From NCBI RefSeq assembly GCF_001598915.1, contig NZ_BDAP01000001.1:434001-498000 (forward strand): a stretch of 64,000 nt of DNA. The letters are read 5' to 3'. This document shows positions 1-64,000 of this stretch, one piece after another. Below the pieces are notes generated by a model, which saw only the letters and a list, made by a program, of their open reading frames with translations, searched no databases and had not been told where the DNA came from. Source of the DNA: Williamsia muralis NBRC 105860. GTDB lineage: Bacteria; Actinomycetota; Actinomycetes; Mycobacteriales; Mycobacteriaceae. Position numbers and translations under genes: made by a program. Within the stretch, counting starts at the first letter, position 1. The number at the start of each line of letters is the position of its first letter.

Positions 1-531
1 ATCCGACGGCGGCGTCGGGGGATTCGTTGTTGGCGCCTGGTAGGACCAGTGCGCCCGAGAGGCTGAGGATGAGCGCGAAGTAGAGGACGACGTCAATTAG
101 TGTTCGGCTGTCACCGGAGGTGAATGCGACCTTTCCTGGCCAGGGCGCGAGGCGAATGGTCTTCGGACGCGCCCAGTAGAGAATACCTCCTGTCATCGGC
201 TTGAAGTGTCCGGAAAGCGGCCCCCCGACCCGCCGAATCCAACAGCCTCGAGGAGCATGGTCCACAAGACAAGCTTCTGGTAGACGATGGGTTCGGTCCA
301 CCACGACGTGAGGTGGAGCGGGTTGAGTCCGGACGTCAGAGTCGCGAGCAGGACGCCGACCAATGCGTACAAGAACACCAGGCGGGCGACATGGATCAGT
401 GCGTGATCTTCGGGGGTGCCGAAGCCGTAGTCCACCCGATGACGGGACAGCACCTTTATTCGGTCCAGGTAGGGAGTGTCCAGGAATGTTGCGGGATCAA
501 CCGGTGGAGAATCCGCTGTTTTCAAACCCAT
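1..531 (-). pseudogene. DUF3556 membrane protein, frameshifted and cut by the window edge
   Basis: The ATG at 529-531 is preceded by GGAG and opens MGLKTADSPPVDPATF, the typical N-terminus of the actinobacterial DUF3556 family of membrane proteins, with a hydrophobic stretch near residues 47-70. The frame is broken at a run of six C on the plus strand (221-226): the annotated frame reads GFGGSGGRF and stops at 193, while another frame continues from there to base 1 without a stop, reading PLSGHFKPMTGGILYWARP and then KTIRLAPWPGKVAF, family-like sequence. A length change in the homopolymer restores one frame, so this is either a recent indel or a sequencing error. The family has no established function. 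The 3' end lies outside the window. Confidence 0.75.
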
Positions 532-669
532 GATGTCTCCTTGATGCGGGTGCGGGTCATCGCCCGAGGGGACGGCCTCGGTCGGGTCGGTGAAGGTTGC
601 CGCGCTCGTGCGCGCGGATTGTCGAAAACTGTTGTGGTGAAGCGACTTACATAGGCTCGGCTTGTCGAT

Positions 670-1095
670 CTTGCCTACGGCGTTGCGGGGAGATCCCCGA
701 CGATGGTGATGTCGACGGGAACCTTCACCTTGGTGAGGGCACGACGACAGAACTCGAGGAGTTCGTCGGCGGTGACGGTTGCGTCCGGGTACACGACGAC
801 ACGCGCCACCGGGAGTTCGCCGTATCGCTCGTTCGGTACACCTACGACCGCGGCTTCGAGGACCGACTCATATGACATCGGTACCGACTCGATCTCTCTG
901 GGTTAGATGTTCTCTCTCAGCCGCGAATGATCACGTCGTTGATGCGGTCCACGAGTGTGAGGTAGCCGTCGGAGTCGAGCATTCCGACGCCGCCGGTGTG
1001 TAGCCAGACGCCGACGATGGTCGCCGCCGTTTCATCGTCGCGGCCGAGGTAGCCGCGCATCACGATCTTCCTGCGCCGGGCTGGCGGGGTGCCGA
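670..1095 (-). pseudogene. C-terminal remnant of a FadD-like acyl-CoA ligase
   Basis: Reading the minus strand from about 1095 gives KIVMRGYLGRDDETAAT, then WLHTGGVGMLDSDGYLTLVD and RINDVIIRG. This is the classic adenylate-forming motif block (ligase hinge D near DGYLTLVDR). It then breaks: a two-base insertion and a TAA where a Tyr codon is expected in the GENIYPRE motif (about 905-935), after which the frame resumes as ESVLEAAVVGVPNERYGELP. A further one-base loss near 685 separates GDLP from NAVGKIDKP, the C-terminal catalytic-lysine motif. The N-terminal two thirds are absent. The protein would have activated a fatty or aryl acid to its CoA ester. With at least three lesions it cannot be functional as it stands. 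Confidence 0.8.
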
Positions 1096-1247
1096 AGGCA
1101 ACGAGAAGTGACTAGGGCACAGGAACTTCCAATCGATCGGATGGAGAGCGAGAGTTCGCTCGACCACAGATCGAAGACTAGTGCGGAGTGACGACTGGCA
1201 CTATAATTCCAGTCCACACTGCAATTGGTCGGCCTTGCGCAACTCGC

Positions 1248-2189
1248 TCACGGAGTGGCGACCCCGACTGCCCAGGCACGACGCAGCCGCTCGACTGCCT
1301 CATCGATTGCCTGCGTGGTGCGGGCATAGACCCCGACCTCGGTGAAGAAACCATGGAAAACGCCGGGGTATCGGGTCACGCTGGCGGGGACACCGTCGGC
1401 ATGCAGGCGTTCGGCAAATGCCAGGCCATCGTCGCGGAGCACATCGACCTCGGCGAGAACGAGATGAGCCGGCGGAAGTCCCGCGAGCGACGTCGCTTTC
1501 TCAGGAGACACCAGTGGATTGCTTCGATCCTCGTCGGCCGAGAGATACAGGGACATGAACCAGCGGGCGTCGGCGGCCGTCAACAGCGGAGCGTCAGCAT
1601 GCTCGGTCCATGAGAGGCGATGCGAGTCGAAGTCCGTCGGCGGGTAGGCGAGGAGCTGAAAGCAGGGGAGGGGGTCACCGTTCTGCACTGCCAGTTGGCA
1701 GACCGCGATGGCCAGATTGCCACCCGCGCTGTCTCCGCCGATGGCGATGCGGTCGGAGTCGATACCGAGGTCAGCGGCATTGCCCGCGGTCCAGTTGAAC
1801 GCCGCGACGCAGTCGTCCAGACCCGCGGGAAACGGATTTTCCGGAGCCAGACGGTATTCGACAGATATCACGACGCAGGAGGCGGCGCCGGAAAGCGTCC
1901 GGCAGAGATCGTCGGCCCCATCGAGTCCACCGATGGTCCAGCCACCTCCGTGTATGTAGACCAACGCTGGCAGGTCCGGAGCATCGGAGGGACGGTACAC
2001 CCGGACATTGATGTCGCCGCCGGCGGAATCCACGGTCACGGTTCGCACGTCGTGGAGGTCAACGAGTGGCGTCTTGCCCGGCGGCGTATCCAGCAACTCA
2101 CGTGCCCTGGCAACACCGAGTGTGTGTATCGGGGACGGCAGTGATCGGGTCAGTGCGTCGGCAACCGCTCGGGCATCGGGATCGAGCAT
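1248..2189 (-). CDS. Alpha/beta hydrolase of the hormone-sensitive-lipase (LipR-like) family
   Basis: A 313-residue esterase. The HGGGW oxyanion motif, the GDSAGGN nucleophile elbow (Ser) and a C-terminal GVFHGF segment with the catalytic His identify the HSL/acetyl-hydrolase family, which cleaves short-chain esters in the cytosol. I start at the ATG at 2187-2189 (MLDPDARAVAD) because AGAAGGA sits seven to eight bases upstream. An upstream in-frame start would run through the terminator hairpin and lacks a ribosome site. Near a MymA-like monooxygenase, this gene recalls the mymA-lipR-fadD13 locus of M. tuberculosis. A Baeyer-Villiger oxygenase makes an ester and an esterase would hydrolyse it, so the two may act in sequence (inference). 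Confidence 0.85.
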   Translation of the reverse strand: MLDPDARAVADALTRSLPSPIHTLGVARARELLDTPPGKTPLVDLHDVRTVTVDSAGGDINVRVYRPSDAPDLPALVYIHGGGWTIGGLDGADDLCRTLSGAASCVVISVEYRLAPENPFPAGLDDCVAAFNWTAGNAADLGIDSDRIAIGGDSAGGNLAIAVCQLAVQNGDPLPCFQLLAYPPTDFDSHRLSWTEHADAPLLTAADARWFMSLYLSADEDRSNPLVSPEKATSLAGLPPAHLVLAEVDVLRDDGLAFAERLHADGVPASVTRYPGVFHGFFTEVGVYARTTQAIDEAVERLRRAWAVGVATP

Positions 2190-2246
2190 CGATGAATCCT
2201 TCTGTGAGTTGCCGATCGCTACCACGACCGGCTTGGAGGCGACGTC

Positions 2247-2276
2247 GGGGTGGAACGCGCGAGCGCGTTCCACCCC
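2247..2276. terminator. Perfect GC-rich hairpin between esterase and dioxygenase genes
   Basis: Two 14-base arms, GGGGTGGAACGCGC and its exact complement, are separated by GA (realistically a 13-bp stem with a four-base loop). It lies about 26 bases beyond the dioxygenase stop on the minus strand and before the esterase ribosome site. There is no T-tract on either side, as is common for actinobacterial I-shaped terminators. Confidence 0.6.
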
Positions 2277-2302
2277 TCTTCGAAGTCAAGACGACATGGG
2301 AT

Positions 2303-3175
2303 TCAGAGTCCGAGCAGACCTGCGATGTCCTCGTAGTTGCTCTGCCACAGGCCTGGCGAACCCTTCGGGTACAGGGAACGGAAGCCGAGCAGCTTTTGGA
2401 CCCGCGGCGACAAGGTCTTGACGAGTTCGAGGTCCAGAAGGAACGGGTACGCCTCTTCGGGCGTGAGGAAGGCCGGCTGCAACGGAATTGTCAGACCACG
2501 GCGACGTTCTGACTCGGTGACGTTGGCGCCGCCGCCGTGAGACACCTTGCCGTTGAAGAAGATCACGTCGCCGGCCTTCATCTCCGCCGGAATCGTCATC
2601 TCGGGGGTACCGCGATCGGTGTAGTCATCCCAGTGGTTGCTTTTCGGGATGATCCGGGTGGCACCGTTCTCCTCTGTGAAGTCGGTGAGGGCGATCAAGA
2701 AGTTGACCATCACCATGGGGCCGGTCTTACCCATGGTCAGCGCGAAATGGTTGTTTTCCAGGTCGCGGTGGAGAAGCTGCGCCTTGTTGCCGGGGCCGAT
2801 GTCGATGACTTGCGCGGTCGTCATCCAGTAGTCGCCGGATTCTTCGCGATAAACGGCCTCACCCAGCGCGTGCAGCAGGTCGTGATCGATGATCTCGTTG
2901 CGGAACGTCGGGCTCAAGGTGACCATGTTCGTCAGCCGTTTTGTCTGCGCGCCATGGAACTCGGCGGCGAACTCGTCGGCGTGCTTGGAGCCGGCGTCGA
3001 GTGCGGCGAGCGGGCCGTCGATTTCCTCGTTGACCCGGCGCACCTGGTCTTCGGTCAGGAACTGTTCGATGATGATGCCGCCATCGGCTTCGACGATCTC
3101 AAGGATTTCTTCGACAGATGTTTCCGGCGCGACGTGCCGCAACGCGAGGCCGGTCTTCGATTCGGTGCTGGTCAT
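2303..3175 (-). CDS. Phytanoyl-CoA dioxygenase (PhyH) family protein
   Basis: A 290-residue Fe(II)/2-oxoglutarate-dependent oxygenase. The metal triad is visible as His136-x-Asp138 (LLHRDLE) and His213 (VSHGGGAN), followed by Arg226, which would bind the 2-oxoglutarate carboxylate. The family hydroxylates acyl-CoAs or small molecules at an unactivated carbon with release of CO2 and succinate; the substrate here is unknown. A weak AGAGAG precedes the ATG. The gene points away from the CoA-transferase operon, and both promoters carry the same 22-bp motif (3223-3244 and 3397-3418), so the gene belongs to that regulon and probably to the same degradative route. Confidence 0.87.
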   Translation of the reverse strand: MTSTESKTGLALRHVAPETSVEEILEIVEADGGIIIEQFLTEDQVRRVNEEIDGPLAALDAGSKHADEFAAEFHGAQTKRLTNMVTLSPTFRNEIIDHDLLHALGEAVYREESGDYWMTTAQVIDIGPGNKAQLLHRDLENNHFALTMGKTGPMVMVNFLIALTDFTEENGATRIIPKSNHWDDYTDRGTPEMTIPAEMKAGDVIFFNGKVSHGGGANVTESERRRGLTIPLQPAFLTPEEAYPFLLDLELVKTLSPRVQKLLGFRSLYPKGSPGLWQSNYEDIAGLLGL

Positions 3176-3222
3176 GGCGTGTGCTCTCTACTTCGTGGGG
3201 TGGACGACCCTGAAGTGGATCA

Positions 3223-3244
3223 TCTGATTAGGTCGTTTGATTAG
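3223..3244 (+). promoter_or_regulatory. Copy 1 of a recurrent 22-bp operator-like motif (dioxygenase promoter)
   Basis: The site carries TGA(T/C)(T/C)A half-sites at 13-bp spacing around a TCG core (TGATTA, GGTCG, TTTGATTA). It ends 48 bp from the dioxygenase start codon. Of 22 positions, 11 are identical in all three copies and most of the rest differ only by transitions. Direct repeats suit AraC-family regulators such as VirS, which controls mymA in M. tuberculosis. No such regulator is in the window. Confidence 0.6.
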
Positions 3245-3396
3245 ACTCACCGGTCCGGGTTGCTGTGTCAAGAGGCTGGGCGTCAAAGATGGTGAAGAAA
3301 AGCAGCTTTAACCGACCTGGGGGCCTGTCCTGATGTCTTCTGATGAAACCTGAGGCGAGTTCGGTGAGTTGACATCGCGTCTCGCTACCAGTCACA

Positions 3397-3418
3397 TTAG
3401 TCTATCGATCTAGTCAAA
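3397..3418 (-). promoter_or_regulatory. Copy 2 of the 22-bp motif (CoA-transferase promoter)
   Basis: On the minus strand this reads TTTGACTA-GATCG-ATAGACTAA, aligning base for base with the copies at 3223 and 4936. It ends 48 bp upstream of the CoA-transferase alpha start, the same distance as copy 1 from its own gene, in mirror orientation across the divergent promoter region. Confidence 0.6.
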
Positions 3419-3466
3419 CGATCATAAGCTTGGACATGGTCACGGCAACAGGAATGGAGTCTTCCG

Positions 3467-4258
3467 ATGGACAAGGTGGTTTCGTCGGCCGACGAAGCGA
3501 TTTCCGACATCACCGACGGGGTGACGATCTCGGTGGGCGGCTTCGGCCTGTGCGGTATTCCGTCCGTGCTGATCGATGCGTTGCTCCGCGCGGAAATCTG
3601 CGACCTCGAGGTCGTCTCGAACAACTGCGGTGTCGATGATTGGGGTCTGGGACGGTTGCTCTCTGCCCGACGGATCCGACGGATGGTGTCGTCGTACGTG
3701 GGCGAGAACAAGGAGTTCGCTCGTCAGTATCTGTCCGGTGAGCTCGAGGTCGAGCTCACCCCACAGGGAACTCTTGCCGAGCGGATGCGGTCAGGGGGGT
3801 CTGGCATCGCGGCGTTCTTCACGCGTACCGGCGTTGGTACACACGTCGCGGAAGGTGGACTGCCGTGGCGCTATGACGCGCACGGACAGATTGCTCTGGC
3901 GTCGCCGGCCAAGCAGACGCAATACTTCGACACCCCCCACGGCCCTGCCGAGTACGTACTCGAGAAGGCCATCATCGCCGACTTCGGACTGGTGCGGGCG
4001 TGGAAGGGCGATCGGCACGGCAATCTGGTTTACCGGGACGCCGCACGCAACTTCAACCCGGTCGCGGCCATGTGCGGCACGATCACCATCGCCGAGGTCG
4101 AAGAACTCGTCGAACCCGGCGAACTCGACCCCAACTTCATCCACACCCCGGGGGTCTTCGTGCACCGCGTCGTCGAGCTGACGCCCGAGCAGGCCGCAGA
4201 CAAACGCATCGAACGTCTTGTGACACAACCACGGCCACATCAGGAGGCTTTGCGATGA
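3467..4258 (+). CDS. 3-oxoacid CoA-transferase, alpha subunit
   Basis: A 263-residue family I CoA-transferase subunit. The N-terminal segment [20 protein letters not shown] is the glycine-rich CoA-binding signature of ScoA/AtoD proteins, and the C-terminal half carries the usual FNPVAAMCG segment. With the beta subunit it would move CoA from succinyl-CoA or acetyl-CoA to a 3-oxoacid such as acetoacetate. GGAG lies seven bases before the ATG. The stop overlaps the beta start as ATGA, so translation is coupled. It lies under copy 2 of the 22-bp motif. Confidence 0.9.
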
Positions 4259-4884
4259 GCTGGACACGACCACAGATGGCCGCCCGTGCCGCCGCTGAAC
4301 TCAGCGACGGCTCGTACGTGAATCTGGGCATCGGATTGCCCACCCTCGTACCCGCCTTCGTCCCGCCGGCGTTCCATATCGTCCTGCAGTCCGAGAACGG
4401 ACTGCTGGGTATGGGTGAGGCTCCCTTCGAGGGTGATGAGCATCCTGACATGGTGAACGCGGGTAAAGAGACTGTCACTTTGCAGACCGGCGCCTCGATC
4501 GTGGATTCCTCGACCTCGTTCGGGATGATCCGCGGCGGCAAGATTGACGCGACCATCCTCGGCGCAATGCAGGTCTCGAGGAAAGGCGACATCGCAAATT
4601 GGCTGATCCCCGGCAAAATGGTGAAGGGCATGGGCGGTGCAATGGACCTGGTCCACGGCGCCAAACGCGTCATCGTTCTCATGGAGCACGTCTCCAAGGA
4701 CGGATCGCCCAAGATTCTCGAGGAGTGCTCACTTCCGTACACCGGGCGCGGCGTGGTGGAGCGAATCATCACCGATCTGGCCGTGATCGACGTCGTCTAC
4801 GACGGACTGCGCGTCGTCGAAATCGCGCCCGGCGTCACGCGTGAGCACCTGCAATCATCCACCGGTTGCTCGTTGCTCTGGTGA
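4255..4884 (+). CDS. 3-oxoacid CoA-transferase, beta subunit
   Basis: A 209-residue beta subunit that starts at ATG 4255 within the alpha stop and is preceded by AGGAGG. The conserved SENG motif ([15 protein letters not shown]) contains the Glu that forms the glutamyl-CoA thioester intermediate in this family. The downstream [12 protein letters not shown] segment is also typical. Together with the alpha subunit it completes a two-subunit ScoAB-type enzyme that activates or deactivates ketone-body-like acids. I would not equate it with steroid IpdAB, which lacks the catalytic Glu. Confidence 0.9.
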
Positions 4885-4935
4885 CCATCTGACGAACCCG
4901 CCAGCTCTTGACAGGTCGCGATACTGCTGTGATCA

Positions 4936-4957
4936 TTTGATCAAGTCGATTGACCGG
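4936..4957 (+). promoter_or_regulatory. Copy 3 of the 22-bp motif (monooxygenase promoter)
   Basis: The sequence reads TTTGATCA-AGTCG-ATTGACCGG. It ends 25 bp before the GTG start of the monooxygenase. The three copies share invariant T1, TGA 3-5, A8, TCG 11-13, T15 and GA 17-18. Confidence 0.6.
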
Positions 4958-4982
4958 ATCCAAACACCCTTAGGAAGCGACT

Positions 4983-6470
4983 GTGACGAAGCCCGGAATT
5001 GAACACCTCGACGTCCTCATCGTCGGTGCCGGCTTGTCCGGCATCGGAGCGGCTGTCCACTTGCAGAAGGAATCGCCGAATCAGAAGTTCGCGATCATCG
5101 AGGGGCGCGACAACCTCGGTGGTACATGGGACCTGTTCCGCTACCCGGGAATTCGTTCAGACAGCGACATGTACACGCTAGGCTACGGCTTCAAGCCGTG
5201 GACCAAAGAGCGTGCCATCGCGAGTGGGGATTCGATTCTGGATTACCTGTGGGAGACGGTGTCCGAGCATGACCTCAAGCGGCACATCAGGTTCGGCCAC
5301 CAGGTTCGCCGTGCGGAGTGGTCGAGTGAGTCTGCGCTCTGGACCGTGCAGATCGATCACCTGGGCGAGACCTTCGACATGACCTGCAAGTTCTTGTTCA
5401 TGTGCTCGGGTTACTACAACTACCGCGAAGGATTCACCCCGGAGTTCCCCGGTCGTGACCGGTTCGCCGGACAGGTGATCCATCCGCAACACTGGCCCGA
5501 GGAGCTGGACTACACCGGCACGAAGATTGTTGTGATCGGGTCGGGCGCCACCGCCATCACCCTCATCCCGAATCTTGCCCCGAAGGCCGAGAAGGTGACT
5601 ATGGTGCAACGGTCGCCGTCCTACGTGGCAATCGACCAGGCGATCGACAAGAAGGCTTTGAAGCTCCGCAAGTTGTTCGGTGATCGTGTCGGTTACACGT
5701 TGGTTCGTGCGCGCAACACCCGGCGGCAGCAGAAGATGTATAGTCTGGCCCAGTCGCGCCCGGATCAGTTCAAGGCGGGCCTGTTCAAGGACATTCGCGA
5801 TCTGGTCGGTGACGAGTATCTGAGCAAGCACTTCACCCCGACGTATAAGCCCTGGGATCAACGGGTCTGCCTTATCCCCGATGGTGATTTCTTCCAGGCC
5901 ATCAAGTTCGGTAAGGCAGATGTGGCGACCGGCCGCATACGTTCGTTCACCGAGACCGGCATCGAACTCGAAACCGGTGAACACATCGACGCCGACATCA
6001 TCGTTACCGCCACGGGTTTGCAATTGGTATCGCTTGGTGAAGTCGACTTTGTCGTGGACGGGGAACCGATCGACTTCTCACAGCGGTGGACCTACAAGGG
6101 GCTGGCCTATTCCGGTATCCCGAACCTGGCGTTCGCATTCGGTTATGTCAACACGTCGTGGACGATTCGGGCAGAGTTGGTTGCGAAGTTCGTTTGCAGG
6201 CTCATCAATCACATGGACAAGACTGGCGCCACGTCGGTCACCCCGACGCTACGCCCTGGTGACAGCTCGATGCCAAAAGAAGCGTTCGTGGAAGGTTTTA
6301 CGTCCGGATACTTCCAGCGGGCGAACGGGGTCCTGCCTCGTCAGGGCGACCGTGCACCATGGATCAACCCGCAAAACCACGCGGCCACCAAGAAGTTGTT
6401 GACCGCGCCCATTGACGACGGCGTACTCAAGTTCGACGAACAGCTGACGACGACGACGTCAACCGTGTAG
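4983..6470 (+). CDS. Flavin Baeyer-Villiger monooxygenase, MymA-like
   Basis: A 495-residue class B flavoprotein monooxygenase. The FAD Rossmann motif GAGLSGIG is near residue 16, the FRYPGIRSDSDMYTLGY block follows, and the Baeyer-Villiger fingerprint FxGxxxHxxxW-P is seen as FAGQVIHPQHWP from residue 161. The NADPH motif GSGATA comes next. The overall sequence pattern resembles M. tuberculosis MymA (Rv3083) more than EthA. It would use NADPH and O2 to insert oxygen next to a ketone carbonyl, giving an ester. The GTG start is chosen because AGGAAG lies just upstream. It sits under motif copy 3 and downstream of the CoA-transferase. Confidence 0.9.
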   Translation: MTKPGIEHLDVLIVGAGLSGIGAAVHLQKESPNQKFAIIEGRDNLGGTWDLFRYPGIRSDSDMYTLGYGFKPWTKERAIASGDSILDYLWETVSEHDLKRHIRFGHQVRRAEWSSESALWTVQIDHLGETFDMTCKFLFMCSGYYNYREGFTPEFPGRDRFAGQVIHPQHWPEELDYTGTKIVVIGSGATAITLIPNLAPKAEKVTMVQRSPSYVAIDQAIDKKALKLRKLFGDRVGYTLVRARNTRRQQKMYSLAQSRPDQFKAGLFKDIRDLVGDEYLSKHFTPTYKPWDQRVCLIPDGDFFQAIKFGKADVATGRIRSFTETGIELETGEHIDADIIVTATGLQLVSLGEVDFVVDGEPIDFSQRWTYKGLAYSGIPNLAFAFGYVNTSWTIRAELVAKFVCRLINHMDKTGATSVTPTLRPGDSSMPKEAFVEGFTSGYFQRANGVLPRQGDRAPWINPQNHAATKKLLTAPIDDGVLKFDEQLTTTTSTV

Positions 6471-6477
6471 TTTGCAG

Positions 6478-6700
6478 CAATCGCAGAAGGGCACCGTCCT
6501 GATCGTGCCGTCCACCACCTCATTCGCCGCAGGATGCGCGTGGGTAGACGGTGAGTTCGTACCGGTCGGGGAAGCCTGAATGCCATACTGGACACCGGGT
6601 TCACCCACTCCGACCTCACCTACGACCGTTGCAGCAGTATGGAATCGGCGATTCTTTCGGGTCGATGACTATCTGTAGCGTCTCGAGCGGAGTTGCGACA
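6478..6700 (+). pseudogene. Remnant of a class-IV (branched-chain-type) aminotransferase N-terminus
   Basis: Three successive frames spell a continuous family signature. GCAWVDGEFVPVGEA runs into TGA at about 6577, ILDTGFTHSDLTYD resumes one frame over (6585-6626), and VWNRRFFRVDDYL follows in another frame to a TAG, then RLERSC. These match the N-terminus of PLP class-IV aminotransferases (DAAT/BCAT fold). The start codon and everything beyond roughly residue 75, including the catalytic Lys, are missing. It is an unambiguous decayed fragment. Confidence 0.8.
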
Positions 6701-7064
6701 GCCCGATACCGCGGCTTGCGTCATGTCACCGACCGTCAGCGGGGCAAGGCGAGAGCGTAGGTGCCCGCCGCGAATTCGTTTGAGATGTCACGACCAAACC
6801 TTTAATCAATTATTCGAGTGGCGCCTACACAGGGTCCCTTAGCGGCTCCCACGGAAGTGGCCGACCCAAGCAGCTCGAACGTGTATATCGACTCTGATTC
6901 CGTACACTGCCTCGACGTTCGGGTGCAAAGGCGTGGTCACTCGGACAACGTCGAGATGGGCATCGAGGAGAGAACGGAACGTTCGTGCGCTGGGCACGCG
7001 GACCAGATGGCTGCATGCGCAGGGGCCGGACTCAAGATCATGGCGATGAGAGGAATTAGGACGT

Positions 7065-7910
7065 ATGGCAAAGAAGCTCAACACCATGACGGTGCAGCGA
7101 ACCGTACAGCTCACCCCTCACATGGTGCGTGTGTATTTGGGTGGGCCCGGATTCGACGAGTTCACATCGGTAGATGACACGGATATGTACGTTAAAATCC
7201 TTCTCCCGGCTGCGGGTGTGCAGTACCCGGAACCCTTTGATCTCGATCGGATCCGGGAAGACTTTGGCCCCGAACAACAGCCGGTTCTGCGTACGTACAC
7301 CGTCCGTCGAGTTGACACCGCGGCCCGCGAGATAGTCATCGATTTCGTGGTCCACGGCACCGAAGGTCTTGCGGGTCCGTGGGCCGCGACCGCGCGACCG
7401 GGCGAGGTGGTCAGGTTCCTCGGCCCCGGCAGCAGTTACCGGCCGCGCAGCGACGTCGACTGGCACCTGCTGGGTTCTGACGAGGCGGGGCTGCCCGGGC
7501 TTGCCGCTGCGCTCGAATCGATGCCGGACGGTACCGTGGTCAAGGCATTCATCGAGGTCGCCGGACCCGAGGACTACGTGGACCTCGTCGCTCCCGACAC
7601 TGCCGAGATCACCTGGCTGCACCGGGGCGGGTCCTCGGACGAGGCGGGTGACGACAAAACCGGCGCCAACGCACCGCTCGTCGCAGCCGTCAAAGAGACC
7701 GAGTGGTTGCCGGGAACGGTTCACGTGTTCATCCACGGCGAAGCCGAGGCTGTCATGCACAACCTGCGCGCCTACATCCGGAAAGATCGCGGTGTTCCCG
7801 CGACCCACGCCTCGATATCGGGGTACTGGCGTCGTGGCCGGACCGAGGAAGGTTTCCGCCAATGGAAGGCGCAACTGACCGCTAGGGAGGCTGCGGGGAG
7901 TGTCGTCTGA
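7065..7910 (+). CDS. Siderophore-interacting protein (FAD-dependent ferric-siderophore reductase family)
   Basis: A 281-residue protein of the ViuB/SIP family. The FAD-binding RTYTVR motif is at residues 76-81 after an N-terminal beta-barrel. The middle has the GPWAATARPGE segment, and the C-terminal NAD-binding-like half ends with SGYWRRGRTEEGFRQWK, a family hallmark. Such proteins reduce ferric siderophores in the cytosol to release Fe(II). The ATG follows a purine-rich GAGGAATTAGG. No siderophore uptake gene or obvious iron box is close by, and the flanking genes are pseudogenes, so it appears as an orphan. Confidence 0.88.
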   Translation: MAKKLNTMTVQRTVQLTPHMVRVYLGGPGFDEFTSVDDTDMYVKILLPAAGVQYPEPFDLDRIREDFGPEQQPVLRTYTVRRVDTAAREIVIDFVVHGTEGLAGPWAATARPGEVVRFLGPGSSYRPRSDVDWHLLGSDEAGLPGLAAALESMPDGTVVKAFIEVAGPEDYVDLVAPDTAEITWLHRGGSSDEAGDDKTGANAPLVAAVKETEWLPGTVHVFIHGEAEAVMHNLRAYIRKDRGVPATHASISGYWRRGRTEEGFRQWKAQLTAREAAGSVV

Positions 7911-7964
7911 ATGCACCACGCAGGCACAGCCACGCGCCCTCCTTAAGAAGCCAGTGAGGATGCA

Positions 7965-8370
7965 ATATCGTCGGCGACTAGACTTCTTCAACACACAGTG
8001 CATTCAGGCCGCTCTGCACGAACACCCTGATCATCGCTCCCGCGTGCGCAGCGAGACGAACCAGCAATGGCCTGGTGCACATGCCGATCACGTCATGCGT
8101 CGGCGCAAGAATGCCTAGTATCAGGGCCGAAAAAACTGGGAGCTGTACTTCTCGTCGTTGCTCCGCTCGACGGCATCTATCGCTTCAAGTCGGTCGAGGA
8201 GCCGGAATGTGGTGGCAGGCAACCGGTAAACCCGTGCGACGAGAAATCTGAGAGAGTGTCATCCGCCGGTGCGTGACGTCGAAGGACATCAGGAACGCGA
8301 ATGCCCTCTGTGTCACCGACTTTCCGGACACATTGGCTGATCTGTCCGGGTGGGTGGCGCTGAGCACCAA
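7965..8370 (-). pseudogene. Decayed IclR-family transcription regulator
   Basis: On the minus strand SVTQRAFAFL, then MTLSQISRRTGLPVA is the winged-helix N-terminus of an IclR regulator. The frame then slips at about 8215 to TTFRLLDRLEAIDAVERSND, slips again at a T-run near 8125, and continues as RPLLVRLAAHAGAMIRV, then FVQSGLNALCVEEV (effector-domain start) before a stop. The remaining two thirds of the effector domain are gone. IclR proteins often control neighbouring aromatic or acyl degradation genes; here the adjacent thiolase is also broken. Confidence 0.75.
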
Positions 8371-8479
8371 TGGAATCTACGTAACCGGTGACGTTCTCAA
8401 GGCGGTAGCCACCGCGTTTGTTGCGGCCCAGGTGCATCGCGGGTCTGGACGACACCGAGTTGGCCGACATCCCCGGGTC

Positions 8480-9354
8480 GTCTTGGCACGCTCTATGCGT
8501 GAAGTACCCGGCTCGGGTTTTGCCTTCGGCGACACAGTCATCGTTTGGTGAACCACTGCGCCAACATCTTGCAACCCGCGTGGTTGCGGGCGCCTGGCGC
8601 CAACTTCCCTGTCCCGGGCGGGATGATCGAGACCGCGGAGAACCTGCGTGCCGAGTTCGGCATCAGTCGCGCCGACCAGGATGCTTTGGCTGTCCAATCG
8701 CACCGACGGGCCGTTGCCGCGCAAAACAGCGGTGTGTTCGCGGAAGAGATCGTCGGCGTCGAGGTGCCGCAACGGCGGGGGGCCGCTGTGATGGTCGATC
8801 GAGATGAGCACCCACGTGCAGGCACCACGATTGAGTCGCTGGCGGCCTTGCGGCCGATCCGGCGTGCAGTCGATGTCGACGCGACGGTGACTGCGGGGAA
8901 CGCCAGTGGTCAGAACGATGGTGCTGCAGCGTGTGTGGTGACGACCCCGGCGAAGGCAGCGGCGCTCGGACTGCGTCCGCTCGCCCGGTTGGCCGGGTGG
9001 GCGTCAACCGGGGTGGAGCCGGGGCGGATGGGTTTCGGACCGGTGGGTGCGGTCGAGAAGGTGCTGGACCGAATTGACCTCACGCTCGGGGACATGGACG
9101 TGATCGAGCTGAACGAGGCTTTTGCGGCGCAGGTGCTGGCCGTTCTGCATGCATGGGGGATCGACGCCGACGATGAGCGACTCAATCCACACGGGTCGGG
9201 CATCTCACTGGGTCATCCGGTCGGGGCCACGGGTGCGCGGATTCTGGCGACCCTGCTGCGCGAACTGGACCGTCGAGAGGGCCGGTATGCCCTGGAGACC
9301 ATGTGTATCGGTGGTGGGCAGGGTCTTGCCGCGGTCTTCGAACGGGCCACCTAA
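8480..9354 (+). pseudogene. Thiolase (acetyl-CoA acyltransferase) lacking its N-terminal catalytic part
   Basis: From 8545 a long open frame reads [47 protein letters not shown] and CIGGGQGLAAVF, that is, the C-terminal half of a thiolase with its catalytic His and second Cys. The N-terminal about 130 residues with the acylated Cys (CxSG motif) are absent, and a possible fragment (ARSMREVPG) sits in another frame just upstream, so the ORF start at 8545 is artificial. A polypeptide could still be made but could not form the acyl-enzyme. It fits the decay seen in the neighbouring IclR and aminotransferase genes. Confidence 0.78.
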
Positions 9355-9433
9355 CATGTCACCTCCCCTTCTTGGCCATGCAATACCACACTCCGGCCAT
9401 TCTCTAAGTTGCGACGGAATATGCTGAACAGCA

Positions 9434-9451
9434 GTCGATTACGTAATCGAC
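9434..9451. repeat. Perfect 18-bp palindrome with outer inverted flanks
   Basis: GTCGATTACGTAATCGAC is self-complementary, and CTGAAC and GTTCAG flank it on either side, giving a nested dyad spanning about 9424-9457. It lies 80 bp beyond the thiolase stop, so it may be a terminator stem or an abandoned operator. Confidence 0.6.
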
Positions 9452-9498
9452 AGTTCAGCGCTGGTCCAAGATGAGCCGGTGTCGAGGAGTAATCGGCC

Positions 9499-9511
9499 GC
9501 TAGAACCAGTT
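9499..9511 (+). repeat. 13-bp direct repeat, copy 1 (KstR-like AACnnGTT core)
   Basis: GCTAGAACCAGTT occurs here and again at 9677-9689. TAGAAC-CA-GTT satisfies the TnnAACnnGTT part of the published mycobacterial KstR consensus, though the closing A is not matched in either copy. Confidence 0.45.
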
Positions 9512-9676
9512 GGCTCAGATTGGCTCCGTGACGCGAAAATGGGCAGGAACTTGCAGACTGTGATCTGGCGTGTGTTCGTCCGGCGGGGTTGCACGGGGCC
9601 TGCCAGACCCACCGCGCCGGTAATCTCTGTTTATGTCGGGCTGGGGACACCGAGCCTTCGGCCCGAGGCTGCCGCT

Positions 9677-9689
9677 GCTAGAACCAGTT
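9677..9689 (+). repeat. 13-bp direct repeat, copy 2 (KstR-like AACnnGTT core)
   Basis: Identical to 9499-9511 and 178 bp downstream. The bases following (AAC) extend the partial dyad symmetry. Confidence 0.45.
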
Positions 9690-9817
9690 AACGCGGAAGC
9701 CCAGCCAGTCTCCGGCTTCATTGAACGATGTAGGTGGTGCAACCCATCAGCGGAATGAGCCGACCTCACCTGGCTGGACTGCGTGGGCCCTGAACGGGTT
9801 GTGCTCCAATGCTTCGG

Positions 9818-10501
9818 CTACTGCTGTGACCACCACAGCATGGCTCGGTCGGCACTTGATTCGGCGCGGGCGCGTTCGTCACCCATGCCGACGAAGTGGT
9901 TGACGGCCATGGGCCGCAACACCATCGATACCGGGTCGGCGAAGTGGGCGAAGTGCCCGGCCATCTCGAGGGTGACGAAACCGTGGACGGCACTCCACAA
10001 CTCGGCGGCGATCTGGCTGCTGTCGTTGACCGAGACCCGACCCGATTGCGCCAACCGCTCGCAGGCCTCAACCAGCACTGCGTATGCGGTCGCGAAGCCG
10101 CTGGCGGTCTTGTTCTCGGGGGATCCGACGTATCGATAGGTGCCTCGCGTGGACAAGCCGAACATCATGTCGTAGAGGTGGGCATTGCTTTGGGCCACGC
10201 TACGGGTGGACAGCGCGATGGCGAACAACTGCACCCCGGGGTCCGCGTCGGCCTGGGATGCGGCCTTCATGGCCGCTGCCAAGTCTGCATATCCGTGGGC
10301 CACCACAGCCTGCAGGAGTTCTTTCAATCCGCCGAAATGGTGGTAGACGGCGATGGTGGAGACGCCGGCGGCGTCGGTGATCGTCCGGACTTTCAACTGC
10401 TCGGGGCCGAACTCGGCCAGCAGATCTACGGTCGACCGGATCAGGCGTTCACGCACCGAGTCGGTGGGCTCGGATGGGTTGTGCTCCTGTGCGCTTGCCA
10501 C
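9818..10501 (-). CDS. TetR-family transcriptional regulator
   Basis: A 227-residue repressor-type protein. The N-terminal helix-turn-helix is clear (TITDAAGVSTIAVYHHFGGLKEL, with the recognition-helix motif VYHHF), followed by an all-helical ligand-binding domain. The start is a GTG at 10501, since no in-frame ATG with a ribosome site is present. It is divergent from an MFS multidrug-type exporter with only about 100 bp between them, and a dyad (10533-10548) lies in that gap. The usual arrangement is repression of the exporter until a ligand binds (inference). Confidence 0.88.
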   Translation of the reverse strand: MASAQEHNPSEPTDSVRERLIRSTVDLLAEFGPEQLKVRTITDAAGVSTIAVYHHFGGLKELLQAVVAHGYADLAAAMKAASQADADPGVQLFAIALSTRSVAQSNAHLYDMMFGLSTRGTYRYVGSPENKTASGFATAYAVLVEACERLAQSGRVSVNDSSQIAAELWSAVHGFVTLEMAGHFAHFADPVSMVLRPMAVNHFVGMGDERARAESSADRAMLWWSQQ

Positions 10502-10532
10502 CAGGACATGGTTTCACACCGTCGGTGATGGC

Positions 10533-10548
10533 CCACTCAACCGAGTGG
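10533..10548. promoter_or_regulatory. Operator-like dyad between TetR and MFS genes
   Basis: CCACTC-AACC-GAGTGG is an inverted repeat, with ACACCG (10516) and CGGTGT (10565) forming an outer pair. The position between divergent start codons suggests the TetR operator. Confidence 0.5.
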
Positions 10549-10590
10549 CCCCGGTCAACGGCGTCGGTGTGAATCGTGCTGCCGCCGTGC

Positions 10591-10596
10591 TATAAC
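10591..10596 (+). promoter_or_regulatory. Candidate -10 element for a leaderless MFS transcript
   Basis: TATAAC lies six bases before the ATG at 10603, and there is no Shine-Dalgarno sequence. With the usual 6-7 base spacing the transcript would begin at or next to the A of the start codon. Confidence 0.5.
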
Positions 10597-10602
10597 TTCA
10601 TT

Positions 10603-12204
10603 ATGCTGACCCTGCGCCAGTCCTCGACCAGGTCCGTCAACAAAACCGCCGTACTGATCACACTGTGCCTGGCGGTGTTCGTCGTGAACGTCTCGACGAC
10701 GATCATCAACATCGCGCTGCCGACCCTGGCCACCGAGATCGGTGCGTCGACTCGGGATCTGCTGTGGATCGTCGACGCCTTCAATCTGGCGTTCGCGGCA
10801 CTGGTGCTGGCGGGCGGTTCGTTGAGTGATCGCTTCGGCCGCCGGCCTATGCTGCTGATCGGTCTGGGGGTGTTCCTGATCGCGTCGATGGGCGGTGCGC
10901 TGAGCAGCGATTCCACCACCCTCATCGTGTGGCGGGCGGTGGCCGGTGTCGCCGCGGCGATGGTGTACCCGGTGACCCTGTCGATCCTGGCCAACGTGTT
11001 CACCGAGCGCTCCGAACGGGTCAAGGCGCTGGGTTTGTGGGGCGCTGCGACCGGCCTGTCTGTCGCGGTAGGGCCGGTGGTCGGAGGTGCGCTGCTCGAA
11101 TCATTCTGGTGGGGATCAATTTTGGTGTTCAACGGCGCGGCCGCAGCGGGGACACTGCTGTTCGCCGTCCGGTTCGTACCCGACTCCCGCGACCCGGCCA
11201 CCCCTCCACTCGACTACGTGGGTTTGGTGTTGTCGACCGTTGCGCTCGGGACGCTCGTCTACTCGATCATCGAAGCGCCCGATCGTGGGTGGGCGTCGGT
11301 TCCGACGCTGATCGGGTTCGCAATCGCGGCAATCATTCTGGCTGTCTTCGTGCTGCATGAGATTCGCGTGGAGCATCCGATGCTCGACGTTCGATTGTTC
11401 ACCAACCTCCGTTTCACCGCGGCGAGCGGTGCGGTCACCAGTGCGTTCTTTGCGCTCTTCGGCTTCATCTTCCTGGTGACACAGTATTTTCAGTCCGTAC
11501 GCGACTACGGGGCTCTCGAGACCGGCGTGCGAATGTTGCCCGTTGCCGGGTCGATTGCGGTCGCCTCGGTCCTCGGTCCGCGGCTCGCGGTTCTCATCGG
11601 ATCGAAGGTGGTTGTAGCGCTGGGTCTGGTGTCGCTCAGTGCGGCCTTCGGGTGGGCGTCGACACTGTCCATCGACACCGGCTACTGGACCATCGTCGGT
11701 CAGATGGTGTTGCTCGGTGCGGGAATCGGATTGACGAGTACGCCTGCAACAGAGGCGATCATGGGTGTCGTGTCGCCGGAGAAAGCGGGTATGGGTTCGG
11801 CGGTCAACGACGCCACCCGCGAACTGGGTGGGACCCTGGGTGTCGCGGTCATCGGGTCGGTGGCGCTCTCGGTGTACCGCGACCACCTGCACACCGAGTC
11901 GCTCCCAGAGCAGCTACAGGAACCGGCACGAGAGTCGGTGGGAGCGGCCCTCGCAGCGTCCGAACAGGCGGCAGCGACGCTAGGACAACTCGGCATCGAC
12001 GTGGGAGCTCGACTGGCCGACACTGCCCGGCTGAGCTTTGTGGATGGTTTCACCACCGGTTGCGTGGTCGCGGGCGTGGTGACGGCCGTCGCGGCAGTGC
12101 TCACCCTGATCTACCTGCCTGCCCACCCCGTTGCGCCGGTTGGCGGCGACCCCGACGACAACAACGCGAAGGTGCCGGGGGGCACGTCGGTGGTCGACAG
12201 CTAG
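10603..12204 (+). CDS. MFS exporter, DHA2 (EmrB/QacA, 14-TM) family
   Basis: A 533-residue polytopic membrane protein. The first helix VLITLCLAVFVVNVSTTIIN is followed by the ALPTLA and DRFGRRPMLLIG loop motif that marks drug:H+ antiporters, and motif C-like GAATGLSVAVGPVVGG lies in TM5. About 14 hydrophobic segments are visible, ending in a polar tail. A GTG nine codons upstream is in frame but has no ribosome site, and I prefer ATG 10603 because it fits leaderless initiation. The divergent TetR gene is the likely regulator. Substrate unknown. Confidence 0.88.
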   Translation: MLTLRQSSTRSVNKTAVLITLCLAVFVVNVSTTIINIALPTLATEIGASTRDLLWIVDAFNLAFAALVLAGGSLSDRFGRRPMLLIGLGVFLIASMGGALSSDSTTLIVWRAVAGVAAAMVYPVTLSILANVFTERSERVKALGLWGAATGLSVAVGPVVGGALLESFWWGSILVFNGAAAAGTLLFAVRFVPDSRDPATPPLDYVGLVLSTVALGTLVYSIIEAPDRGWASVPTLIGFAIAAIILAVFVLHEIRVEHPMLDVRLFTNLRFTAASGAVTSAFFALFGFIFLVTQYFQSVRDYGALETGVRMLPVAGSIAVASVLGPRLAVLIGSKVVVALGLVSLSAAFGWASTLSIDTGYWTIVGQMVLLGAGIGLTSTPATEAIMGVVSPEKAGMGSAVNDATRELGGTLGVAVIGSVALSVYRDHLHTESLPEQLQEPARESVGAALAASEQAAATLGQLGIDVGARLADTARLSFVDGFTTGCVVAGVVTAVAAVLTLIYLPAHPVAPVGGDPDDNNAKVPGGTSVVDS

Positions 12205-12227
12205 CCAGGCTCCACAGTCGGTAGGGG

Positions 12228-12860
12228 TTAGATCCACCCGTACTTGCGTGCTTTAAGGGCTGCTTCATACCGGTTGGATGCGGCTAGTTTCGCCATAGCT
12301 GTAGACAGGTAGTTGCGGGTGGTCCCCACGGATAAGTGGGCGCGGACCGCGATTTCTTCGGTGGAGGCGCCGTCGAGGGCGAACTCGAGGACGTCTGCCT
12401 CGCGCGCGGTGAGCACCGTGTTTCCTGTGCTGATGGCATCGGCGGCCAACTGCGGGTCGACGTGGCGGCCGCCGTTGTTGACGGCGCGGATCACATCGGC
12501 GAGTGTTGCTGCTGATGTTGTCTTGGGTAGGAAGCCGCGAACTCCGGTGGTGAGAGCGCGTTTGAGGTATCCGGGGCGACCGTGGCTGGTGACGATGAGG
12601 ATTCCGGCGCCGGGGGTGAGCGTGAGAATCTCAGCGGCGGTGTCGATTCCGTCGATACCGGGCATTTGCAGGTCGATGACGGCCACGGCGGGTTGGTCGC
12701 CGTTTGTGATTCGGCGGCGCCACAGGGCCAGGAGCTGTTCGCCCGATTCGACACTTCCGACGACGTCGAGGTCGTCTTCGAGGTCGAGCATGGCGGCCAT
12801 GGCCGTCCGGATGAGCGTTTCGTCGTCCGCCAGCAGGACTGGAATCACGTTTTCTCCCAT
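12228..12860 (-). CDS. NarL/FixJ-type response regulator
   Basis: A 210-residue two-domain regulator. The receiver domain has the acidic pair ADDE (12-14) and phospho-acceptor Asp63 (AVIDLQMPGID), and the C-terminus is a LuxR-type HTH (LTAREADVLEFALDGASTEE). Its start lies 16 bases inside the upstream kinase gene, so both are translated from one message. It ends the five-gene ABC-exporter operon and probably controls that operon; the dyad at 16056-16080 is a candidate site. Confidence 0.92.
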   Translation of the reverse strand: MGENVIPVLLADDETLIRTAMAAMLDLEDDLDVVGSVESGEQLLALWRRRITNGDQPAVAVIDLQMPGIDGIDTAAEILTLTPGAGILIVTSHGRPGYLKRALTTGVRGFLPKTTSAATLADVIRAVNNGGRHVDPQLAADAISTGNTVLTAREADVLEFALDGASTEEIAVRAHLSVGTTRNYLSTAMAKLAASNRYEAALKARKYGWI

Positions 12861-14002
12861 TGTATTTCGAGGCTGAATGCGTTGTCGGATGCGGACGCGG
12901 TGAGCGATGCGCCGACCTGGGCGAGACGTTCAGACAGGCCTTTAAGTCCGGTGTGCCCGTCGGTGTTGTGGATGGAATCCCCGGTTGTGCCATTGTTGTG
13001 CAGCGTCATGCCCGCAGCGCCGATGGAGAGGGTCGCCGAGGTGGCGGAAGAATGTCTGACGATGTTGGTGGCGCCTTCGCGTACCACCCACGCGGCGACT
13101 TCGTGAAACTGCGTGGGCACCATCTCGGGGTCGCCCTCGACGAGCAGTTTGCATCCGGCTGCAGCCAGTAGCGAGCGAGCGCCGGCAACTTCGCCGTCGA
13201 GGTTGATATCGCGGTAGCCGCGGACCAAGTGGCGCATCTGGTCCATCGACTCCACGGCCAAACCCTTCACCTCGTCCATCTCGAGAGCGGCCCGGTCGGC
13301 GGCGCCGGCGCGGGAGAGTGTTGCCGCGAGTTCACTTTTGACTGCAATTGCCGAGAATCCGCGGCCGACGACATCGTGGAGATCGCGCGCGAAACGCAGC
13401 CGCTCCTCGGCCACCTGTAGACGTGCCTCGACGTCTTTGGCACGTTCGAGTTCGTCGACCACTTGCAGACCCCACAGAGTCAGCAGTGTTGTGCCGACGA
13501 TGAACGCGGCGATGACGAACGTGATTGCCGTCAATTGGGCTATGTCTGTCGGAGATTGGCCGAAGGCGGCTCCGGTCGCGACACTGATGCCGACTACTAC
13601 CCACCACCTGTGGTGGAGGAACGGAACGAACGACAGCGACGCCAGCACAGTGGCGAAGATGCCCGTCGTGCGTGTCGCATCGAGATCAGACTGGGCGGTC
13701 GAGATGTTGGCGGCGACCGCGGCGGCTGCCCACACCGCAAACAGCATCACTGCGGCCAGCGGCAGAGCCCACCGGCGGATGACAAAGGTCCTCGCTATGG
13801 CGACTTCGGGTTGTGCTTGTATTGCGAAGATGGCGGCGACCCCGGAAACGATCATTCCGGCCGACGCCCACGGCGCGCCAGGAATGGCGGTCGCCGAAAC
13901 GACCGCCACACCAGCGACTGCCACCTGAAGCGTGAGCTGGGTATAGAGCCGGAACTTCGCCGGCCCGGAGAGCTCATGCCACCAGGAGGCCATTCGGTTC
14001 AT
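12845..14002 (-). CDS. DesK/LiaS-like sensor histidine kinase
   Basis: A 385-residue membrane kinase with about six hydrophobic N-terminal segments (residues 20-180), a short coiled region, then the HisKA_3 motif RDLHDVVGRG with phospho-acceptor His209, and a minimal C-terminal ATPase domain (NIVRHS N-box, TGLKGLSERL G2-like loop). I use the ATG at 14002 because it overlaps the permease stop as ATGA. A start 19 codons earlier would lie within the permease gene. Kinases of this type next to ABC exporters commonly sense peptide antibiotics or membrane state. Confidence 0.9.
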   Translation of the reverse strand: MNRMASWWHELSGPAKFRLYTQLTLQVAVAGVAVVSATAIPGAPWASAGMIVSGVAAIFAIQAQPEVAIARTFVIRRWALPLAAVMLFAVWAAAAVAANISTAQSDLDATRTTGIFATVLASLSFVPFLHHRWWVVVGISVATGAAFGQSPTDIAQLTAITFVIAAFIVGTTLLTLWGLQVVDELERAKDVEARLQVAEERLRFARDLHDVVGRGFSAIAVKSELAATLSRAGAADRAALEMDEVKGLAVESMDQMRHLVRGYRDINLDGEVAGARSLLAAAGCKLLVEGDPEMVPTQFHEVAAWVVREGATNIVRHSSATSATLSIGAAGMTLHNNGTTGDSIHNTDGHTGLKGLSERLAQVGASLTASASDNAFSLEIQWEKT

Positions 14003-14817
14003 CCGCGGTCGTCCCAGCGAAAGCTTGTTGCGACTATTGCCAACGCCAGGGCCGTCCATACACCCAGTGTGGCAAGGGGTTGGGTCATCTCTGTGAAGGT
14101 GCCTGTGAAATCGAGTGCCGGGTCGGTTTCTGCTGCGGTTGCCGGCGAGCCTGATGCGCCGAGCGAGATCAGATCAGACAGTGCAGCGAACGGGGTCCAG
14201 GAGACCGCGTCGGCGAGTTTGTCGGGGAGAGTGTCGCGGATCGATGCCAAGCCGATCATCGCGAGCATCATCACCGGGAGTGAAGTGATCTGTGCTGCTT
14301 CAGCGTTTTTGGTGACCGCGCTCGTCGCCAGACCCAGGAGCGAGAAGATGATGATCCCGGCGACGAGTGCGATACCCAGTGCGATCGGGTTGATTGGTGC
14401 GGGAGCGCCGAACCCGTAGATCACCCCACCGACGAGGGCTGCCCCCACCAGGGTGAGTAGCGCGCCGGGTACCGCAGGCGCGGTTTGAATCTGCCAGTCT
14501 GACGCCTCGCCGGTGCGCAGTCGCTTGAGCACCCCCTCGCCGCGGCGGGTGGTGATCATGGACAGGACCGAGTAATAGGTCACGAATAGAAACGCCATCA
14601 GGGCGAACATCTCCAGACCTGTGGTGGCGACCTCGGTGGTGACGCCGGCATCGTTTCGGGCGATGAAGAACGTGACCAGCGGTAGGGCTACCGGAAACAC
14701 CGTTCCCATGACGACCAGCGTCTTGTTGCGGAGGAATTGTTTGTACTCGGCCTTGGCTAGGGAGGCCAGCGGGCGCCGTCCGAAACCGACTGTTGGGGTG
14801 GTGGTGGGCGTGGTCAT
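13999..14817 (-). CDS. ABC-2 type transporter permease
   Basis: A 272-residue membrane protein with six hydrophobic segments, and an N-terminal cytoplasmic stretch LASLAKAEYKQFLRNKTLVV typical of ABC-2 permeases. It overlaps the ATPase stop by ATGA upstream and the kinase start by ATGA downstream. With the preceding ATPase it would form an exporter for a drug, lipid or peptide. Confidence 0.9.
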   Translation of the reverse strand: MTTPTTTPTVGFGRRPLASLAKAEYKQFLRNKTLVVMGTVFPVALPLVTFFIARNDAGVTTEVATTGLEMFALMAFLFVTYYSVLSMITTRRGEGVLKRLRTGEASDWQIQTAPAVPGALLTLVGAALVGGVIYGFGAPAPINPIALGIALVAGIIIFSLLGLATSAVTKNAEAAQITSLPVMMLAMIGLASIRDTLPDKLADAVSWTPFAALSDLISLGASGSPATAAETDPALDFTGTFTEMTQPLATLGVWTALALAIVATSFRWDDRG

Positions 14818-15755
14818 CGTGGTGCTCCGATCATGTCGGGTGTGGACGCCGAGGGGTCGGCGGGGTCGGCGGCAACGTCGAGGAAAACTGATTCAAGCGT
14901 GGCAGCTCGTGCCTCGAGGCCGTTGAGGTGCAGGCCATGGGCGCCGGCCCAGGCCAACACCATCGACAGGTGGTTCTGCAGGTCGTAGGTGTTGACGGTG
15001 ACCTTCGCCCGGGCGTCGACGTTGGCGCCGGCCAGCGGCGGCAGCGCCAGTCCGGGATGATCGAAGACGATCCGGGCTGGGTGTTCGTCGACGATGTCGC
15101 GCAAGGTTCCCCTGCGGGCTATCTGGCCCTTGTGCATGATCGCAATCCGATCCGCCAATGCCTCGGCCTCGTCGAGATAGTGGGTGGTCAGTACCATCGT
15201 CACTCCTGAGGCCTTCAGGTCGGCAAGCAATTGCCACGTCGCGCGGCGACTTTCAGGATCGAGGCCGGTGGTTGGTTCATCGAGGAACAGCAGCCGGGGT
15301 TGTCCGACCAACGCGCACGCCAGGTCAACCCGGCGCTTCTCGCCACCGGAGAGTGCCCCGACCCGGACGTGGGCCCGGTCGGTCAGGTTGACCTGTTCCA
15401 GGACGACTTCGGCGGTGGTCGGATTGCTGCAGGTTCCCCGCCACATCGCCATAGTCTCGGCGATGGTGAGCTCGGCGGGCAGACCGCCGGACTGCAGCAT
15501 GATGCCCACGTGGGGTCGGATCAGCGCGCGGTCCTTACGAGGATCGAGGCCAAAGACCTCGACATCGCCGGCTGAGGGAGCCGATAGGCCTTCCAGCAAG
15601 TCGAAGGTTGATGTTTTACCGGCACCGTTGGTACCCAGGAGAGCAAAGACTTCTCCCTCGGCGACGTCCAGGTCTATGCCCTTGACGGCCTCGAAGGCGT
15701 CGCTGCCGTGACCGTACGTGCGCCGCAAACCGCGTGCAGTGATGACGTTGCTCAT
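14814..15755 (-). CDS. ABC transporter ATP-binding protein (exporter type)
   Basis: A 313-residue ATPase with Walker A GTNGAGKTST at 41-50, the ABC signature LSGGEKRR near 135-142, Walker B LLFLDE at 155-160 and the H-loop in LTTHYLDEAEAL. It carries the C-terminal extension common to DrrA/CcmA-like exporter ATPases. The ATG at 15755 overlaps the stop of the small upstream gene (ATGA) and follows a GGGG-containing ribosome site, which I prefer over a start 11 codons earlier. Confidence 0.93.
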   Translation of the reverse strand: MSNVITARGLRRTYGHGSDAFEAVKGIDLDVAEGEVFALLGTNGAGKTSTFDLLEGLSAPSAGDVEVFGLDPRKDRALIRPHVGIMLQSGGLPAELTIAETMAMWRGTCSNPTTAEVVLEQVNLTDRAHVRVGALSGGEKRRVDLACALVGQPRLLFLDEPTTGLDPESRRATWQLLADLKASGVTMVLTTHYLDEAEALADRIAIMHKGQIARRGTLRDIVDEHPARIVFDHPGLALPPLAGANVDARAKVTVNTYDLQNHLSMVLAWAGAHGLHLNGLEARAATLESVFLDVAADPADPSASTPDMIGAPR

Positions 15756-15991
15756 CGCTGACCCCACTTCCGGGTGCCCACGGTCCAACGGCCCGCGAAG
15801 ACCGCAGCGATGACGACCGCGGCAACAGCCGCCCCGATCGCCCCAGGCTGGGTGACCACGAGAATGACAACGGCCACAAAGACGGTGGCAATGATGACGG
15901 CCACTTCGCGCCTTTGTGTCGGTGCGGGGCCAATTCGCATGGCGTCTGCGGCCAGGTTGGCCAGTGGTGGTTCGTTCGGTGTGTTGTTCAT
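15752..15991 (-). CDS. Small two-helix membrane protein heading the ABC/two-component operon
   Basis: A 79-residue protein with a polar N-terminus (MNNTPNEPPLANLAADAMR) and two adjacent hydrophobic helices (about residues 29-46 and 49-66), ending in a basic tail. I do not recognise a family. The ATG at 15991 is preferred over a GTG at 16063, because the latter lies inside an intergenic dyad. The stop overlaps the ATPase start, which makes it a stable part of the operon. It could be an accessory subunit of the exporter or sensor (inference). Confidence 0.6.
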   Translation of the reverse strand: MNNTPNEPPLANLAADAMRIGPAPTQRREVAVIIATVFVAVVILVVTQPGAIGAAVAAVVIAAVFAGRWTVGTRKWGQR

Positions 15992-16055
15992 AGCAACAAC
16001 ATTGGCTGAGTCCAGGCTCTTCCAGTAGTGCACGTCATCATCGGTTTCATCTCGC

Positions 16056-16080
16056 TTTGTCACCTACGGTTGATGACAAA
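16056..16080. promoter_or_regulatory. Operator-like dyad upstream of the ABC/two-component operon
   Basis: TTTGTCA and TGACAAA are inverted around an 11-base spacer, 65 bp before the first gene of the operon. Spacing and position fit a NarL-type response-regulator site. Confidence 0.5.
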
Positions 16081-16301
16081 AGTCATAGAATCCTGGCCAC
16101 CTCGTGGAAGCGTGGACGACTGGTCGACGAGTCCGGGGACTGCACGTCCATGGCCACCAGACTTACGACGTGCAGTGTGCGAGAACGGATCCGATGACCT
16201 TCGGTGTCAAAAGACGTCCCGTCAGTAGCGCATCGCGTTCGAAATCTACTCATAGCGGACATCGCAACCCAGAAGACAAGAGTGAGTCTTACTCTGGTCC
16301 G

Positions 16302-16691
16302 ATGCACACGTGGCTTCGGCGTTGGAGACAACGGCGCCAACTCAACAAGCTCGGCCCACGCGCCGACATCGCAAGCTTGGCTCGATCCTCGGATCCATCC
16401 GATGTAATTCGCACGGAGGCGGTTCAGGATTTTCTCTGGCAGGTCGAGATCAAGCGTCGACTGACAGAAGCCCCGGGCACCCAGAAGCAGGTTGCGCGCG
16501 ACCTTGGTATCCCAGTCGGGCTGTTGAACCGGCTCGCTCGCCGCCCGTTCAGCATGACGATCATGGTGACCACAGCCGCCGAACCGGTCACGGTAACCCT
16601 GGAACGCTCCGAACTCGAAGACGCACTGGGTAGCGCCACCGCATTGGAAGAGGCAATCGTGATCTGCACCCGTTACGACTCCGAGAACTGA
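16302..16691 (+). CDS. Hypothetical protein with a helix-turn-helix-like segment
   Basis: A 129-residue reading (MHTWLRRWRQRRQLNKLGPR) with a very basic N-terminus, then a helical stretch TQKQVARDLGIPVGLLNRLA that looks like an HTH, then a short beta-rich C-terminal part. I do not recognise the family. The same frame is open further upstream to 16104, but that part is low-complexity and poorly coding in appearance. No clear ribosome site is seen at the chosen ATG. Confidence 0.4.
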   Translation: MHTWLRRWRQRRQLNKLGPRADIASLARSSDPSDVIRTEAVQDFLWQVEIKRRLTEAPGTQKQVARDLGIPVGLLNRLARRPFSMTIMVTTAAEPVTVTLERSELEDALGSATALEEAIVICTRYDSEN

Positions 16692-16910
16692 CTCAGCAGA
16701 GAAAGCGACTATTTTGGTGTTGAAGCGCCTGCATGCGGGCTGGTTGACCTTGTGAAGGACATTGAGATCTGGTTGCCGCACTACGAGAATCCGGACCATA
16801 TGGCGCGCCGGAGAATTCGTTGAGCGAGCCGATAGTTTCGCTCGCGTTGTCGACCGTTGTGAGCGGTTGAACCTGTGGCGATGCGGTGTGTAGGGCTATG
16901 GTGAGGGTTC

Positions 16911-17294
16911 ATGGCCGAAAAAACTGTGTTTCAGTACTTCGATGACCTCGACGGCGCTGCGCTCGACGTGGAGGATTTGCAAACCGTTGAATGGAGCTGG
17001 CGGGGAGCGGCGTACCATTTCGACACCAGCACAGCACATTTCGAAGATATTGAAGCCGGCCGGGTATCGGTGGCGGAGTTGCTGACGAAGTCGTTTCGAA
17101 CGAACAGGAGACCACGCGTCTTGCTTGACGCCCGTGTCGGTCCGTCGATGTCAGCGGGCCCAACACGCGCTCCTGGCCGTCGCACGCGGATCGGTGAGAT
17201 GCGCTTGTGGGCGCTGGAGAACAAGCACGCCGGCGTGGGAAAGCGCGGGCGGTTGTCGAAAACCGTTATAGCTGCATATAACCGCGCCCATTGA
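16911..17294 (+). CDS. Divergent Lsr2-like nucleoid-associated protein
   Basis: A 127-residue protein. The N-terminus MAEKTVFQYFDDLDG parallels Lsr2 (MAKKVTVTLVDDFDG), followed by a beta-strand pair (VEWSWRGAAYHFD) as in the Lsr2 dimerisation domain. A basic linker leads to a C-terminal domain with KRGRLSKTVIAAYNRA, matching the Lsr2 DNA-binding RGR AT-hook-like loop (Arg112-Gly113-Arg114) and the final helix. It is longer and more diverged than housekeeping Lsr2, so probably an accessory paralogue that binds AT-rich or foreign DNA. GTGAGGG precedes the ATG. Confidence 0.75.
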   Translation: MAEKTVFQYFDDLDGAALDVEDLQTVEWSWRGAAYHFDTSTAHFEDIEAGRVSVAELLTKSFRTNRRPRVLLDARVGPSMSAGPTRAPGRRTRIGEMRLWALENKHAGVGKRGRLSKTVIAAYNRAH

Positions 17295-17731
17295 TGCGGT
17301 GAACTGCCGCAACAAAACGGCCTGTGGACAGCGGGGAGCAGACAGCGGCGATGACGAGCGGGCTGGGTCCTGAAGGCTTGTCAAACTCATGACAAACCAC
17401 GACGGCGTCGATCTGTCGATCGCGACCGTGAGAAAAGAAGTAGCATCAGACCTGTTGGGTTTGAACCCGAACACCTGGTCAAAGTAATGCCGCGGCAACT
17501 ATTTTGACTTAGCGTCGACTGTACGCGCATCTGCTCGCCGAAGTTACACTAGGCCGGCTATGTGCTCCGGGCAGCGTCAGTACCGCGTCACTGAACTGGA
17601 CCGGTCGCACCCACCGACACCCCACGCCCGGTTAGATGCGCGTAGGGTTCAGTCAGCAGAGCTTCACGCCCTAGCGTGGGATGTCGACGGATCTCGTGTT
17701 TGCATCGTTACTCAGAATTGAGAGAGCAAAC
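17295..17731. other. Intergenic region before the GAF-ANTAR gene
   Basis: No gene is apparent. A near-perfect dyad at 17454-17474 has GGGTTTGAACCC as its core. It faintly resembles a tRNA T-arm, but I see no cloverleaf around it. The promoter of the ANTAR gene should lie in the last 100 bases. Confidence 0.4.
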
Positions 17732-18469
17732 ACGATGTTGCACAATGATTTTGAAGGCGTTGACCATCGAGACCTGGCGGTAGCGTTGGCCTCTCTCGCC
17801 CAAGGCGTCACCACGTCCCGCAACGTCGATGATGCGCTCTCGGCCGTCACGACCGCGGCCACCGATCTGCTCGACGGTGCCGACTGTGCCGACATCCTTG
17901 TCATCTCCGGCCGGAAGAAGCAGTTCCGTTCGTATGCTGCCACCAGTACCTTGCCGCGGAAGATGGACGATCTGCAGGAACAGTTCGGCCAGGGCCCCTG
18001 TGTAGAGGTGGCCACCGGTTCAACGGTGGTGCGGGTGGATGACTTCAGCACCGAAACCCGATGGCCACAGTTCTGCCAGGCGGCGACTGACGCGGGCGTG
18101 ACCAGCATGTTGTCGTTCAAGCTCTACACCGCGCCCGGGGTCATCGGCGCACTGAACATCTTCGGCAAAGCAGTGAATGCCTTCACCGATCGCGACCAGG
18201 AGATCGGGTTGATGCTGGCCACCAATGGGGCTGTCGCGCTGCAACTAGTCACGAACAGAACCCAGTTCGAATCGGCATTGGCCAGCCGGGACGTCATCGG
18301 GCAGGCGAAAGGCATGATCATGGAACGGTTCGGCATCGACGCCGTGCAGGCATTCGCGCTGCTGACGAAACTGTCCCAGGATTCCAACACACCGGTCGCC
18401 CATATCAGCGCACAGCTCGTTGAGCAAGGGCCGGTCGTCACCAGCCAGCCCAGCCCTCTGCTGCGGTAG
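17732..18469 (+). CDS. GAF and ANTAR domain RNA-binding antiterminator
   Basis: A 245-residue protein with an N-terminal GAF domain (about 25-165: GADCADILVISG, FGQGPCVEVATG, MLSFKLY) and a C-terminal ANTAR domain (about 180-235: ASRDVIGQAKGMIMERFGID). ANTAR domains bind paired RNA hairpins in leader regions and prevent transcription termination. No kinase or receiver domain is present, so control is likely through a small ligand of the GAF domain. The ATG after GAGAGAGC is chosen; an in-frame ATG 17 codons earlier is possible. Confidence 0.85.
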   Translation, partial: TMLHNDFEGVDHRDLAVALASLAQGVTTSRNVDDALSAVTTAATDLLDGADCADILVISGRKKQFRSYAATSTLPRKMDDLQEQFGQGPCVEVATGSTVVRVDDFSTETRWPQFCQAATDAGVTSMLSFKLYTAPGVIGALNIFGKAVNAFTDRDQEIGLMLATNGAVALQLVTNRTQFESALASRDVIGQAKGMIMERFGIDAVQAFALLTKLSQDSNTPVAHISAQLVEQGPVVTSQPSPLLR

Positions 18470-18699
18470 CGAAGCCAGGCCAAAGCCTACGAAGGGCAAT
18501 TAGAACCCGCGCGTCGATCCGGACCATCATCTCAGCGGTCGCCGAGTGCACTGACTCGACCGCTACCTGAAGTGGCACTCCGGGTGCGACTCGCGCCGAG
18601 AGTATGGCCAACTGATCGGCCTGCATCACCGATAGACCGGCCAACGCGTCCCGACGGTTCTCGCCAGATGCTCCGCCGAACTGGAGGGTTGGCTACGGT

Positions 18700-19089
18700 G
18701 TGGTCGTGACGTCGTTGACCATTGAAATAGTTCCGCAGCGCATCGCTCTACTCGACGGCGAGTTCAAGATCGAGCACACGTCCTCGGGTGTCGAAATGCA
18801 TGGCGCGCTTGATGATCTCATGGTGGCGAGGTCCCCCGAGGGGACAACTCGGGTTCGTCGAGCTGAACCGGACGAGGGTGATCGCTGGCTTGCCTTCTAC
18901 TCGGGTGGATCTGCACACGGGCTCGATGAGCCTGGGATGACGGTGTCGATTGCTGCGCCGCTGTCGGCATCGGGCTGCCCGATCTTTGTTGTTTCGACGG
19001 CAGAGGCAGATGTCGTACTGGTCCCGAGCGCTGAGCTGGACAGGGCGTGCGCTGCACTCCGATCGGTCGGGCACATCGTCTCGGCTTAG
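18700..19089 (+). CDS. ACT-domain protein (ACT_7 / CASTOR-like)
   Basis: A 129-residue protein with a GTG start; GGAGGG lies 12 bases upstream. The C-terminal half, MTVSIAAPLSASGCPIFVV then VLVPSAELDRACAALRSVGH, matches the tandem-ACT proteins related to CASTOR amino-acid sensors. The N-terminal half is a short beta-rich partner. It would bind an amino acid and act by allostery. It stands alone, with no enzyme next to it that identifies the ligand. Confidence 0.7.
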   Translation: MVVTSLTIEIVPQRIALLDGEFKIEHTSSGVEMHGALDDLMVARSPEGTTRVRRAEPDEGDRWLAFYSGGSAHGLDEPGMTVSIAAPLSASGCPIFVVSTAEADVVLVPSAELDRACAALRSVGHIVSA

Positions 19090-19152
19090 GCTGTGTGGGC
19101 AGGTATCCATCCCGGTTGCGCGAGTCGAGCGAACTTCGGGAATCATGGGCTC

Positions 19153-20040
19153 ATGAGCACCAGAGACGACTCTTGGCCCGCCCTGCCGGTGGACTCGTGG
19201 ATCGACACCAGGGACACGGTTCAGCTGTGGACCCAGATCGTCGGCAAGACCCGGATGGCTCTCGGGCCGGAGATCAATCATTGGTGGGGTGTTGCGCTGT
19301 ATGTGGACGCGCGCGGGCTCACCACGTCACTGATGGCCGTCGGCAATCGCGGCCTCGAGATCCGCTTCGACTTCATCGAGCACGAGCTGCTGTTTCTGGT
19401 CACCGACGGCAGCAGCCGCCGGATGAAGCTCGAACCGCGGACCGTCGCCGATTTCTACGCCGAGTACACCGGTCACCTCGACGACCTCGGTTTCGACATA
19501 ACGCTGGTCGGCACCCCCGTCGAACTGCCTGAGGCGATCCCGTTCGCCGAGGACACCGTGCATGCCTCGTACGACGCGGACGCCATGTCTCGCTTCTGGC
19601 GATCACTTGTCAGTGCGCATGGTGTCCTGTCGAGGTTCCGTGGTGAGTTCCGAGGAAAGTCTTCACCCGTCCACTTCTTCTGGGGCGCATTCGATCTCGC
19701 CGTCACACGGTTCTCGGGCCGCGCTGCCCCCAGGCATCCCGGCGGTATTCCGAACTGCCCCGACTGGGTCATGCACGAGGCCTACAGTGACGAGGTCTCG
19801 AGCGCAGGCTACTGGCCCGGTGGTGCTGAGGAAGGCGTCTTCTACGCGTACGCGTACCCCCATCCCGACGGATATGACACCCATCCGGCCGTCGAAGCTC
19901 CTGCGTTCTGGGACGCCGCACTGGGGGAGTACGTGCTTCCGTACCATCTCGTGCGTCAGTCACCCGATCCCGACGCCATGGTTCTGAACTTCCTTGAGCA
20001 AACACATCGCGCGGCGGCGGAAACGGCCGGCTGGGCTTAG
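19153..20040 (+). CDS. DUF5996 family protein
   Basis: A 295-residue soluble protein of a conserved but uncharacterised actinobacterial family. Recognisable segments are the WPALPVDSWIDTRDTVQLWTQ start, a central FRGKSSPVHFFWGAFDLAVT block and HEAYSDEVSSAGYWPGG. The ATG at 19153 gives the family's usual start; an in-frame ATG 20 codons earlier has no ribosome site. No catalytic motif is evident to me. Confidence 0.8.
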   Translation: MSTRDDSWPALPVDSWIDTRDTVQLWTQIVGKTRMALGPEINHWWGVALYVDARGLTTSLMAVGNRGLEIRFDFIEHELLFLVTDGSSRRMKLEPRTVADFYAEYTGHLDDLGFDITLVGTPVELPEAIPFAEDTVHASYDADAMSRFWRSLVSAHGVLSRFRGEFRGKSSPVHFFWGAFDLAVTRFSGRAAPRHPGGIPNCPDWVMHEAYSDEVSSAGYWPGGAEEGVFYAYAYPHPDGYDTHPAVEAPAFWDAALGEYVLPYHLVRQSPDPDAMVLNFLEQTHRAAAETAGWA

Positions 20041-20079
20041 GGGCCGGTCGGCCTGCCGCCTGCCTGCTCGCTAGTGCGT

Positions 20080-20185
20080 CTTTTCGCGAGACGTGCATGG
20101 TGATGGTGGCGGTGACGAAGACGTTGCTGTGGGCGTCGAGAATGTCCACGGGGACAACGAGTTCGTTGGGTTCGTCGGTGGTCAT
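20080..20185 (-). pseudogene. Possible C-terminal fragment of a hot-dog-fold thioesterase
   Basis: The minus strand after the enoyl-CoA hydratase reads MTTDEPNELVVPVDI, then LDAHSNVFVTATITMHVSRK, resembling the final beta-strands of a 4HBT acyl-CoA thioesterase. The open frame continues to 19769 but beyond 20080 it is antisense to the DUF5996 gene and loses coding character. It may be a decayed partner gene of the hydratase or a very short real protein. Confidence 0.35.
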
Positions 20186-20226
20186 GGGCTGTCCTGAGTT
20201 CGCCGGCGGTATCAGTTCCGGCCTTG

Positions 20227-20871
20227 TTACAAGGCTGCGGTGACTGCGGTGTACATGGTGGTTTTGATCGCCCCGAGGGTGTCCGGGTTTTTGCCGATGA
20301 TGGGCGACAGTCGGGTGATTGCGACGTCGACCAAGTCGACTTCTGGTGCGGTGTCGTCGACGATGCCGGAGGTCAGTGCTTCTGCGCCGCCGTATCGGTG
20401 GCCGGTCGTCATGGCAGTCACTGCAGTTTGCGGGCTGAGTTTCGCCTGGATCAGGGCGGCCATCCCGGGCGTGAAGGGGATGTTGATGTCGACTTCAGGG
20501 AAGCAGAAGTAGCCGCGGTCGTCTCGCATCACCCGGTAGTCGTGTGCGGTCGCAAGCATGGCTGCGGCGCCGAAGGCGTGACCGTTGATCGCCGCCACGG
20601 TGGGCAAGGGGAAGGTCAGGATTCGGTTGAACAGTGTGTGCACCTGGTCGACGTACCATTCGGCGCGATCCCCGTGTGCCAGAAGCCAGTCGAGGTCCAG
20701 GCCGTTGGAGTAGAACTTGCCCGAACCTGTGGTGATGAGTCCTTGGGCATTGCTGTGCGCTGCGGTCAGGTGCGTATTGACTGTGTCGAGCCAGTCCGGC
20801 GAGAACCTGTTTTCGTCGTCACCGAAGTTCAGTATGGCGATCTTGTCGCGGTACTCCAGGGTTGCGGTCAT
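20227..20871 (-). CDS. Enoyl-CoA hydratase/isomerase family protein
   Basis: A 214-residue crotonase-fold protein. The oxyanion-hole segments SNGLDLDWLL and NGHAFGAAAMLATAHDYRV are conserved; the FPEVDINIPFTPGM segment resembles the short isomerase-like (ECI/Pci) branch rather than full-length hydratases. It would handle an unsaturated acyl-CoA. The ATG at 20871 is chosen because AAAGGA lies seven bases upstream; the longer open frame has no such site. It is downstream of a TetR gene on the same strand, 16 bp apart, and probably co-transcribed. Confidence 0.87.
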   Translation of the reverse strand: MTATLEYRDKIAILNFGDDENRFSPDWLDTVNTHLTAAHSNAQGLITTGSGKFYSNGLDLDWLLAHGDRAEWYVDQVHTLFNRILTFPLPTVAAINGHAFGAAAMLATAHDYRVMRDDRGYFCFPEVDINIPFTPGMAALIQAKLSPQTAVTAMTTGHRYGGAEALTSGIVDDTAPEVDLVDVAITRLSPIIGKNPDTLGAIKTTMYTAVTAAL

Positions 20872-20887
20872 CGGGCATCCTTTCGTT

Positions 20888-21523
20888 TCATTTCTTTGAA
20901 GATCTGGCTGGGGGAGGGGGGATGGACAGGACGCCTCGCACGGCGGCGGCGAGCCGTTCCCTTGCCGGGGCATCAGGAATGTGTTTGCCCCGCAACAGCA
21001 AAGCGGTTGACAGTTCGACGACGCAGTCTCGGATGATCGCAACGGTCTGCCGGTCGGTGCGGTCCCACAGCGCTCGGGAGAGCTGGATGAGCAGGTCGCC
21101 CAGTGTCTTGTCGAGTGTGCGCAACTCGTCGGCTATATCAGCCGGAATGTCTCCGGAACCCAGGAGTTCCTCGCGTCGTACGGTGAGGAGAAACCGCGCC
21201 GAAACAGGGTGCTCGATGGAGAACACGGCAGGGGTGTCGGCGGCCGCAACCACCGCCTCGACCGCGCTCTCGCGGCCCGAGCCCTCGGCCAGGGTCCGGG
21301 TAACGGTGTCGCGTTGCAGTGCGAGGAACTGTCCGGCGGCGCGTAGCCACACACGCCCGACCAATCCGGCTCGGGACCCAAAGGCGTTGTATATGGCCCC
21401 ATTTGATACCCCGGTGGCCTCGGAGAGGGCGCGAACGGTGACAGCGGCCGGCCCGGAGTCGACGGCCAACTTCTCGGCGACATCCAGCAGGTGGTCGTGG
21501 TCGTGAACACGGGGGCGGGGCAT
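20888..21523 (-). CDS. TetR-family regulator (co-transcribed with the enoyl-CoA hydratase)
   Basis: A 211-residue regulator with HTH VRALSEATGVSNGAIYNAFG and a helical ligand domain. The start MPRPRVHDHDH at 21523 is preferred over an ATG 12 codons upstream. Two GAGC-N4-GCTC dyads sit immediately upstream (21538-21576), so autoregulation of this gene and the following hydratase gene is likely, with an acyl-CoA as plausible ligand (inference). Confidence 0.88.
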   Translation of the reverse strand: MPRPRVHDHDHLLDVAEKLAVDSGPAAVTVRALSEATGVSNGAIYNAFGSRAGLVGRVWLRAAGQFLALQRDTVTRTLAEGSGRESAVEAVVAAADTPAVFSIEHPVSARFLLTVRREELLGSGDIPADIADELRTLDKTLGDLLIQLSRALWDRTDRQTVAIIRDCVVELSTALLLRGKHIPDAPARERLAAAVRGVLSIPPPPARSSKK

Positions 21524-21537
21524 GAAGCCACCATAAC

Positions 21538-21576
21538 AGAGCGCGTGCTCTGAAACCATTTCGGAGCATCTGCTCC
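21538..21576. promoter_or_regulatory. Tandem dyad operator upstream of the TetR gene at 20888
   Basis: AGAGCGCGTGCTCT (21538-21551) and GGAGCATCTGCTCC (21563-21576) share GAGC-N4-GCTC, with centres 25 bp apart. CCATAAC before and GTTATGG after form a further inverted pair, so the entire block is symmetrical. Confidence 0.7.
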
Positions 21577-21640
21577 GTTATGGTGCGCTCGACGCAGGTG
21601 CGGCGCAAACGGGTTTGGTCACCGTCGAATCGCCGCACCC

Positions 21641-21698
21641 CCTCCGACTCCAGCTACTTCCTCCGGTTGCAACCGGAGGAAGTACGCGAAGTCGGAGG
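21641..21698. terminator. Large nested hairpin between two TetR genes
   Basis: The inner stem is a perfect 28-base palindrome at 21656-21683 (arm CTTCCTCCGGTT). The outer arms CCTCCGACT (21641-21649) and AGTCGGAGG (21690-21698) also pair. It follows the TetR gene that ends at 21718 on the minus strand, so a terminator is the simplest reading. Confidence 0.6.
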
Positions 21699-21717
21699 AA
21701 ATGCCGCCAGCGGCGGT

Positions 21718-22392
21718 CTAACGCGACGAGCCCAGATCGCCGATCGCGTCGTGTATACGCGGAAGAATTGAGTCGAGCGGCTGGTTGGTGGACAGAATCA
21801 CAACCGCTGAAGTGGTGGAATCGTTCGCGCTGATTTGGAGGACTGTGCGGGCAGTTGTCATTGCGTCGGTGAACTCTTGGTGCGCGTCGGTGATGTCGCC
21901 TCGTAGCCAGCGGCGCAGTACGTGATTGTGGGCGGCGACAACTGCGTGCGCAAAGATCTCATGGCGAAGCTGTGCGGTGGAGTCGTTTGTTGTCGGTTGC
22001 AGGTGCCGGTTGAACAGTCGGACGTATTTGGAGACGGTGGCGACCTCGTAGTCACGCAACGCGGGAACAGTCCGGGTGAGGCGGTAACGGGCTTGCGCCA
22101 GTTCACCTTCGGTGAGGTAGCTGTCGAAGACCGAACGCGCAACGTCGATGACCGCGGACGGCATCATCTCGGGGTCGGTTCCGGCGAGGTGGCTGTGGGC
22201 GCTCTGCAGCAGTGAGTCGTGGTCGGGGAACACGATGGCTTCTTTGGACCCGAAGTGGCGGAACAGCGTTGTCCGGCCAACTTTCGCGCGTGCGGCGATG
22301 TCGTCGACGCTGGTCGCGTCGTACCCGTGCTCTTCGAACAGTGCGAAGGCCGCCCGTGCAAGGCGTTGGCGGGTCGTCTCTGCTTGGGGCAT
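21718..22392 (-). CDS. TetR-family regulator divergent from the acyl-CoA dehydrogenase gene
   Basis: A 224-residue regulator. The HTH is SVDDIAARAKVGRTTLFRHFG. The start MPQAETTRQRLARAA at 22392 fits the family; an in-frame start five codons upstream is close to the operator. It faces a FadE25-like dehydrogenase gene across a 100-bp gap filled by a 34-bp palindrome, the standard layout for a fatty-acid-responsive repressor. Confidence 0.9.
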   Translation of the reverse strand: MPQAETTRQRLARAAFALFEEHGYDATSVDDIAARAKVGRTTLFRHFGSKEAIVFPDHDSLLQSAHSHLAGTDPEMMPSAVIDVARSVFDSYLTEGELAQARYRLTRTVPALRDYEVATVSKYVRLFNRHLQPTTNDSTAQLRHEIFAHAVVAAHNHVLRRWLRGDITDAHQEFTDAMTTARTVLQISANDSTTSAVVILSTNQPLDSILPRIHDAIGDLGSSR

Positions 22393-22408
22393 GCCCGTTC
22401 CTGTCACT

Positions 22409-22442
22409 GGTACTTAGTACCACACATGTGGTACTAAGTACC
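22409..22442. promoter_or_regulatory. 34-bp palindromic operator made of two 13-bp dyads
   Basis: GGTACTTAGTACC (22409-22421) and GGTACTAAGTACC (22430-22442) are each palindromes and mirror images of one another, joined by ACACATGT. Centres are 21 bp apart, two helical turns, as expected for two TetR dimers on one face of the DNA. Confidence 0.8.
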
Positions 22443-22492
22443 GTAGAAGGCGCCCGAGGTTCGCGCGCACAGTGATCACGAGGAGTGTTCTG

Positions 22493-23653
22493 ATGGCCGG
22501 CAACCCCGATTTTGGTCTGTTCAAGCTCGGCGAAGAGCATGACGAGCTACGTGCGGCGATCCGGGCTCTTTCCGAGAAGGAGATCGAGCCCCACGCTGCT
22601 GATGTCGATGAGAACTCCCGCTTTCCCGAGGAGGCGTTGGCGGCGTTGACGGCCTCGGGTTTCAACGCGATCCATGTGCCCGAGGAGTACGAGGGTCAGG
22701 GTGGTGACTCGGTGGCTGCGTGCATCGTGATCGAGGAAGTGGCGCGGGTGGATGCGTCGGCGTCGTTGATCCCGGCGGTCAACAAGTTGGGCACGATGGG
22801 CCTGATCTTGAAGGGCTCTGAGGAACTCAAGCAGCAGGTGTTGCCGTCGATCGCGTCGGGTGAGGCGATGGCGTCGTACGCATTGTCTGAGCGTGAGGCG
22901 GGTTCGGATGCGGCGGCGATGAAGACCCGGGCCCGCGAGGAGGGTGACAACTGGGTGCTCAACGGTTCGAAGTGCTGGATCACCAACGGCGGGAAGTCCA
23001 CCTGGTACACGGTGATGGCGGTGACTGATCCGGAGAAGGGTGCCAACGGTATTTCATCGTTCATGGTGCACAAGGATGATCCCGGGTTCACGGTGGGTCC
23101 GTTGGAGAAGAAGCTCGGTATCAAGGGTTCACCGACGGCGGAGTTGTATTTCGAGGACTGCACGATTCCTGGGGATCGGATCATCGGGGCGCCGGGCACC
23201 GGGTTCAAGACGGCGTTGGAGACGTTGGATCACACGCGTCCGACGATCGGTGCGCAGGCGTTGGGTATTGCGCAGGGTGCTCTGGATCAGACGATCGCTT
23301 ATGTCAAGGAGCGTAAGCAGTTCGGTAAGTCGATCAGCTCGTTCCAGGGTGTGGAGTTCATGCTGGCGGACATGGCGATGAAGATCGAGGCCGCCCGTTT
23401 GATGGTGTACACCTCGGCCGCTCGGGCTGAGCGTGGTGAGAGGAACCTCGGCTTCATTTCGGCGGCGTCGAAGTGTTTTGCTTCTGATGTGGCCATGCAG
23501 GTGACCACTGATGCGGTGCAGTTGTTCGGTGGGTATGGGTACACCCGCGATTTCCCCGTCGAGCGCATGATGCGTGATGCCAAGATCACGCAGATCTACG
23601 AGGGCACCAACCAGATCCAGCGAGTGGTGATGTCACGCGCACTACTGCGCTGA
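22493..23653 (+). CDS. fadE25: Acyl-CoA dehydrogenase, FadE25-like
   Basis: A 386-residue FAD enzyme that introduces the alpha-beta double bond in acyl-CoAs. The signatures SYALSEREAGSDAA and the C-terminal FGGYGYTRDFPVERMMRDAK are present, and catalytic Glu370 is in YEGTNQIQR. Long stretches are close to M. tuberculosis FadE25 (NKLGTMGLIL, SKCWITNGGKSTWYTVMAVT), supporting that assignment. ATG 22493 follows GAGGAG at seven bases. It is the gene controlled by the two-dyad operator at 22409-22442. Confidence 0.9.
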   Translation: MAGNPDFGLFKLGEEHDELRAAIRALSEKEIEPHAADVDENSRFPEEALAALTASGFNAIHVPEEYEGQGGDSVAACIVIEEVARVDASASLIPAVNKLGTMGLILKGSEELKQQVLPSIASGEAMASYALSEREAGSDAAAMKTRAREEGDNWVLNGSKCWITNGGKSTWYTVMAVTDPEKGANGISSFMVHKDDPGFTVGPLEKKLGIKGSPTAELYFEDCTIPGDRIIGAPGTGFKTALETLDHTRPTIGAQALGIAQGALDQTIAYVKERKQFGKSISSFQGVEFMLADMAMKIEAARLMVYTSAARAERGERNLGFISAASKCFASDVAMQVTTDAVQLFGGYGYTRDFPVERMMRDAKITQIYEGTNQIQRVVMSRALLR

Positions 23654-23826
23654 TCCACCTAACCGTTCATAAAACGCCTAACCCAGTACGTTCATCAGAG
23701 CATCCTCCAGCGGGCCGAGTGCTCCACAGGCTCGGCCGGGTGGGGGAATGCGCTGTGGATGCACGGCCTCGCCGAGTGCCGGTAGCTCAGACGCGGTGAC
23801 TCAGAGTTTCCGCTTCGAATGCTCCC

Positions 23827-25227
23827 TCACAGCCGAAACACTTTGCCGGGGTTCATGATGCTGTGCGGGTCGAGGGCCTTCTTGACTGCCCGGTGCATGT
23901 TTATCACCGGTGGAACCAGTTCCTGTGCGAGGCCGTCCATCTTGAGCAAACCGATGCCGTGCTCGCCGGTGACGGTGCCGCCGTATCGAATCGCCGCGTC
24001 GATGATCTCCGCGAACGCGGCTTGTGCTCGTATCCGGGCGTCCTCGTCGTCGTTCGGCGTGATGAGCAGCGGGTGCAGGTTGCCGTCACCGGCGTGGGCA
24101 ATGGACGCGATGTGTGTGTCGTGCCGCAGGCCGATTTCCTCGATCCGCGCGAGCATCTCGGGGACAACGGCTTTCGGAACGCAGATGTCCTCAGTGAGGA
24201 CGGGCCCGAGGCGTTCCATCGCTGGATAGGCCAGGCGGCGGGCAAGGAACAGCGCATCGGCCTCCTGCTGGTTCGTGGATTGGGCGCTCCACGTGGCACC
24301 CGCGCGTTCGTAGCACGCGAGCATCCGCTCGGCCTCGATGTCCCCGACTGCGCCTGGAGTGTCGATGCGGCCGAGCAACAGGACGTTCGCGTCGGCGGAC
24401 AGGCCCATGTTCTTCCAGGCATCCACTGCCACAAGGCATTGTCGATCGATCAGCTCGAGTGCAGACGGTGTGAGGCCGTTTTCGGCGACCGCGCGTACCG
24501 CGTGCCCAGCGTCCACGGTGGAGTCGAAGTATCCGACGATGGTGCGCTGCGGTTCCTGCAGCGGGCGCAGCTTCACTGTGATCTCGGTGATGACACCGAG
24601 GGTGCCCTCGGAGCCGACCATCAGCCCGGCGAGGTCGTAGCCGGCAACGCCCTTGGCTGTGCGGCGGCCGAGCCGTACAAGCTCGCCGGTGCCGGTGACG
24701 ACCTGCATGCCGAGGACGTAGTCCCGGGTGACGCCGTACTTGACGCAGCACAGGCCGCCGGCGTTGGTGGCGACGTTGCCGCCGATGGTGGACCAGGCGG
24801 CGCTGGACGGATCCGGCGGGTACCAGAGGCCTTCCGCGGCGCAAGCAGCGCGGAGGTCATCGTTGACAACGCCCGGTTCGACGACGGCGAGGCGTTCGAG
24901 GGAGTTGATCTCCTTGATGGTGTTCATCTTGTCGAAGGAGACGATGACGCAGCCGTCGATGGCGTTGGCACCGCCGGACAGTCCGGTGCCCGCGCCGCGA
25001 CTGACAACGGGGACGCGTCGCTTGATGCAGGCCCGAACGACGGATTGCACCTCCTCGGCGGTGCGTGGCCGGACGACGAGCAGCGGCGCGCCGTAAGGCG
25101 CCCATTCGGCTTCGTCGTGCAAATACGTCGCGACCACGTCGGGGTCGGTGACGAGGCGATCTGCGGGAACTGCCGTGGTCAGCTCGTCGGCGAGCTCGGT
25201 CATACGGGTACTGACGTCAACAGGCAT
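23827..25227 (-). CDS. FAD-linked oxidase of the GlcD / D-lactate dehydrogenase type
   Basis: A 466-residue flavoprotein. The N-terminal PCMH FAD domain shows VSRGAGTGLSGGANA and the GGNVATNAGG loop, and the C-terminal FAD-oxidase domain ends with the HAGDGNLHP metal/substrate motif and GEHGIGLLK. It would oxidise a 2-hydroxy acid (glycolate or D-lactate type) and pass electrons to a quinone or FeS partner. No FeS subunit gene is adjacent. The second in-frame ATG (25227) is chosen for family length. Confidence 0.9.
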   Translation of the reverse strand: MPVDVSTRMTELADELTTAVPADRLVTDPDVVATYLHDEAEWAPYGAPLLVVRPRTAEEVQSVVRACIKRRVPVVSRGAGTGLSGGANAIDGCVIVSFDKMNTIKEINSLERLAVVEPGVVNDDLRAACAAEGLWYPPDPSSAAWSTIGGNVATNAGGLCCVKYGVTRDYVLGMQVVTGTGELVRLGRRTAKGVAGYDLAGLMVGSEGTLGVITEITVKLRPLQEPQRTIVGYFDSTVDAGHAVRAVAENGLTPSALELIDRQCLVAVDAWKNMGLSADANVLLLGRIDTPGAVGDIEAERMLACYERAGATWSAQSTNQQEADALFLARRLAYPAMERLGPVLTEDICVPKAVVPEMLARIEEIGLRHDTHIASIAHAGDGNLHPLLITPNDDEDARIRAQAAFAEIIDAAIRYGGTVTGEHGIGLLKMDGLAQELVPPVINMHRAVKKALDPHSIMNPGKVFRL

Positions 25228-25308
25228 AGCGCTCAAAGTAATCCGATCGGCCTTTCGAATCGACGGGTCGTGTACCGATGATGTGCTGTGGGTGGAGGCT
25301 CCCGGCGC

Positions 25309-26616
25309 CTAACCCAAGACGGTCCCGGTCGACTCGGTGTTGAAATCACGTCGACGAGAGAAAGATCCCAGATTGATCGTCAAACCTGTATGCGGGCCCG
25401 TATAGACCACCGGATCGGCATCGTGATCACGCCCCTTCTCGACCTCCTCGATCAGGGTCGCCAGGAATCGGCCTGCAACAGGCGCGTTCTTGAACTGATT
25501 TCCACTGGTGCCCATCGCGACATAGAAGCCGGGACGATCGGTCTTGTCGTAGATCGGGGTCCAGTCCGAAGCGGCGTCGTACACGCCGGCGATTCCTTTG
25601 GGCTGGAACGGGACCGACAAGTGGGGAAGCCGCCGGGCAGCTCGCAGTACTTGTGCCTGGAAGCGGGTAGCAGTGCGGTTCGGGTTGGCGCTGTCGGGGT
25701 CATCGATCCATTCCAGTGGGTCGCATTCAGGTTCGGTGCCCCCGATCAAGAATCCTCCGCCGTGTTCCGGGCGCATGTAGGTTCCCAGGTCGAGATCAGC
25801 AATCATCGGGCCGAGTCGGACATCCTGGTTGAAGTCCTTGGGGGCCGTGACGTGATGGACCTCCTGCCGAAGGGGGCGCACGGTGACCGTGAAGTCGGCC
25901 CCCACCCCTGCCATCGCGTTGAGGGCGCCCGACCACGGGCCGGCGGCGTTGACAACTATCGGCGCCTCGACAGTGGCGCCGTTGTCCAGGTGAAGAATCC
26001 ACCGGCCAGACGGCTGTTGTTCGATGTGAGTGACTTTGGTACGGAACACGTGGACGGCCCCGTTCGCAACCGCGGCAGCACCGAGGTTGGCGGCGGCGAG
26101 TTGGGGATCGTCGACGAAGCCGGCCTCTGGGGTGTAGACCGCTCCGAGAGAAGAGTCCGTGTCCGCGTAAAAGGACTCCGAGTCAACAGGTTTCGGTGGG
26201 TAGTAGGAACCGACGTCGATTCCTGCAATCTGCTTCGCCAATGTGTCCGAGTCCCACAGTTCGTATTTCACGCCGATCTTGTCGAAGAGCCGGACAGTGC
26301 GTTCACGCGGGGCGATGTCCACATCGAGGAATACCATGCCGCATTCATGGAAACGGGCCAGATCCGTTGTGTCCACACCGCCCAGGTGCTCGGGCCAGGT
26401 CCTCCAGCAATGTGCCGCCTCCCAAGCTGCGGCCATCCCGTCGAAGGTGGAGTAATTGAATCGGATGACCGCGCTCGAGGCGCTGGTGGATCCGAAGCCA
26501 GAGCCACCCTCCTTGTCGATCACCATCACTCGATAGCCGCGGGCAGCGAGTTCATAAGCAATGGAGTTACCGATCACCCCGGCTCCCACAACTACTGCAT
26601 CGGTCACTCTTGCCAT
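25309..26616 (-). CDS. FAD-dependent oxidoreductase of the DAO / sarcosine-oxidase beta family
   Basis: A 435-residue protein. The dinucleotide-binding motif VVVGAGVIGNSIAYELAARG is at the N-terminus, FGSTSASSAVIRFNYS follows where family members contact FAD, and the C-terminal ending MGTSGNQFKNAPVAG is characteristic. Such enzymes oxidise amino or N-methyl-amino acids to imines with H2O2 or electron-transfer acceptors. GGAGGAACG precedes the ATG. The downstream order of MHS transporter, PucR, esterase and amidohydrolase on the same strand suggests one catabolic route. Confidence 0.88.
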   Translation of the reverse strand: MARVTDAVVVGAGVIGNSIAYELAARGYRVMVIDKEGGSGFGSTSASSAVIRFNYSTFDGMAAAWEAAHCWRTWPEHLGGVDTTDLARFHECGMVFLDVDIAPRERTVRLFDKIGVKYELWDSDTLAKQIAGIDVGSYYPPKPVDSESFYADTDSSLGAVYTPEAGFVDDPQLAAANLGAAAVANGAVHVFRTKVTHIEQQPSGRWILHLDNGATVEAPIVVNAAGPWSGALNAMAGVGADFTVTVRPLRQEVHHVTAPKDFNQDVRLGPMIADLDLGTYMRPEHGGGFLIGGTEPECDPLEWIDDPDSANPNRTATRFQAQVLRAARRLPHLSVPFQPKGIAGVYDAASDWTPIYDKTDRPGFYVAMGTSGNQFKNAPVAGRFLATLIEEVEKGRDHDADPVVYTGPHTGLTINLGSFSRRRDFNTESTGTVLG

Positions 26617-26778
26617 CGTTCCTCCAGATCAGTAATCACGTTGCTGACACGAAAAGCCTTGCTGAGGGCGGCGGGCAGTGCTATCTACATTTGTGAACAG
26701 CTGGACCACGTGCAACGCAGGATTTGTAGCGCCGTGAGATCTCTTGTGGTCATGCATGTGAGTCGCCGCGCTGCGCCT

Positions 26779-28122
26779 TCACGGTTGTCTGAGACCCGTT
26801 CTCAGATCCGCACCCTTGGTCTCGGGGATGCCGCGGAAGATGAAGGGACACGCGATCAGAGCGATTGCAGTTCCGTAGAACGCCGGCGCAAGGTGACTAC
26901 CGGTGCTGTCGACCAGTGCCTGGCAGACCAGTGGCGCCGTGCCGGCGAAGATTGCGTATGCAACGTTGTACGGGACAGCGGTTCCGACGTACCGCACTTT
27001 TCCGGGGAGGAGTTCCAAGATCGGAAGCAAACCGGTGGTCAGCATGCTTGCACCCATCATCAGGATGGCCAACGCGGTGCCGATCACAAAGAGATTGCCT
27101 GTGCCGATCAGGAGATAGCACGGAATGAGGGCGATCGTTGTACCCACCGCTCCGAGACGGACAAACGGGCGGCGGCCCACGTTTTCGATCAGTCCGCTCA
27201 AGGCGATGACCACCGGCACCGGGATGACCATCGCGATCGTGGTCAACACAAGCGCGGTGTTGGTGGAGATCCCTGCGGACTTGACCAGATAGGTGGGCAT
27301 GTAGCCGAGCATCATGTGGTTCAGCACTCCGAGGCACGCAAAGAACGCGAACAGTGTCATCAGATTGCGGCGCTGTTGAATCAGAAGCTCCCGCAGGGGA
27401 AATCGTCGCGTTGTCTTCTGGTCCTGCGCAGAGACAGCCTCGAACACGGGTGTCTCCTCGACACCCAGGCGCAGAAGCAGCCCCGCAATGGCGAGTGCAC
27501 CGCCGATGAGGAATGGCCATCGCCATCCGCCACCATCGAACGCTTCAGCGCCCATCGACCGGTAGGCCAGAATCGTCACGGTTGCGCCGACGAGTCCGAG
27601 CGACGTGGATCCGGCGAATATGGCGAGATAGAGCGGCCGTCGTCCGGGTGGCGCGTGTTCGACGGCAAAGGTCGCGGCACCGGCGAATTCGCCACCGGCA
27701 GAGAAACCTTGGATCAGTCGGCAGGCAAGAAGAAGTGCGGGAGCGGCGGCACCGATCGTTGCGTAGCTCGGCAGTAGGCCTATCGCGGCCGTAGCCACTC
27801 CCATCAATCCGATTGCCAAGGACAGAGAACCGCGCCGGCCGAGACGATCGCCCATGGTTCCGAAGAACAGCGCTCCGGCAGGTCTGGCGAGGAACGCGCT
27901 TCCGTAGACGGCGAAGACGGCCAGCAGTGCGGAACCGCCGGAGTCCGGCGGAAAGAAGACGTCAGCAAGGGTCACAGCCATGAAGCCATAGATCGTGAAA
28001 TCGAACCATTCGACGAAGTTGCCGGTCGACGCGGCGAGCAGAGCTCGCCGCCGAGTGCGTGTCAGTTGGCGCGAATCCTGCACCCGGACGTGTTCGGCCG
28101 AATCTTCCACATTGCTCGACAT
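26779..28122 (-). CDS. MFS transporter, metabolite:H+ symporter (MHS) family
   Basis: A 447-residue 12-helix protein. TGNFVEWFDFTIYGF at the first helix and the GDRLGRRGSLSLAI loop, with RLIQGFSAGGEFAGA in TM4, identify the MHS family (proline/betaine, shikimate, citrate importers). It probably imports the compound processed by the neighbouring oxidase and amidohydrolase. Confidence 0.9.
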   Translation of the reverse strand: MSSNVEDSAEHVRVQDSRQLTRTRRRALLAASTGNFVEWFDFTIYGFMAVTLADVFFPPDSGGSALLAVFAVYGSAFLARPAGALFFGTMGDRLGRRGSLSLAIGLMGVATAAIGLLPSYATIGAAAPALLLACRLIQGFSAGGEFAGAATFAVEHAPPGRRPLYLAIFAGSTSLGLVGATVTILAYRSMGAEAFDGGGWRWPFLIGGALAIAGLLLRLGVEETPVFEAVSAQDQKTTRRFPLRELLIQQRRNLMTLFAFFACLGVLNHMMLGYMPTYLVKSAGISTNTALVLTTIAMVIPVPVVIALSGLIENVGRRPFVRLGAVGTTIALIPCYLLIGTGNLFVIGTALAILMMGASMLTTGLLPILELLPGKVRYVGTAVPYNVAYAIFAGTAPLVCQALVDSTGSHLAPAFYGTAIALIACPFIFRGIPETKGADLRTGLRQP

Positions 28123-28464
28123 CGGGGCCCTTTCGGATTGGACGGGGGATGGTTGATGCGCGGCTGTGCCTGCTGCCGACGTGAAAAGCGTTATCGGTCA
28201 ACTGAAGCGATGTGACTCCCCGGGAGCTGGAAGTTCGACAGGCGGTCACACGAGGTGCTTACCGCTCTGTGCCGCGACCCTGCATCGTGGACAACACTAG
28301 CCTCAGAACGTGACCTGCATCATGGGCAATTGTTCAACCATGGAGCCTGTGTATTGCGCAATCGTCGCGTTGAGGCGCGGTTTCAACGCGTGTCTATGTG
28401 TCCGGAGGTCGATCAGGCGCCAGACCTACTGCCAGCAAGCAGTTTTCGCCCCGACGTCGGACCG
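28123..28464. other. Intergenic region between PucR and transporter genes
   Basis: No gene is seen. An 8-bp stem (CGCGTTGA at 28366-28373 with TCAACGCG at 28383-28390) about 75 bp past the PucR stop is a candidate terminator. The remainder should hold the transporter promoter and a possible PucR site, which I cannot identify. Confidence 0.4.
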
Positions 28465-29703
28465 CTAGAGGGGCCAGCTGGTGGTTGACGCTGTGTTGGC
28501 CGCCGCCAGCGCTTTCATCTTCAGTCCCAGATGCAGGGTGAGGCGGTCGTCGCCGCTGTCGAGATTGCAGTCCGTGAGCTGCTCGATGCGTTTGAGGCGC
28601 TGGTAGAGCGTCGCTCGATGGATGCAGAGTAGGTTCGCAGTGCGTCGAATGTCGCATGCGTTGTCGAAGAACGCGCGGAGCGTGGTTTCGAGAACCTGCT
28701 GCCTGTCAGCGGCTTCGAGCCTCTGCAGGGGTGATGACCCTGCAGCGCTGGCTATTTCATCGTTCGGTAGTCGTAACAGAGTGTCGTACGGGCCGAGGCG
28801 CCCCCATTTCGCCACGTTCCCCAACGAAGGAACCAGCAACGCAGCGCGAACCGCGATGACAGCCTGTCGATAGGCGCGGTATACCTGATCCAGAGCGCTT
28901 ACAGTGTCGCTGACACCAACCACGAATCGACTGTCGTTTCCACTCAGCTGGTGGAAGCGGGAAGTCATCCGCTGAGTGATGGAGCCCAGTTGCTGTTTGG
29001 TCAATGCTTCAGTGAGGGCAAGTAATAGCCAAGCTCGGGATCTATCCGCGACCATCAGGCCGGCGCCGTCCGGCAGAGTGTGCAGCCCTTCCTGCACCGC
29101 TACCTCTACTGCTATGTCGTCCGAGGTTTCGACCGGGTGCGCAATTTCTCGCTGCACTGCGATGACCTGGTAGTACGACGCGTGCTCAACGAGCAACTGC
29201 TCGGCGAGTACGTCCGCTACTGCCTGCCTCCTGGCGTCTTCGGCTGAGGTGACGAGGTTCCGGAGGATTGCCTCGCGGCGAAGGTTCGAACGTTCACGGA
29301 GCAATAGGCGTGCATAGAGGATCATGCCCGCCCGTGCGGCAGTATCCTCCGCCATCTCGACATCGGACTCGGTAAGCGGATTCTCCTCGTTGTCGATCAG
29401 CCAGAGGAAGCCGAGCAGCAGACTCTTGCAGCGGACGGGTACACAAAGTCGTTTTTTGCTTCCGGGCACATCGAGATGGGCGCGGCCCGGCTTGACCCAC
29501 GTGCCGATGCCGAGTGCGAAGAGGGGGCGGGTCACGTCGTCGGGTACCGAACGATTCAGGATGGAGGTGATCCGCAGGGAGTCCTCGTCGCCAAAGTGTC
29601 GACTGGCGGCGAGAAGTCGGATCGAGGGATCATCAATGGCCACAGAACGGCGGAGCCGCCCGGCCAGATCGTCAACGAGCGACTGCAGGTCGTTGGTGGA
29701 CAT
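28465..29703 (-). CDS. PucR-family transcriptional regulator
   Basis: A 412-residue regulator. The C-terminal PucR HTH is clear (FFDNACDIRRTANLLCIHRATLYQRLKRIEQL, helix motif RATLYQRLKRI), with a GAF-like N-terminal sensory region (VPVRCKSLLLGFLWLID). The family usually activates catabolic genes for purines or amino acids in response to substrate. ATG 29703 is chosen since GAGGAGAG lies directly upstream. It sits in the middle of the oxidase/transporter/amidohydrolase cluster and is the evident candidate regulator. Confidence 0.9.
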   Translation of the reverse strand: MSTNDLQSLVDDLAGRLRRSVAIDDPSIRLLAASRHFGDEDSLRITSILNRSVPDDVTRPLFALGIGTWVKPGRAHLDVPGSKKRLCVPVRCKSLLLGFLWLIDNEENPLTESDVEMAEDTAARAGMILYARLLLRERSNLRREAILRNLVTSAEDARRQAVADVLAEQLLVEHASYYQVIAVQREIAHPVETSDDIAVEVAVQEGLHTLPDGAGLMVADRSRAWLLLALTEALTKQQLGSITQRMTSRFHQLSGNDSRFVVGVSDTVSALDQVYRAYRQAVIAVRAALLVPSLGNVAKWGRLGPYDTLLRLPNDEIASAAGSSPLQRLEAADRQQVLETTLRAFFDNACDIRRTANLLCIHRATLYQRLKRIEQLTDCNLDSGDDRLTLHLGLKMKALAAANTASTTSWPL

Positions 29704-29822
29704 GTGCACTCTCCTCACAACATGCGACAGGCGCTCCCGCACATCAGTGCAGTCGTATCAGTTGTGCTGCTGCGTCCTTCGGCCGGGTATGCCCCTCCGA
29801 CACCGAGCACGCACGGCCACCA

Positions 29823-30695
29823 TCACCGGACGTGACATTGCTTCAGATAACTCAAGAACGACGCCTGTACCCCGGTGGCGTGCGTCTCATCGAGGATCGA
29901 GGTCGTGAAGGAGTCTGAGCGACCGCTGGCTCGCAACTCTTCCAGTGCCCTCAGGACATTGCGGGCGATGCCGCGGTACACGGGCATGTCACCCAAGACC
30001 TCGACTTTGTTCAGGGTGACGTGGAGTCGAGGACTGCCCAACTCGCCGTTGTCGCGTTCCGGGAGAGTACGGATCAGGTCGAACAACTGACTGTCGGAAC
30101 TGCTGATCCCAGGAGTGCCGGCGCCAACCGTGGCGAAGGGTGTCTCGCCACGAAGCCACGCATACAGAGCGAAAAGACCTCCGTACGAATACCCGAAAAG
30201 ACCGTGGCCGGTATCGCTGACACGCAGCCGCGATTGCAACTGAGGGTGAAGCTCTGTGACCAGGAAGTCGAGAAATGCGTCCGCATCGCAGTCCGATAGT
30301 CGCTCCAGATAGGCGTCTGTGTCTTCTTGGCTCATCGTGCCCGTCTCGCGAGCCGACGCCAATGCAGCGACCACCTCATCGCCGACCGGTTCCCCGGCCG
30401 GTACGAGGTCGCGGTTGCGAAGCCGCGACCAGTCCGACGCCTCCTCGGAGGCATATCCGACGCTGACCTGGATGTAGGGCGCAATGTTCAGAAACGGATC
30501 TTGTTGTGCGACGACGAGCGGCGCCGTGTAACCGACCGTCCAGTTCCCGTCCAACACGTAGATCAGAGGCATCGTTTCAGCGGAATCTTCGTAGTCGGGC
30601 GGGGTGGTGACCCAGACACCGAAGCGGTGCCCCAACCGGGACGTCACTTCGAGGTACTCCGTGTCGGCAAGACAACCATGCAACATCGTGCTCAT
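29823..30695 (-). CDS. Esterase D-like (PF00756-type) alpha/beta hydrolase
   Basis: A 290-residue hydrolase. MPLIYVLDGNWTVGY is the family's N-terminal signature, the nucleophile elbow is GYSYGG, and the acid and His follow (TSILDETHATG). Relatives are IroE/Fes-type esterases and YbbA. No signal peptide is evident, so it is cytosolic. It overlaps the amidohydrolase stop by ATGA and has AAAGGA upstream. Together the two hydrolases could open an ester and an amide or cyclic bond of one substrate. Confidence 0.85.
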   Translation of the reverse strand: MSTMLHGCLADTEYLEVTSRLGHRFGVWVTTPPDYEDSAETMPLIYVLDGNWTVGYTAPLVVAQQDPFLNIAPYIQVSVGYASEEASDWSRLRNRDLVPAGEPVGDEVVAALASARETGTMSQEDTDAYLERLSDCDADAFLDFLVTELHPQLQSRLRVSDTGHGLFGYSYGGLFALYAWLRGETPFATVGAGTPGISSSDSQLFDLIRTLPERDNGELGSPRLHVTLNKVEVLGDMPVYRGIARNVLRALEELRASGRSDSFTTSILDETHATGVQASFLSYLKQCHVR

Positions 30696-31915
30696 CGAAT
30701 ATCCTTTACTGTCGCACCGCTTTTGACCACGAGAACGGCCATCTCTGGGTTGGCGAAGACACTGGCATCTTCGAGGGGGTCCTTCTGCCACACGACGAGG
30801 TCGGCTCGCATTCCGGCACGCACCGTTCCGACGGTTTCGCCCACGCCGAGGATGTCGGCGTTGACGCTTGTCGCAGACACCAGTGCCTGCATCGGTGTTT
30901 CCAACTCTGAGCGCACTCGCAGTTCTTCACCTCTTCGTTGCTGGTTCGGACCGATGAGGTCAGAACCCAGACCGATCCTCAGACCTGTCGATCGCGCAAT
31001 CTCGAGGGCGGATGCCATGCGTTCCCGGACTCCGGTCGCTCGGTCGACGGTTGAGGGATTCACGTCCGTCACCCCGTCGCTGAAGAGCTGATCGAGTACA
31101 GAGAAAGTGGGAACCAAGGCCACGTCATGTTCGTGCATCAGAGATGCGGTCGATTCGTCGATGTCGGTGCCATGTTCGACGCACCGCACGCCGGCCTGTA
31201 CGGCGTTGCGGATTCCCGCACTGCCGTGTGCGTGGACCGTCACGTAGGTGCCACGCGCTGCCGCTTCCTGCACAGCCACCGCGATTTCCTCGACGGTGAA
31301 CTGTGTGTCGGCAAGGCGATCGTGCCCCCCGACGACACCACCGGTAACGCACAATTTGAGAAAGGTGGCGCCTCTGCGGAACGTCTCGCGGACGTTCCTA
31401 CGGAGTTCGTCTGCGTTGCCCGACATCAGCGACAGTGCGCACAGTCCAGGGATGTGGTGGTCGGTCCACATCTCCGTCGGCTCCCAATCCGCACCGTAGT
31501 AACCGTGCCCGCCGATCTGGCACTGGACGGGGCCGCAGGACAGCACGTGCGGACCCCTCATCTTGCCTTTTGCGAGGACATCGACGACACCGCGGTCGAT
31601 GCCGCCGGTGTCGCGAACTGTCGTGAAGCCGGCGTCGACCGCGAATGCCGCCGACGTGAAAATGTCTGCGGCAATCTCGGCAACCGACAGTTCGAATCCG
31701 AACTGTGCCCTGATGGGGCTGGACAGGCCCAGGTGAACGTGAGCATCGATCAGTCCGGGGGTGAGGAGCCTGCCGTCAAGATCCACCGTCGTCGCGCCCG
31801 CAGGCGCGCTGCCGATGGCTGTGATGACGCCATCCGTCACACAGACGTCGGCAACGGAAGGCTCTGCGCCAGAACCGTCCGCGACCCTACCGCCCGCATA
31901 CCATGTCTCCGTCAC
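30692..31915 (-). CDS. Metal-dependent amidohydrolase (imidazolonepropionase-like)
   Basis: A 407-residue amidohydrolase-fold enzyme. LTPGLIDAHVHLG carries the HxH metal motif after the first strand, FLKLCVTGGV contains the carboxylated-Lys-like position, HAHGSAGI and CVEHGTDID supply the later His ligands, and GLGSDLIG the catalytic Asp. It hydrolyses a C-N bond of a lactam, hydantoin or peptide-like compound. The GTG at 31915 is preferred because AGGAGGTC is placed five bases before it, whereas the longer open frame is low-quality sequence. Confidence 0.87.
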   Translation of the reverse strand: MTETWYAGGRVADGSGAEPSVADVCVTDGVITAIGSAPAGATTVDLDGRLLTPGLIDAHVHLGLSSPIRAQFGFELSVAEIAADIFTSAAFAVDAGFTTVRDTGGIDRGVVDVLAKGKMRGPHVLSCGPVQCQIGGHGYYGADWEPTEMWTDHHIPGLCALSLMSGNADELRRNVRETFRRGATFLKLCVTGGVVGGHDRLADTQFTVEEIAVAVQEAAARGTYVTVHAHGSAGIRNAVQAGVRCVEHGTDIDESTASLMHEHDVALVPTFSVLDQLFSDGVTDVNPSTVDRATGVRERMASALEIARSTGLRIGLGSDLIGPNQQRRGEELRVRSELETPMQALVSATSVNADILGVGETVGTVRAGMRADLVVWQKDPLEDASVFANPEMAVLVVKSGATVKDIR

Positions 31916-32118
31916 ATGACCTCCTGGTCTGTTCCGCGGTGCATTCGTTCCCCTTGGGTCGATGAAGATCCAGGATCGGGTCTGACGTCTGTCAGCTTCC
32001 TGAACCGGGAGGGTGGTCCCGCCCAGTGGGCCGTTTGATACAGCATGGTGCCTCTCCGTCGCGGCGGGCAGTGGTCGCATGTTGCGACTTCATCGAGCGG
32101 GCATCGACAAATGTCGTG

Positions 32119-35100
32119 TTACGCCCTCCACTGACCGGCCAGAGCATCGATACGTCTGCGCACTGCGGTGGCCCCGGTGTCGTCCGCGGCACGACGCGCG
32201 CGCTCGATCGCATCTATCGGTTGTCGGCCGGATGACTTCGCGGCCAGAAGTGCTTCGAGATAGAGGGTTTCGGCGTACCAAGCGTCGAATCCACGGGCGC
32301 GGTGCACACGCAGCGCATCGTCGAGGTGCCGCCTCGCGCGATCGTACTGCCCCAGCGCAATCGACAGGTCTGCCAGATGGTGGTGGGTCACGCCGTACAC
32401 GACAGCCACCGCACTGATCGTTTCGTCCGCGTGATCGACCATCAGGTCGTAGACCGCCTCGCAGACGATGGTGTTGCCGATCTGCGCGGCCACCCGACCC
32501 AGAACGGCTATCGAGCTGGCCCACACATGATTCACCTCGATGGCCGCGACGCGTGGCTTGTCGTACCAGGACAAGAGGCGGGCCGCGGATTCGACGTCGC
32601 CGACATCTGCCATCGCCAGGGCCAGAATGGACCGGTATGAGCTGACGAGGTCGAAGCGTTCGGTCATGTCGTCTGCAGCGTCGACGATCTCACGCATGTC
32701 GCCTCGCAGAGTCCGCAGGCCGCACACGAATGCGAGAAGACGGCCGAAGGAGTAGGTCTCGATCGGTGACGCAGGAATGCTCCGAATCTCTTCGAGTTGC
32801 CGGTCGCACTGGGAAAGGCGCCCGGCGGCAAGGGCTATGCCGAAGTCGATACTCGAAACGAGCCATGCCAGCTCGCGATCGCGGCTCGTGTGGGCCGCGG
32901 AAACTCTGCCGATTGTATGCTGAGCCTTCGCCAATTCGCCGTTCACCACCTGCGCGCGTGCCAACCACACGGTGAGCATGGGGTCGAGCGTGCGCGTCGG
33001 CGCGATGCTGCTGATCTTTTCCAGCTCTTCGTAGGCGTCTTGGCGGATGGTGGCCATATGCGGTGTACGCAGCGAAACCAATACCGCTGACAGCGCTGCG
33101 ATGAGTGCATCGGTGTCGTCGGCTGCTCGGGCCGCATCGATTGCTCGGACGAGAAGGTCACGCCTGGTGTGGTGGTCGGTGGTCCAGATCTGTTCGATGG
33201 CCAGTTGCGCCAGCAGGTGGGCCGTCGACGAACCGTCATCGCGGCCGGTCGCCTCGAGCGCGTGCAGGGCATCGTTGAGACTGGCGATGCGTTCGTGGTC
33301 GATGTGTATGTGGACGTAGAGGATTCCGTACAAGTTGTTCGCCAGTGTCGAGGACACGTGCAGGTCGACATCGCCGAGTCGGCGTCCCATCGCTGCAGCG
33401 CCGAGCAGAGTCGAACGAAACGCCGAATTCCGTGCTTTGCGCTGTGCCCGTCCCAACTTGATGAGGAGCCGGCAACGCGCAGACGAATCGCCGCGTGGGG
33501 TGAGGCGCTCAGCGGCGGACTGGTACAGCGATACAGCGTCCTCGTAGGCGCCGATCGAGTTGGCCGCATCGCCGGCTCGGATGGAGAAGTCCACCGAGCG
33601 GGGACGGTCGGAGTCCAGCCCGTGACTCAGGTGATATGCCATCCGCGCGAACCCATCTGGCTCGTGATCGACTCCGTGGTCCTCGAAAGCGCGGGCGACT
33701 CGGGAATGCGCGTGGACGCGACGGATGCCTGGCATCTGGACGTAGACGGACTCTTGAACCAGTGCGTGGCGGATCATCACCTCGCTGGATGAGACGAACT
33801 CTGTGATCAAGCGTGCTTGGGAGAGCTCGTCGATCGCGGCCGCGAAAGCGCCGTCGTCCATGGGCTCCACCGCTGATCGCAGTACACCACGCGGTGACAC
33901 CAGGCCGATGACCGAACAGACCTCCAGCAGCTCCAACGCATCGGCACCGAGGACTCTGATCCGATGGGCAACCGACTCCGCAACGGATGTCGGAAGTTGT
34001 TGCTGGGACCGGAGGGCATCGCTCGCAAGCAGTGACGAGACAAAGAATGGCAACCCGCCCGTCCGGTCGTGCAGAGCCGCCGGATCGAGGTCGCTGCCCG
34101 ACGCCTCGACCATGGCCGCTACCTGTTCAACGTCGAACGCACCCAGTTCGATGCGCTGCACACCGCGAGTTCTGGACGGACTGATCAACACCGAGCGAAG
34201 ATCTGCGCGGTCCGTGAACTCCTCACGTACGGTCACAATGATTGTGAGACCGGCAGATTCGGATCCGTGGATGACGAATCGCAGCACGTCCAGAGTGGCA
34301 GTCGACGCCCAGTGCAGGTCGTCGACCACCAGCATCGTGGGGGAGCGCCGCATGGGCGAGGTGAGCCACTCGAGGACGGCCGACATGGTCAATGCCCGGT
34401 CGTCGTCCTCGACTGAGGAGACAAGGACGTCACTGGTTTCCCACATTCTCTGCGGGACCAACTTCACAAGTCCCAGGCCGGCGCTACGGAGCCGCTCCTG
34501 CACGGTCACCGGGTCCAAATCGTCGAGTTCACGACCGATCGCCTCGACAAAAGGTTCGAAGGAGACCAGCGATTCCTCGCTGCACCGACCGAACAAGACC
34601 GTTGTTCCCGCCGCGCGTGCGCGGTCCATTGCTTCGAGAACGAGGGTGGTTTTGCCGGTGCCGGCTTCGCCCACGACCGCGATGAACTGGCCGCGTCCGT
34701 GAGCGGCACCGATCACGGCCTCGTCGATGGTGACCCGTTCGGCCGTGCGTTCGATCCTGACCGCGTTGTTCTCTATCGATGGCGTGGCGGCAGCCACGGT
34801 GACCCGCGTCGGGTGGTCGTCGCTGCGCAGAATCTCGAGATAGAGGTTCTCGGTCTCCGCAGAAGGCGTGGTGCCCAACTCCTCGGCCAGCGCCTGCCGG
34901 CACCTGGCAGCCGCCGCCAACGCCTGGCCCCGTTCACCCAAAGCCATGTACCCGCTCATCGCGATCCGATACGCGTTCTCGCGGAAGGGATCGATGGCGA
35001 TGATGGACTGGGCCGACTGCGTGGCGCGCGCATACTCGCTTGCCCTCAGCGACCCCTCGGCGTCGATCTCGAGAGCCCTGATCCGAATGCGCGTCGCCTC

Positions 35101-35571
35101 GGCACGGACATGGTCTGCCCACGACCCAGTGATGCCGTCCAAGGGCGCAGATGTGATCAGTGCCAGCGCTTTTCGGGCGTTGTGCAGTACCGCTTCTGGG
35201 TCGCCGAGTGAGGTGTCGCAGTACATCTCGGCGAGTTCCAGATCGGATCGCAGTGAGGCGGGCAGCGTCAAGCGAACACCGCCGCTTCGCGAACGGAGGC
35301 CGTCCGCGGGCAATCCGACGAGTCGGAACGTGTCCCTGATCCGTGACAAGAGAATGCGAAGTGCCGCGTTCCACGACTGCGGGCGGTCAGCCGGCCACAC
35401 GGCCTCTGCGAGTTCTTCCAACGACACATCGCGATGACGGTTGACCACGAGGAACCCGAGGACCAACGCACATCTCGGTCCGCCGACAATGCGGGGATCG
35501 GCTTCTCGACCACCGAAAGTGACAGTCACCCCGCCGGTGAGGCGAAACACGAGCTCCGCGTCGGCTGTCAC
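32119..35571 (-). CDS. Large SARP-type regulator: BTAD domain plus AAA ATPase and TPR-like region
   Basis: An 1150-residue cytosolic regulator. Residues 1-95 form an OmpR-like winged helix (LEELAEAVWPADRPQSWNAA), 95-250 a bacterial transcriptional activation domain, then a STAND/AAA ATPase with Walker A VGEAGTGKTTL near 300 and Walker B MLVVDDLHW near 412, and a long helical-repeat C-terminus (about 650-1150). Proteins of this architecture (AfsR/SARP class) activate secondary-metabolite or catabolic clusters. The start is GTG. The gene lies 200 bp before the amidohydrolase gene on the same strand, so that cluster is its likely target; no biosynthetic cluster is in the window. Confidence 0.87.
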   Translation of the reverse strand: MTADAELVFRLTGGVTVTFGGREADPRIVGGPRCALVLGFLVVNRHRDVSLEELAEAVWPADRPQSWNAALRILLSRIRDTFRLVGLPADGLRSRSGGVRLTLPASLRSDLELAEMYCDTSLGDPEAVLHNARKALALITSAPLDGITGSWADHVRAEATRIRIRALEIDAEGSLRASEYARATQSAQSIIAIDPFRENAYRIAMSGYMALGERGQALAAAARCRQALAEELGTTPSAETENLYLEILRSDDHPTRVTVAAATPSIENNAVRIERTAERVTIDEAVIGAAHGRGQFIAVVGEAGTGKTTLVLEAMDRARAAGTTVLFGRCSEESLVSFEPFVEAIGRELDDLDPVTVQERLRSAGLGLVKLVPQRMWETSDVLVSSVEDDDRALTMSAVLEWLTSPMRRSPTMLVVDDLHWASTATLDVLRFVIHGSESAGLTIIVTVREEFTDRADLRSVLISPSRTRGVQRIELGAFDVEQVAAMVEASGSDLDPAALHDRTGGLPFFVSSLLASDALRSQQQLPTSVAESVAHRIRVLGADALELLEVCSVIGLVSPRGVLRSAVEPMDDGAFAAAIDELSQARLITEFVSSSEVMIRHALVQESVYVQMPGIRRVHAHSRVARAFEDHGVDHEPDGFARMAYHLSHGLDSDRPRSVDFSIRAGDAANSIGAYEDAVSLYQSAAERLTPRGDSSARCRLLIKLGRAQRKARNSAFRSTLLGAAAMGRRLGDVDLHVSSTLANNLYGILYVHIHIDHERIASLNDALHALEATGRDDGSSTAHLLAQLAIEQIWTTDHHTRRDLLVRAIDAARAADDTDALIAALSAVLVSLRTPHMATIRQDAYEELEKISSIAPTRTLDPMLTVWLARAQVVNGELAKAQHTIGRVSAAHTSRDRELAWLVSSIDFGIALAAGRLSQCDRQLEEIRSIPASPIETYSFGRLLAFVCGLRTLRGDMREIVDAADDMTERFDLVSSYRSILALAMADVGDVESAARLLSWYDKPRVAAIEVNHVWASSIAVLGRVAAQIGNTIVCEAVYDLMVDHADETISAVAVVYGVTHHHLADLSIALGQYDRARRHLDDALRVHRARGFDAWYAETLYLEALLAAKSSGRQPIDAIERARRAADDTGATAVRRRIDALAGQWRA

Positions 35572-35634
35572 ACCCCGAAGTCTATCCAGCGGGAGCGCAA
35601 ATGCCGGACTTCGGCGGTGTGTCAGATGTTCTTC

Positions 35635-35997
35635 TCACGCGGTGTCGCTTGATGCATCGCGATCGGCCAGGCCGAGATGTTCGATGTGGTAGATCGCCTC
35701 ATCGAGCAGCATCGCGACGTGATTGTCGTAGAGCCGGTAGGTGACGTTGCGTCCCGCCCTGGTGCCGGTGACCAACCCCAATGCCCGAAGTAGGCGCAGC
35801 TGATGCGAGACCGCGGACTGCTCCATGTCGACGGCTTCGGCCAGGGCGGTGACTCCGAGTGGGCTGTGTCGTAGCTCGGTGAGGATCCGCAATCGGCTCG
35901 GGGTGGCCAATGCCTGCAGCGTGGCGGCAACGGTTGCGGCGGACTCGGCATCAAGATGCGCCGGCGGCGCTGTTCTGCCCTCGACTCCGTGACCCAT
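35635..35997 (-). CDS. nmtR: NmtR-like ArsR/SmtB nickel-cobalt sensor repressor
   Basis: A 120-residue repressor. Its N-terminus MGHGVEGR is that of M. tuberculosis NmtR, and the Ni(II) ligands fall at the same residue numbers: Gly2-His3, Asp91, His93, His104 and His107. The extra tail histidines of NmtR (109, 116) are Gly and Ser/Ala here. The winged HTH is MEQSAVSHQLRLLRALG. An upstream open frame is not real: the NmtR-type start at 35997 is unambiguous. It is divergent from a CtpJ-type ATPase gene, exactly as in M. tuberculosis, and should repress it in the absence of Ni or Co. Confidence 0.93.
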   Translation of the reverse strand: MGHGVEGRTAPPAHLDAESAATVAATLQALATPSRLRILTELRHSPLGVTALAEAVDMEQSAVSHQLRLLRALGLVTGTRAGRNVTYRLYDNHVAMLLDEAIYHIEHLGLADRDASSDTA

Positions 35998-36019
35998 GCA
36001 CTGATCATAGTCAATGTGC

Positions 36020-36043
36020 ACGCATGTACACCTCTTCATGCGT
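36020..36043. promoter_or_regulatory. Inverted repeat between nmtR and the CtpJ-type ATPase gene
   Basis: ACGCATG-N10-CATGCGT lies midway between the divergent starts. Its position and partial TACA/TGTA symmetry fit an ArsR/SmtB operator. Confidence 0.6.
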
Positions 36044-36090
36044 ACGTGTATGGTTCGGGTGAAACGACGTTCCCGAGTGTGGAAGCTGGC

Positions 36091-38052
36091 ATGACGACAG
36101 AAACACCTACTCCGGTCACGGCCGCCGGTGGCGTTTCGCACGCCAAGCGCGGTACCCGGTTGTTGTCCATCGATGAGGTTCGCTGGGCTTCGCTTGCGTT
36201 GGCGCTGTTCGTCTTCGGCTTGATTCTGCAACTGTCGCCGCTACCTTCATGGACGTTCTGGGCGGCGTATCTGGCGTGCTACGTGGCCGGCGGGTGGGAA
36301 CCGGCCATCGAGGGGCTACGGGCGCTGCGCGAGCGAACCCTGGACGTCGACTTGCTCATGATCGTGGCCGCCATCGGTGCGGCGGGGATCGGCCAGATCT
36401 TCGACGGTGCCCTGCTCATCGTCATCTTCGCCACCTCGGGCGCACTCGAAGCGGTCTTGACCCGACGCACGGCCGACTCGGTTCGGGGCCTGTTGGCATT
36501 GGCGCCCGAACAAGCATGCCGGGTCGACGAACGAGGCAACGAGACCACGGTGGACGCGGCTGCCCTCATTATCGGCGACATCATCGTGGTCCGTCCGGGC
36601 GAGCGTATCGCCGGCGATGGGACGGTGGTCTCGGGCGCAAGCGAGGTCGACCAGTCGACGATCACCGGTGAGTCGATACCGACTGAGAAGATGCCCGGCG
36701 CCGAGGTGTTCGCGGGGACCATGAACGGCACGGGCGCCTTGACCATCCGGGTCGACAGAGAACCCTCGGACACCGTCATCGCCCGGATCGTGACGATGGT
36801 CGAAGATGCCTCGTCGACCAAAGCCACAACCCAACTGTTCATCGAGCGGGTGGAACAGTATTACTCCTCCATCGTGGTGGCGGCCACGCTCGTGATTTTC
36901 GCTGTGCCTTTGCTTTTCGGTGCCGAACTCGACTCCGCGTTGCTACGGGCGATGACGTTCATGATCGTCGCATCACCATGTGCGGTGGTGCTGGCGACCA
37001 TGCCACCTCTGCTCGCAGCCATGGCCACCGCGGCCCGCAACGGTGTGCTGGTCAAGTCAGCTGTGGTGATGGAGCAACTCCGGGCAATCGACTTGGTGGC
37101 ATTCGACAAGACCGGCACAGTCACCGAGGGAACCCCACGCCTCGAGACGATCCGCGCTGTGCCAGGTGCCACGGTGGACAACCAGGCGATCCTTGCGATG
37201 GCTGCAGCAGTCGAACGGCACAGCGAACACCCTCTCGCCGCAGCCATCACTGCGGCCGCCGACCACTCCGGACATCCACGGCAGCATGCAACCGGGTTCG
37301 GATCCACCCCGGGCGCAGGGGTATTCGGCACGATCGACGGACAGCGCATCGACGTCAGCCGGCCGCGGGTACACCGCACTGGCAGTTGGGAACAGTCCGC
37401 ACTCGACCCTCTCGTGGTGCAGCTCGAACAATCCGGGCTCACCGTGGTTGTTGTCAGTGTCGACCACAAGCCGGTGGGGCTGCTGGGTCTACGCGACACC
37501 ATCCGGGCCGAGAGCTCAGCGGCGGTCGCAGCGCTCACGACACTGTCCGGACGGACTCCCATTCTCTTGAGCGGAGACAATCCGCGGGTAGCGGACGCCA
37601 TCGCCGGACGGATAGGCATCACTGACGTCCGCGCGACATTGTTGCCACAGGACAAAGCCGCCGCTGTGCGGGATCTGCAGCACGAGGGCCGTACCGTGCT
37701 GGTCGTCGGGGACGGAGTCAATGACGCGCCGGCTCTCGCGACAGCTCACGCGGGTGTTGCCATGGGCCGCAAGGGATCCGATCTCGCTCTTGACACCGCA
37801 GACGCGGTACTCGTCGGCGACGATCTCTCTGCGCTCGCGAATGTCATCAGGCTCTCGCAACGAGCGCACCGAATCGTGGTCGCCAACCTCGCCATCGCCG
37901 CAGCGTTCATCGTCACCCTGGTGATCTGGGACCTGGCCGCCACGCTGCCGTTGCCGCTGGGCGTGGCCGGCCACGAGAGTTCCACGGTCATCGTTGCACT
38001 GAACGGGATGCGTCTGCTGTCTCAACGATCATGGGGACTGCGCAACCGCTGA
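36091..38052 (+). CDS. ctpJ: P1B-4-type heavy-metal transporting ATPase (CtpJ-like)
   Basis: A 653-residue membrane pump. It lacks an N-terminal metal-binding domain; six predicted core helices surround the SPC motif (Ser295-Pro296-Cys297), the phosphorylated Asp339 is in DKTGTVTEG, the hinge GDGVND follows, and TM8 carries HESST...NGMRLL (from His628), the counterpart of the HEGGT signature of the Co/Ni-type P1B-4 class. It exports Co(II) or Ni(II) (or Fe(II), as discussed for mycobacterial relatives) using ATP. The divergent NmtR gene and shared operator give its regulation. Confidence 0.92.
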   Translation: MTTETPTPVTAAGGVSHAKRGTRLLSIDEVRWASLALALFVFGLILQLSPLPSWTFWAAYLACYVAGGWEPAIEGLRALRERTLDVDLLMIVAAIGAAGIGQIFDGALLIVIFATSGALEAVLTRRTADSVRGLLALAPEQACRVDERGNETTVDAAALIIGDIIVVRPGERIAGDGTVVSGASEVDQSTITGESIPTEKMPGAEVFAGTMNGTGALTIRVDREPSDTVIARIVTMVEDASSTKATTQLFIERVEQYYSSIVVAATLVIFAVPLLFGAELDSALLRAMTFMIVASPCAVVLATMPPLLAAMATAARNGVLVKSAVVMEQLRAIDLVAFDKTGTVTEGTPRLETIRAVPGATVDNQAILAMAAAVERHSEHPLAAAITAAADHSGHPRQHATGFGSTPGAGVFGTIDGQRIDVSRPRVHRTGSWEQSALDPLVVQLEQSGLTVVVVSVDHKPVGLLGLRDTIRAESSAAVAALTTLSGRTPILLSGDNPRVADAIAGRIGITDVRATLLPQDKAAAVRDLQHEGRTVLVVGDGVNDAPALATAHAGVAMGRKGSDLALDTADAVLVGDDLSALANVIRLSQRAHRIVVANLAIAAAFIVTLVIWDLAATLPLPLGVAGHESSTVIVALNGMRLLSQRSWGLRNR

Positions 38053-38080
38053 CGACTGCGGAGCATGGCACATATCCAAC

Positions 38081-38108
38081 AGTTGCGCAGTTGCGCAGCT
38101 ATGCGACT
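38081..38108. promoter_or_regulatory. Repeated imperfect dyad before the MFS/ArsR operon
   Basis: AGTTGCGC occurs twice in tandem (38081, 38089) and the second copy forms an imperfect dyad with TATGCGACT (38089-38108, 14 of 20 positions symmetrical). It lies 50 bp before the MFS start and is a candidate KmtR-like site. Confidence 0.45.
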
Positions 38109-38157
38109 AAGATTGGTCTCGAGTGGCCGCAGGCACGAGATGAAGGGGTCGCGGGCG

Positions 38158-39387
38158 ATGCTGGAGATCGTGCGTAACCGGACGTTCGGCCGGTTGTTCG
38201 CAGCTCAGGTGGTGGCACTCGTGGGGACAGGGCTACTGACCGTGGCGTTGGGACTGTTGGCGTACGACCTGGCCGGTTCTCGAGCCGGTGCGGTGTTGGG
38301 GACTGCGCTGGCGATCAAGATGGTGGCGTATGTTGCTGTGGCGCCGGTTATTTCCGCACTCACCGATCGTGTGCCCCGCACAGTGTTGCTGGTTGGAGCG
38401 GATGTGGTCAGGGCCGCGGTGGCGGTACTGTTGCCGCTCGTCGATCAGACGTGGCAGGTGTATGTGCTGATTTGTGTGTTGCAAGCCGCGTCGGCGACGT
38501 TCACGCCGGCCTTTCAGTCGATCATTCCGGCCGTCCTGGTCGAAGAAGGCGACTACACGCGAGGCTTGTCGTTGTCGCGGCTCGCCTACGACCTCGAATC
38601 GCTGGTGAGCCCGGTGCTGGCGGCGGCGCTGCTGTCGGTGGTCGGCTACAACTTCCTGTTCCTGGGCACTGTTGCCGGGTTCGTCGCGTCGGCGTTGTTG
38701 GTGATCTCGACGGTGCTGCCGCGGACGATCCCGGCTGATCGATCGCTGCGGCTGGTCGACCGGATGACACTCGGTGCGCGGGTGATGGTCGCGAGCCCGG
38801 TCTTGCGCGGGTTGCTGGCCTTGAACATGGTGGTCGCTGCGGCGACCGCGCTGGTGGTGGTCAACACGGTGGTGTATGTGCGCGACCTGTTGGGCGGGTC
38901 GAACACCGGAGTTGCGTTGGCGCTAGGGTGTTTTGGTGCCGGCTCCATGGCGGTGGCGCTGGTGCTGCCTCGACTGCTCGCCTCGTTGCCTGATCGCCGG
39001 GTGATGACGACCGGATCGGCGACTGTGGCCGCGGGGTTGGCGGTCACAACGCTGGTTCTGGCGATCGCACCCCCTACGACAACAGGATGGATTGTGCTGG
39101 GCGCAGTCTGGATCGTGCTGGGCGCGGGGACCTCGCTGGTCACTACGCCGTCCGCGCGGCTATTGCGCGCCTATTCCGACGAGCAGAATCGGTCGTCGGT
39201 GTTCACTGCGCAATTCTCGCTGTCACATGCCTGTTTCATTCTGACCTACCCGCTGGCAGGGTGGGTCGGTGCCCAGGTCGGACAGGTCAGCGCATCGCTG
39301 GCATCAACGGTGCTCGCTACACTCGCAGCATTGGTCGCTGCCCGGATCTGGCCGGCGCGACTCGAGGTGGTGTCTTCAGGAAGGTAG
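38158..39387 (+). CDS. MFS transporter co-transcribed with a KmtR-like sensor
   Basis: A 409-residue 12-helix MFS protein. NRTFGRLFAAQVVALVGTGL at the N-terminus and LTDRVPRTVLLVGADVVRAA resemble the NreB/MefA-like exporter branch. The ATG at 38158 follows GAAGGGG; another in-frame ATG is six codons upstream. The stop is five bases before the ArsR gene start. Pairing with a nickel/cobalt-type sensor and location beside the CtpJ-type pump suggest metal efflux, but MFS sequence alone does not show the substrate. Confidence 0.85.
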   Translation: MLEIVRNRTFGRLFAAQVVALVGTGLLTVALGLLAYDLAGSRAGAVLGTALAIKMVAYVAVAPVISALTDRVPRTVLLVGADVVRAAVAVLLPLVDQTWQVYVLICVLQAASATFTPAFQSIIPAVLVEEGDYTRGLSLSRLAYDLESLVSPVLAAALLSVVGYNFLFLGTVAGFVASALLVISTVLPRTIPADRSLRLVDRMTLGARVMVASPVLRGLLALNMVVAAATALVVVNTVVYVRDLLGGSNTGVALALGCFGAGSMAVALVLPRLLASLPDRRVMTTGSATVAAGLAVTTLVLAIAPPTTTGWIVLGAVWIVLGAGTSLVTTPSARLLRAYSDEQNRSSVFTAQFSLSHACFILTYPLAGWVGAQVGQVSASLASTVLATLAALVAARIWPARLEVVSSGR

Positions 39388-39392
39388 ATGTG

Positions 39393-39752
39393 ATGAAGCC
39401 GGTGACCAAAGCATCTACCGCGAGCCTGGTCCATCCCGGGGCGCCCGATCGTCAGCGCCTGGACTCTGCGACCGCCACCTTTCGCATGCTGGCCGATCCG
39501 ACTCGCCTGCACATCTTGTGGATCCTGACCCGCGGTGAGGCTGATGTCGCCGCGCTCATCGAACAAACCGGAAGCTCCAAGACGTCTGTGAGTCAACATC
39601 TGGCCAAGCTGCGTTTCAGCGGCCTGGTCAGTACCCGTAAAGAAGGCCGCCGGGTCATCTACCGGATCGTCGACGGGCACCTGACCCGACTGGTTCTCGA
39701 AGGAATCAACCACGCCGACCACATGGTGACCGGCGAGCCACCCCACGAGTAG
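39393..39752 (+). CDS. KmtR-like ArsR/SmtB metal sensor
   Basis: A 119-residue repressor. The winged HTH is SSKTSVSQHLAKLRFSGLVS. The potential metal ligands keep KmtR spacing: His96 (VDGH), Asp109-His110 (HADH, where KmtR has Glu-His), and His118 near the C-terminus, with the same 13- and 8-residue intervals as KmtR His88, Glu101-His102 and His110. AGGAAGGT precedes the ATG. It follows the MFS gene directly and probably controls that operon. Confidence 0.85.
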   Translation: MKPVTKASTASLVHPGAPDRQRLDSATATFRMLADPTRLHILWILTRGEADVAALIEQTGSSKTSVSQHLAKLRFSGLVSTRKEGRRVIYRIVDGHLTRLVLEGINHADHMVTGEPPHE

Positions 39753-39763
39753 ATACGCAGCCC

Positions 39764-39845
39764 GCGCGCACTGAAATCCCGGTGCGCGCAAAAGGCCGGC
39801 AATCCCCGGTCGCCGACTCCGATTCAGGCGTGGACGACCGGGGAT
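39764..39845. terminator. Two hairpins between convergent ArsR and lipase genes
   Basis: GCGCGCAC/GTGCGCGC (39764-39771 with 39782-39789) and ATCCCCGGTCG/CGACCGGGGAT (39802-39812 with 39835-39845). Placed between two convergent stops, they form a bidirectional terminator; no T-tract is seen. Confidence 0.6.
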
Positions 39846-39866
39846 ACCGCCAATTGCGGTTCTGGC

Positions 39867-41312
39867 CTACGGGGTTGGTGCTGGTGCCGAGGGGGTCGTC
39901 GGTGCCGGGATGAGCGGCGCCGGCGTCGGGATTGGCGACGGCGCAGTCTGAGGACTTCCGGGGGGCGCGCAGTTCGACGGCGCCGGAGCACCGTTGAAGC
40001 GGTCGGCGAACCATGCCAGGTACTCGGATTTCGAGTCGTTCGGGATGGTCTGGTGCGTGGCACCTTCGTACATCGTGTATTCGACCGGCTGCCCGAATCC
40101 ACATGCGCGCGCGATGTATTGCGTGGTGCCGTTGGGGTTGACCACGGTGTCCGCGGTGCCTTGCATCACCAGTACCGGAACCTTGGGTGCGCTGTAGCCG
40201 GCGGTGTTCTCGTTGAGGCGCTGCTGCCAATCTGCCGGGATGTTGGGGTTGAGGAGAGTCTCTCCCGGCGGCGTGGTCAGGTTCGAGTTGATGACGTAGG
40301 CGAGATGGCTGATGCACTGCTGCGCCGCACCCACCATGGCCTCCTCGCCGGCCTTGGTCACCACGTCGGACACCTTCAGTTCAGGGTAGGCGGCAGCCAG
40401 ACCGCGGAAAACGTTCAACTGCAGCGCAACTGCGTGCGCGGGCGATGTCGCGTTGCTCGGTCCCGGAGGGACCTGTCTGGCGAACTGAGGGCCGTTGTCG
40501 GCCGCAGGGGCCAGGCCCGCGGTGCCGAGCAATCGCAACGGAGCGCCATAGTCCTGATTCTGTGACATCCACACCGATGCTCCGCCGCCTTGCGACCAGC
40601 CGAGAACCACCATGTCGTCGCCGGCGCCGGTCTCGTCGATCTTCTGCGCGGCTTTCACCGAGTCCCAGATGTTGTTCGATTCCGATTCGAGCACCGTGTA
40701 CTGCTGAATGCCCGGCGTGCCCAGCCCCTGGTAGTCAGTTGCCACGACGACGTATCCGGCGGCGAGCATCTCGGAGAGTGCGGGTACGCCCGAGTCTTGC
40801 TGCAGTGTGCTGGTGTACGTGAAGTAGTCGACCAGTTCGACGGCCGGTTTGGGCGCCAGTGACGGGGCGCAGTTGCGGCCGCCGCCCTCGGTGCCGTGCG
40901 CCCAGGCGACAACCTTTCGCCCACCCTCGGGTGCGGCGCCCTCCGGTGCGACCACAAAACCTGACACCGCAACGGGTGTGCCGTCGTGCAGCTCTGACAG
41001 GTAGAGGATGCGCCAGGCCCGTGCTCCTTCGGGCGCATCGATCTCCTCTTTGCGAATCAGCTCACCGTGCTCGCCGCTGGGCAGCGGGGACGGGGGTTCA
41101 TAGAACTCCGGAATGCCGAACTGGCCGTCGATTTCGCCGCTGTTTTCGCCCGTCGAACTGGGTGCAGTGGTGGTTGACGAGCTCTCGCTCGCCGAGTCGC
41201 TGTTACTGCAGCCGGCTGCCACTACGGAAACACTGACCAACAGCGACAACGCGATAGCTGATTTTCTTTGCCAGAGAGAACGTTTGGGTGTTTGGACACC
41301 GCGTATATTCAT
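39867..41312 (-). CDS. Secreted lipoprotein lipase (secretory lipase LIP family)
   Basis: A 481-residue exported hydrolase. After a basic start (RSLWQRK) and a hydrophobic helix comes the lipobox VAAGC, so Cys35 would be lipidated. A Ser/Thr-rich linker follows. The catalytic domain carries GWSQGG (nucleophile Ser), VMQGTADTVVNPNGT around the catalytic Asp, and EGATHQTIP with the His. The C-terminus is Pro/Ala-rich. The family hydrolyses triacylglycerols and related esters outside the membrane. Confidence 0.87.
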   Translation of the reverse strand: MNIRGVQTPKRSLWQRKSAIALSLLVSVSVVAAGCSNSDSASESSSTTTAPSSTGENSGEIDGQFGIPEFYEPPSPLPSGEHGELIRKEEIDAPEGARAWRILYLSELHDGTPVAVSGFVVAPEGAAPEGGRKVVAWAHGTEGGGRNCAPSLAPKPAVELVDYFTYTSTLQQDSGVPALSEMLAAGYVVVATDYQGLGTPGIQQYTVLESESNNIWDSVKAAQKIDETGAGDDMVVLGWSQGGGASVWMSQNQDYGAPLRLLGTAGLAPAADNGPQFARQVPPGPSNATSPAHAVALQLNVFRGLAAAYPELKVSDVVTKAGEEAMVGAAQQCISHLAYVINSNLTTPPGETLLNPNIPADWQQRLNENTAGYSAPKVPVLVMQGTADTVVNPNGTTQYIARACGFGQPVEYTMYEGATHQTIPNDSKSEYLAWFADRFNGAPAPSNCAPPGSPQTAPSPIPTPAPLIPAPTTPSAPAPTP

Positions 41313-41482
41313 GGCCGGAGATTAGCACCGTGAGTGTCTTTCGCCGACGCAAATGCGAATACGACGAAAGGACGTACGACGAACAACAGTTGACGTCGGC
41401 GAAAGGTCGCGCTGGTGTATTTCGGCGCGCGAAGTATCTTTATGCGCCGATGATGTGTCCGTCGTCGGGCTTTCGATTGCAG

Positions 41483-41890
41483 TCAGCTCTCATTGTCATC
41501 TGTGTATGCAAAGGAATGGTGTTCGTGGGTGACCACCCAGCGGATGTTCATCTTGCGCAGGCCGACGGTCAGTCGTAATCGGCGGTCCGGATACGCGTCG
41601 AGTTCGTCGGGATGTCCGCACCGCACGAGCGCTACGGCGAACGCGACGTCTGGGCCCGCGGTGATGTCGAGAGAGTCGATGTCGAATAGTGCACCCGATG
41701 CCTGCCAGCGGAAGAAGTCGGGCCAGACGGTGGTGTACGCGGCCAGGCCGCGCACACCGCGGTGTGGGGGCGGAACATCGAACATGACGATGTCGTCGTG
41801 GTGGTCGGCGACGACGGTCGCGATGTCGCCAGCATGCACGGCCTCTGCCCATCTGTGAATGAGTGCCCGGATGTCCTGCTCATCTGTCAT
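41483..41890 (-). CDS. SnoaL-like / NTF2-fold small protein
   Basis: A 135-residue protein whose N-terminal helix (MTDEQDIRALIHRWAEAVHAGD) and following DIVMFDVPPPHRGVRGLAAY are typical of SnoaL-like or ketosteroid-isomerase-like proteins. ATG 41890 follows AAAGGGA. The C-terminus RWVVTHEHHSF is conserved in a subgroup sometimes annotated as DUF4440-like. No specific reaction can be assigned. Confidence 0.82.
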   Translation of the reverse strand: MTDEQDIRALIHRWAEAVHAGDIATVVADHHDDIVMFDVPPPHRGVRGLAAYTTVWPDFFRWQASGALFDIDSLDITAGPDVAFAVALVRCGHPDELDAYPDRRLRLTVGLRKMNIRWVVTHEHHSFAYTDDNES

Positions 41891-42079
41891 GGGAGTCCCT
41901 TTCATCGCCGTCGAAACTGCTAATGCCGCTGTAGATCTCTTGCCACTGATCCGGCGCACCGACTGCACCACTCGCACTGCACACGAGTCGCCCGTCATCA
42001 GTGCCCCCTCGAAAACCTCGGCGACTAGCCGGTACCCGCGAAGCGACCCGAACAGCATCATCACAGTGGTGGTCCGCGA

Positions 42080-42739
42080 CTAGAGGCCGCCGAGGCCTTT
42101 GCCGAATAGCCCTACACCGATTACAAGGATGAGGACGCTCATCACGGTGGTGTTGTTGGCCTGAAGCCATTCTTTGAGGTGTGCGAGCGGCTCGCGAAGG
42201 CGATCTGCGGCGAGATGATAGGCCAGTACGGGTATCACGACCGTCATCGCTGCCAGGACGGAGAACACTGCGACGGCCACGACGGTGCTGCCGACGCTCA
42301 ATGCGCCGGCGCCTATCGTGACGCCGGCGGCTGCGCACATCAGCAAGTTCTTCGGATTGATGGCGGCCAATGCGAAACCGAGGCCGACGGCTTTGATCGC
42401 GGTCATCTCGTCGATCGCGGCCATCCATGCCGGCGTGGCATGGGGTCCGGTACGTGCGCGCCATTGTCGGACTCCGACCGCCAGCAGCAGTAGTCCGAGT
42501 ACCAGCTTGATCCACGACGAGGTGGTCGACGGCCCGTCGTCGGTAGAGTCGGCCGCGCCGCCGAGAAGTACAAAAACAACGGTGGCAGCGACGATTCCGA
42601 CCAGCCAACCCACGGCGAAGCCGATGCTGGTCGACCCTGCCCGGGTACCGAGCAGCATCAAGATCGCGGCGATGATGGGTATCGGTGATACCGCCACCCC
42701 CACTGCCAGCGGCAGCAAGTCGCCGATTACTGCTCCCAT
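42080..42739 (-). CDS. GAP/Sap family membrane protein
   Basis: A 219-residue protein with six hydrophobic segments. LLPLAVGVAVSPIPIIAAIL and AAINPKNLLMCAAAG are hallmarks of the LysE-like GAP (Sap) family, whose mycobacterial members take part in glycolipid export to the cell surface. The ATG at 42739 is used; a GTG directly before it is equally possible. It begins a run of six uncharacterised membrane proteins. Confidence 0.82.
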   Translation of the reverse strand: MGAVIGDLLPLAVGVAVSPIPIIAAILMLLGTRAGSTSIGFAVGWLVGIVAATVVFVLLGGAADSTDDGPSTTSSWIKLVLGLLLLAVGVRQWRARTGPHATPAWMAAIDEMTAIKAVGLGFALAAINPKNLLMCAAAGVTIGAGALSVGSTVVAVAVFSVLAAMTVVIPVLAYHLAADRLREPLAHLKEWLQANNTTVMSVLILVIGVGLFGKGLGGL

Positions 42740-42924
42740 CACAGGATCCCGGCTCGCGCGGACATGTGATGCCCGGCCGGTTCGGTTCCCCAGGTGGTGA
42801 CACCCGCGAGACCTTGTCGTCTCCGACGTCGATCGGTGGACGGTGTTGTGGTCATGAGAATCCTCTCTGGGGGAGATACTGTGCGTGACAACCGCTGTGT
42901 CGGGGAATGCAGGCGAGGTGGCTG

Positions 42925-43284
42925 ATGAGTGACGACTTGGGTGAGCAGCCCGTTCCGGGTGCGGTCGATGCCCGCTTCACGTTGGCGGCCGAACGAACTG
43001 TGCTGTCGTGGATCCGCACGTCGCTGGGAATGATCGCTGCCGGCATGGCCATCTTGCATGTGCTGCCGTCGTTTTCATCGTCGCTGGTTCGTGATGTTGT
43101 CGGTGTGGGACTCGTGGCGATGGGTGCCATAGCGTCCGTGGTCGGAGCGATGAGGTGGCGGCAGACCACCAATGCTCTGCGCGGAGGCGGTCCCATGCCA
43201 GGTCCGGCGCCGATATGGCTCCTCATCGGGATCCTGGTGGTGTTGTCGTTGACTGTGCTCGTTGCCACCCTGGCTGACCCCTGA
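42925..43284 (+). CDS. DUF202 (YidH-like) membrane protein
   Basis: A 119-residue protein with three hydrophobic segments. AERTVLSWIRTSLGMIAAG is the DUF202 signature. Function is unknown in the family. The gene is divergent from the GAP gene and convergent with the AI-2E gene. Confidence 0.85.
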   Translation: MSDDLGEQPVPGAVDARFTLAAERTVLSWIRTSLGMIAAGMAILHVLPSFSSSLVRDVVGVGLVAMGAIASVVGAMRWRQTTNALRGGGPMPGPAPIWLLIGILVVLSLTVLVATLADP

Positions 43285-43330
43285 CCGAGTAGGCGTTCAA
43301 TCGGCCGGGCCTTCATCACAGGCTGGTCGG

Positions 43331-44419
43331 TCACCGCGTGTCCTCAACGGGTGTCGGAGCCTTGTTGCTCAGGAATGTGTCGGCCCACCGGGTGGCCGGG
43401 TCGATGTCGACCAGAAATGCCTTTGCCATCAGGGTCAGAGGAACCGCGAGGATCGCGCCCAGTGGTCCCAGTACCCAACTCCAGAAGACCAGCGACAAAA
43501 ATGTCAAAGTAACCGATAGACCAACGGCGTCGCCGACGAACTTGGGTTGGATGACCGATTGGATGACGACGTTGAGGACGCTGTACACGGCGATGACCGC
43601 GATCATCAGTCCCGGCCCGCCCTCGAGTAACGCCAGCAACGCCGGTGGGATCACGCCCAGCACGAAGCCGATGTTGGGAATGTAGTTGGTGATGAAGGCC
43701 AGTACGCCCCACAGCACCGGTAGTGGAATATCCATGGCCCACAACGCCAAAGTGTCCAGAACTGCGACGATCAGACCGAACACTGTGGTGACCACCAGAT
43801 AACTGCGGGTGCCTTCGGAGAACGACACCAGGGCTGTGGCGATGTCGGGTCGGTCCCGGCGAACGGTATCGATACGAGCGGTGTACGACATCCCGTCGGC
43901 GGCCATGAACAGCAATAGAACAACGACGAAGACCAGATTGGAGAAGACCCCCAGGAATCCCTGGAGTACCTCTTCGACCACACCGAGCACTCTGGTCGAG
44001 TCGAGACCTGCGAGCATGTCCTGAACTTGATCGGGGCCGATGCCGTTGTTCTGCAAAGTGTCTTTTGCGTCGGCGATGAGTTCGTCGAACTCGTCGGCGT
44101 ACGTGGGGAGCAACTCCGAGAGTTGGGCGACCGACACCACCACGGCGACGAGAAGCACGACGAGCACGGCGTACACGGCCACGATCGCGACCAAGACCGC
44201 CACTGCGTTGGGTAAGCCTCTGCGGCGCAACCAGTCCGGTAATGGATGGACCGCAACGGTGAGCATCAACGCCAGCATGACAGGGCCCAGGATGTCGGCG
44301 AACGCCTTGAGTCCGGCGACGGTGACGATCAACGCTGCCGATCCGAGCAGCACGATCACCCCGCGGGGCAACGACCATATCGGAACCCGACCAACGTCAT
44401 CATTGCTGTTGCGTGGCAT
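43331..44419 (-). CDS. AI-2E family (PerM/TqsA-like) transporter
   Basis: A 362-residue membrane protein with about seven to eight hydrophobic segments. The C-terminal half has WGVLAFITNYIPNIGFVLGV and the ending VFWSWVLGPLGAILAVPLT, diagnostic of the AI-2 exporter superfamily, which also contains Na+/H+ antiporters and proteins of unknown transport role. The start at 44419 follows AAAGAGC. Confidence 0.9.
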   Translation of the reverse strand: MPRNSNDDVGRVPIWSLPRGVIVLLGSAALIVTVAGLKAFADILGPVMLALMLTVAVHPLPDWLRRRGLPNAVAVLVAIVAVYAVLVVLLVAVVVSVAQLSELLPTYADEFDELIADAKDTLQNNGIGPDQVQDMLAGLDSTRVLGVVEEVLQGFLGVFSNLVFVVVLLLFMAADGMSYTARIDTVRRDRPDIATALVSFSEGTRSYLVVTTVFGLIVAVLDTLALWAMDIPLPVLWGVLAFITNYIPNIGFVLGVIPPALLALLEGGPGLMIAVIAVYSVLNVVIQSVIQPKFVGDAVGLSVTLTFLSLVFWSWVLGPLGAILAVPLTLMAKAFLVDIDPATRWADTFLSNKAPTPVEDTR

Positions 44420-44533
44420 GAGCGCTCTTTTCCGGTCGCGACGATGATTGCTACACACGGGACCTCGCAAGGGAGATCATCTCAGCGAACGGCAGCGGGG
44501 ACGCGGCAAACGGGCCGGTGGACTGAAACTGCT

Positions 44534-45430
44534 CTACGGTGCCGGGGAGCCGCGCAGCCACCGGCCGGGGGCGTCGTCGTCAACATCTTGCGTGAGGGCG
44601 TGCACGACGGTCGCGGAAATCACGACGATCGCCGAGTAGACGAACAGCCAGCCGATCATGGTGAACACCATTCCGAGGACACCGAACTGCTTCTCCGCGC
44701 TGTTCATGATCCGGGGGAGCGCCACCACGCTGGCGATCTGCAAGACTGTGAGCCCCACCGCTGTCAGTGCACCGGTTGACCAACGCGCGCGCGTGGGCAA
44801 CCCGGCGGGTAGCAGCAACGCTGGTATGGCAGTCCAGACCAACAGCCAGATCGCGAACTGAGTCGCCACCATGAGCCAAGGGCCAACAACAGGTACATCA
44901 TCGAGTGCTCGGGCAGCGCCGATTGCCATGGCGCCGGCGGCGACAGCGAGGATGACGATGATCCACCGCCAGCCCTGCCGATAGGTTGGGATCGCGCTAC
45001 TCCAGATTTGCCCGTAGGTACGGGCCAGCGCGCGGGCGTAAGAGGTCCCGCTGATGACCAACATGAACACACCCACCACACCGAACGCGGTTGCCGATGC
45101 CTCGGTTGCCCCGTCCAGCTCGCTGAGATCGAGTCCGTAATCGGACCGTAGGGCCTCCGACACCGGGTCCATTGCGCCCAGCGTCCCGATGGCGATCATC
45201 ACCGGAACCAGAGAGGTGAACGACTGCGCGGCCAACGTCATCGCACGGTCCACCACTCCGATTTCGAGTACCTCGAAGACGACGCGGACAGCCGCGCGGC
45301 CTCGGGCAGTGGTCCGCAACCGGGCCCGAGTGCGGTCGAGGACGTTGCGTGTGTCGATCATGTTCATCAGCATCCCAGCGCGAGGGAGCGGGGGCATGCC
45401 CACCGAGAAACTCTTGGTCGAATCAACCAT
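44534..45430 (-). CDS. YihY/BrkB family membrane protein
   Basis: A 298-residue six-helix protein. VVDRAMTLAAQSFTSLVPVM corresponds to the first BrkB helix, SGTSYARALARTYGQIW follows, and the last helices contain GMVFTMIGWLFVYSAIVV. No function is proven for most members, and the RNase BN label of older annotations is wrong. The start codon is uncertain (45430 is used; 45361 is also possible). Confidence 0.85.
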   Translation of the reverse strand: MVDSTKSFSVGMPPLPRAGMLMNMIDTRNVLDRTRARLRTTARGRAAVRVVFEVLEIGVVDRAMTLAAQSFTSLVPVMIAIGTLGAMDPVSEALRSDYGLDLSELDGATEASATAFGVVGVFMLVISGTSYARALARTYGQIWSSAIPTYRQGWRWIIVILAVAAGAMAIGAARALDDVPVVGPWLMVATQFAIWLLVWTAIPALLLPAGLPTRARWSTGALTAVGLTVLQIASVVALPRIMNSAEKQFGVLGMVFTMIGWLFVYSAIVVISATVVHALTQDVDDDAPGRWLRGSPAP

Positions 45431-45580
45431 GGTCCGAACCACTCACGCGAATGGACCGCGCCACCGCAATGGTGGTCACGGACCCGTGTGGCCAACAGCA
45501 AGTAGCGCCGCCCGCAACAATCAAAGCTGGCATCGGTGGTGTCCCGGCGGGGCCGTGGTCGCGCGTTGCGCTGTCAGCAG

Positions 45581-45847
45581 CTACTGCCGCTGCACCTTCC
45601 GCTTGTTGCGTCCGCGGGCGGTGAGCACGCCGACGACCCAGCCGAGAGCGAACACGATCACCAAGATGAACCACAGCGGCGATCGAACGCTCACCCAGAA
45701 CAGATCGACACTCACGCTGTTTTTGTTCTGCACGATGAACACGATTGCGATAACCGTCAGACCCAGCGCAATCCATTGCGACAGCGAGACCGTCGCCAAC
45801 GATCGGCGACCAGTGGTCGGCTGCGTGATGCCGGGCTTTTTCGACAT
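45581..45847 (-). CDS. LapA-domain (DUF1049) small membrane protein
   Basis: An 88-residue protein with two hydrophobic helices (about 24-42 and 55-76) joined by VQNKNSVSVDLFWVSVRSPL, the LapA/DUF1049 signature, ending in a basic tail (RGRNKRKVQRQ). LapA proteins in E. coli work in envelope assembly with LapB. No lapB-like gene is here. Confidence 0.85.
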   Translation of the reverse strand: MSKKPGITQPTTGRRSLATVSLSQWIALGLTVIAIVFIVQNKNSVSVDLFWVSVRSPLWFILVIVFALGWVVGVLTARGRNKRKVQRQ

Positions 45848-46030
45848 GGTGCGAGCGTAGGCACATTCTGTAATCGGCGCGTCATTTCAGTGGTTTCGAT
45901 GAATAATTGCCTCGGTTCCCTTGGTTGCCGCCCCGCCCGCGCGGTCTACCCATGAGTGCACGCCGCCGGAACTGGGGCGGGCTGATTGTTGTGCAGCGAA
46001 CGGGAATCGAACTCGATGGAAGGGAATGTC

Positions 46031-47005
46031 GTGCTGCCTTTCATACCCACCAACCAACGACGAACGCTCGACGAGCTCGATGAACGACTCGACCTCACCA
46101 GTGGTGACCACCTGTCCAAAAGGTCGGCATTCTGGTTGATGTTGGTCCTCTCCTCCGTGATCGCGGCCGCAGGTGTGTGTTCCGACTCGACGGCCACGGT
46201 CATCGGAGCCATGATTGTCGCGCCACTCTCCACTCCCATCCTCGCAGTGGGCCTGGCAACAGTGACCGGACGCAGTCACCTGTTGCGTAGCAGTGTGTTT
46301 CACCTCGTTCTCGGAATCGTCGTGGTGATCGCCGTCGGCTTCCTCTTCGCGCAGGTGCTGCCGAACCCGACCAGCGTCCTGGACAACTCCCAAGTGCGCG
46401 GGCGTACTTCGCCGACTTTGATGGACCTGCTCGCCGCGCTCGCCACGGGTCTGGTCGGCGCAATCGCGATCACGCGACGTGATGTGGGCGACGTGCTCCC
46501 CGGCGTGGCCATCGCGATCTCTCTGGTGCCGCCCCTTGCCGTGACCGGCGTGTGCCTCGGTTCTGGTGAGCCCGCACTAGGTCTGGGCGCTCTGGTTTTG
46601 TTCGCGTCCAACGTCGTTGCGATGATCATCACTGCGACGGTTGTACTCGTCGTGGCCGGCTACCGCCCGTCGACAGCCCGCCGCGATCGCCGCCATCGCC
46701 GGGCGTATGTGTTGCTGGGAGTGGCCCTGTGTGTCGTTGCCGTTCCGATGGTGGGCAATTCGCTGACGACACTGTGGGCGGCGCAGATCACCACCGCCAC
46801 CGAGAACTGGTTGCGCGAATCACCCCGCAACGACGTCACTTCGGTCACCTGGCAGGGCGGTACCGCGACGATCGCTGTGTTCGGGCCCGAAGCCCTGCCG
46901 CCAATGGAGGGCCTTCGAAAGTCTGTGGCCGACCTGCTGCCGTTCACACCCGAACTCGAGGTTGTCCATGACTTCGGCGTGACCGTATCGACAGACGACG
47001 GCTGA
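46031..47005 (+). CDS. DUF389 family membrane protein
   Basis: A 324-residue protein. RSAFWLMLVLSSVIAAAGVC and STATVIGAMIVAPLSTPIL are the DUF389 (TIGR00341-like) core, and several further helices follow to about residue 250. The C-terminal 80 residues are a soluble domain (VTSVTWQGGTATIAVFG). The GTG at 46031 is chosen because AGGGA lies five bases before it, while an in-frame ATG at 46016 has no site. Function unknown. Confidence 0.83.
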   Translation: MLPFIPTNQRRTLDELDERLDLTSGDHLSKRSAFWLMLVLSSVIAAAGVCSDSTATVIGAMIVAPLSTPILAVGLATVTGRSHLLRSSVFHLVLGIVVVIAVGFLFAQVLPNPTSVLDNSQVRGRTSPTLMDLLAALATGLVGAIAITRRDVGDVLPGVAIAISLVPPLAVTGVCLGSGEPALGLGALVLFASNVVAMIITATVVLVVAGYRPSTARRDRRHRRAYVLLGVALCVVAVPMVGNSLTTLWAAQITTATENWLRESPRNDVTSVTWQGGTATIAVFGPEALPPMEGLRKSVADLLPFTPELEVVHDFGVTVSTDDG

Positions 47006-47075
47006 TGTTCCTGCCCGGATCTCGCCCGCTGTGGTGTGAGCGATACGGGTTGCGACTCAACGTTGTCCACTCTAC

Positions 47076-49724
47076 CTACAGCATGGCCCAGGACCGGGCT
47101 GTCTCGACTGCTTCGCGACGTGTGGCGACCCCTAACTTGCGATAGATCGACCGCTGGTGAGTTTTCACGGTGTTCACCGAGACGAACAGATCGGCGGCGA
47201 TTTCTGATGACTTCAGCATGGTCGGAAGGTATTTGAGCACCGCCATCTCCCGATCGGTGAGCGGCTGGACAACTGGAGGGCGGGGGACAGCCGCCGTGAG
47301 CCCATCACTTCTCAGCGAGGCGAGCTCGGTCGCAAAAGCACTCTGGTCGTCGTGCAGATGCCTGAATCGACTCAGGTGTGAAGCGATCTGGCCGTTCCCG
47401 CCCACAAACGGACGCCTCAAACCGATCGGTTCAGCCAAGACGACAGCCTTTTCGAAATTGTCGGCAGCAAGCGCGTCTTGCCGGAGCTGACCCCGCGCGA
47501 TGGCCTCGAGGATCGCGGCCTCAGCGGCCAACGACCGGTACCTCCCGAACAGCCCCGGAAAGTCGAGCGCTTTCAGAGTCGCTGCGGGATCGTTCATCGC
47601 CAATTGCGCCTTGGCTTCCACGATCTGATGCAATCCCGTTGTGAAGCCCGTATGGCCTGCCGTTGCATTCCCGCCGTGGGGCGCCTCGTAAGGCTTTCCG
47701 AGCGCCATGCAGGCCTCGGCGCGAATGGCCTGCGACCAGCCGGCGAGCAGACGGGGAAGGTTGCCCACCGTGCGTTCGAGAACATCGAGGCGGTTGAGTG
47801 TCAGTCCGATCGCTTCCGCATCCAGCTTCGCGATCGCGACGGCCACGGCAGCGAAGTGAAGGATGAGACGGCACCCCACGTCTGATCCCTGCGCGCTTGC
47901 CTCCAGCCCTACGTCGATGCGAGCCTGCGCGGTATCGAGCTCGAAGCGGTAGAGATGCACCCAGGCCAGGGCGGCATGAGATGCGAGCAGTTGCATCTCC
48001 CGCACCCACCCCTTTCTGTCCGCGGTGTCCAATGCCCATTGAGCACGGCTGGTGGCCTGGTCGAGGTTTCCGTACAGGGTGTCGACGAGCGCTGAGTAGG
48101 ACTCTGCCGACAACTCGGTCAAAGTCATGCCGGCGTGCGCGCCCTGAACGCAAACTGCGTCGAGTTCGATCTGGGCCTCGGCGAACCGGTCTTCCCACAC
48201 CAATCCGCTGGCATGATTGTTCAAGGCGATCAACGTGTATGCCGTGGCGGCCGGTATCTCCCGCTGCGACGCGTCTTTCACCATGCCGAGGAGCACCTCG
48301 GACGTCGTCACCAAAGTGCTCGGGGTGCTGACACGGGAATACACGATTCGCGCGAGGGCGACGATCACCCGCGTGGCAAGTGGCTGCGGTATCCCTTGCG
48401 AAGCAAAGATGCGCTCGGCGTCATCGGCGGTTCTGCGCATCGACTCGAAGTCGTGCCGCTGATAGTCACAGACCATCGCCACGATGAGGGTCTCGGCGGA
48501 GGTGCGCCACGCCGGGTCGTCGTATACGGCCGCGAGTGCAGCGACCAACGCCGTCGCCTGCGGGGTGAGGATCAGGGGTAGTGCGACCTCGCCGAGCATC
48601 TTGACCGTTGCTTGCCAGCTGCGGGCGAGTGCGAAGAACCGGAGCGCAACGATGGGTTCATCGTTGCTGACGTACCACTGTGCCGCGCGCAGATAGAGGT
48701 GCGGAACACTATCCGGGTTCTCGGCGGAAAGGCGCTCTCGCAACAGATCTCGCAGGAGCGGGTGGTAACGGAACCACGTCGGCCGGTCAGACAGCCTCAC
48801 GGTCAACGCGTTGCGACTGACGAGCATGTCCAGCATCTGAGCGCTGTCGGCTCGTCCTGACAGAGCCCGCGCCAGGTCTGGGCTCATCTGCTCGACCACA
48901 CTCGTGGCAAGGAGAAACAGTCGGTCTCTCGGTTCCAGGCGTTCGAGTATTTCCTCCAGCAGATACTCCGCCACCCGGCGGTTGTTGGCGTGGTCGACGG
49001 CGGGCGCGCTCGACTCCTCGATACCCATCAGGGCCAGCCGTACTCCGGCGGGCCAGCCCTGAGTTCGGGTGAACAGTTGTTCGGCCTCGTGCGCGGTGAG
49101 TGTGAAGCCGCCGACCGCACACACGCGACGGGTCTCAGCGGCCGTGTACGTCAAATCATCGGAGCCGATCTCGACGATGTCGTCAGCGAGCCTGAGCCGC
49201 GACAGGTGTAGCGGTGGTGTGGTGCGACCGACGAGCACCAGGCGCAATTGGGGTATCCGGTACTCGATGAGTCGGCTGATGGAGTCGACCACGGCGTCGT
49301 CGGTGAGTTCGTGGACATCGTCCAGAACGAGGACGACCGGATCGGGCAGCTGGGTCAGCGCCGCAACGATCCGCGCCAATTCCGCCGAGCCAAACGTGGG
49401 TCCTGGTGTGATCTCCCCGAGCGGGCTGCTGCCAGGCAGGGCGCCGGCACTTTTCAAGGCGTTCAATACGTCTGTCCACAGCCCGCGTACGTCGTATGAC
49501 TGGGCCGCGGTGAGCCAGGCAACGGGCCCTGGCAGACGGTTGTGGTTGATCCAGGCCGATACGGCAAGCGTTTTACCGTATCCCGGCCCGCCGGTGACAA
49601 CTGTGAGCGTTTTGTCGACACCTCGATCGAGCATCGCATCGAGTCTCTGACGCTGAACGAAACCGGGTGGAAGTGCTGCGCGGGAGGTGCGCAAGGTCAG
49701 GGCTGCGGTGAACTGATCGGACAT
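47076..49724 (-). CDS. MalT-type LuxR-family ATP-dependent regulator
   Basis: An 882-residue STAND regulator: P-loop VTGGPGYGKTLAV near residue 45, Walker B VVLVLDDVHEL near 130, a winged-helix/arm region to about 360, a TPR-like helical domain, and a C-terminal LuxR HTH (LTDREMAVLKYLPTMLKSSE, then VNTVKTHQRSIYRKL). Members oligomerise with ATP and an inducer to activate transcription. AAGGGA precedes the ATG. It sits between the membrane-protein run and the DUF6325 cluster and is the only regulator in 15 kb, so it may govern one or both. Confidence 0.9.
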   Translation of the reverse strand: MSDQFTAALTLRTSRAALPPGFVQRQRLDAMLDRGVDKTLTVVTGGPGYGKTLAVSAWINHNRLPGPVAWLTAAQSYDVRGLWTDVLNALKSAGALPGSSPLGEITPGPTFGSAELARIVAALTQLPDPVVLVLDDVHELTDDAVVDSISRLIEYRIPQLRLVLVGRTTPPLHLSRLRLADDIVEIGSDDLTYTAAETRRVCAVGGFTLTAHEAEQLFTRTQGWPAGVRLALMGIEESSAPAVDHANNRRVAEYLLEEILERLEPRDRLFLLATSVVEQMSPDLARALSGRADSAQMLDMLVSRNALTVRLSDRPTWFRYHPLLRDLLRERLSAENPDSVPHLYLRAAQWYVSNDEPIVALRFFALARSWQATVKMLGEVALPLILTPQATALVAALAAVYDDPAWRTSAETLIVAMVCDYQRHDFESMRRTADDAERIFASQGIPQPLATRVIVALARIVYSRVSTPSTLVTTSEVLLGMVKDASQREIPAATAYTLIALNNHASGLVWEDRFAEAQIELDAVCVQGAHAGMTLTELSAESYSALVDTLYGNLDQATSRAQWALDTADRKGWVREMQLLASHAALAWVHLYRFELDTAQARIDVGLEASAQGSDVGCRLILHFAAVAVAIAKLDAEAIGLTLNRLDVLERTVGNLPRLLAGWSQAIRAEACMALGKPYEAPHGGNATAGHTGFTTGLHQIVEAKAQLAMNDPAATLKALDFPGLFGRYRSLAAEAAILEAIARGQLRQDALAADNFEKAVVLAEPIGLRRPFVGGNGQIASHLSRFRHLHDDQSAFATELASLRSDGLTAAVPRPPVVQPLTDREMAVLKYLPTMLKSSEIAADLFVSVNTVKTHQRSIYRKLGVATRREAVETARSWAML

Positions 49725-49914
49725 AGCCCGTTCCCTTCTTGGTCAACGCTCCCGAACGCGACACGCAAATAGTAGGCCTTATCGATCGCGGTCACAGCTC
49801 ATTCGCTATGGGTGACGACATTGCCGCGCCTTGGCGTGCAGCATTGAGCAGCCACGGCAAAGGCCAGTTCCATGAACGATGTTCCGCCGGCGGCCGTCCG
49901 GCTTGGGAGGCAAT

Positions 49915-50358
49915 GTGGTCGAACACGTATCCGGGCTGGGTCCCATTGACTACCTGGTGGTCGAATTCCCAAGCGGGGTAACCACTTTTTCCGAATCGAT
50001 GTTCAAATCACTGTTGGCTCTGGTCAACAAAGAGATCATTCGTGTGCTCGACCTGTTGGTCTTGAGGAGAAGTCATACCGGCGAACTGGATGTGTTCGAG
50101 ATCGAGGATCTTGAGTTTGCTGAGCTGAGAATCTTGGACGCCACATTGGCCGAGATACTGGCTGCCGACGATATCGAGAATTTGGCGTGTGCTGTGGCGC
50201 CCGGCGCTGCCGCCGGAGTCATCGTCTGGGAGAACGTCGGAGTTGCGCCCATGGCAGTCGCCGCAAGCGAGGTGGGCGCGCAGATAGTCGCCCAAGGCCG
50301 GATACCGTCTCGGGCGGTCATCGACACCATCGAGGCCGATCGAAAGGAGGGCCGGTGA
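49915..50358 (+). CDS. DUF6325 family protein, paralogue 1
   Basis: A 147-residue soluble protein. Shared features with the copy at 53664-54107 are LGPIDYLVVEFP near the start, RVLDL, and GAQIVAQGRIPSRA near the end. Both proteins have exactly 147 residues when this GTG start (GGGAGG five bases upstream) is used. The family is actinobacterial and uncharacterised. The next gene starts two bases after its stop. Confidence 0.8.
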   Translation: MVEHVSGLGPIDYLVVEFPSGVTTFSESMFKSLLALVNKEIIRVLDLLVLRRSHTGELDVFEIEDLEFAELRILDATLAEILAADDIENLACAVAPGAAAGVIVWENVGVAPMAVAASEVGAQIVAQGRIPSRAVIDTIEADRKEGR

Positions 50359-50359
50359 C

Positions 50360-50560
50360 ATGGCGATGCGACCAGGACGGTTGACTCGCCGCCCCGTGAT
50401 CGGCCACCCGGTGGTACGCAGCACAATCCGGGACGACGCCGCGTCCGTCATCGCAGGGGCAGTCCATCGGCGTGGCCCCGGTGGCTCCGAGTCTGCGTCA
50501 CCTGCGCTGCCCGCGGACCTGGCTCATGATTCCAGCGACGGCGACGACCTCGAGCGATGA
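50360..50560 (+). CDS. Small basic protein downstream of DUF6325
   Basis: A 66-residue protein (MAMRPGRLTRRPVIGHPVVR) that is basic at the N-terminus and acidic at the C-terminus. AGGAGG lies nine bases upstream and the gene starts one base after the DUF6325 stop, so it is probably real. It occupies the position taken by the SHOCT protein next to the other DUF6325 copy, and both open with a short M-x-P-G-x-L/R basic segment. A truncated homologue without a SHOCT domain is possible (inference). Confidence 0.55.
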   Translation: MAMRPGRLTRRPVIGHPVVRSTIRDDAASVIAGAVHRRGPGGSESASPALPADLAHDSSDGDDLER

Positions 50561-50755
50561 CTGTCCCGCGTCCGACAACACACAAAGAGGAGTTGCGCCG
50601 CGCCCCTGCCGTACCGCGTTGCCTTTCGGTGTGTCAGAGAACTCTGGGCTGCTCATCCTCGGCGGATGAGGTCGGATGGTCACCTGCAACGCAACATTTG
50701 AATGCAGGATTCGAATTCCGAATCAAGCCGGGCCAAACAGAAATGAGGGTTCATC

Positions 50756-51136
50756 GTGTGGGATTCGTTCTGGGACTTCATCTGGTACACAATCGTCATC
50801 TTCGCTTTTGTGGCGTACCTGATGATTCTGTTCAACGTCATCGCCGACCTCTTCCGTGATCACGAAAGTTCGGGCTGGGTCAAAGCGATGTGGATTCTGT
50901 TCTTGGTTGTGGTGCCGTACATCGCCCTGTTCGTGTACCTGATCGCCCGCGGTAGTGGAATGGCCAAGCGAGCGGCGGCCTCGCAAGAAGCGGCACGGCA
51001 GCAGGCGGATTCCTACATCAGGCAGGCCGCAGGTACCTCGCCGGCCGACCAGATCGCCACTGCCAAAGCGCTCCACAACGATGGAACGATCACCGATGCC
51101 GAGTATGAGCAGCTCAAAGTAAAAGCGCTCAGTTAA
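50756..51136 (+). CDS. PLDc_N membrane domain plus SHOCT domain protein
   Basis: A 126-residue protein with a GTG start. Two hydrophobic helices (about 6-28 and 43-63, including VKAMWILFLVVVPYIALFVY) form the PLDc_N (cardiolipin-synthase N-terminal-like) anchor, then a helical linker and the SHOCT motif ATAKALHNDGTITDAEYEQL. SHOCT domains are often oligomerisation modules at the ends of membrane proteins. No phospholipase catalytic domain is present. Confidence 0.82.
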   Translation: MWDSFWDFIWYTIVIFAFVAYLMILFNVIADLFRDHESSGWVKAMWILFLVVVPYIALFVYLIARGSGMAKRAAASQEAARQQADSYIRQAAGTSPADQIATAKALHNDGTITDAEYEQLKVKALS

Positions 51137-51138
51137 TA

Positions 51139-51330
51139 GGTGAGGCTTCGTCAGTCCTCATCGCTGCCGTCGTAGTCGACGGCGACGAAACGGAGATCGA
51201 AATAGAGATCAGCTGGCGCGACAACGGCACGGAAGACACGGCTACGAGCGCTCCTGCGGCTGAACCGGCACGACCACAGCCGAAGAAGACGCGCCGCGCG
51301 GCGCCACGGAAGGCACCTGCCAAACAGTGA
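51139..51330 (+). other. 64-codon open frame without a start codon, coding-like
   Basis: Directly after the SHOCT gene stop, in the -1 frame, an open frame reads EIEIEISWRDNGTEDTAT and then a Pro/Lys/Arg-rich tail (PQPKKTRRAAPRKAPAKQ). Third codon positions are strongly G/C, as in real genes here. No ATG, GTG or TTG lies between the preceding in-frame stop (51106) and the conserved-looking region. It would need frameshifting from the upstream gene, a rare start codon, or a small sequence error. Confidence 0.35.
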
Positions 51331-51375
51331 AGTCTCCTTAGCCAACGCGACGAGAACGTGCGATGTCAGCGACTG

Positions 51376-51957
51376 TCAGTGTGTGAGAACTACTTTGACG
51401 ATGGTGATGACCGTTGCCAACACGGCGACGCCGATTCCTGAGCCGATCGTTCGCCACGACACCTTCGTCGTCTGCAGACGTTCGACCACCAATCCGAGCA
51501 CTGCGATCCTGAAGATGACGATGCCGGCCGCACAGAGCTGTGCACCTGGTGGGTCGAACAGCGCGATGACGTCGAAGGATCCGATCAGCAGGACGGCGAA
51601 CGGCAGCGTTCCCGACGTGATGATCGGCATCGAGTCGCGCAGGACCGTCTTGAGTTTCAAAGTATCGGTGGGACCGGTTGTTTCGCCCTCCCGTCGGGTG
51701 ATCACACCGTGCGACAACCATTCGGCGAAGATGTGCGCAACAAACGTCGACACGGTGGTTCCCAAGACCAACCACGCTGCCAGCCGATTCTCTACTGCGT
51801 GGGCATCTGACACGACGATCACCGACAGTACGAGGATGTTGCCGTAGGCAAACGCCTCCACCCGTCGTGCTGCGCGCTCCGGCGGTAACCGCCTGCCAGT
51901 CTCGTGTCGCGTCAGTGCAGTGAACCACCCTGGGTCTTTCACGGTATGTCTGGCCAT
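51376..51957 (-). CDS. Hypothetical multi-helix membrane protein
   Basis: A 193-residue protein with four to five hydrophobic segments (about 38-55, 60-82, 115-135, 142-160, 172-192) and a basic N-terminus. I do not recognise a family. The sequence WLSHGVITRR and the VSTFVAHIFAEW segment with His and Glu residues within the membrane are notable. The first 19 bases overlap the DUF2252 gene, so they are co-transcribed. Confidence 0.7.
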   Translation of the reverse strand: MARHTVKDPGWFTALTRHETGRRLPPERAARRVEAFAYGNILVLSVIVVSDAHAVENRLAAWLVLGTTVSTFVAHIFAEWLSHGVITRREGETTGPTDTLKLKTVLRDSMPIITSGTLPFAVLLIGSFDVIALFDPPGAQLCAAGIVIFRIAVLGLVVERLQTTKVSWRTIGSGIGVAVLATVITIVKVVLTH

Positions 51958-53321
51958 CCTTGCTCGGACGGGATGTCACCGTTCTCGACTGCGCGCGCCA
52001 ACTGCGCGTGATCGGCGGCGTTCTGATCGGCATAAGCGCTCGAGAAGCACTCCATCGCGGTTTCCACTTTGTCGCTGGTCCCGAGGTAGTCGCAGATGGC
52101 GGCTGCGTCGCCACTGCGTGCGTGCGCACGGGCCAGCACATGTCCGCAGGCAGCTGCGAACCGGGAGAGATGCGGGGCGATTCCCTCGCCTTTGGGAATC
52201 ACCTTCCCATCTCGGAACTGTCGGACGTAGAAGTCCATGTCCTCATACGAGGTCCACCCGACGAACATGTCGGTGGCACTCTGGATCAGGCGTTGGCCGT
52301 GCACCACCCGAGCGCCATGGTTCTCATATTTGCTCCTGCCGAGGAACGGTTCATACACCGACGCCCCGGCCTGCTTCACCTGCAGGAATAGCGGATCCCC
52401 GCTGCGCCGTTCCTCCAGCAGCGTCAAGAAGACACGCATACCGACGCTGCCGACGCCGACCACCTGCCGGACAGCGTCGAGGGCGTCGTAGCGGCTGAGC
52501 AGGTTGTCGAGGTGGTCGGGCACAGATTCGCGGTATCTGCTGAGCACCTCACGCAGCACTTCTTCGGCGGCTGCACCGAGGCGGTGGGTGCGGTAGGGCG
52601 GGTCTTCGGTGATCGTCCGCCGGCCGTCGACATCTGCTGTCAGTTTGGCGGACACCCCTCTGCTGGTCCGCTTCTTGACCTTGCTCTCGATGAGGGCGTC
52701 GAAGTCTGCCTCGTTGTCCTTTTTGGCGTAGTGGAGGAGCTGATCGACATCGATGCGGTCGTACCACACATCGATCTGGGGCATCGCGGCGTAGATGCCT
52801 ATGTGCTTGCGATAGCTTCGATATCCGGATCGAACTGCTTTGCAGCCCAGAGACTCTGGGATGTTGTTGTCGCGTGCCAGCACGATGAGGCTTGCCAGGA
52901 AACGTTTGAGATCCCACTCGAACGGCCCGGGCAGGGTTTCGTCGAAATCGCGAAGGTCGAAGACAAGATTTCGCTCTGGAGAAATCCACAGCCCGTAGTT
53001 CAAGACATGGGCATCTCCGCACATCTGAACCATGATGCCGGTGTGCGGGGTGGACGCCAGATCGTTGGCCATGACGGCCGCGGCGCCGCGATAGTACGTC
53101 CATGGGGAGTGACTCATCCGCCCGTGGCGGATGGGCAACAGATCGGGTGCTCGGATATCACTCTGGGCGAGAATCGTCTGCAAGGCATCGTGCCCGCGCG
53201 TTTCTGGATTCCAGGCCCCGAGTTCGCGGCGGGAGACCAACGACCGCGACTGTCGGCCGGGTGTGGCGTGTTCGGGAACGGGGTCGTCCACCAGCGCGGT
53301 GGATTTCTCTGCAAGAGTCAT
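51939..53321 (-). CDS. DUF2252 domain protein
   Basis: A 460-residue protein. The family signature is seen as WTYYRGAAAVMANDLA, then VQMCGDAHVLNYGLW, LVFDLRDFDETLPGPFEWDL and, towards the end, DMFVGWTSYEDMDFYVRQ. The fold is predicted in databases to be related to aminoglycoside phosphotransferase-like kinases: GDAHxxN (catalytic-loop-like) and DFDE (metal-binding-like) are present. The substrate is unknown. Confidence 0.87.
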   Translation of the reverse strand: MTLAEKSTALVDDPVPEHATPGRQSRSLVSRRELGAWNPETRGHDALQTILAQSDIRAPDLLPIRHGRMSHSPWTYYRGAAAVMANDLASTPHTGIMVQMCGDAHVLNYGLWISPERNLVFDLRDFDETLPGPFEWDLKRFLASLIVLARDNNIPESLGCKAVRSGYRSYRKHIGIYAAMPQIDVWYDRIDVDQLLHYAKKDNEADFDALIESKVKKRTSRGVSAKLTADVDGRRTITEDPPYRTHRLGAAAEEVLREVLSRYRESVPDHLDNLLSRYDALDAVRQVVGVGSVGMRVFLTLLEERRSGDPLFLQVKQAGASVYEPFLGRSKYENHGARVVHGQRLIQSATDMFVGWTSYEDMDFYVRQFRDGKVIPKGEGIAPHLSRFAAACGHVLARAHARSGDAAAICDYLGTSDKVETAMECFSSAYADQNAADHAQLARAVENGDIPSEQGWPDIP

Positions 53322-53362
53322 GGGATTCGTCTCACTGGGGTGTTGAGCGCAGGGATCGGCGG

Positions 53363-53641
53363 CTAGGAGGCCAGTATTCTTGCTTTTTCGGCGGCGAACT
53401 CCGCCTCGGTGAGAACGCCTTGCGCTTTGAGCTCACCGAGCTGTTGCAGGGCACCCAAGCGGTCGCCGCTCGGGGCTGGGGGAGCGGCGGCTGGGGGCGG
53501 TGGTGCGTATTGTGGCGGTGTTTGTTGCGATTCTTGAGTTGCCCACCTTTGGCTTTGGCGTCGGGAGACCCGGTTGGACACCGATGTCGCCGTGCCGGCG
53601 ACAACTGCGGTTCTGGCGATTCCACGGAGTAATCCAGGCAT
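53363..53641 (-). CDS. SHOCT domain protein
   Basis: A 92-residue protein. A short N-terminal helix (MPGLLRGIARTAVVAGTATS) is followed by a basic patch, a Pro/Ala-rich linker and a C-terminal SHOCT motif (LGELKAQGVLTEAEFAAEKARIL). AAGGAG lies six bases before the ATG. It lies 22 bases downstream of DUF6325 paralogue 2 and is surely in the same transcript. Confidence 0.85.
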   Translation of the reverse strand: MPGLLRGIARTAVVAGTATSVSNRVSRRQSQRWATQESQQTPPQYAPPPPAAAPPAPSGDRLGALQQLGELKAQGVLTEAEFAAEKARILAS

Positions 53642-53663
53642 TGTCTGCTCCTTGTCGAGGCGA

Positions 53664-54107
53664 TCAGGCGTCGAGCGCGTCCAGTGATGCGTGGATCGAC
53701 TCGGCTGGGATACGACCGGTGGCCACCAGTTGTGCACCGGTGCGCCGCAGAGCGGTCGAAAATGGTGCGGCCCAGCGGTTTTCGTAGACCAGTACGGCTG
53801 CCGAGCAACCGGGTTCCAGAATCTCTGCTGCCTCACCCACGTCGGTGGAGTCGAGGAGTCCCGACGACGCTCCCGCGAACACTGCGATGTCGAGTTCGCC
53901 ATCCAGGTCGAGGTCTTCCAATGAGATACCGGCTACTGAACCGTCGGTGCCCTTGCGCACAAAGGTCAGATCCAGCACCCGGATGACCTCGCGATCGACC
54001 AGGTCGAGCAACATCGGAAATGCCGTCCCGTCGAACTTCGCGTTCGCCGGGAACTCGACGACGAGGTAGTCCACCGGCCCCAGGTCGATGTCGGGTGTGG
54101 TGGTCAT
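53664..54107 (-). CDS. DUF6325 family protein, paralogue 2
   Basis: A 147-residue protein with LGPVDYLVVEFP, RVLDLTFVRKG and GAQLVATGRIPAES, parallel to the protein at 49915-50358. It is more acidic in the middle. It leads into the SHOCT and DUF2252 genes. Conservation of the YENRWAAPF segment in this copy versus WENVGVAPM in the other marks the main divergence. Confidence 0.85.
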   Translation of the reverse strand: MTTTPDIDLGPVDYLVVEFPANAKFDGTAFPMLLDLVDREVIRVLDLTFVRKGTDGSVAGISLEDLDLDGELDIAVFAGASSGLLDSTDVGEAAEILEPGCSAAVLVYENRWAAPFSTALRRTGAQLVATGRIPAESIHASLDALDA

Positions 54108-54132
54108 TTCACTACCTCTAGGTGCGTGCGAA

Positions 54133-54558
54133 TCACGCTGTGCGCCATGTGGTGACTGCCCAGATGACGATCACATCGAGCGCGATCACGAGAATTGACC
54201 ACCATGGGTAGTAGGGCAACCACAGGAAGTTGGAGACGATCGAGATGGCAGCGATGACGATTGCGGCCGCTCGGGCCCACATCGCGCCGGTCATCATCCC
54301 GAATGCGATGGCGATACCGAGGAGTCCGACAACAAGAACGATCCAGCCCCAGGTGGTCAGATCGAATTCGTAGGTGTACTTGGGGCCGGACACGAAGATC
54401 TCGTCCTCTGCCAATGCCGAAATGGCCTGCAGCACAGCCAGTAGCGAAACCGTGAAGAGTAGAACGGAGGCAGCGAAGATGGTGCCTCCCGCGAAGCCTT
54501 GCTTGACGGGGTGACGTTCATGGCCGGCCACTGATGGTGTCTCGGCGGAAGTGCTCAT
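54133..54558 (-). CDS. Four-helix membrane protein (DUF7144-like)
   Basis: A 141-residue protein with four hydrophobic segments. FAGGTIFAASVLLFTVSLLA, the external DLTTWGWIVLVVGLLGIAI and the final YPWWSILVIALDVIVIWAV are typical of a small actinobacterial membrane family. Three ATG codons stand in tandem; the third (54558) has the best spacing from GGAGG. It lies 25 bp before DUF6325 paralogue 2 and likely starts this operon. Confidence 0.75.
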   Translation of the reverse strand: MSTSAETPSVAGHERHPVKQGFAGGTIFAASVLLFTVSLLAVLQAISALAEDEIFVSGPKYTYEFDLTTWGWIVLVVGLLGIAIAFGMMTGAMWARAAAIVIAAISIVSNFLWLPYYPWWSILVIALDVIVIWAVTTWRTA

Positions 54559-54929
54559 CATCATCCTCCAGAGGGGAAGCGAACAGGTGTCCCTTCGACC
54601 ATCCACCAAGACTCGCAGCTGGTTCTCATCCGTTTTGGGTGATTGCCCAGGCGCCGGGGTTCCCTGAATTCGGAGGTCTGATGATGACGCTGTGTCTATT
54701 CAATGTGCCACTGCTGCCTCATTTATCGATTGATTCCAAAGCAACGGCGCGGGCTGCTATTTTCGACGGACACGGCCAGTTGTCAGCCGTGACTCAGCCG
54801 TCGAGAATGGCATCGATGTTCTGACCTGTTCGACATCGAGTGAGGTACTCGACGGTCCACCCACTCCGAATCCCACGGGCATGCGATGACCGCCAGATAG
54901 CGGGGTGACTACTTCGTCGAGGAGTGCTG
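54559..54929. other. Divergent promoter region before the alkylsulfatase gene
   Basis: No gene is seen. It should contain promoters for the DUF7144/DUF6325 operon on the left and the alkylsulfatase on the right. I looked for a mycobacterial SigF-like GTTT/GGGTA pair and found none convincing. Confidence 0.4.
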
Positions 54930-56729
54930 ATGCCCGCCGACTTTTCTGATCGCACCGATTTCACCAACGCCAATCGTGGACTGATCGCGACCCTGGAACC
55001 AGCAGAGGTTCGGGCCAGTGACGACCGGGTCGTGTACGACGCAGCGGGGTTCGCCGCAGCGACAACCGGCGATTGTCCAGACACGGTCAACCCGAGCCTA
55101 TGGCGTCAAGCGCAATTGACGGCCATTCACGGCTTGTTTGAGGTGACCGCAGGGATCTACCAGATCCGCGGGTACGACTTGTCGAACATGACACTGGTCG
55201 AGGGGGACACCGGAGTGGTGGTCATCGATCCGCTGGTGTCGGCCGAGTGCGCCGCGGCGGGGCTGTCGCTCTATCGGAGCCAGCGCGGCGATCGCCCCGT
55301 CACCGCCGTGATCTACACCCACTCGCACATCGACCACTTCGGTGGTGTCCTCGGTGTTGTCGACGCCGACACCGCCGTGCCGATCCTGGCCCCCGAGCAC
55401 TTTCTCGAGCATGCGGTCTCAGAGAACGTGTACGCCGGCGGCGCCATGTTGCGTCGAGGAATGTTCCACACCGGCATCGTCTTGCCGGTCGGCGCGACCG
55501 GAACTCTCGGCGCCGGTCTGGGACCGAGCACATCAAACGGAACCGTCGGGTTGCTGGCACCCACGCTCGACATCACCCACACGGGTCAGGAGGAAATACT
55601 GGACGGCGTCCGCATCATCTTCCAGGTGACCCCGGGCACCGAGGCGCCCTCGGAGATGAACTTCTACTTCCCCGATCATCGCGCGTTGTGCCTGGCCGAG
55701 AACGCGACCCACAATCTGCACAACCTCCTCACCCTGCGAGGCGCCGAAGTCCGCGATGCCCGCAACTGGTCGAGATACATCGCCGAGGCCATCGAGATGT
55801 TCGCCTACGATTCCGACGTCGCGTTTGCCTCGCATCACTGGCCGACCTGGGGGACCACCGAGTTGATCGGGTACCTCACCGAACAACGCGACCTGTATGC
55901 GTATCTGCACGACCAAACACTGCGTCAGCTCAACCAGGGCCATGTCGGTTCGGAGATCGCCGAAGACTTCCAGATGCCGCCGGCCTTGGACGCTGCGTGG
56001 CACACCCACGGGTACTACGGCTCGGTCAGTCACAACGTCAAAGCCATCTATCAGCGTTACCTCGGTTGGTATGACGGCAATCCGGCGCATTTGTGGCAAC
56101 ACCCGCCCGAGGCGGCCGGAGCCCGGTACGTCCGCGCTATCGGCGGCATCGACGCAACCGTGGCGCGGGCGCAGGAGTTCGCTGACGAGGGAGACCTTCG
56201 ATTCGCCGCGGAGCTGGCGAGTCATGCTGTGTTTGCCGAACCCGACCATGCTGGTGCAAAAGCAGTGCTGACCGACGCATTGACGCGACTGGGATACGGC
56301 TCTGAATGCGCCACCTGGCGCAACAACTATCTGGTTGGCGCCAGTGAAGTCGACGGGCCCACTCACCCGGCCGAAGTCAGCGCGGCCGGTATGGCGTCCG
56401 CGTTGACGATCACCCAAGTCTTCGACAGCATCGCGATCCGCATCGACGGCCCTCGAGCATGGGACACCTCGGCATCAATCCGGTGGCACTTCACCGATGT
56501 GGACGAGACCTACCGGATGGAACTGTCCAACGGTGTGTTGATCCACTATCCCACCAAGCGCGCCGACCCAGCCGATCTTCTTGTCACCCTGACCACGCCG
56601 CAACTCCTCGGGCTCGTCGCCGGGTCCGGCGCCGAGGGCATCACGATGGACGGCGACCCGGCAACCATCGGAACAATCGTCGGACTCACAGATCAGCCCG
56701 ATCCGGCATTCAGGATCGTCACACCCTGA
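54930..56729 (+). CDS. Alkyl sulfatase of the metallo-beta-lactamase type (SdsA1/BDS1-like)
   Basis: A 599-residue enzyme. The dinuclear zinc motif THSHIDHFGG (His131, His133, Asp135, His136) is followed by ENATHNLHNLLTLRGAEVRD and FASHHWPTWG, the characteristic SdsA1-type segments, and a C-terminal SCP2-like domain (from about 480). No Sec signal is evident. It hydrolyses linear alkyl sulfate esters such as SDS to alcohol and sulfate, providing carbon and sulfur. GAGGAG sits five bases before the ATG. Confidence 0.92.
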   Translation: MPADFSDRTDFTNANRGLIATLEPAEVRASDDRVVYDAAGFAAATTGDCPDTVNPSLWRQAQLTAIHGLFEVTAGIYQIRGYDLSNMTLVEGDTGVVVIDPLVSAECAAAGLSLYRSQRGDRPVTAVIYTHSHIDHFGGVLGVVDADTAVPILAPEHFLEHAVSENVYAGGAMLRRGMFHTGIVLPVGATGTLGAGLGPSTSNGTVGLLAPTLDITHTGQEEILDGVRIIFQVTPGTEAPSEMNFYFPDHRALCLAENATHNLHNLLTLRGAEVRDARNWSRYIAEAIEMFAYDSDVAFASHHWPTWGTTELIGYLTEQRDLYAYLHDQTLRQLNQGHVGSEIAEDFQMPPALDAAWHTHGYYGSVSHNVKAIYQRYLGWYDGNPAHLWQHPPEAAGARYVRAIGGIDATVARAQEFADEGDLRFAAELASHAVFAEPDHAGAKAVLTDALTRLGYGSECATWRNNYLVGASEVDGPTHPAEVSAAGMASALTITQVFDSIAIRIDGPRAWDTSASIRWHFTDVDETYRMELSNGVLIHYPTKRADPADLLVTLTTPQLLGLVAGSGAEGITMDGDPATIGTIVGLTDQPDPAFRIVTP

Positions 56730-56748
56730 GTACGCCCTCCGGCGTGTA

Positions 56749-57165
56749 CTAGCGAACTGCGGTGGCGCCGCTGCCTTCGTAGGCTTCCCAGGGGGTTTCG
56801 CGTAGGCCCGGACAGTGCTCGGGTGTCGGGTGGTGGGCGATGTCGATCATCTGGTCGAGGGCGTCGCGTGCGGCGGCAAGGTCTGCCATGGCTGCGGTGA
56901 TGCGGTCGCGTTCGGAGGCCAGGATCTCGAAGACCTCGGGGGAGGCCGTGCCGCTGTCGACGCACGGCAGCAATTGCAGAACTACCCGGCTGGACAAGCC
57001 GGCGGTGAAGAACTGCTGGATCAGCTTCACGCGCTCGATGGCGGACTCAGGGTAGGTGCGCTGACCACTCGGGGTGCGCTCGGACTCGAGCAGGCCCTGC
57101 TCCTCGTAGTAGCGCAGCGCTCGGGTGCTCACTCCTGCGCGGATTGCGACATCACCGATCCGCAT
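56749..57165 (-). CDS. MerR-family transcriptional regulator
   Basis: A 138-residue regulator. The N-terminal winged HTH is complete (MRIGDVAIRAGVSTRALRYY), followed by a dimerisation helix (VFEILASERDRITAAMADLA) and a C-terminal region with a single Cys (EHCPGL). It is divergent from an SDR gene, whose promoter has MerR-type geometry. ATG 57165 is chosen since GGAGG is upstream. The inducer is unknown. Confidence 0.9.
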   Translation of the reverse strand: MRIGDVAIRAGVSTRALRYYEEQGLLESERTPSGQRTYPESAIERVKLIQQFFTAGLSSRVVLQLLPCVDSGTASPEVFEILASERDRITAAMADLAAARDALDQMIDIAHHPTPEHCPGLRETPWEAYEGSGATAVR

Positions 57166-57189
57166 GCCTTTCGCCTCCTGTGATCTAAC

Positions 57190-57236
57190 AGTCTGCAAGC
57201 AGACTTGCCCTTGACGTCAACGTGAAGTTTTAGAGT
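57190..57236 (+). promoter_or_regulatory. MerR-type promoter with long spacer in front of the SDR gene
   Basis: TTGCCC (57205-57210) and TAGAGT (57231-57236) are separated by 20 bp, and an imperfect dyad CTTGACGTCAACGTGAAG (57210-57227) lies between them. A second perfect dyad, AGTCTGC-AA-GCAGACT (57190-57205), overlaps the -35 region. MerR activators bind exactly such over-long spacers. Confidence 0.6.
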
Positions 57237-57303
57237 AGCCGATGTCGGGCAGATGTGGCCCGATCCCAAGAACAAAGAACTTCTCGTAGAAGGCATGGTC
57301 CCC

Positions 57304-58029
57304 ATGGACATCACCAACCAGATCGCACTCGTCACCGGCGCAAACCGCGGAATCGGCCGCCAGTACGTACTCGAACTCCTCGATCGTGGAGCGGGCAAGG
57401 TGTACGCGACGGCCCGCCGCCCCGAGACCTTGGAGTTCTCCGACGACCGGGTGGTGCCGTTGCGGCTCGACCTGCTCGACCATCAGTCCGTCGTGGCTGC
57501 GGCAGCGGCCGCAAGCGATGTCACGTTGCTCGTCAACAATGCCGGCATCGCCACCGGCGCGCCTCTGGTGACCGGTGACCTGGCCGAGATCCGCCGCGAG
57601 ATGGACACGCACTTTTGGGGCACGCTGGACGTGATCCGGGAGTTCGCCCCCGTGCTGGCCGCCCAGGGAGGTGGTGCGGTCGTCAACGTCTTGTCTGCCC
57701 TGTCGTGGTTCACCGCTCCCGGCACCGGGTCGTATTCTGCTGCCAAGGCGGCTGAATGGAACATGACAAACGGTGTGCGGCTCGAACTTTCATCGCAAGG
57801 GACGTTTGTGCAAGGCGTCCTGTTGGGCGCGGCCGACACGGACATCTCCGCTGGATATGACGGGCCCAAAATCGATCCTCGCGACGTGCCGCGTCTCTCA
57901 CTCGACGGTCTGACCGACGGGTTGATCGAGGTGATCGTCGACGACTGGACCGCGATGGTGAAGGCGTCGCTGGCCGGAGACCCGGCCGCGTTCTACTCGC
58001 AGATGAGCCAGCTCCTCGGCGCCGGCTGA
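57304..58029 (+). CDS. Short-chain dehydrogenase/reductase
   Basis: A 241-residue classical SDR: VTGANRGIG cofactor loop, NNAG motif (LLVNNAGIATG), catalytic Ser in VNVLSALSWF and Tyr-x3-Lys in YSAAKAAEWN. The Arg after the second strand (ATARRPE) favours NADPH. It reduces a carbonyl or oxidises an alcohol of unknown structure. The exact start is uncertain among three in-frame ATGs (57253, 57295, 57304). Transcription is probably induced by the divergent MerR protein. Confidence 0.88.
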   Translation: MDITNQIALVTGANRGIGRQYVLELLDRGAGKVYATARRPETLEFSDDRVVPLRLDLLDHQSVVAAAAAASDVTLLVNNAGIATGAPLVTGDLAEIRREMDTHFWGTLDVIREFAPVLAAQGGGAVVNVLSALSWFTAPGTGSYSAAKAAEWNMTNGVRLELSSQGTFVQGVLLGAADTDISAGYDGPKIDPRDVPRLSLDGLTDGLIEVIVDDWTAMVKASLAGDPAAFYSQMSQLLGAG

Positions 58030-58102
58030 GCAGCCGCCGCCGGCGGCAAGGCCGCGTTGTCACCTCCCGGTGGTCAGTCAACAACCTGGAGGCAGACCAT
58101 GC

Positions 58103-59065
58103 TCAGTGTGTGGCGCCTTCACCTTTCGGGTGCGCGAGGGGCACGGCCGTCTTCAAGAACGACAGTTGCTCGTCGACCACAGTCGGGAACAGTGGGTCCA
58201 CGTAGGGGTCGAAGTGACCACCGCGGTGCACATGCACTGTCGCATGCGGGATCTTTGACGCCACTTTCTGGGCGACAGAGGCCGGGGTGACGGCGTCATC
58301 GGACATGATCTGGATCAGCGTGGGGCATGTGATCGCAGCAGCTGTGCGCCCCGGGGAATAGAGGCCGATCTTGAGAAGTATTCGGGCGGCCACGGTTTCG
58401 GGATAATCGCTGATGGTCAGTCCCGACTCAGCAATAAGTCGGTCCCGTGCGTCCATCGCGTCAGGCGATGTCATGACGGCGACGTCGCCGGGTCGACCGA
58501 CTGAATTGATGTAGCGCGGTGACCGCTTCAGCAGCGCCCGCGTCTGGTCGATGACGGCGGACGGGAGGACTCGGAGAGTGTTGCGCAGACCGGTTGCTCG
58601 CACCGCTGCGGGGCCGCTGACGTGGGGAACCTGTGCGATCGCGGCCGCGAAGTCCTCGCCGTTGCCCGCAAGTGAGAGCACGTGGCCCCCTGCGAACGAG
58701 GTCCCCCAGCCGACAATCCGCCGGGCACGGGCACCGTCGAGCGACCGGGCGTAGGCAATGGCGTTGCGGTAGTCCTGATGCTGCTTGGAGATGTCGAGGA
58801 GCTGGCGTGGCTCGCCCTCGCTGTCTCCGAAGTGCCGGTAGTCGAACACGACAACCACGTATCCGGCGCGGGCGAAGACGTCCGCATAGTTGAAAAGCCG
58901 CACGGCGCGGGGAGTGCCGAATCCGTGAGCCATCACCACCGCAGGCGTGTCGGCGGTGGCGGCAGCCGGACGGAAAACGGCCGCCGCGCATCGCACGCCC
59001 TCGGAGTCGAACCATTCGTCGGTGCGCGAGTAGCCGGGACCCGCGGTGGACGCATCAGTAGGCAT
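58103..59065 (-). CDS. Alpha/beta hydrolase
   Basis: A 320-residue hydrolase. VVMAHGFGTPRAVRL contains the oxyanion His-Gly, GWGTSFAGGH the nucleophile Ser, and the later IMSDDAVTP and HRGGHFDPY the Asp and His. The family includes dienelactone-hydrolase-like and FrsA-like esterases. GAAGGA is six bases before the ATG at 59065. It is divergent from a TetR gene; paired operators lie between them. Confidence 0.87.
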   Translation of the reverse strand: MPTDASTAGPGYSRTDEWFDSEGVRCAAAVFRPAAATADTPAVVMAHGFGTPRAVRLFNYADVFARAGYVVVVFDYRHFGDSEGEPRQLLDISKQHQDYRNAIAYARSLDGARARRIVGWGTSFAGGHVLSLAGNGEDFAAAIAQVPHVSGPAAVRATGLRNTLRVLPSAVIDQTRALLKRSPRYINSVGRPGDVAVMTSPDAMDARDRLIAESGLTISDYPETVAARILLKIGLYSPGRTAAAITCPTLIQIMSDDAVTPASVAQKVASKIPHATVHVHRGGHFDPYVDPLFPTVVDEQLSFLKTAVPLAHPKGEGATH

Positions 59066-59118
59066 GGCAAGTCCTTCGGGTGGGGATGCGGCTGTGTGTA
59101 GAACACACCGACCGCATT

Positions 59119-59168
59119 CTTGATCAGCGTTCAAGAAGACGGTAGCAACGCCTTGAACGGTAATCAAG
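59119..59168. promoter_or_regulatory. Two mirror-image 17-bp operators for the TetR protein
   Basis: CTTGATCAGCGTTCAAG (59119-59135) and CTTGAACGGTAATCAAG (59152-59168) are each CTTGA-N7-TCAAG dyads, and the second is the near-complement of the first. Centres are 33 bp apart, three helical turns. Confidence 0.8.
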
Positions 59169-59181
59169 ATAGGATTCCGGC

Positions 59182-59733
59182 ATGCCCCGGAACCGTGCGC
59201 CTGTCGACCGGGCTGAGAAGCGGGCCGAGATCATCGCTGCGGCCACGTCACTGTTCGTCGACGAGGGTTACGACAACACGACGATGGGAAAGATCGCGAC
59301 CGCGGCGGGCGTGACAGCGAACACCATCTATTGGTACTTCCGAGACAAGGATCAGCTGCTGATCGCGGTTCTCGACGAAGTACACGCCGAGACCCTCACC
59401 CGCTTTGCTGCCGTGAGCGAGCGGCCGCTCGGCGACCGCATCCTCTGGGCGGTCCGAGAGCTCACCCGATACCACCGGCTGGTGGACACCGTCCATGTGC
59501 GCACATCCCATTCTGTCGATATCGACAGCTGGCACAGCGGTTTTCACTCGACATGGGAAGGGTGGATTGCGTCCGAGCTGACCCAGTCAGGAGCACCCGG
59601 CGCCGACGTGGGGGCGATGACTCGTGTGATCGTCTTTGTCATCGAGAGCATGCTCAGCCATCCCAACAGTGAGGACGAGAACCGGGCAACGGTCGACGTA
59701 CTCCTGCGGATGGTTGACCTGCCAACACGCTAG
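59182..59733 (+). CDS. TetR-family regulator of the divergent hydrolase
   Basis: A 183-residue regulator with HTH MGKIATAAGVTANTIYWYFRD. It begins 14 bases after the right-hand operator, so it should repress itself as well as the divergent hydrolase gene. The ligand domain is helical, with several His residues (YHRLVDTVHVRTSHS). Confidence 0.9.
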   Translation: MPRNRAPVDRAEKRAEIIAAATSLFVDEGYDNTTMGKIATAAGVTANTIYWYFRDKDQLLIAVLDEVHAETLTRFAAVSERPLGDRILWAVRELTRYHRLVDTVHVRTSHSVDIDSWHSGFHSTWEGWIASELTQSGAPGADVGAMTRVIVFVIESMLSHPNSEDENRATVDVLLRMVDLPTR

Positions 59734-59840
59734 GGATCTTGGCGGGCCGCCACCGCATTTGCACCAGGATCGTCCCCGTCGGTGGTGGTGGGTGGCTATG
59801 TGCCCTCCGCAACTGTGCCGGGGGATGAAGTTGGTGGGGT

Positions 59841-60443
59841 CTATGGGTCTGTGGTGGCAAGAATCCAGAGAGTGGTCTCGGCATGGGCCGGCAGCGTCAT
59901 GGGTTTTCCGGTGGCGGCACTCTGCAGGGTGAGACCGTCGAGGTAGCAGACGATTCGAGGTGCTCTGGCGGACGCCGCCGCGGGATCGACTCCTGCAGCG
60001 GTGAGCGCGTGCTCGATGAGATTGCAATATGCGGCGATGCAGTCGGCTGCGGCAGTTGCCAGGTGGGGATGCCGTGAGGCGGCGACGTAGAGCTCGAGCT
60101 GCGCGAGCGAGGCACCGGCGTCTGCGAAGAGGTTGGTCAGTTCACCGAGCATCGACTCGAGAAGTTGCTCCGGGGTTGATTGCTCGCTGTCCCACTGCGC
60201 GATGAGGGTCTCACATCGTTCGACCACGGAACTCGAGAACTGTTGCAAGGTGGCCCGGAGCAGCTGGTCGCGATCGGTGAAGTGGTAGGTGGTGGACCCT
60301 ACGGACATGTGGACCCGCTCGGCGACATCGCGCAAGGTGAAGCCGTTGAGGCCTCGCTCGCCGATCAACTGCAGTGTTGCAGTCATCAGTGCTTGCTTGC
60401 CGGCTCCGCGTCGTCGCGGCGAATCGGTAGCGCCTGAGTTCAC
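59841..60443 (-). CDS. TetR-family regulator
   Basis: A 200-residue regulator with HTH LRDVAERVHMSVGSTTYHFTD. A GTG start at 60443 after GGGATAG is the only reasonable one. The gene faces a region with a 22-bp palindrome (60708-60729), but 265 bp away, so its operator is not certain. The gene is convergent with the TetR gene at 59182. Confidence 0.88.
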   Translation of the reverse strand: MNSGATDSPRRRGAGKQALMTATLQLIGERGLNGFTLRDVAERVHMSVGSTTYHFTDRDQLLRATLQQFSSSVVERCETLIAQWDSEQSTPEQLLESMLGELTNLFADAGASLAQLELYVAASRHPHLATAAADCIAAYCNLIEHALTAAGVDPAAASARAPRIVCYLDGLTLQSAATGKPMTLPAHAETTLWILATTDP

Positions 60444-60859
60444 CTATCCCACTCTCTCTGTCTCCACCGCCAGGTACCGATCGTCAGTGTGCCAATGCGA
60501 TGAGAACGATGACGCATCCCACGACGACGGGTAGTACCAACAGCATTGCTCGATGTTCGCAGGAGAGTGTTGTGCGTTGGGTCGACGGTGTGTCGTCGAC
60601 ACTGTGAATGGTTCGTGCAGATTCGCGTGCGCGAAGCGAAGAAACGGTCTTCACCCTTTGTCCTGTCCGCGGCCATGGTTCGGTTCGGTCGGATGCCAAC
60701 CTATCCTATACTGCACAGCTGTGCAGTATCCGTTGTCCAGGCGACGCTTCGACAGCGGGAACACCTGTCTGGTTTGTTGGGATCGGTAGCGGGGTGGCCC
60801 GGGTGTACTCGTCCGTGTTGGTCGTCGAAGATCGGCGCCACGTACGGAAGGAGCGTTTG
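60444..60859. other. Long intergenic region containing a 22-bp palindrome
   Basis: No firm gene is found. A short minus-strand open frame ending at 60484 codes for a hydrophobic C-terminus (MLLVLPVVVGCVIVLIALAH) and might be a small membrane protein, but it has no good start. The palindrome at 60708-60729 is listed separately. Confidence 0.4.
60708..60729. promoter_or_regulatory. Perfect 22-bp palindrome upstream of the small LuxR-type gene
   Basis: The arm ATACTGCACAG is followed directly by its exact complement. It lies 130 bp before the LuxR-type HTH gene. TATCCTATA immediately before it looks like a -10 region. Confidence 0.7.
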
Positions 60860-61243
60860 ATGACGTTACCGCGCAACCACTTTGGTAACCCCGGTCGACC
60901 CAGGGCGGGGCATCGCCCGACCCGTGAAGAGGCGCTGGCGCGCCTTCGGCAGCGTCAGATGCCTCTGCCGGACCTGGCCGTGACCGCGCGAGCCATGCCC
61001 GTTGCCCCCACCTATCCCTCGCCTGGCCTGTCCGGTCGAGAAGTTCAAGTGCTGCGAGTGTGGCTGGCACTCGACTCCAAATCATCTGTCGCGCAGAGGT
61101 TGTGCATCTCGCTCGGTACGGTCAACACACACCTCACCCGCATTCGAGTCAAGTACAGAGACGTCGGACGAAGTGCACCCACCAAAGCGGCTCTGGTGGC
61201 ACGCGCCATCCAGGATGGAATCGTTTTGATCGACGATCTCTGA
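60860..61243 (+). CDS. Small LuxR-type helix-turn-helix protein
   Basis: A 127-residue protein. The first half is a basic, disordered-looking region (NPGRPRAGHRPTREEALARL), and the second half a LuxR/GerE-type HTH (LSGREVQVLRVWLALDSKSS, then LGTVNTHLTRIRVKYRDVGR). No receiver domain is present. AAGGAG is seven bases before the ATG. Such free-standing HTH proteins occur in Mycobacteriales without known function. Confidence 0.75.
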   Translation: MTLPRNHFGNPGRPRAGHRPTREEALARLRQRQMPLPDLAVTARAMPVAPTYPSPGLSGREVQVLRVWLALDSKSSVAQRLCISLGTVNTHLTRIRVKYRDVGRSAPTKAALVARAIQDGIVLIDDL

Positions 61244-61399
61244 GTCGTGGGTCGACCGGGCCAGAAACGCCTCGTTCGAGACAGAGATACCCATTACTGC
61301 AAGTTTCAGCGCGAGGCTGCTTGATCCGGGTTAGCGTTGTACCGACGTTCCGACCAGCAGGCACGGGATGCCCTCCGTACAACGATCGAGGTATTCCGC

Positions 61400-62884
61400 G
61401 TGCCCACGCCCCTGACAGATGAATCATCGGCCGACAGTTCCTTACCCCCACAGGATTCCGGTCCCGAGTTGCAGCGGACTCTCGGCGGATTCCAGGTGTT
61501 CGCGATCTCCTTCGCGTTCATCTCCGTGGCGGTGGGAGTCTTTGCAACGTACGGAGAAGTGCTGGTCACCGCTGGCCCGGTTGGTATCTGGCTGTGGCTG
61601 TTCGCGGCCGTCGGCCAGACATTGGTTGCCCTCGTGGTCGCTCAATTCGCGGCCCGGATCGCGTTGAGCGGCTCGTCCTACCAGTGGGCATCGAGGCTGG
61701 CGAACCCGAAGGTCGGTTGGCTGTTCGGCTGGTTGACCTTCTGGTACCTGGCCACGGCAGTCGTCGCAATGGACAGTGCACTGGCCAGTCAGGCGTTCAT
61801 GCCGCTCGTGGGGATGGATCCGAACGAGGACACGGCCCGCATCATCACGGTGATCATCATGATCATTCAGGCTGTCTTGGTGATCGCGTCGACCCGCTTG
61901 CTGGGCTTGATCACCTCGGGTGCTGTCGGTGTCGAGCTCGCGATCGTCGCGATACTCGTTGTCGCGCTGGCAGCGGTGGTGGTGTTCACCGGTAGCGGTG
62001 AGGTCAGCAACCTGACGTCGCGGGGAATCACCGAAGGCGACAGCAATTACTTCGCCATCGGCGGCGGACTGATGGCCGGAATGCTGATGGGACTGACCAC
62101 GCTGGTGGGATTCGATTCGGCGGCCAATCTCGCGGAAGAGGCCAAGGATCCGTTCCGGAGTGTGCCGCGCGCGATCGTTGCCTCCGTGCTCGCCGCCGGG
62201 GTGGCAGGGTTCCTGTTCTTGCTCGCGCTGACCGTCGCGATCGACGATGTGGACGCGATCAGTAAGAGTGGGTCGCCGGTCGCAGCGATCATCCGAGACC
62301 AACTCGGTCCGGTGATGGAACGAATCCTGCTGGCTGCCATCGTCTTTGCGATCTTCGGCGCCGGAATGGTGGTGATGGCGGCGTGCTCACGTCAGGTGTT
62401 CGCGATGGCCCGTGATGAACGGTTCCCGGCACATGGGCTGATGCGTAAGGTCAATCCCCGCACCCAGACCCCGGTACCGGCCACCCTCCTCATCCTGGTC
62501 GTCGGTGTCGTCTTGTTGGTCGTGCTGCCCGGAGATGCGCTGATCAAGCTGATCACCGCCTCGACACTTCTGCCTGCGCTCATCTACGGCGCCATCGTTG
62601 TGCTCTATCTGGTGGTGCGCAAGCGGCTGGAAAGAAAAGAGGATGGGTTCAGCCTCGGCCGCTTCGAACTCCCGATTGCCGTGGCAGCCTTGATCTGGGT
62701 CGCCTTCGCGCTGTTCGTGTTGGTCACTCCAGGTGACTCCACCTCGTCGAACGTGATCGTCGCCGGCCTGATCCTGTTGGGTGGCGTGTACTTCGCCAAG
62801 ATGATGATCTTCAATCGTGAGGTGCTCGAGACCGAGCCTGCCGGTGGCGACGCCGTCGACGCGGTTGTCGAGGTGACCGAGTGA
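61400..62884 (+). CDS. APC-superfamily amino acid/polyamine permease
   Basis: A 494-residue 12-helix transporter. FQVFAISFAFISVAVGVFAT in TM1 is the helix-breaking substrate region, SGSSYQWASRLANPKVGWLFG the consensus loop before TM3, and GFDSAANLAEEAKDPFRSVPRA the conserved segment after TM6. The GTG at 61400 follows GAGGT. Its stop overlaps the next gene as GTGA. It probably imports an amine that the co-translated oxidase acts on (inference). Confidence 0.88.
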   Translation: MPTPLTDESSADSSLPPQDSGPELQRTLGGFQVFAISFAFISVAVGVFATYGEVLVTAGPVGIWLWLFAAVGQTLVALVVAQFAARIALSGSSYQWASRLANPKVGWLFGWLTFWYLATAVVAMDSALASQAFMPLVGMDPNEDTARIITVIIMIIQAVLVIASTRLLGLITSGAVGVELAIVAILVVALAAVVVFTGSGEVSNLTSRGITEGDSNYFAIGGGLMAGMLMGLTTLVGFDSAANLAEEAKDPFRSVPRAIVASVLAAGVAGFLFLLALTVAIDDVDAISKSGSPVAAIIRDQLGPVMERILLAAIVFAIFGAGMVVMAACSRQVFAMARDERFPAHGLMRKVNPRTQTPVPATLLILVVGVVLLVVLPGDALIKLITASTLLPALIYGAIVVLYLVVRKRLERKEDGFSLGRFELPIAVAALIWVAFALFVLVTPGDSTSSNVIVAGLILLGGVYFAKMMIFNREVLETEPAGGDAVDAVVEVTE

Positions 62885-64000
62885 GCAAACGGGTGTCCGG
62901 GCCGGTGGAACTGACCGGCCGAATCGTGCGCCCCGGGGACCCGCAGTATCAAGAGGCGAGTTCCGGATGGAACCTGCTGTTCACCCAAACACCCCAGGTT
63001 GTCGTGTATCCGCAGGTGACCGAAGACGTCGTCAATGCGCTCACATGGGCACGGCAGAACGCTGTTTCGCTTCGGGTACGTAGCGGGGGACATTGCCTCG
63101 AGGGTTGGTCGAGTGTCGACGACGGCATCGTGATCGATGTCAGCGAGATGAAATCGGTGTCGCTGAACGCGGAATCACAGACGGCGACGGTGGGCGCTGG
63201 GCTCAACCAACTCGAAGCCGTGACTGCATTGGGGCGTGCGGGCTTTGCGGCACCGACGGGAACCGAGGGCACGGTCGGACTGGTCGGCGCCACGCTCGGG
63301 GGCGGTTTCGGTTTGTTGACCCGCTACCTCGGTATGGCATCGGACAACTTGTTGGCAGCCGAAATAGTCGTCGCTGACAATGACCGAGGTGCAGAGGTCA
63401 TCACGGTCGACGAGACGAGCAACCCGGATCTGCTCTGGGCGTTACGTGGTGCAGGCAACGGCAACTTCGGGATCGTGACGTCGTTGACCTACCGCGTCCA
63501 TCCGCTGACGCAGACGATCTACGTCACCGCCACATGGTCTGGTCTCGACCACCTGCACGCTGTGTTCGATGCGTGGCAGCGCTCGGCGCCGGCGACGGAC
63601 AACCGGCTCACCAGTCAGATCGAGATCAACAGCGAACAGGTCCAACTCTTGGGTGTTCTGGCAACGGGGACACCACACGAGGCGTTGGAACTGCTCGGTC
63701 CGATCCTGTCCGTCGGTGCGCCAGAGGTGACAACGTCGGACGCGAGTTGGGTCGACACCTACACGGCATTCCAGATTCCGACCGAGGACGAGCCGGCCAA
63801 CTGGAAGTTCCAGTCCCAGTTCATCTCAGAACCGTTCCCGCCGGAAGCGATCGACCTGGTCTGTCAGTACATCGCGACTGCTCCGACTGCAGAGTGCAAC
63901 TACTTCACCAACGCCTTCGGGGGCGCGGTGACCCATACCGAGCCGTCCGGTGGGTCGGTATTCGCGCACCGCAACGCGATCTTCTACGCCGAGCCCGGTG
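62881..64000 (+). CDS. FAD-binding (BBE-like) oxidoreductase, 3' end outside the window
   Basis: At least 373 residues of a PCMH-type flavoprotein. VRSGGHCLEG holds the His expected to bind FAD covalently in berberine-bridge-like enzymes. The second anchor is different: where bicovalent members have Cys, this one reads GTEGTVGLVG with Glu, so FAD is probably mono-covalent. GATLGGGFGLLTRYLGMASD and LRGAGNGNFGIVTSL are typical. The GTG start overlaps the permease stop. The BBE C-terminal motif is beyond the edge. Confidence 0.85.
   Translation, partial: MSKRVSGPVELTGRIVRPGDPQYQEASSGWNLLFTQTPQVVVYPQVTEDVVNALTWARQNAVSLRVRSGGHCLEGWSSVDDGIVIDVSEMKSVSLNAESQTATVGAGLNQLEAVTALGRAGFAAPTGTEGTVGLVGATLGGGFGLLTRYLGMASDNLLAAEIVVADNDRGAEVITVDETSNPDLLWALRGAGNGNFGIVTSLTYRVHPLTQTIYVTATWSGLDHLHAVFDAWQRSAPATDNRLTSQIEINSEQVQLLGVLATGTPHEALELLGPILSVGAPEVTTSDASWVDTYTAFQIPTEDEPANWKFQSQFISEPFPPEAIDLVCQYIATAPTAECNYFTNAFGGAVTHTEPSGGSVFAHRNAIFYAEPG

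Follow-up and report, generated by a model that had tools for sequence, protein, structure and literature searches.

A putative MalT-type regulon encoding a DUF6325-SHOCT protein pair in Williamsia muralis

SHOCT domains are widespread and, to our knowledge, have no agreed function. SHOCT-like domains are predicted in PMC11237479 to anchor proteins to the inner leaflet of the membrane, and a test of SHOCT self-association described in PMC3581485 was negative. A 17-bp MalT site, TCATCC-5 nt-GGATGA, has been described in Actinoplanes sp. SE50/110 together with malT deletion and overexpression data, the site itself resting on motif and transcript data (PMC7567727). Here we analyse a gene cluster of Williamsia muralis NBRC 105860, lying in a 64,000-nt stretch of DNA (the window), in which genes for DUF6325 and SHOCT proteins are accompanied by sites of the form TCATYC-N5-GGRTGA.

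The cluster genes were all present as judged by open reading frames and Pfam matches (Table 1), and the descriptions of SHOCT92 (the 92-residue SHOCT protein), the PLDc_N-SHOCT protein, DUF2252 and the unrecognised membrane protein given in an earlier note on this DNA stand. The four-helix membrane protein of that note likewise exists and is DUF7144, for which ATG codons at 54561 and 54558 are both possible starts. The PLDc_N-SHOCT protein matched PLDc_N above the cut-off (25.5 bits) and SHOCT slightly below it (25.2 bits, cut-off 27), and the 193-aa membrane protein has 10 homologues among the loci compared. The three operator sites, the identity of DUF7144 and the truncated amphi-Trp gene were absent from the earlier note; an intact amphi-Trp homologue lies 3' of DUF6325 copy 1 in L097, L110, L104 and L095. 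Among the papers covered by a full-text search, none mentioned DUF6325, DUF7144 or amphi-Trp, and none named a SHOCT domain-containing protein together with upregulation.

Table 1. Features of the cluster, with coordinates as positions in the window.
Feature	Position	Strand	Evidence or remark
LuxR-family regulator, MalT-like layout, 882 aa	47076..49724	-	N-terminal AAA-type ATPase, C-terminal GerE
Operator site 1 TCATTCGCTATGGGTGA	49799..49815	.	Regulator/DUF6325-1 divergent promoter; exact genome-wide match
DUF6325 copy 1, 147 aa, GTG start	49915..50358	+	Pfam PF19850, 36.4 bits
Small conserved protein, 66 aa, without Pfam family	50360..50560	+	Codon conservation, dN/dS
Operator site 2 TCATCCTCGGCGGATGA, perfect palindrome	50653..50669	.	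Upstream of PLDc_N-SHOCT; exact match
PLDc_N-SHOCT membrane protein, 126 aa, two TM-like segments	50756..51136	+	Pfam, TM scan
amphi-Trp gene remnant, C-terminal part only, without in-frame start codon	51142..51330	+	
Membrane protein, 193 aa, without Pfam match over cut-off	51376..51957	-	
DUF2252, kinase-like, 460 aa	51939..53321	-	Pfam 405 bits; motifs
SHOCT92	53363..53641	-	SHOCT 34.6 bits; conserved N-terminal motif
DUF6325 copy 2, 147 aa	53664..54107	-	Pfam 38.4 bits
DUF7144 membrane protein, 142 aa, four TM-like segments	54133..54561	-	Pfam PF23636, 137.4 bits
Operator site 3 TCATCCGTTTTGGGTGA	54626..54642	.	65 bp upstream of the DUF7144-DUF6325-SHOCT92-DUF2252-membrane protein unit; exact match

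Pfam and open reading frame analysis confirmed two convergent DUF6325 genes 3.3 kb apart, whose scores exceed the Pfam cut-off of 23.4 bits and which were the only matches in a search of the whole genome. Profile-profile comparison with DUF1269 (PF06897) gave an hhalign probability of 96.8% (E=2.7 × 10−10), indicating homology of the soluble halves, and the DUF6325 profile matched most DUF1269 proteins as two half-matches flanking the glycine zipper. The DUF1269 Pfam model matched neither DUF6325 copy even at E=1, a TM scan detected no TM-like segment in either copy, and the glycine-zipper hairpin of DUF1269 had no counterpart in the DUF6325 profile alignments. A PDB sequence search with DUF6325 returned nothing below E=0.12, and Foldseek with the DUF6325 model (AlphaFold, pLDDT 84.4 for copy 2) no match at E=0.001 or better. 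On the profile comparison, DUF6325 belongs with the glycine-zipper membrane proteins of DUF1269 as a predicted soluble relative.

The 66-residue protein that the earlier note had placed after copy 1 proved to be a conserved gene. Its open reading frame starts 1 base past the copy 1 stop and is preceded by a GGAGG ribosome site; the six loci of the genus in which copy 1 was examined all keep the first ~38 codons, and changes fall mostly at third codon positions. Of 15 pairs, dS was computable in 11, and in these dN/dS was 0.15–0.27 (one L105 codon was omitted from the alignment). Codon conservation, third-position changes and dN/dS together led us to treat it as a gene. Kinship of its product with SHOCT92 was not supported (hhalign probability 0.5%).

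The association of DUF6325 with SHOCT put forward in the earlier note recurs across genomes: far from being rarely adjacent, a SHOCT protein is encoded within 300 bp downstream of 35 of 43 DUF6325 genes (44 places minus the second fragment of a frameshifted gene, G314:C1:552466), against a background of three SHOCT matches in the 471 kb of these loci that lie more than 2.5 kb away. Adjacent pairs (n=91) are separated by a median of 19 nt, 83 of them by 60 nt or less. Among 296 genomes of the phylum, DUF6325 occurs in 34, SHOCT92-type proteins in 35 and both in 33 (Fisher's test P=3 × 10−40, which ignores genome kinship). Among the matches listed (to about E=10−6), one that had E≤3 × 10−12 and began no later than profile position 6 scored its genome as SHOCT92-positive; some of these matches, as in G282, G325 and G160, are fragmented or stop short. 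In a single genus, probably Streptomyces, 17 of 246 genomes encode DUF6325 and SHOCT fused in one polypeptide. SHOCT92 itself consists of an N-terminal motif, MPGLLRG(V/I)ARTAVVAGTATxVSNRVSRRQ, a Pro/Gln-rich linker and a C-terminal SHOCT domain (cut-off 27 bits); its N terminus was not TM-like in the TM scan and only moderately amphipathic. Adjacency, co-occurrence and natural fusions thus mark DUF6325 and its SHOCT protein as dedicated partners, which probably cooperate on the inner side of the cell membrane. A dedicated partner that also occurs as a natural fusion offers a direct route to what the SHOCT domain binds.

The regulator scored above cut-off for GerE (54.2 bits) and AAA_22 (28.9 bits); Pfam detected no TPR_MalT in the window protein, and an orthologue (L097:9117-11774) reached 40.9 bits for TPR_MalT, below the cut-off of 45. 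In six of six genus loci (the window and five congeners) copy 1 has a divergent LuxR/MalT-type regulator gene as its neighbour, and operator site 1 is a conserved block in the six congeneric intergenic regions. The 5.54-Mb genome holds four exact TCATYC-N5-GGRTGA sites, of which three are in the cluster, one per transcription unit, comprising one perfect palindrome and two sites with GGGTGA. Near matches with two mismatches occurred in the window at chance level (14 against 13 expected), and therefore only exact sites were used. Core sites numbered 42 in 2.17 Mb of loci, compared with 0–2 in five shuffles and 2–3 with an altered spacer, and co-localised with the regulator gene (15 loci with both, 11 with the site only, 7 with the gene only and 90 with neither; P=9 × 10−8, ignoring kinship). 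Per-genome site totals came to 174 against 10 for a backward control pattern, palindromic sites being counted twice. A blind word search upstream of DUF6325 returned TCAT-n7-GGGT, the operator core, as its top word, most of the top words having been set aside as coming from seven sequences that share one stretch.

The operator is lineage-restricted: exact sites were found in 5 of 61 named DUF6325 loci, none of the five from Streptomyces or Nocardia, and in the phylum sample within 400 bp of 6 of 41 DUF6325 genes compared with 2 of 320 other genes. Among called genes, core sites lay upstream of DUF6325 (18/116), DUF2252 (4/23), DUF7144 (3/33) and PLDc_N (1/23), of none of eight genes for the unnamed membrane protein and of 24 of 1,657 other genes. 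A separate site-gene comparison drew on 49 hand-picked sites among those listed; it covered 44 of the 47 DUF7144 places and 10 of the 79 DUF2252 places, and its counts are lower bounds. In 20 regions selected out of many in relatives, the site-bearing genes encode varied transporters and enzymes, and in G037 the site lies upstream of arginine deiminase pathway genes. In the Dactylosporangium genome L040 each of eleven contigs holds one of the 11 exact sites, and a clustered region is not demonstrable there. The SigB/SigF consensus is GTTT/GnnT-N14-19-GGGTA; such promoters were not enriched upstream of the cluster genes, and a SigB/SigF general stress regulon was rejected on this ground. Control by the adjacent LuxR/MalT-type regulator, as predicted from the sites, is the best-supported regulatory reading for the locus, and this one regulator apparently activates the whole cluster together.

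How far the partnership extends beyond DUF6325 and SHOCT can be weighed from the distribution of the companions. DUF2252 occurs in 17 of 17 DUF6325 genomes and 27 of 44 others (P=0.0013, ignoring kinship), so the proposed link exceeds chance; it does not reach an obligate core, since DUF2252 has a much wider distribution than DUF6325 (44 and 17 of 61 genomes, respectively) and, of the seven relatives in which the two are closely linked, six come from a single genus. DUF2252 is thus a co-regulated neighbour, and the idea of one complex around a kinase-like core is not supported. Its kinase-type motifs are in permuted order, with GDAHxxN (31 of 31 copies) and DFDE before GxGSxG (30 of 31) and QxKxA; the window copy retains all four motifs searched, and PKA gave the top, but weak, PDB matches in Foldseek (E=0.28, TM 0.12). 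DUF7144 is the tighter companion of DUF6325, with 17 of 17 DUF6325 genomes against 10 of 44 others (P=1.6 × 10−8, ignoring kinship). Shared regulation might be all that unites these genes, the DUF6325-SHOCT pair being real and DUF2252, DUF7144, PLDc_N-SHOCT and the others acting independently with no wider complex. To this we give even odds, in view of the freely shuffled gene order between genomes, the prevalence of DUF2252 and the variety of site-bearing genes in relatives, set against the distribution of DUF7144 and the finding that 9 of 40 loci have PLDc_N-SHOCT no more than about 10 kb from DUF6325.

The competition between paired subunits raised in the earlier note, taken as a contest of the two DUF6325 copies for a common SHOCT partner around a kinase-like core, appears improbable. 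A SHOCT protein and an operator do stand on both arms, and these genes recur, similarly arranged, in G008, but the copies share 36% identity and fall in separate clades. Six genomes of the genus contain copy 1, and in four of them the copies lie at different loci, where copy 1 has its own conserved small protein and no SHOCT92. We give hardly any credence to a toxin-antitoxin or anti-phage defence system, which the small paired proteins adjoining a kinase-like protein could bring to mind: none of seven proteins matched a PADLOC model at E=0.1, no toxin family was among the Pfam matches, and the genes are conserved genus-wide with a metabolic-type regulator.

We therefore favour, with a probability of about 0.6, a compact MalT-type regulon encoding a DUF6325-SHOCT membrane-surface module. 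The regulator (47076-49724) would bind the sites before its own gene and DUF6325-1, before PLDc_N-SHOCT and before the DUF7144-DUF6325-2-SHOCT92-DUF2252-membrane protein unit, and would activate all three units together, as we infer from these sites, from a divergent gene order that is kept among congeners and from the precedent in Actinoplanes. DUF6325 would be a soluble ferredoxin-like protein, related to DUF1269 and without its membrane hairpin, to which the SHOCT tail may bind, as adjacency, co-occurrence and fusion suggest. The SHOCT partner would probably bring DUF6325 to the membrane, either by the conserved stretch at the N terminus of SHOCT92 or by the pair of TM helices in PLDc_N-SHOCT. 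In the weakest step, the module, with DUF7144, DUF2252 and the site-bearing ion-transport genes of relatives, would most likely protect the envelope and ion/proton balance during a metabolic or envelope stress.

On a broader reading, which we offer tentatively, DUF6325-SHOCT could be a split, rewirable DUF1269 relative that, with its MalT-box output, forms an unrecognised ion/proton- and envelope-stress response under MalT-type ATPase control. The ferredoxin-like body would have lost the glycine-zipper hairpin and become soluble, membrane attachment passing to an exchangeable SHOCT partner (SHOCT92, PLDc_N-SHOCT or a fused tail). The module, DUF7144 and the permuted kinase DUF2252 would be MalT-box regulon output in some actinobacterial lineages, including that of the window, and in relatives the regulon may also take in chloride channels, Na+/H+ exchangers, AI-2E-type transporters and the arginine deiminase pathway. 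The operator would make DUF6325, DUF7144, DUF2252 and PLDc_N-SHOCT predictable members of one regulon in the window's lineage, and MalT-type regulation reported in Micromonosporaceae would extend to another family.

Compared with described families, DUF6325 aligns with both halves of the DUF1269 fold, but lacks the glycine-zipper membrane hairpin and falls below the DUF1269 model cut-off. The window DUF2252 resembles the kinase-like DUF2252 family of PMC9758233 in retaining kinase-type motifs, in permuted order. PLDc_N-SHOCT proteins described in PMC3581485 (80, up to 173 aa) carry the SHOCT domain at the C terminus, as in the window, whereas partnership with DUF6325, the motif at the N terminus of SHOCT92 and the fusion go beyond the SHOCT description given there. 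PSP-type membrane stress systems (PMC11237479) also place SHOCT beside membrane proteins, with soluble domains proposed to be anchored at the inner membrane face; unlike in those systems, no PspA, PspC or Toastrack was recognised among the window genes scanned, and DUF6325 does not occur in that account of PSP systems. The MalT-regulated large genomic region (MRLGR) of Actinoplanes (PMC7567727) comprises 51 genes, against about eight in the window cluster; its main text names no DUF6325, SHOCT or DUF2252 gene, and arginine deiminase genes, present there and behind the G037 site, are missing from the window cluster. The MRLGR is like the window cluster in its many poorly annotated membrane and enzyme genes, its gene order shuffled between species and its lack of maltose genes, and it shares the operator layout and a MalT-like LuxR regulator, which in the MRLGR is among its own targets.

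Computational comparison revealed that DUF6325 and SHOCT proteins form a real partnership within a compact MalT-type regulon: their genes are paired and in places fused, DUF6325 is homologous to DUF1269, and an operator is shared. No description of this partnership was found in the literature searched. All genes listed in the earlier note were recovered at their stated coordinates, its 'four-helix' protein being Pfam DUF7144, and the two DUF6325 genes of the cluster are the only matches in the whole genome. The 66-aa ORF, doubtful at first sight, was borne out: its ribosome site is strong, purifying selection is indicated, and its first ~38 codons are kept behind copy 1 at all six loci examined in the genus. 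The last ~50 residues of a truncated amphi-Trp gene match an intact gene soon after DUF6325-1 in four congeners (L097, L110, L104, L095). Beyond the regulator, on the side away from DUF6325-1, a series of envelope and transport genes contains no exact operator sites.

Features of the cluster and its flanks (window positions)
Feature	Position	Strand	Remarks
Envelope and transport run	42080-47005		SfLAP, DUF202, AI-2E-type transporter, LapA-domain and DUF389 genes; unassigned 279-aa gene
LuxR/MalT-type regulator	47076-49724	-
Site 1	49799..49815
DUF6325-1 (copy 1)	49915-50358	+	147 aa
66-aa ORF	50360-50560	+
Site 2	50653..50669
PLDc_N-SHOCT	50756-51136	+
Truncated amphi-Trp gene	51142-51330		Between PLDc_N-SHOCT (directly after it) and membrane protein; C-terminal part, no start codon
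Unnamed membrane protein	51376-51957	-
DUF2252	51939-53321	-	Kinase-like
SHOCT92	53363-53641	-	N-terminal motif, linker, C-terminal SHOCT
DUF6325-2 (copy 2)	53664-54107	-	147 aa
DUF7144	54133-54561	-
Site 3	54626..54642
Alkyl-sulfatase-like gene	54924-56729		Divergent from DUF7144; site 3 ~280 bp before its start

Among loci similar to copy 2, plus relatives, 71 of the 97 DUF6325 domain hits had a same-strand SHOCT no more than 600 bp downstream; because this similarity-based sample is biased to copy-2-like genes, a phylum-wide sample blind to neighbours was taken, in which 34 of 296 genomes contained DUF6325. There, SHOCT lay within 300 bp downstream of 35 of 43 DUF6325 genes, and the background more than 2.5 kb from DUF6325 in the same loci was 3 SHOCT in 471 kb. 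The eight other genes comprise window copy 1 (PLDc_N-SHOCT at 605 bp), a DUF6325-SHOCT fusion (L164), three genes with SHOCT at 950-3391 bp (L150, L156, L173) and three for which SHOCT downstream on the same strand was not found (L140, L166, L168). A profile search of the 296 genomes regardless of DUF6325, with a profile that was built from DUF6325 neighbours and favours that type, detected SHOCT92-type proteins that include the N-terminal part in 35 genomes, of which 33 also have DUF6325. One exception, G073, a fragmented assembly of 430 contigs, carries a frameshifted DUF6325 beside the SHOCT92 gene (L174); the other, G148, has a divergent N-terminus. The sole DUF6325 genome lacking a SHOCT92-type protein, G165, carries the fusion. 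At L178:7817-8598, a SHOCT gene overlaps the following DUF6325 gene by 4 bp.

The fusion, a single ORF encoding DUF6325 (Pfam, 35.4 bits) and SHOCT (20.5 bits, below the cut-off of 27), gives the strongest computational indication here that the two associate physically. End-to-end, stop-free matches to it occur in 17 of 246 genomes of the same genus, probably Streptomyces; in five genomes of this genus (G417, G459, G513, G521, G546) the SHOCT part is a separate match just downstream of the DUF6325 part. The four fused proteins read from the 17-genome set lack the SHOCT92 N-terminal motif, MPGLLRG(V/I)ARTAVVAGTATAVSNRVSRRQ, which has no Pfam family and is common, with few changes, to 38 of 40 aligned SHOCT92 proteins, from Streptomyces to a Chloroflexota MAG (L089 and L091 diverge). 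Rich in small residues, moderately amphipathic (moment 0.41) and not transmembrane-like, this N-terminus may touch the membrane or DUF6325.

Profile-profile comparison matched DUF6325 to DUF1269 (96.8% probability, E 2.7e-10). On 17 DUF1269 loci, the DUF6325 profile matched most proteins in two pieces (profile positions ~8-62 and 60-135), the N-terminal ones partly weak (E 0.03-1.3), and a DUF6325 protein matched a DUF1269 profile, previously iterated with that protein, in the same two pieces. The glycine-zipper hairpin of DUF1269 falls outside both pieces; the L178 DUF6325 has an insert rich in glycine, which resembles a remnant of this hairpin. The AlphaFold model of DUF6325 (pLDDT 84.4, pTM 0.75) has a beta-alpha-beta-beta-alpha-beta order plus C-terminal helices, and structure and PDB sequence searches found no close solved relative. 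One genome, G029, has the gene row DUF7144-DUF6325-SHOCT-DUF1269.

In 61 relatives including the genome itself, DUF7144 was present in 17/17 DUF6325 genomes versus 10/44 others (p 1.6e-8) and DUF2252 in 17/17 versus 27/44 (p 0.0013), p values here ignoring kinship. Within ~10 kb of DUF6325 at 40 loci of the phylum sample were DUF7144 (8), DUF2252 (5) and PLDc_N-SHOCT (9), and the unnamed membrane protein at none. As DUF1269 adjoins DUF2252 on the same strand in L129 (G028:C27), the association of DUF2252 with DUF6325 may not be a specific one; kinase matches of the DUF2252 model (pLDDT 83.2) were weak. Membrane-anchored diacylglycerol-kinase-like proteins also recur near DUF6325 (L097:6542-7897, L031:522-1865; cluster in 6 loci). 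The DUF6325-SHOCT pair may be placed at the membrane and act in stress.

Between the regulator gene and DUF6325-1, six congeners have one block in common, TCAT(T/C)C-N5-GG(G/A)TGACGACA, and its core TCAT-n7-GGGT was the top word of an earlier blind search upstream of DUF6325 (10/57 versus 2/635). The core TCATY-N6-GGGTGA occurs at 42 sites in 135 loci (2.17 Mb), whereas five shuffles gave 0-2 and an altered spacer 2-3. TCATYC-N5-GGRTGA occupies four places in the genome, three of them in the cluster, one before each transcription unit; the chance of three of the four falling within these 4.9 kb is ~3e-9, an after-the-fact figure since site 1 contributed to the motif definition. Site 3 might serve the alkyl-sulfatase-like gene too. 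The fourth site (L202, own genome C2:27500-33500, position 2975) lies between an AMP-binding enzyme and a 450-aa membrane protein without a Pfam family. Relatives of this membrane protein, sharing 50-71% identity in three loci, stand next to DUF6325 in 21 loci and also follow a site in L203.

Across the 61 genomes, a site lay within 300 bp of at least 14/27 DUF6325, at least 12/44 DUF7144 and at least 5/10 DUF2252 genes examined; sites were more numerous in DUF6325 genomes (p 1.3e-8), with 174 counted (palindromic sites twice) versus 10 for a backward control pattern. In a set of 123 DUF6325 loci, the core site and a gene for this type of regulator co-localise (both in 15, site only in 11, gene only in 7, neither in 90; p 9e-8). 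Exact sites were found in 5 of 61 named DUF6325 loci, none in Streptomyces or Nocardia, and at 6/41 DUF6325 versus 2/320 other genes of the phylum sample; this rarity indicates that the pairing is broader than operator regulation.

The regulator, which presumably binds these sites, has C-terminal GerE (54.2 bits) and N-terminal AAA (28.9 bits) domains. Since a Pfam scan gave no TPR_MalT match in it, the label 'MalT-type' rests on size, layout, operator and a weak TPR_MalT match in the L097 orthologue (40.9 bits, below cut-off). In 20 chosen site regions of relatives, genes next to the site encode CLC chloride channels, Na+/H+ exchangers, an AI-2E-type transporter, an amino acid permease and PLDc_N-SHOCT, and further a sulfatase, a GGDEF-EAL protein, a penicillin-binding protein and an AMP-binding enzyme. 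In G037, the site adjoins genes for arginine deiminase, ornithine carbamoyltransferase and an amino-acid-kinase-family protein placed like carbamate kinase; this site (L215, G037:C1:3518400-3524400), between these genes and a Na+/H+ exchanger, provides a connection with the MalT region of Actinoplanes.

According to the Actinoplanes study (Droste et al. 2020, PMC7567727), whose main text mentions neither DUF6325 nor SHOCT, malT deletion and overexpression changed ~40/51 genes and affected no maltose genes. In the same source, 17 start sites have TCATCC-5nt-GGATGA across their -35 region, a layout equal to that of the cluster operator, and the Actinoplanes MalT region likewise contains amino acid permeases and genes of the arginine deiminase pathway.
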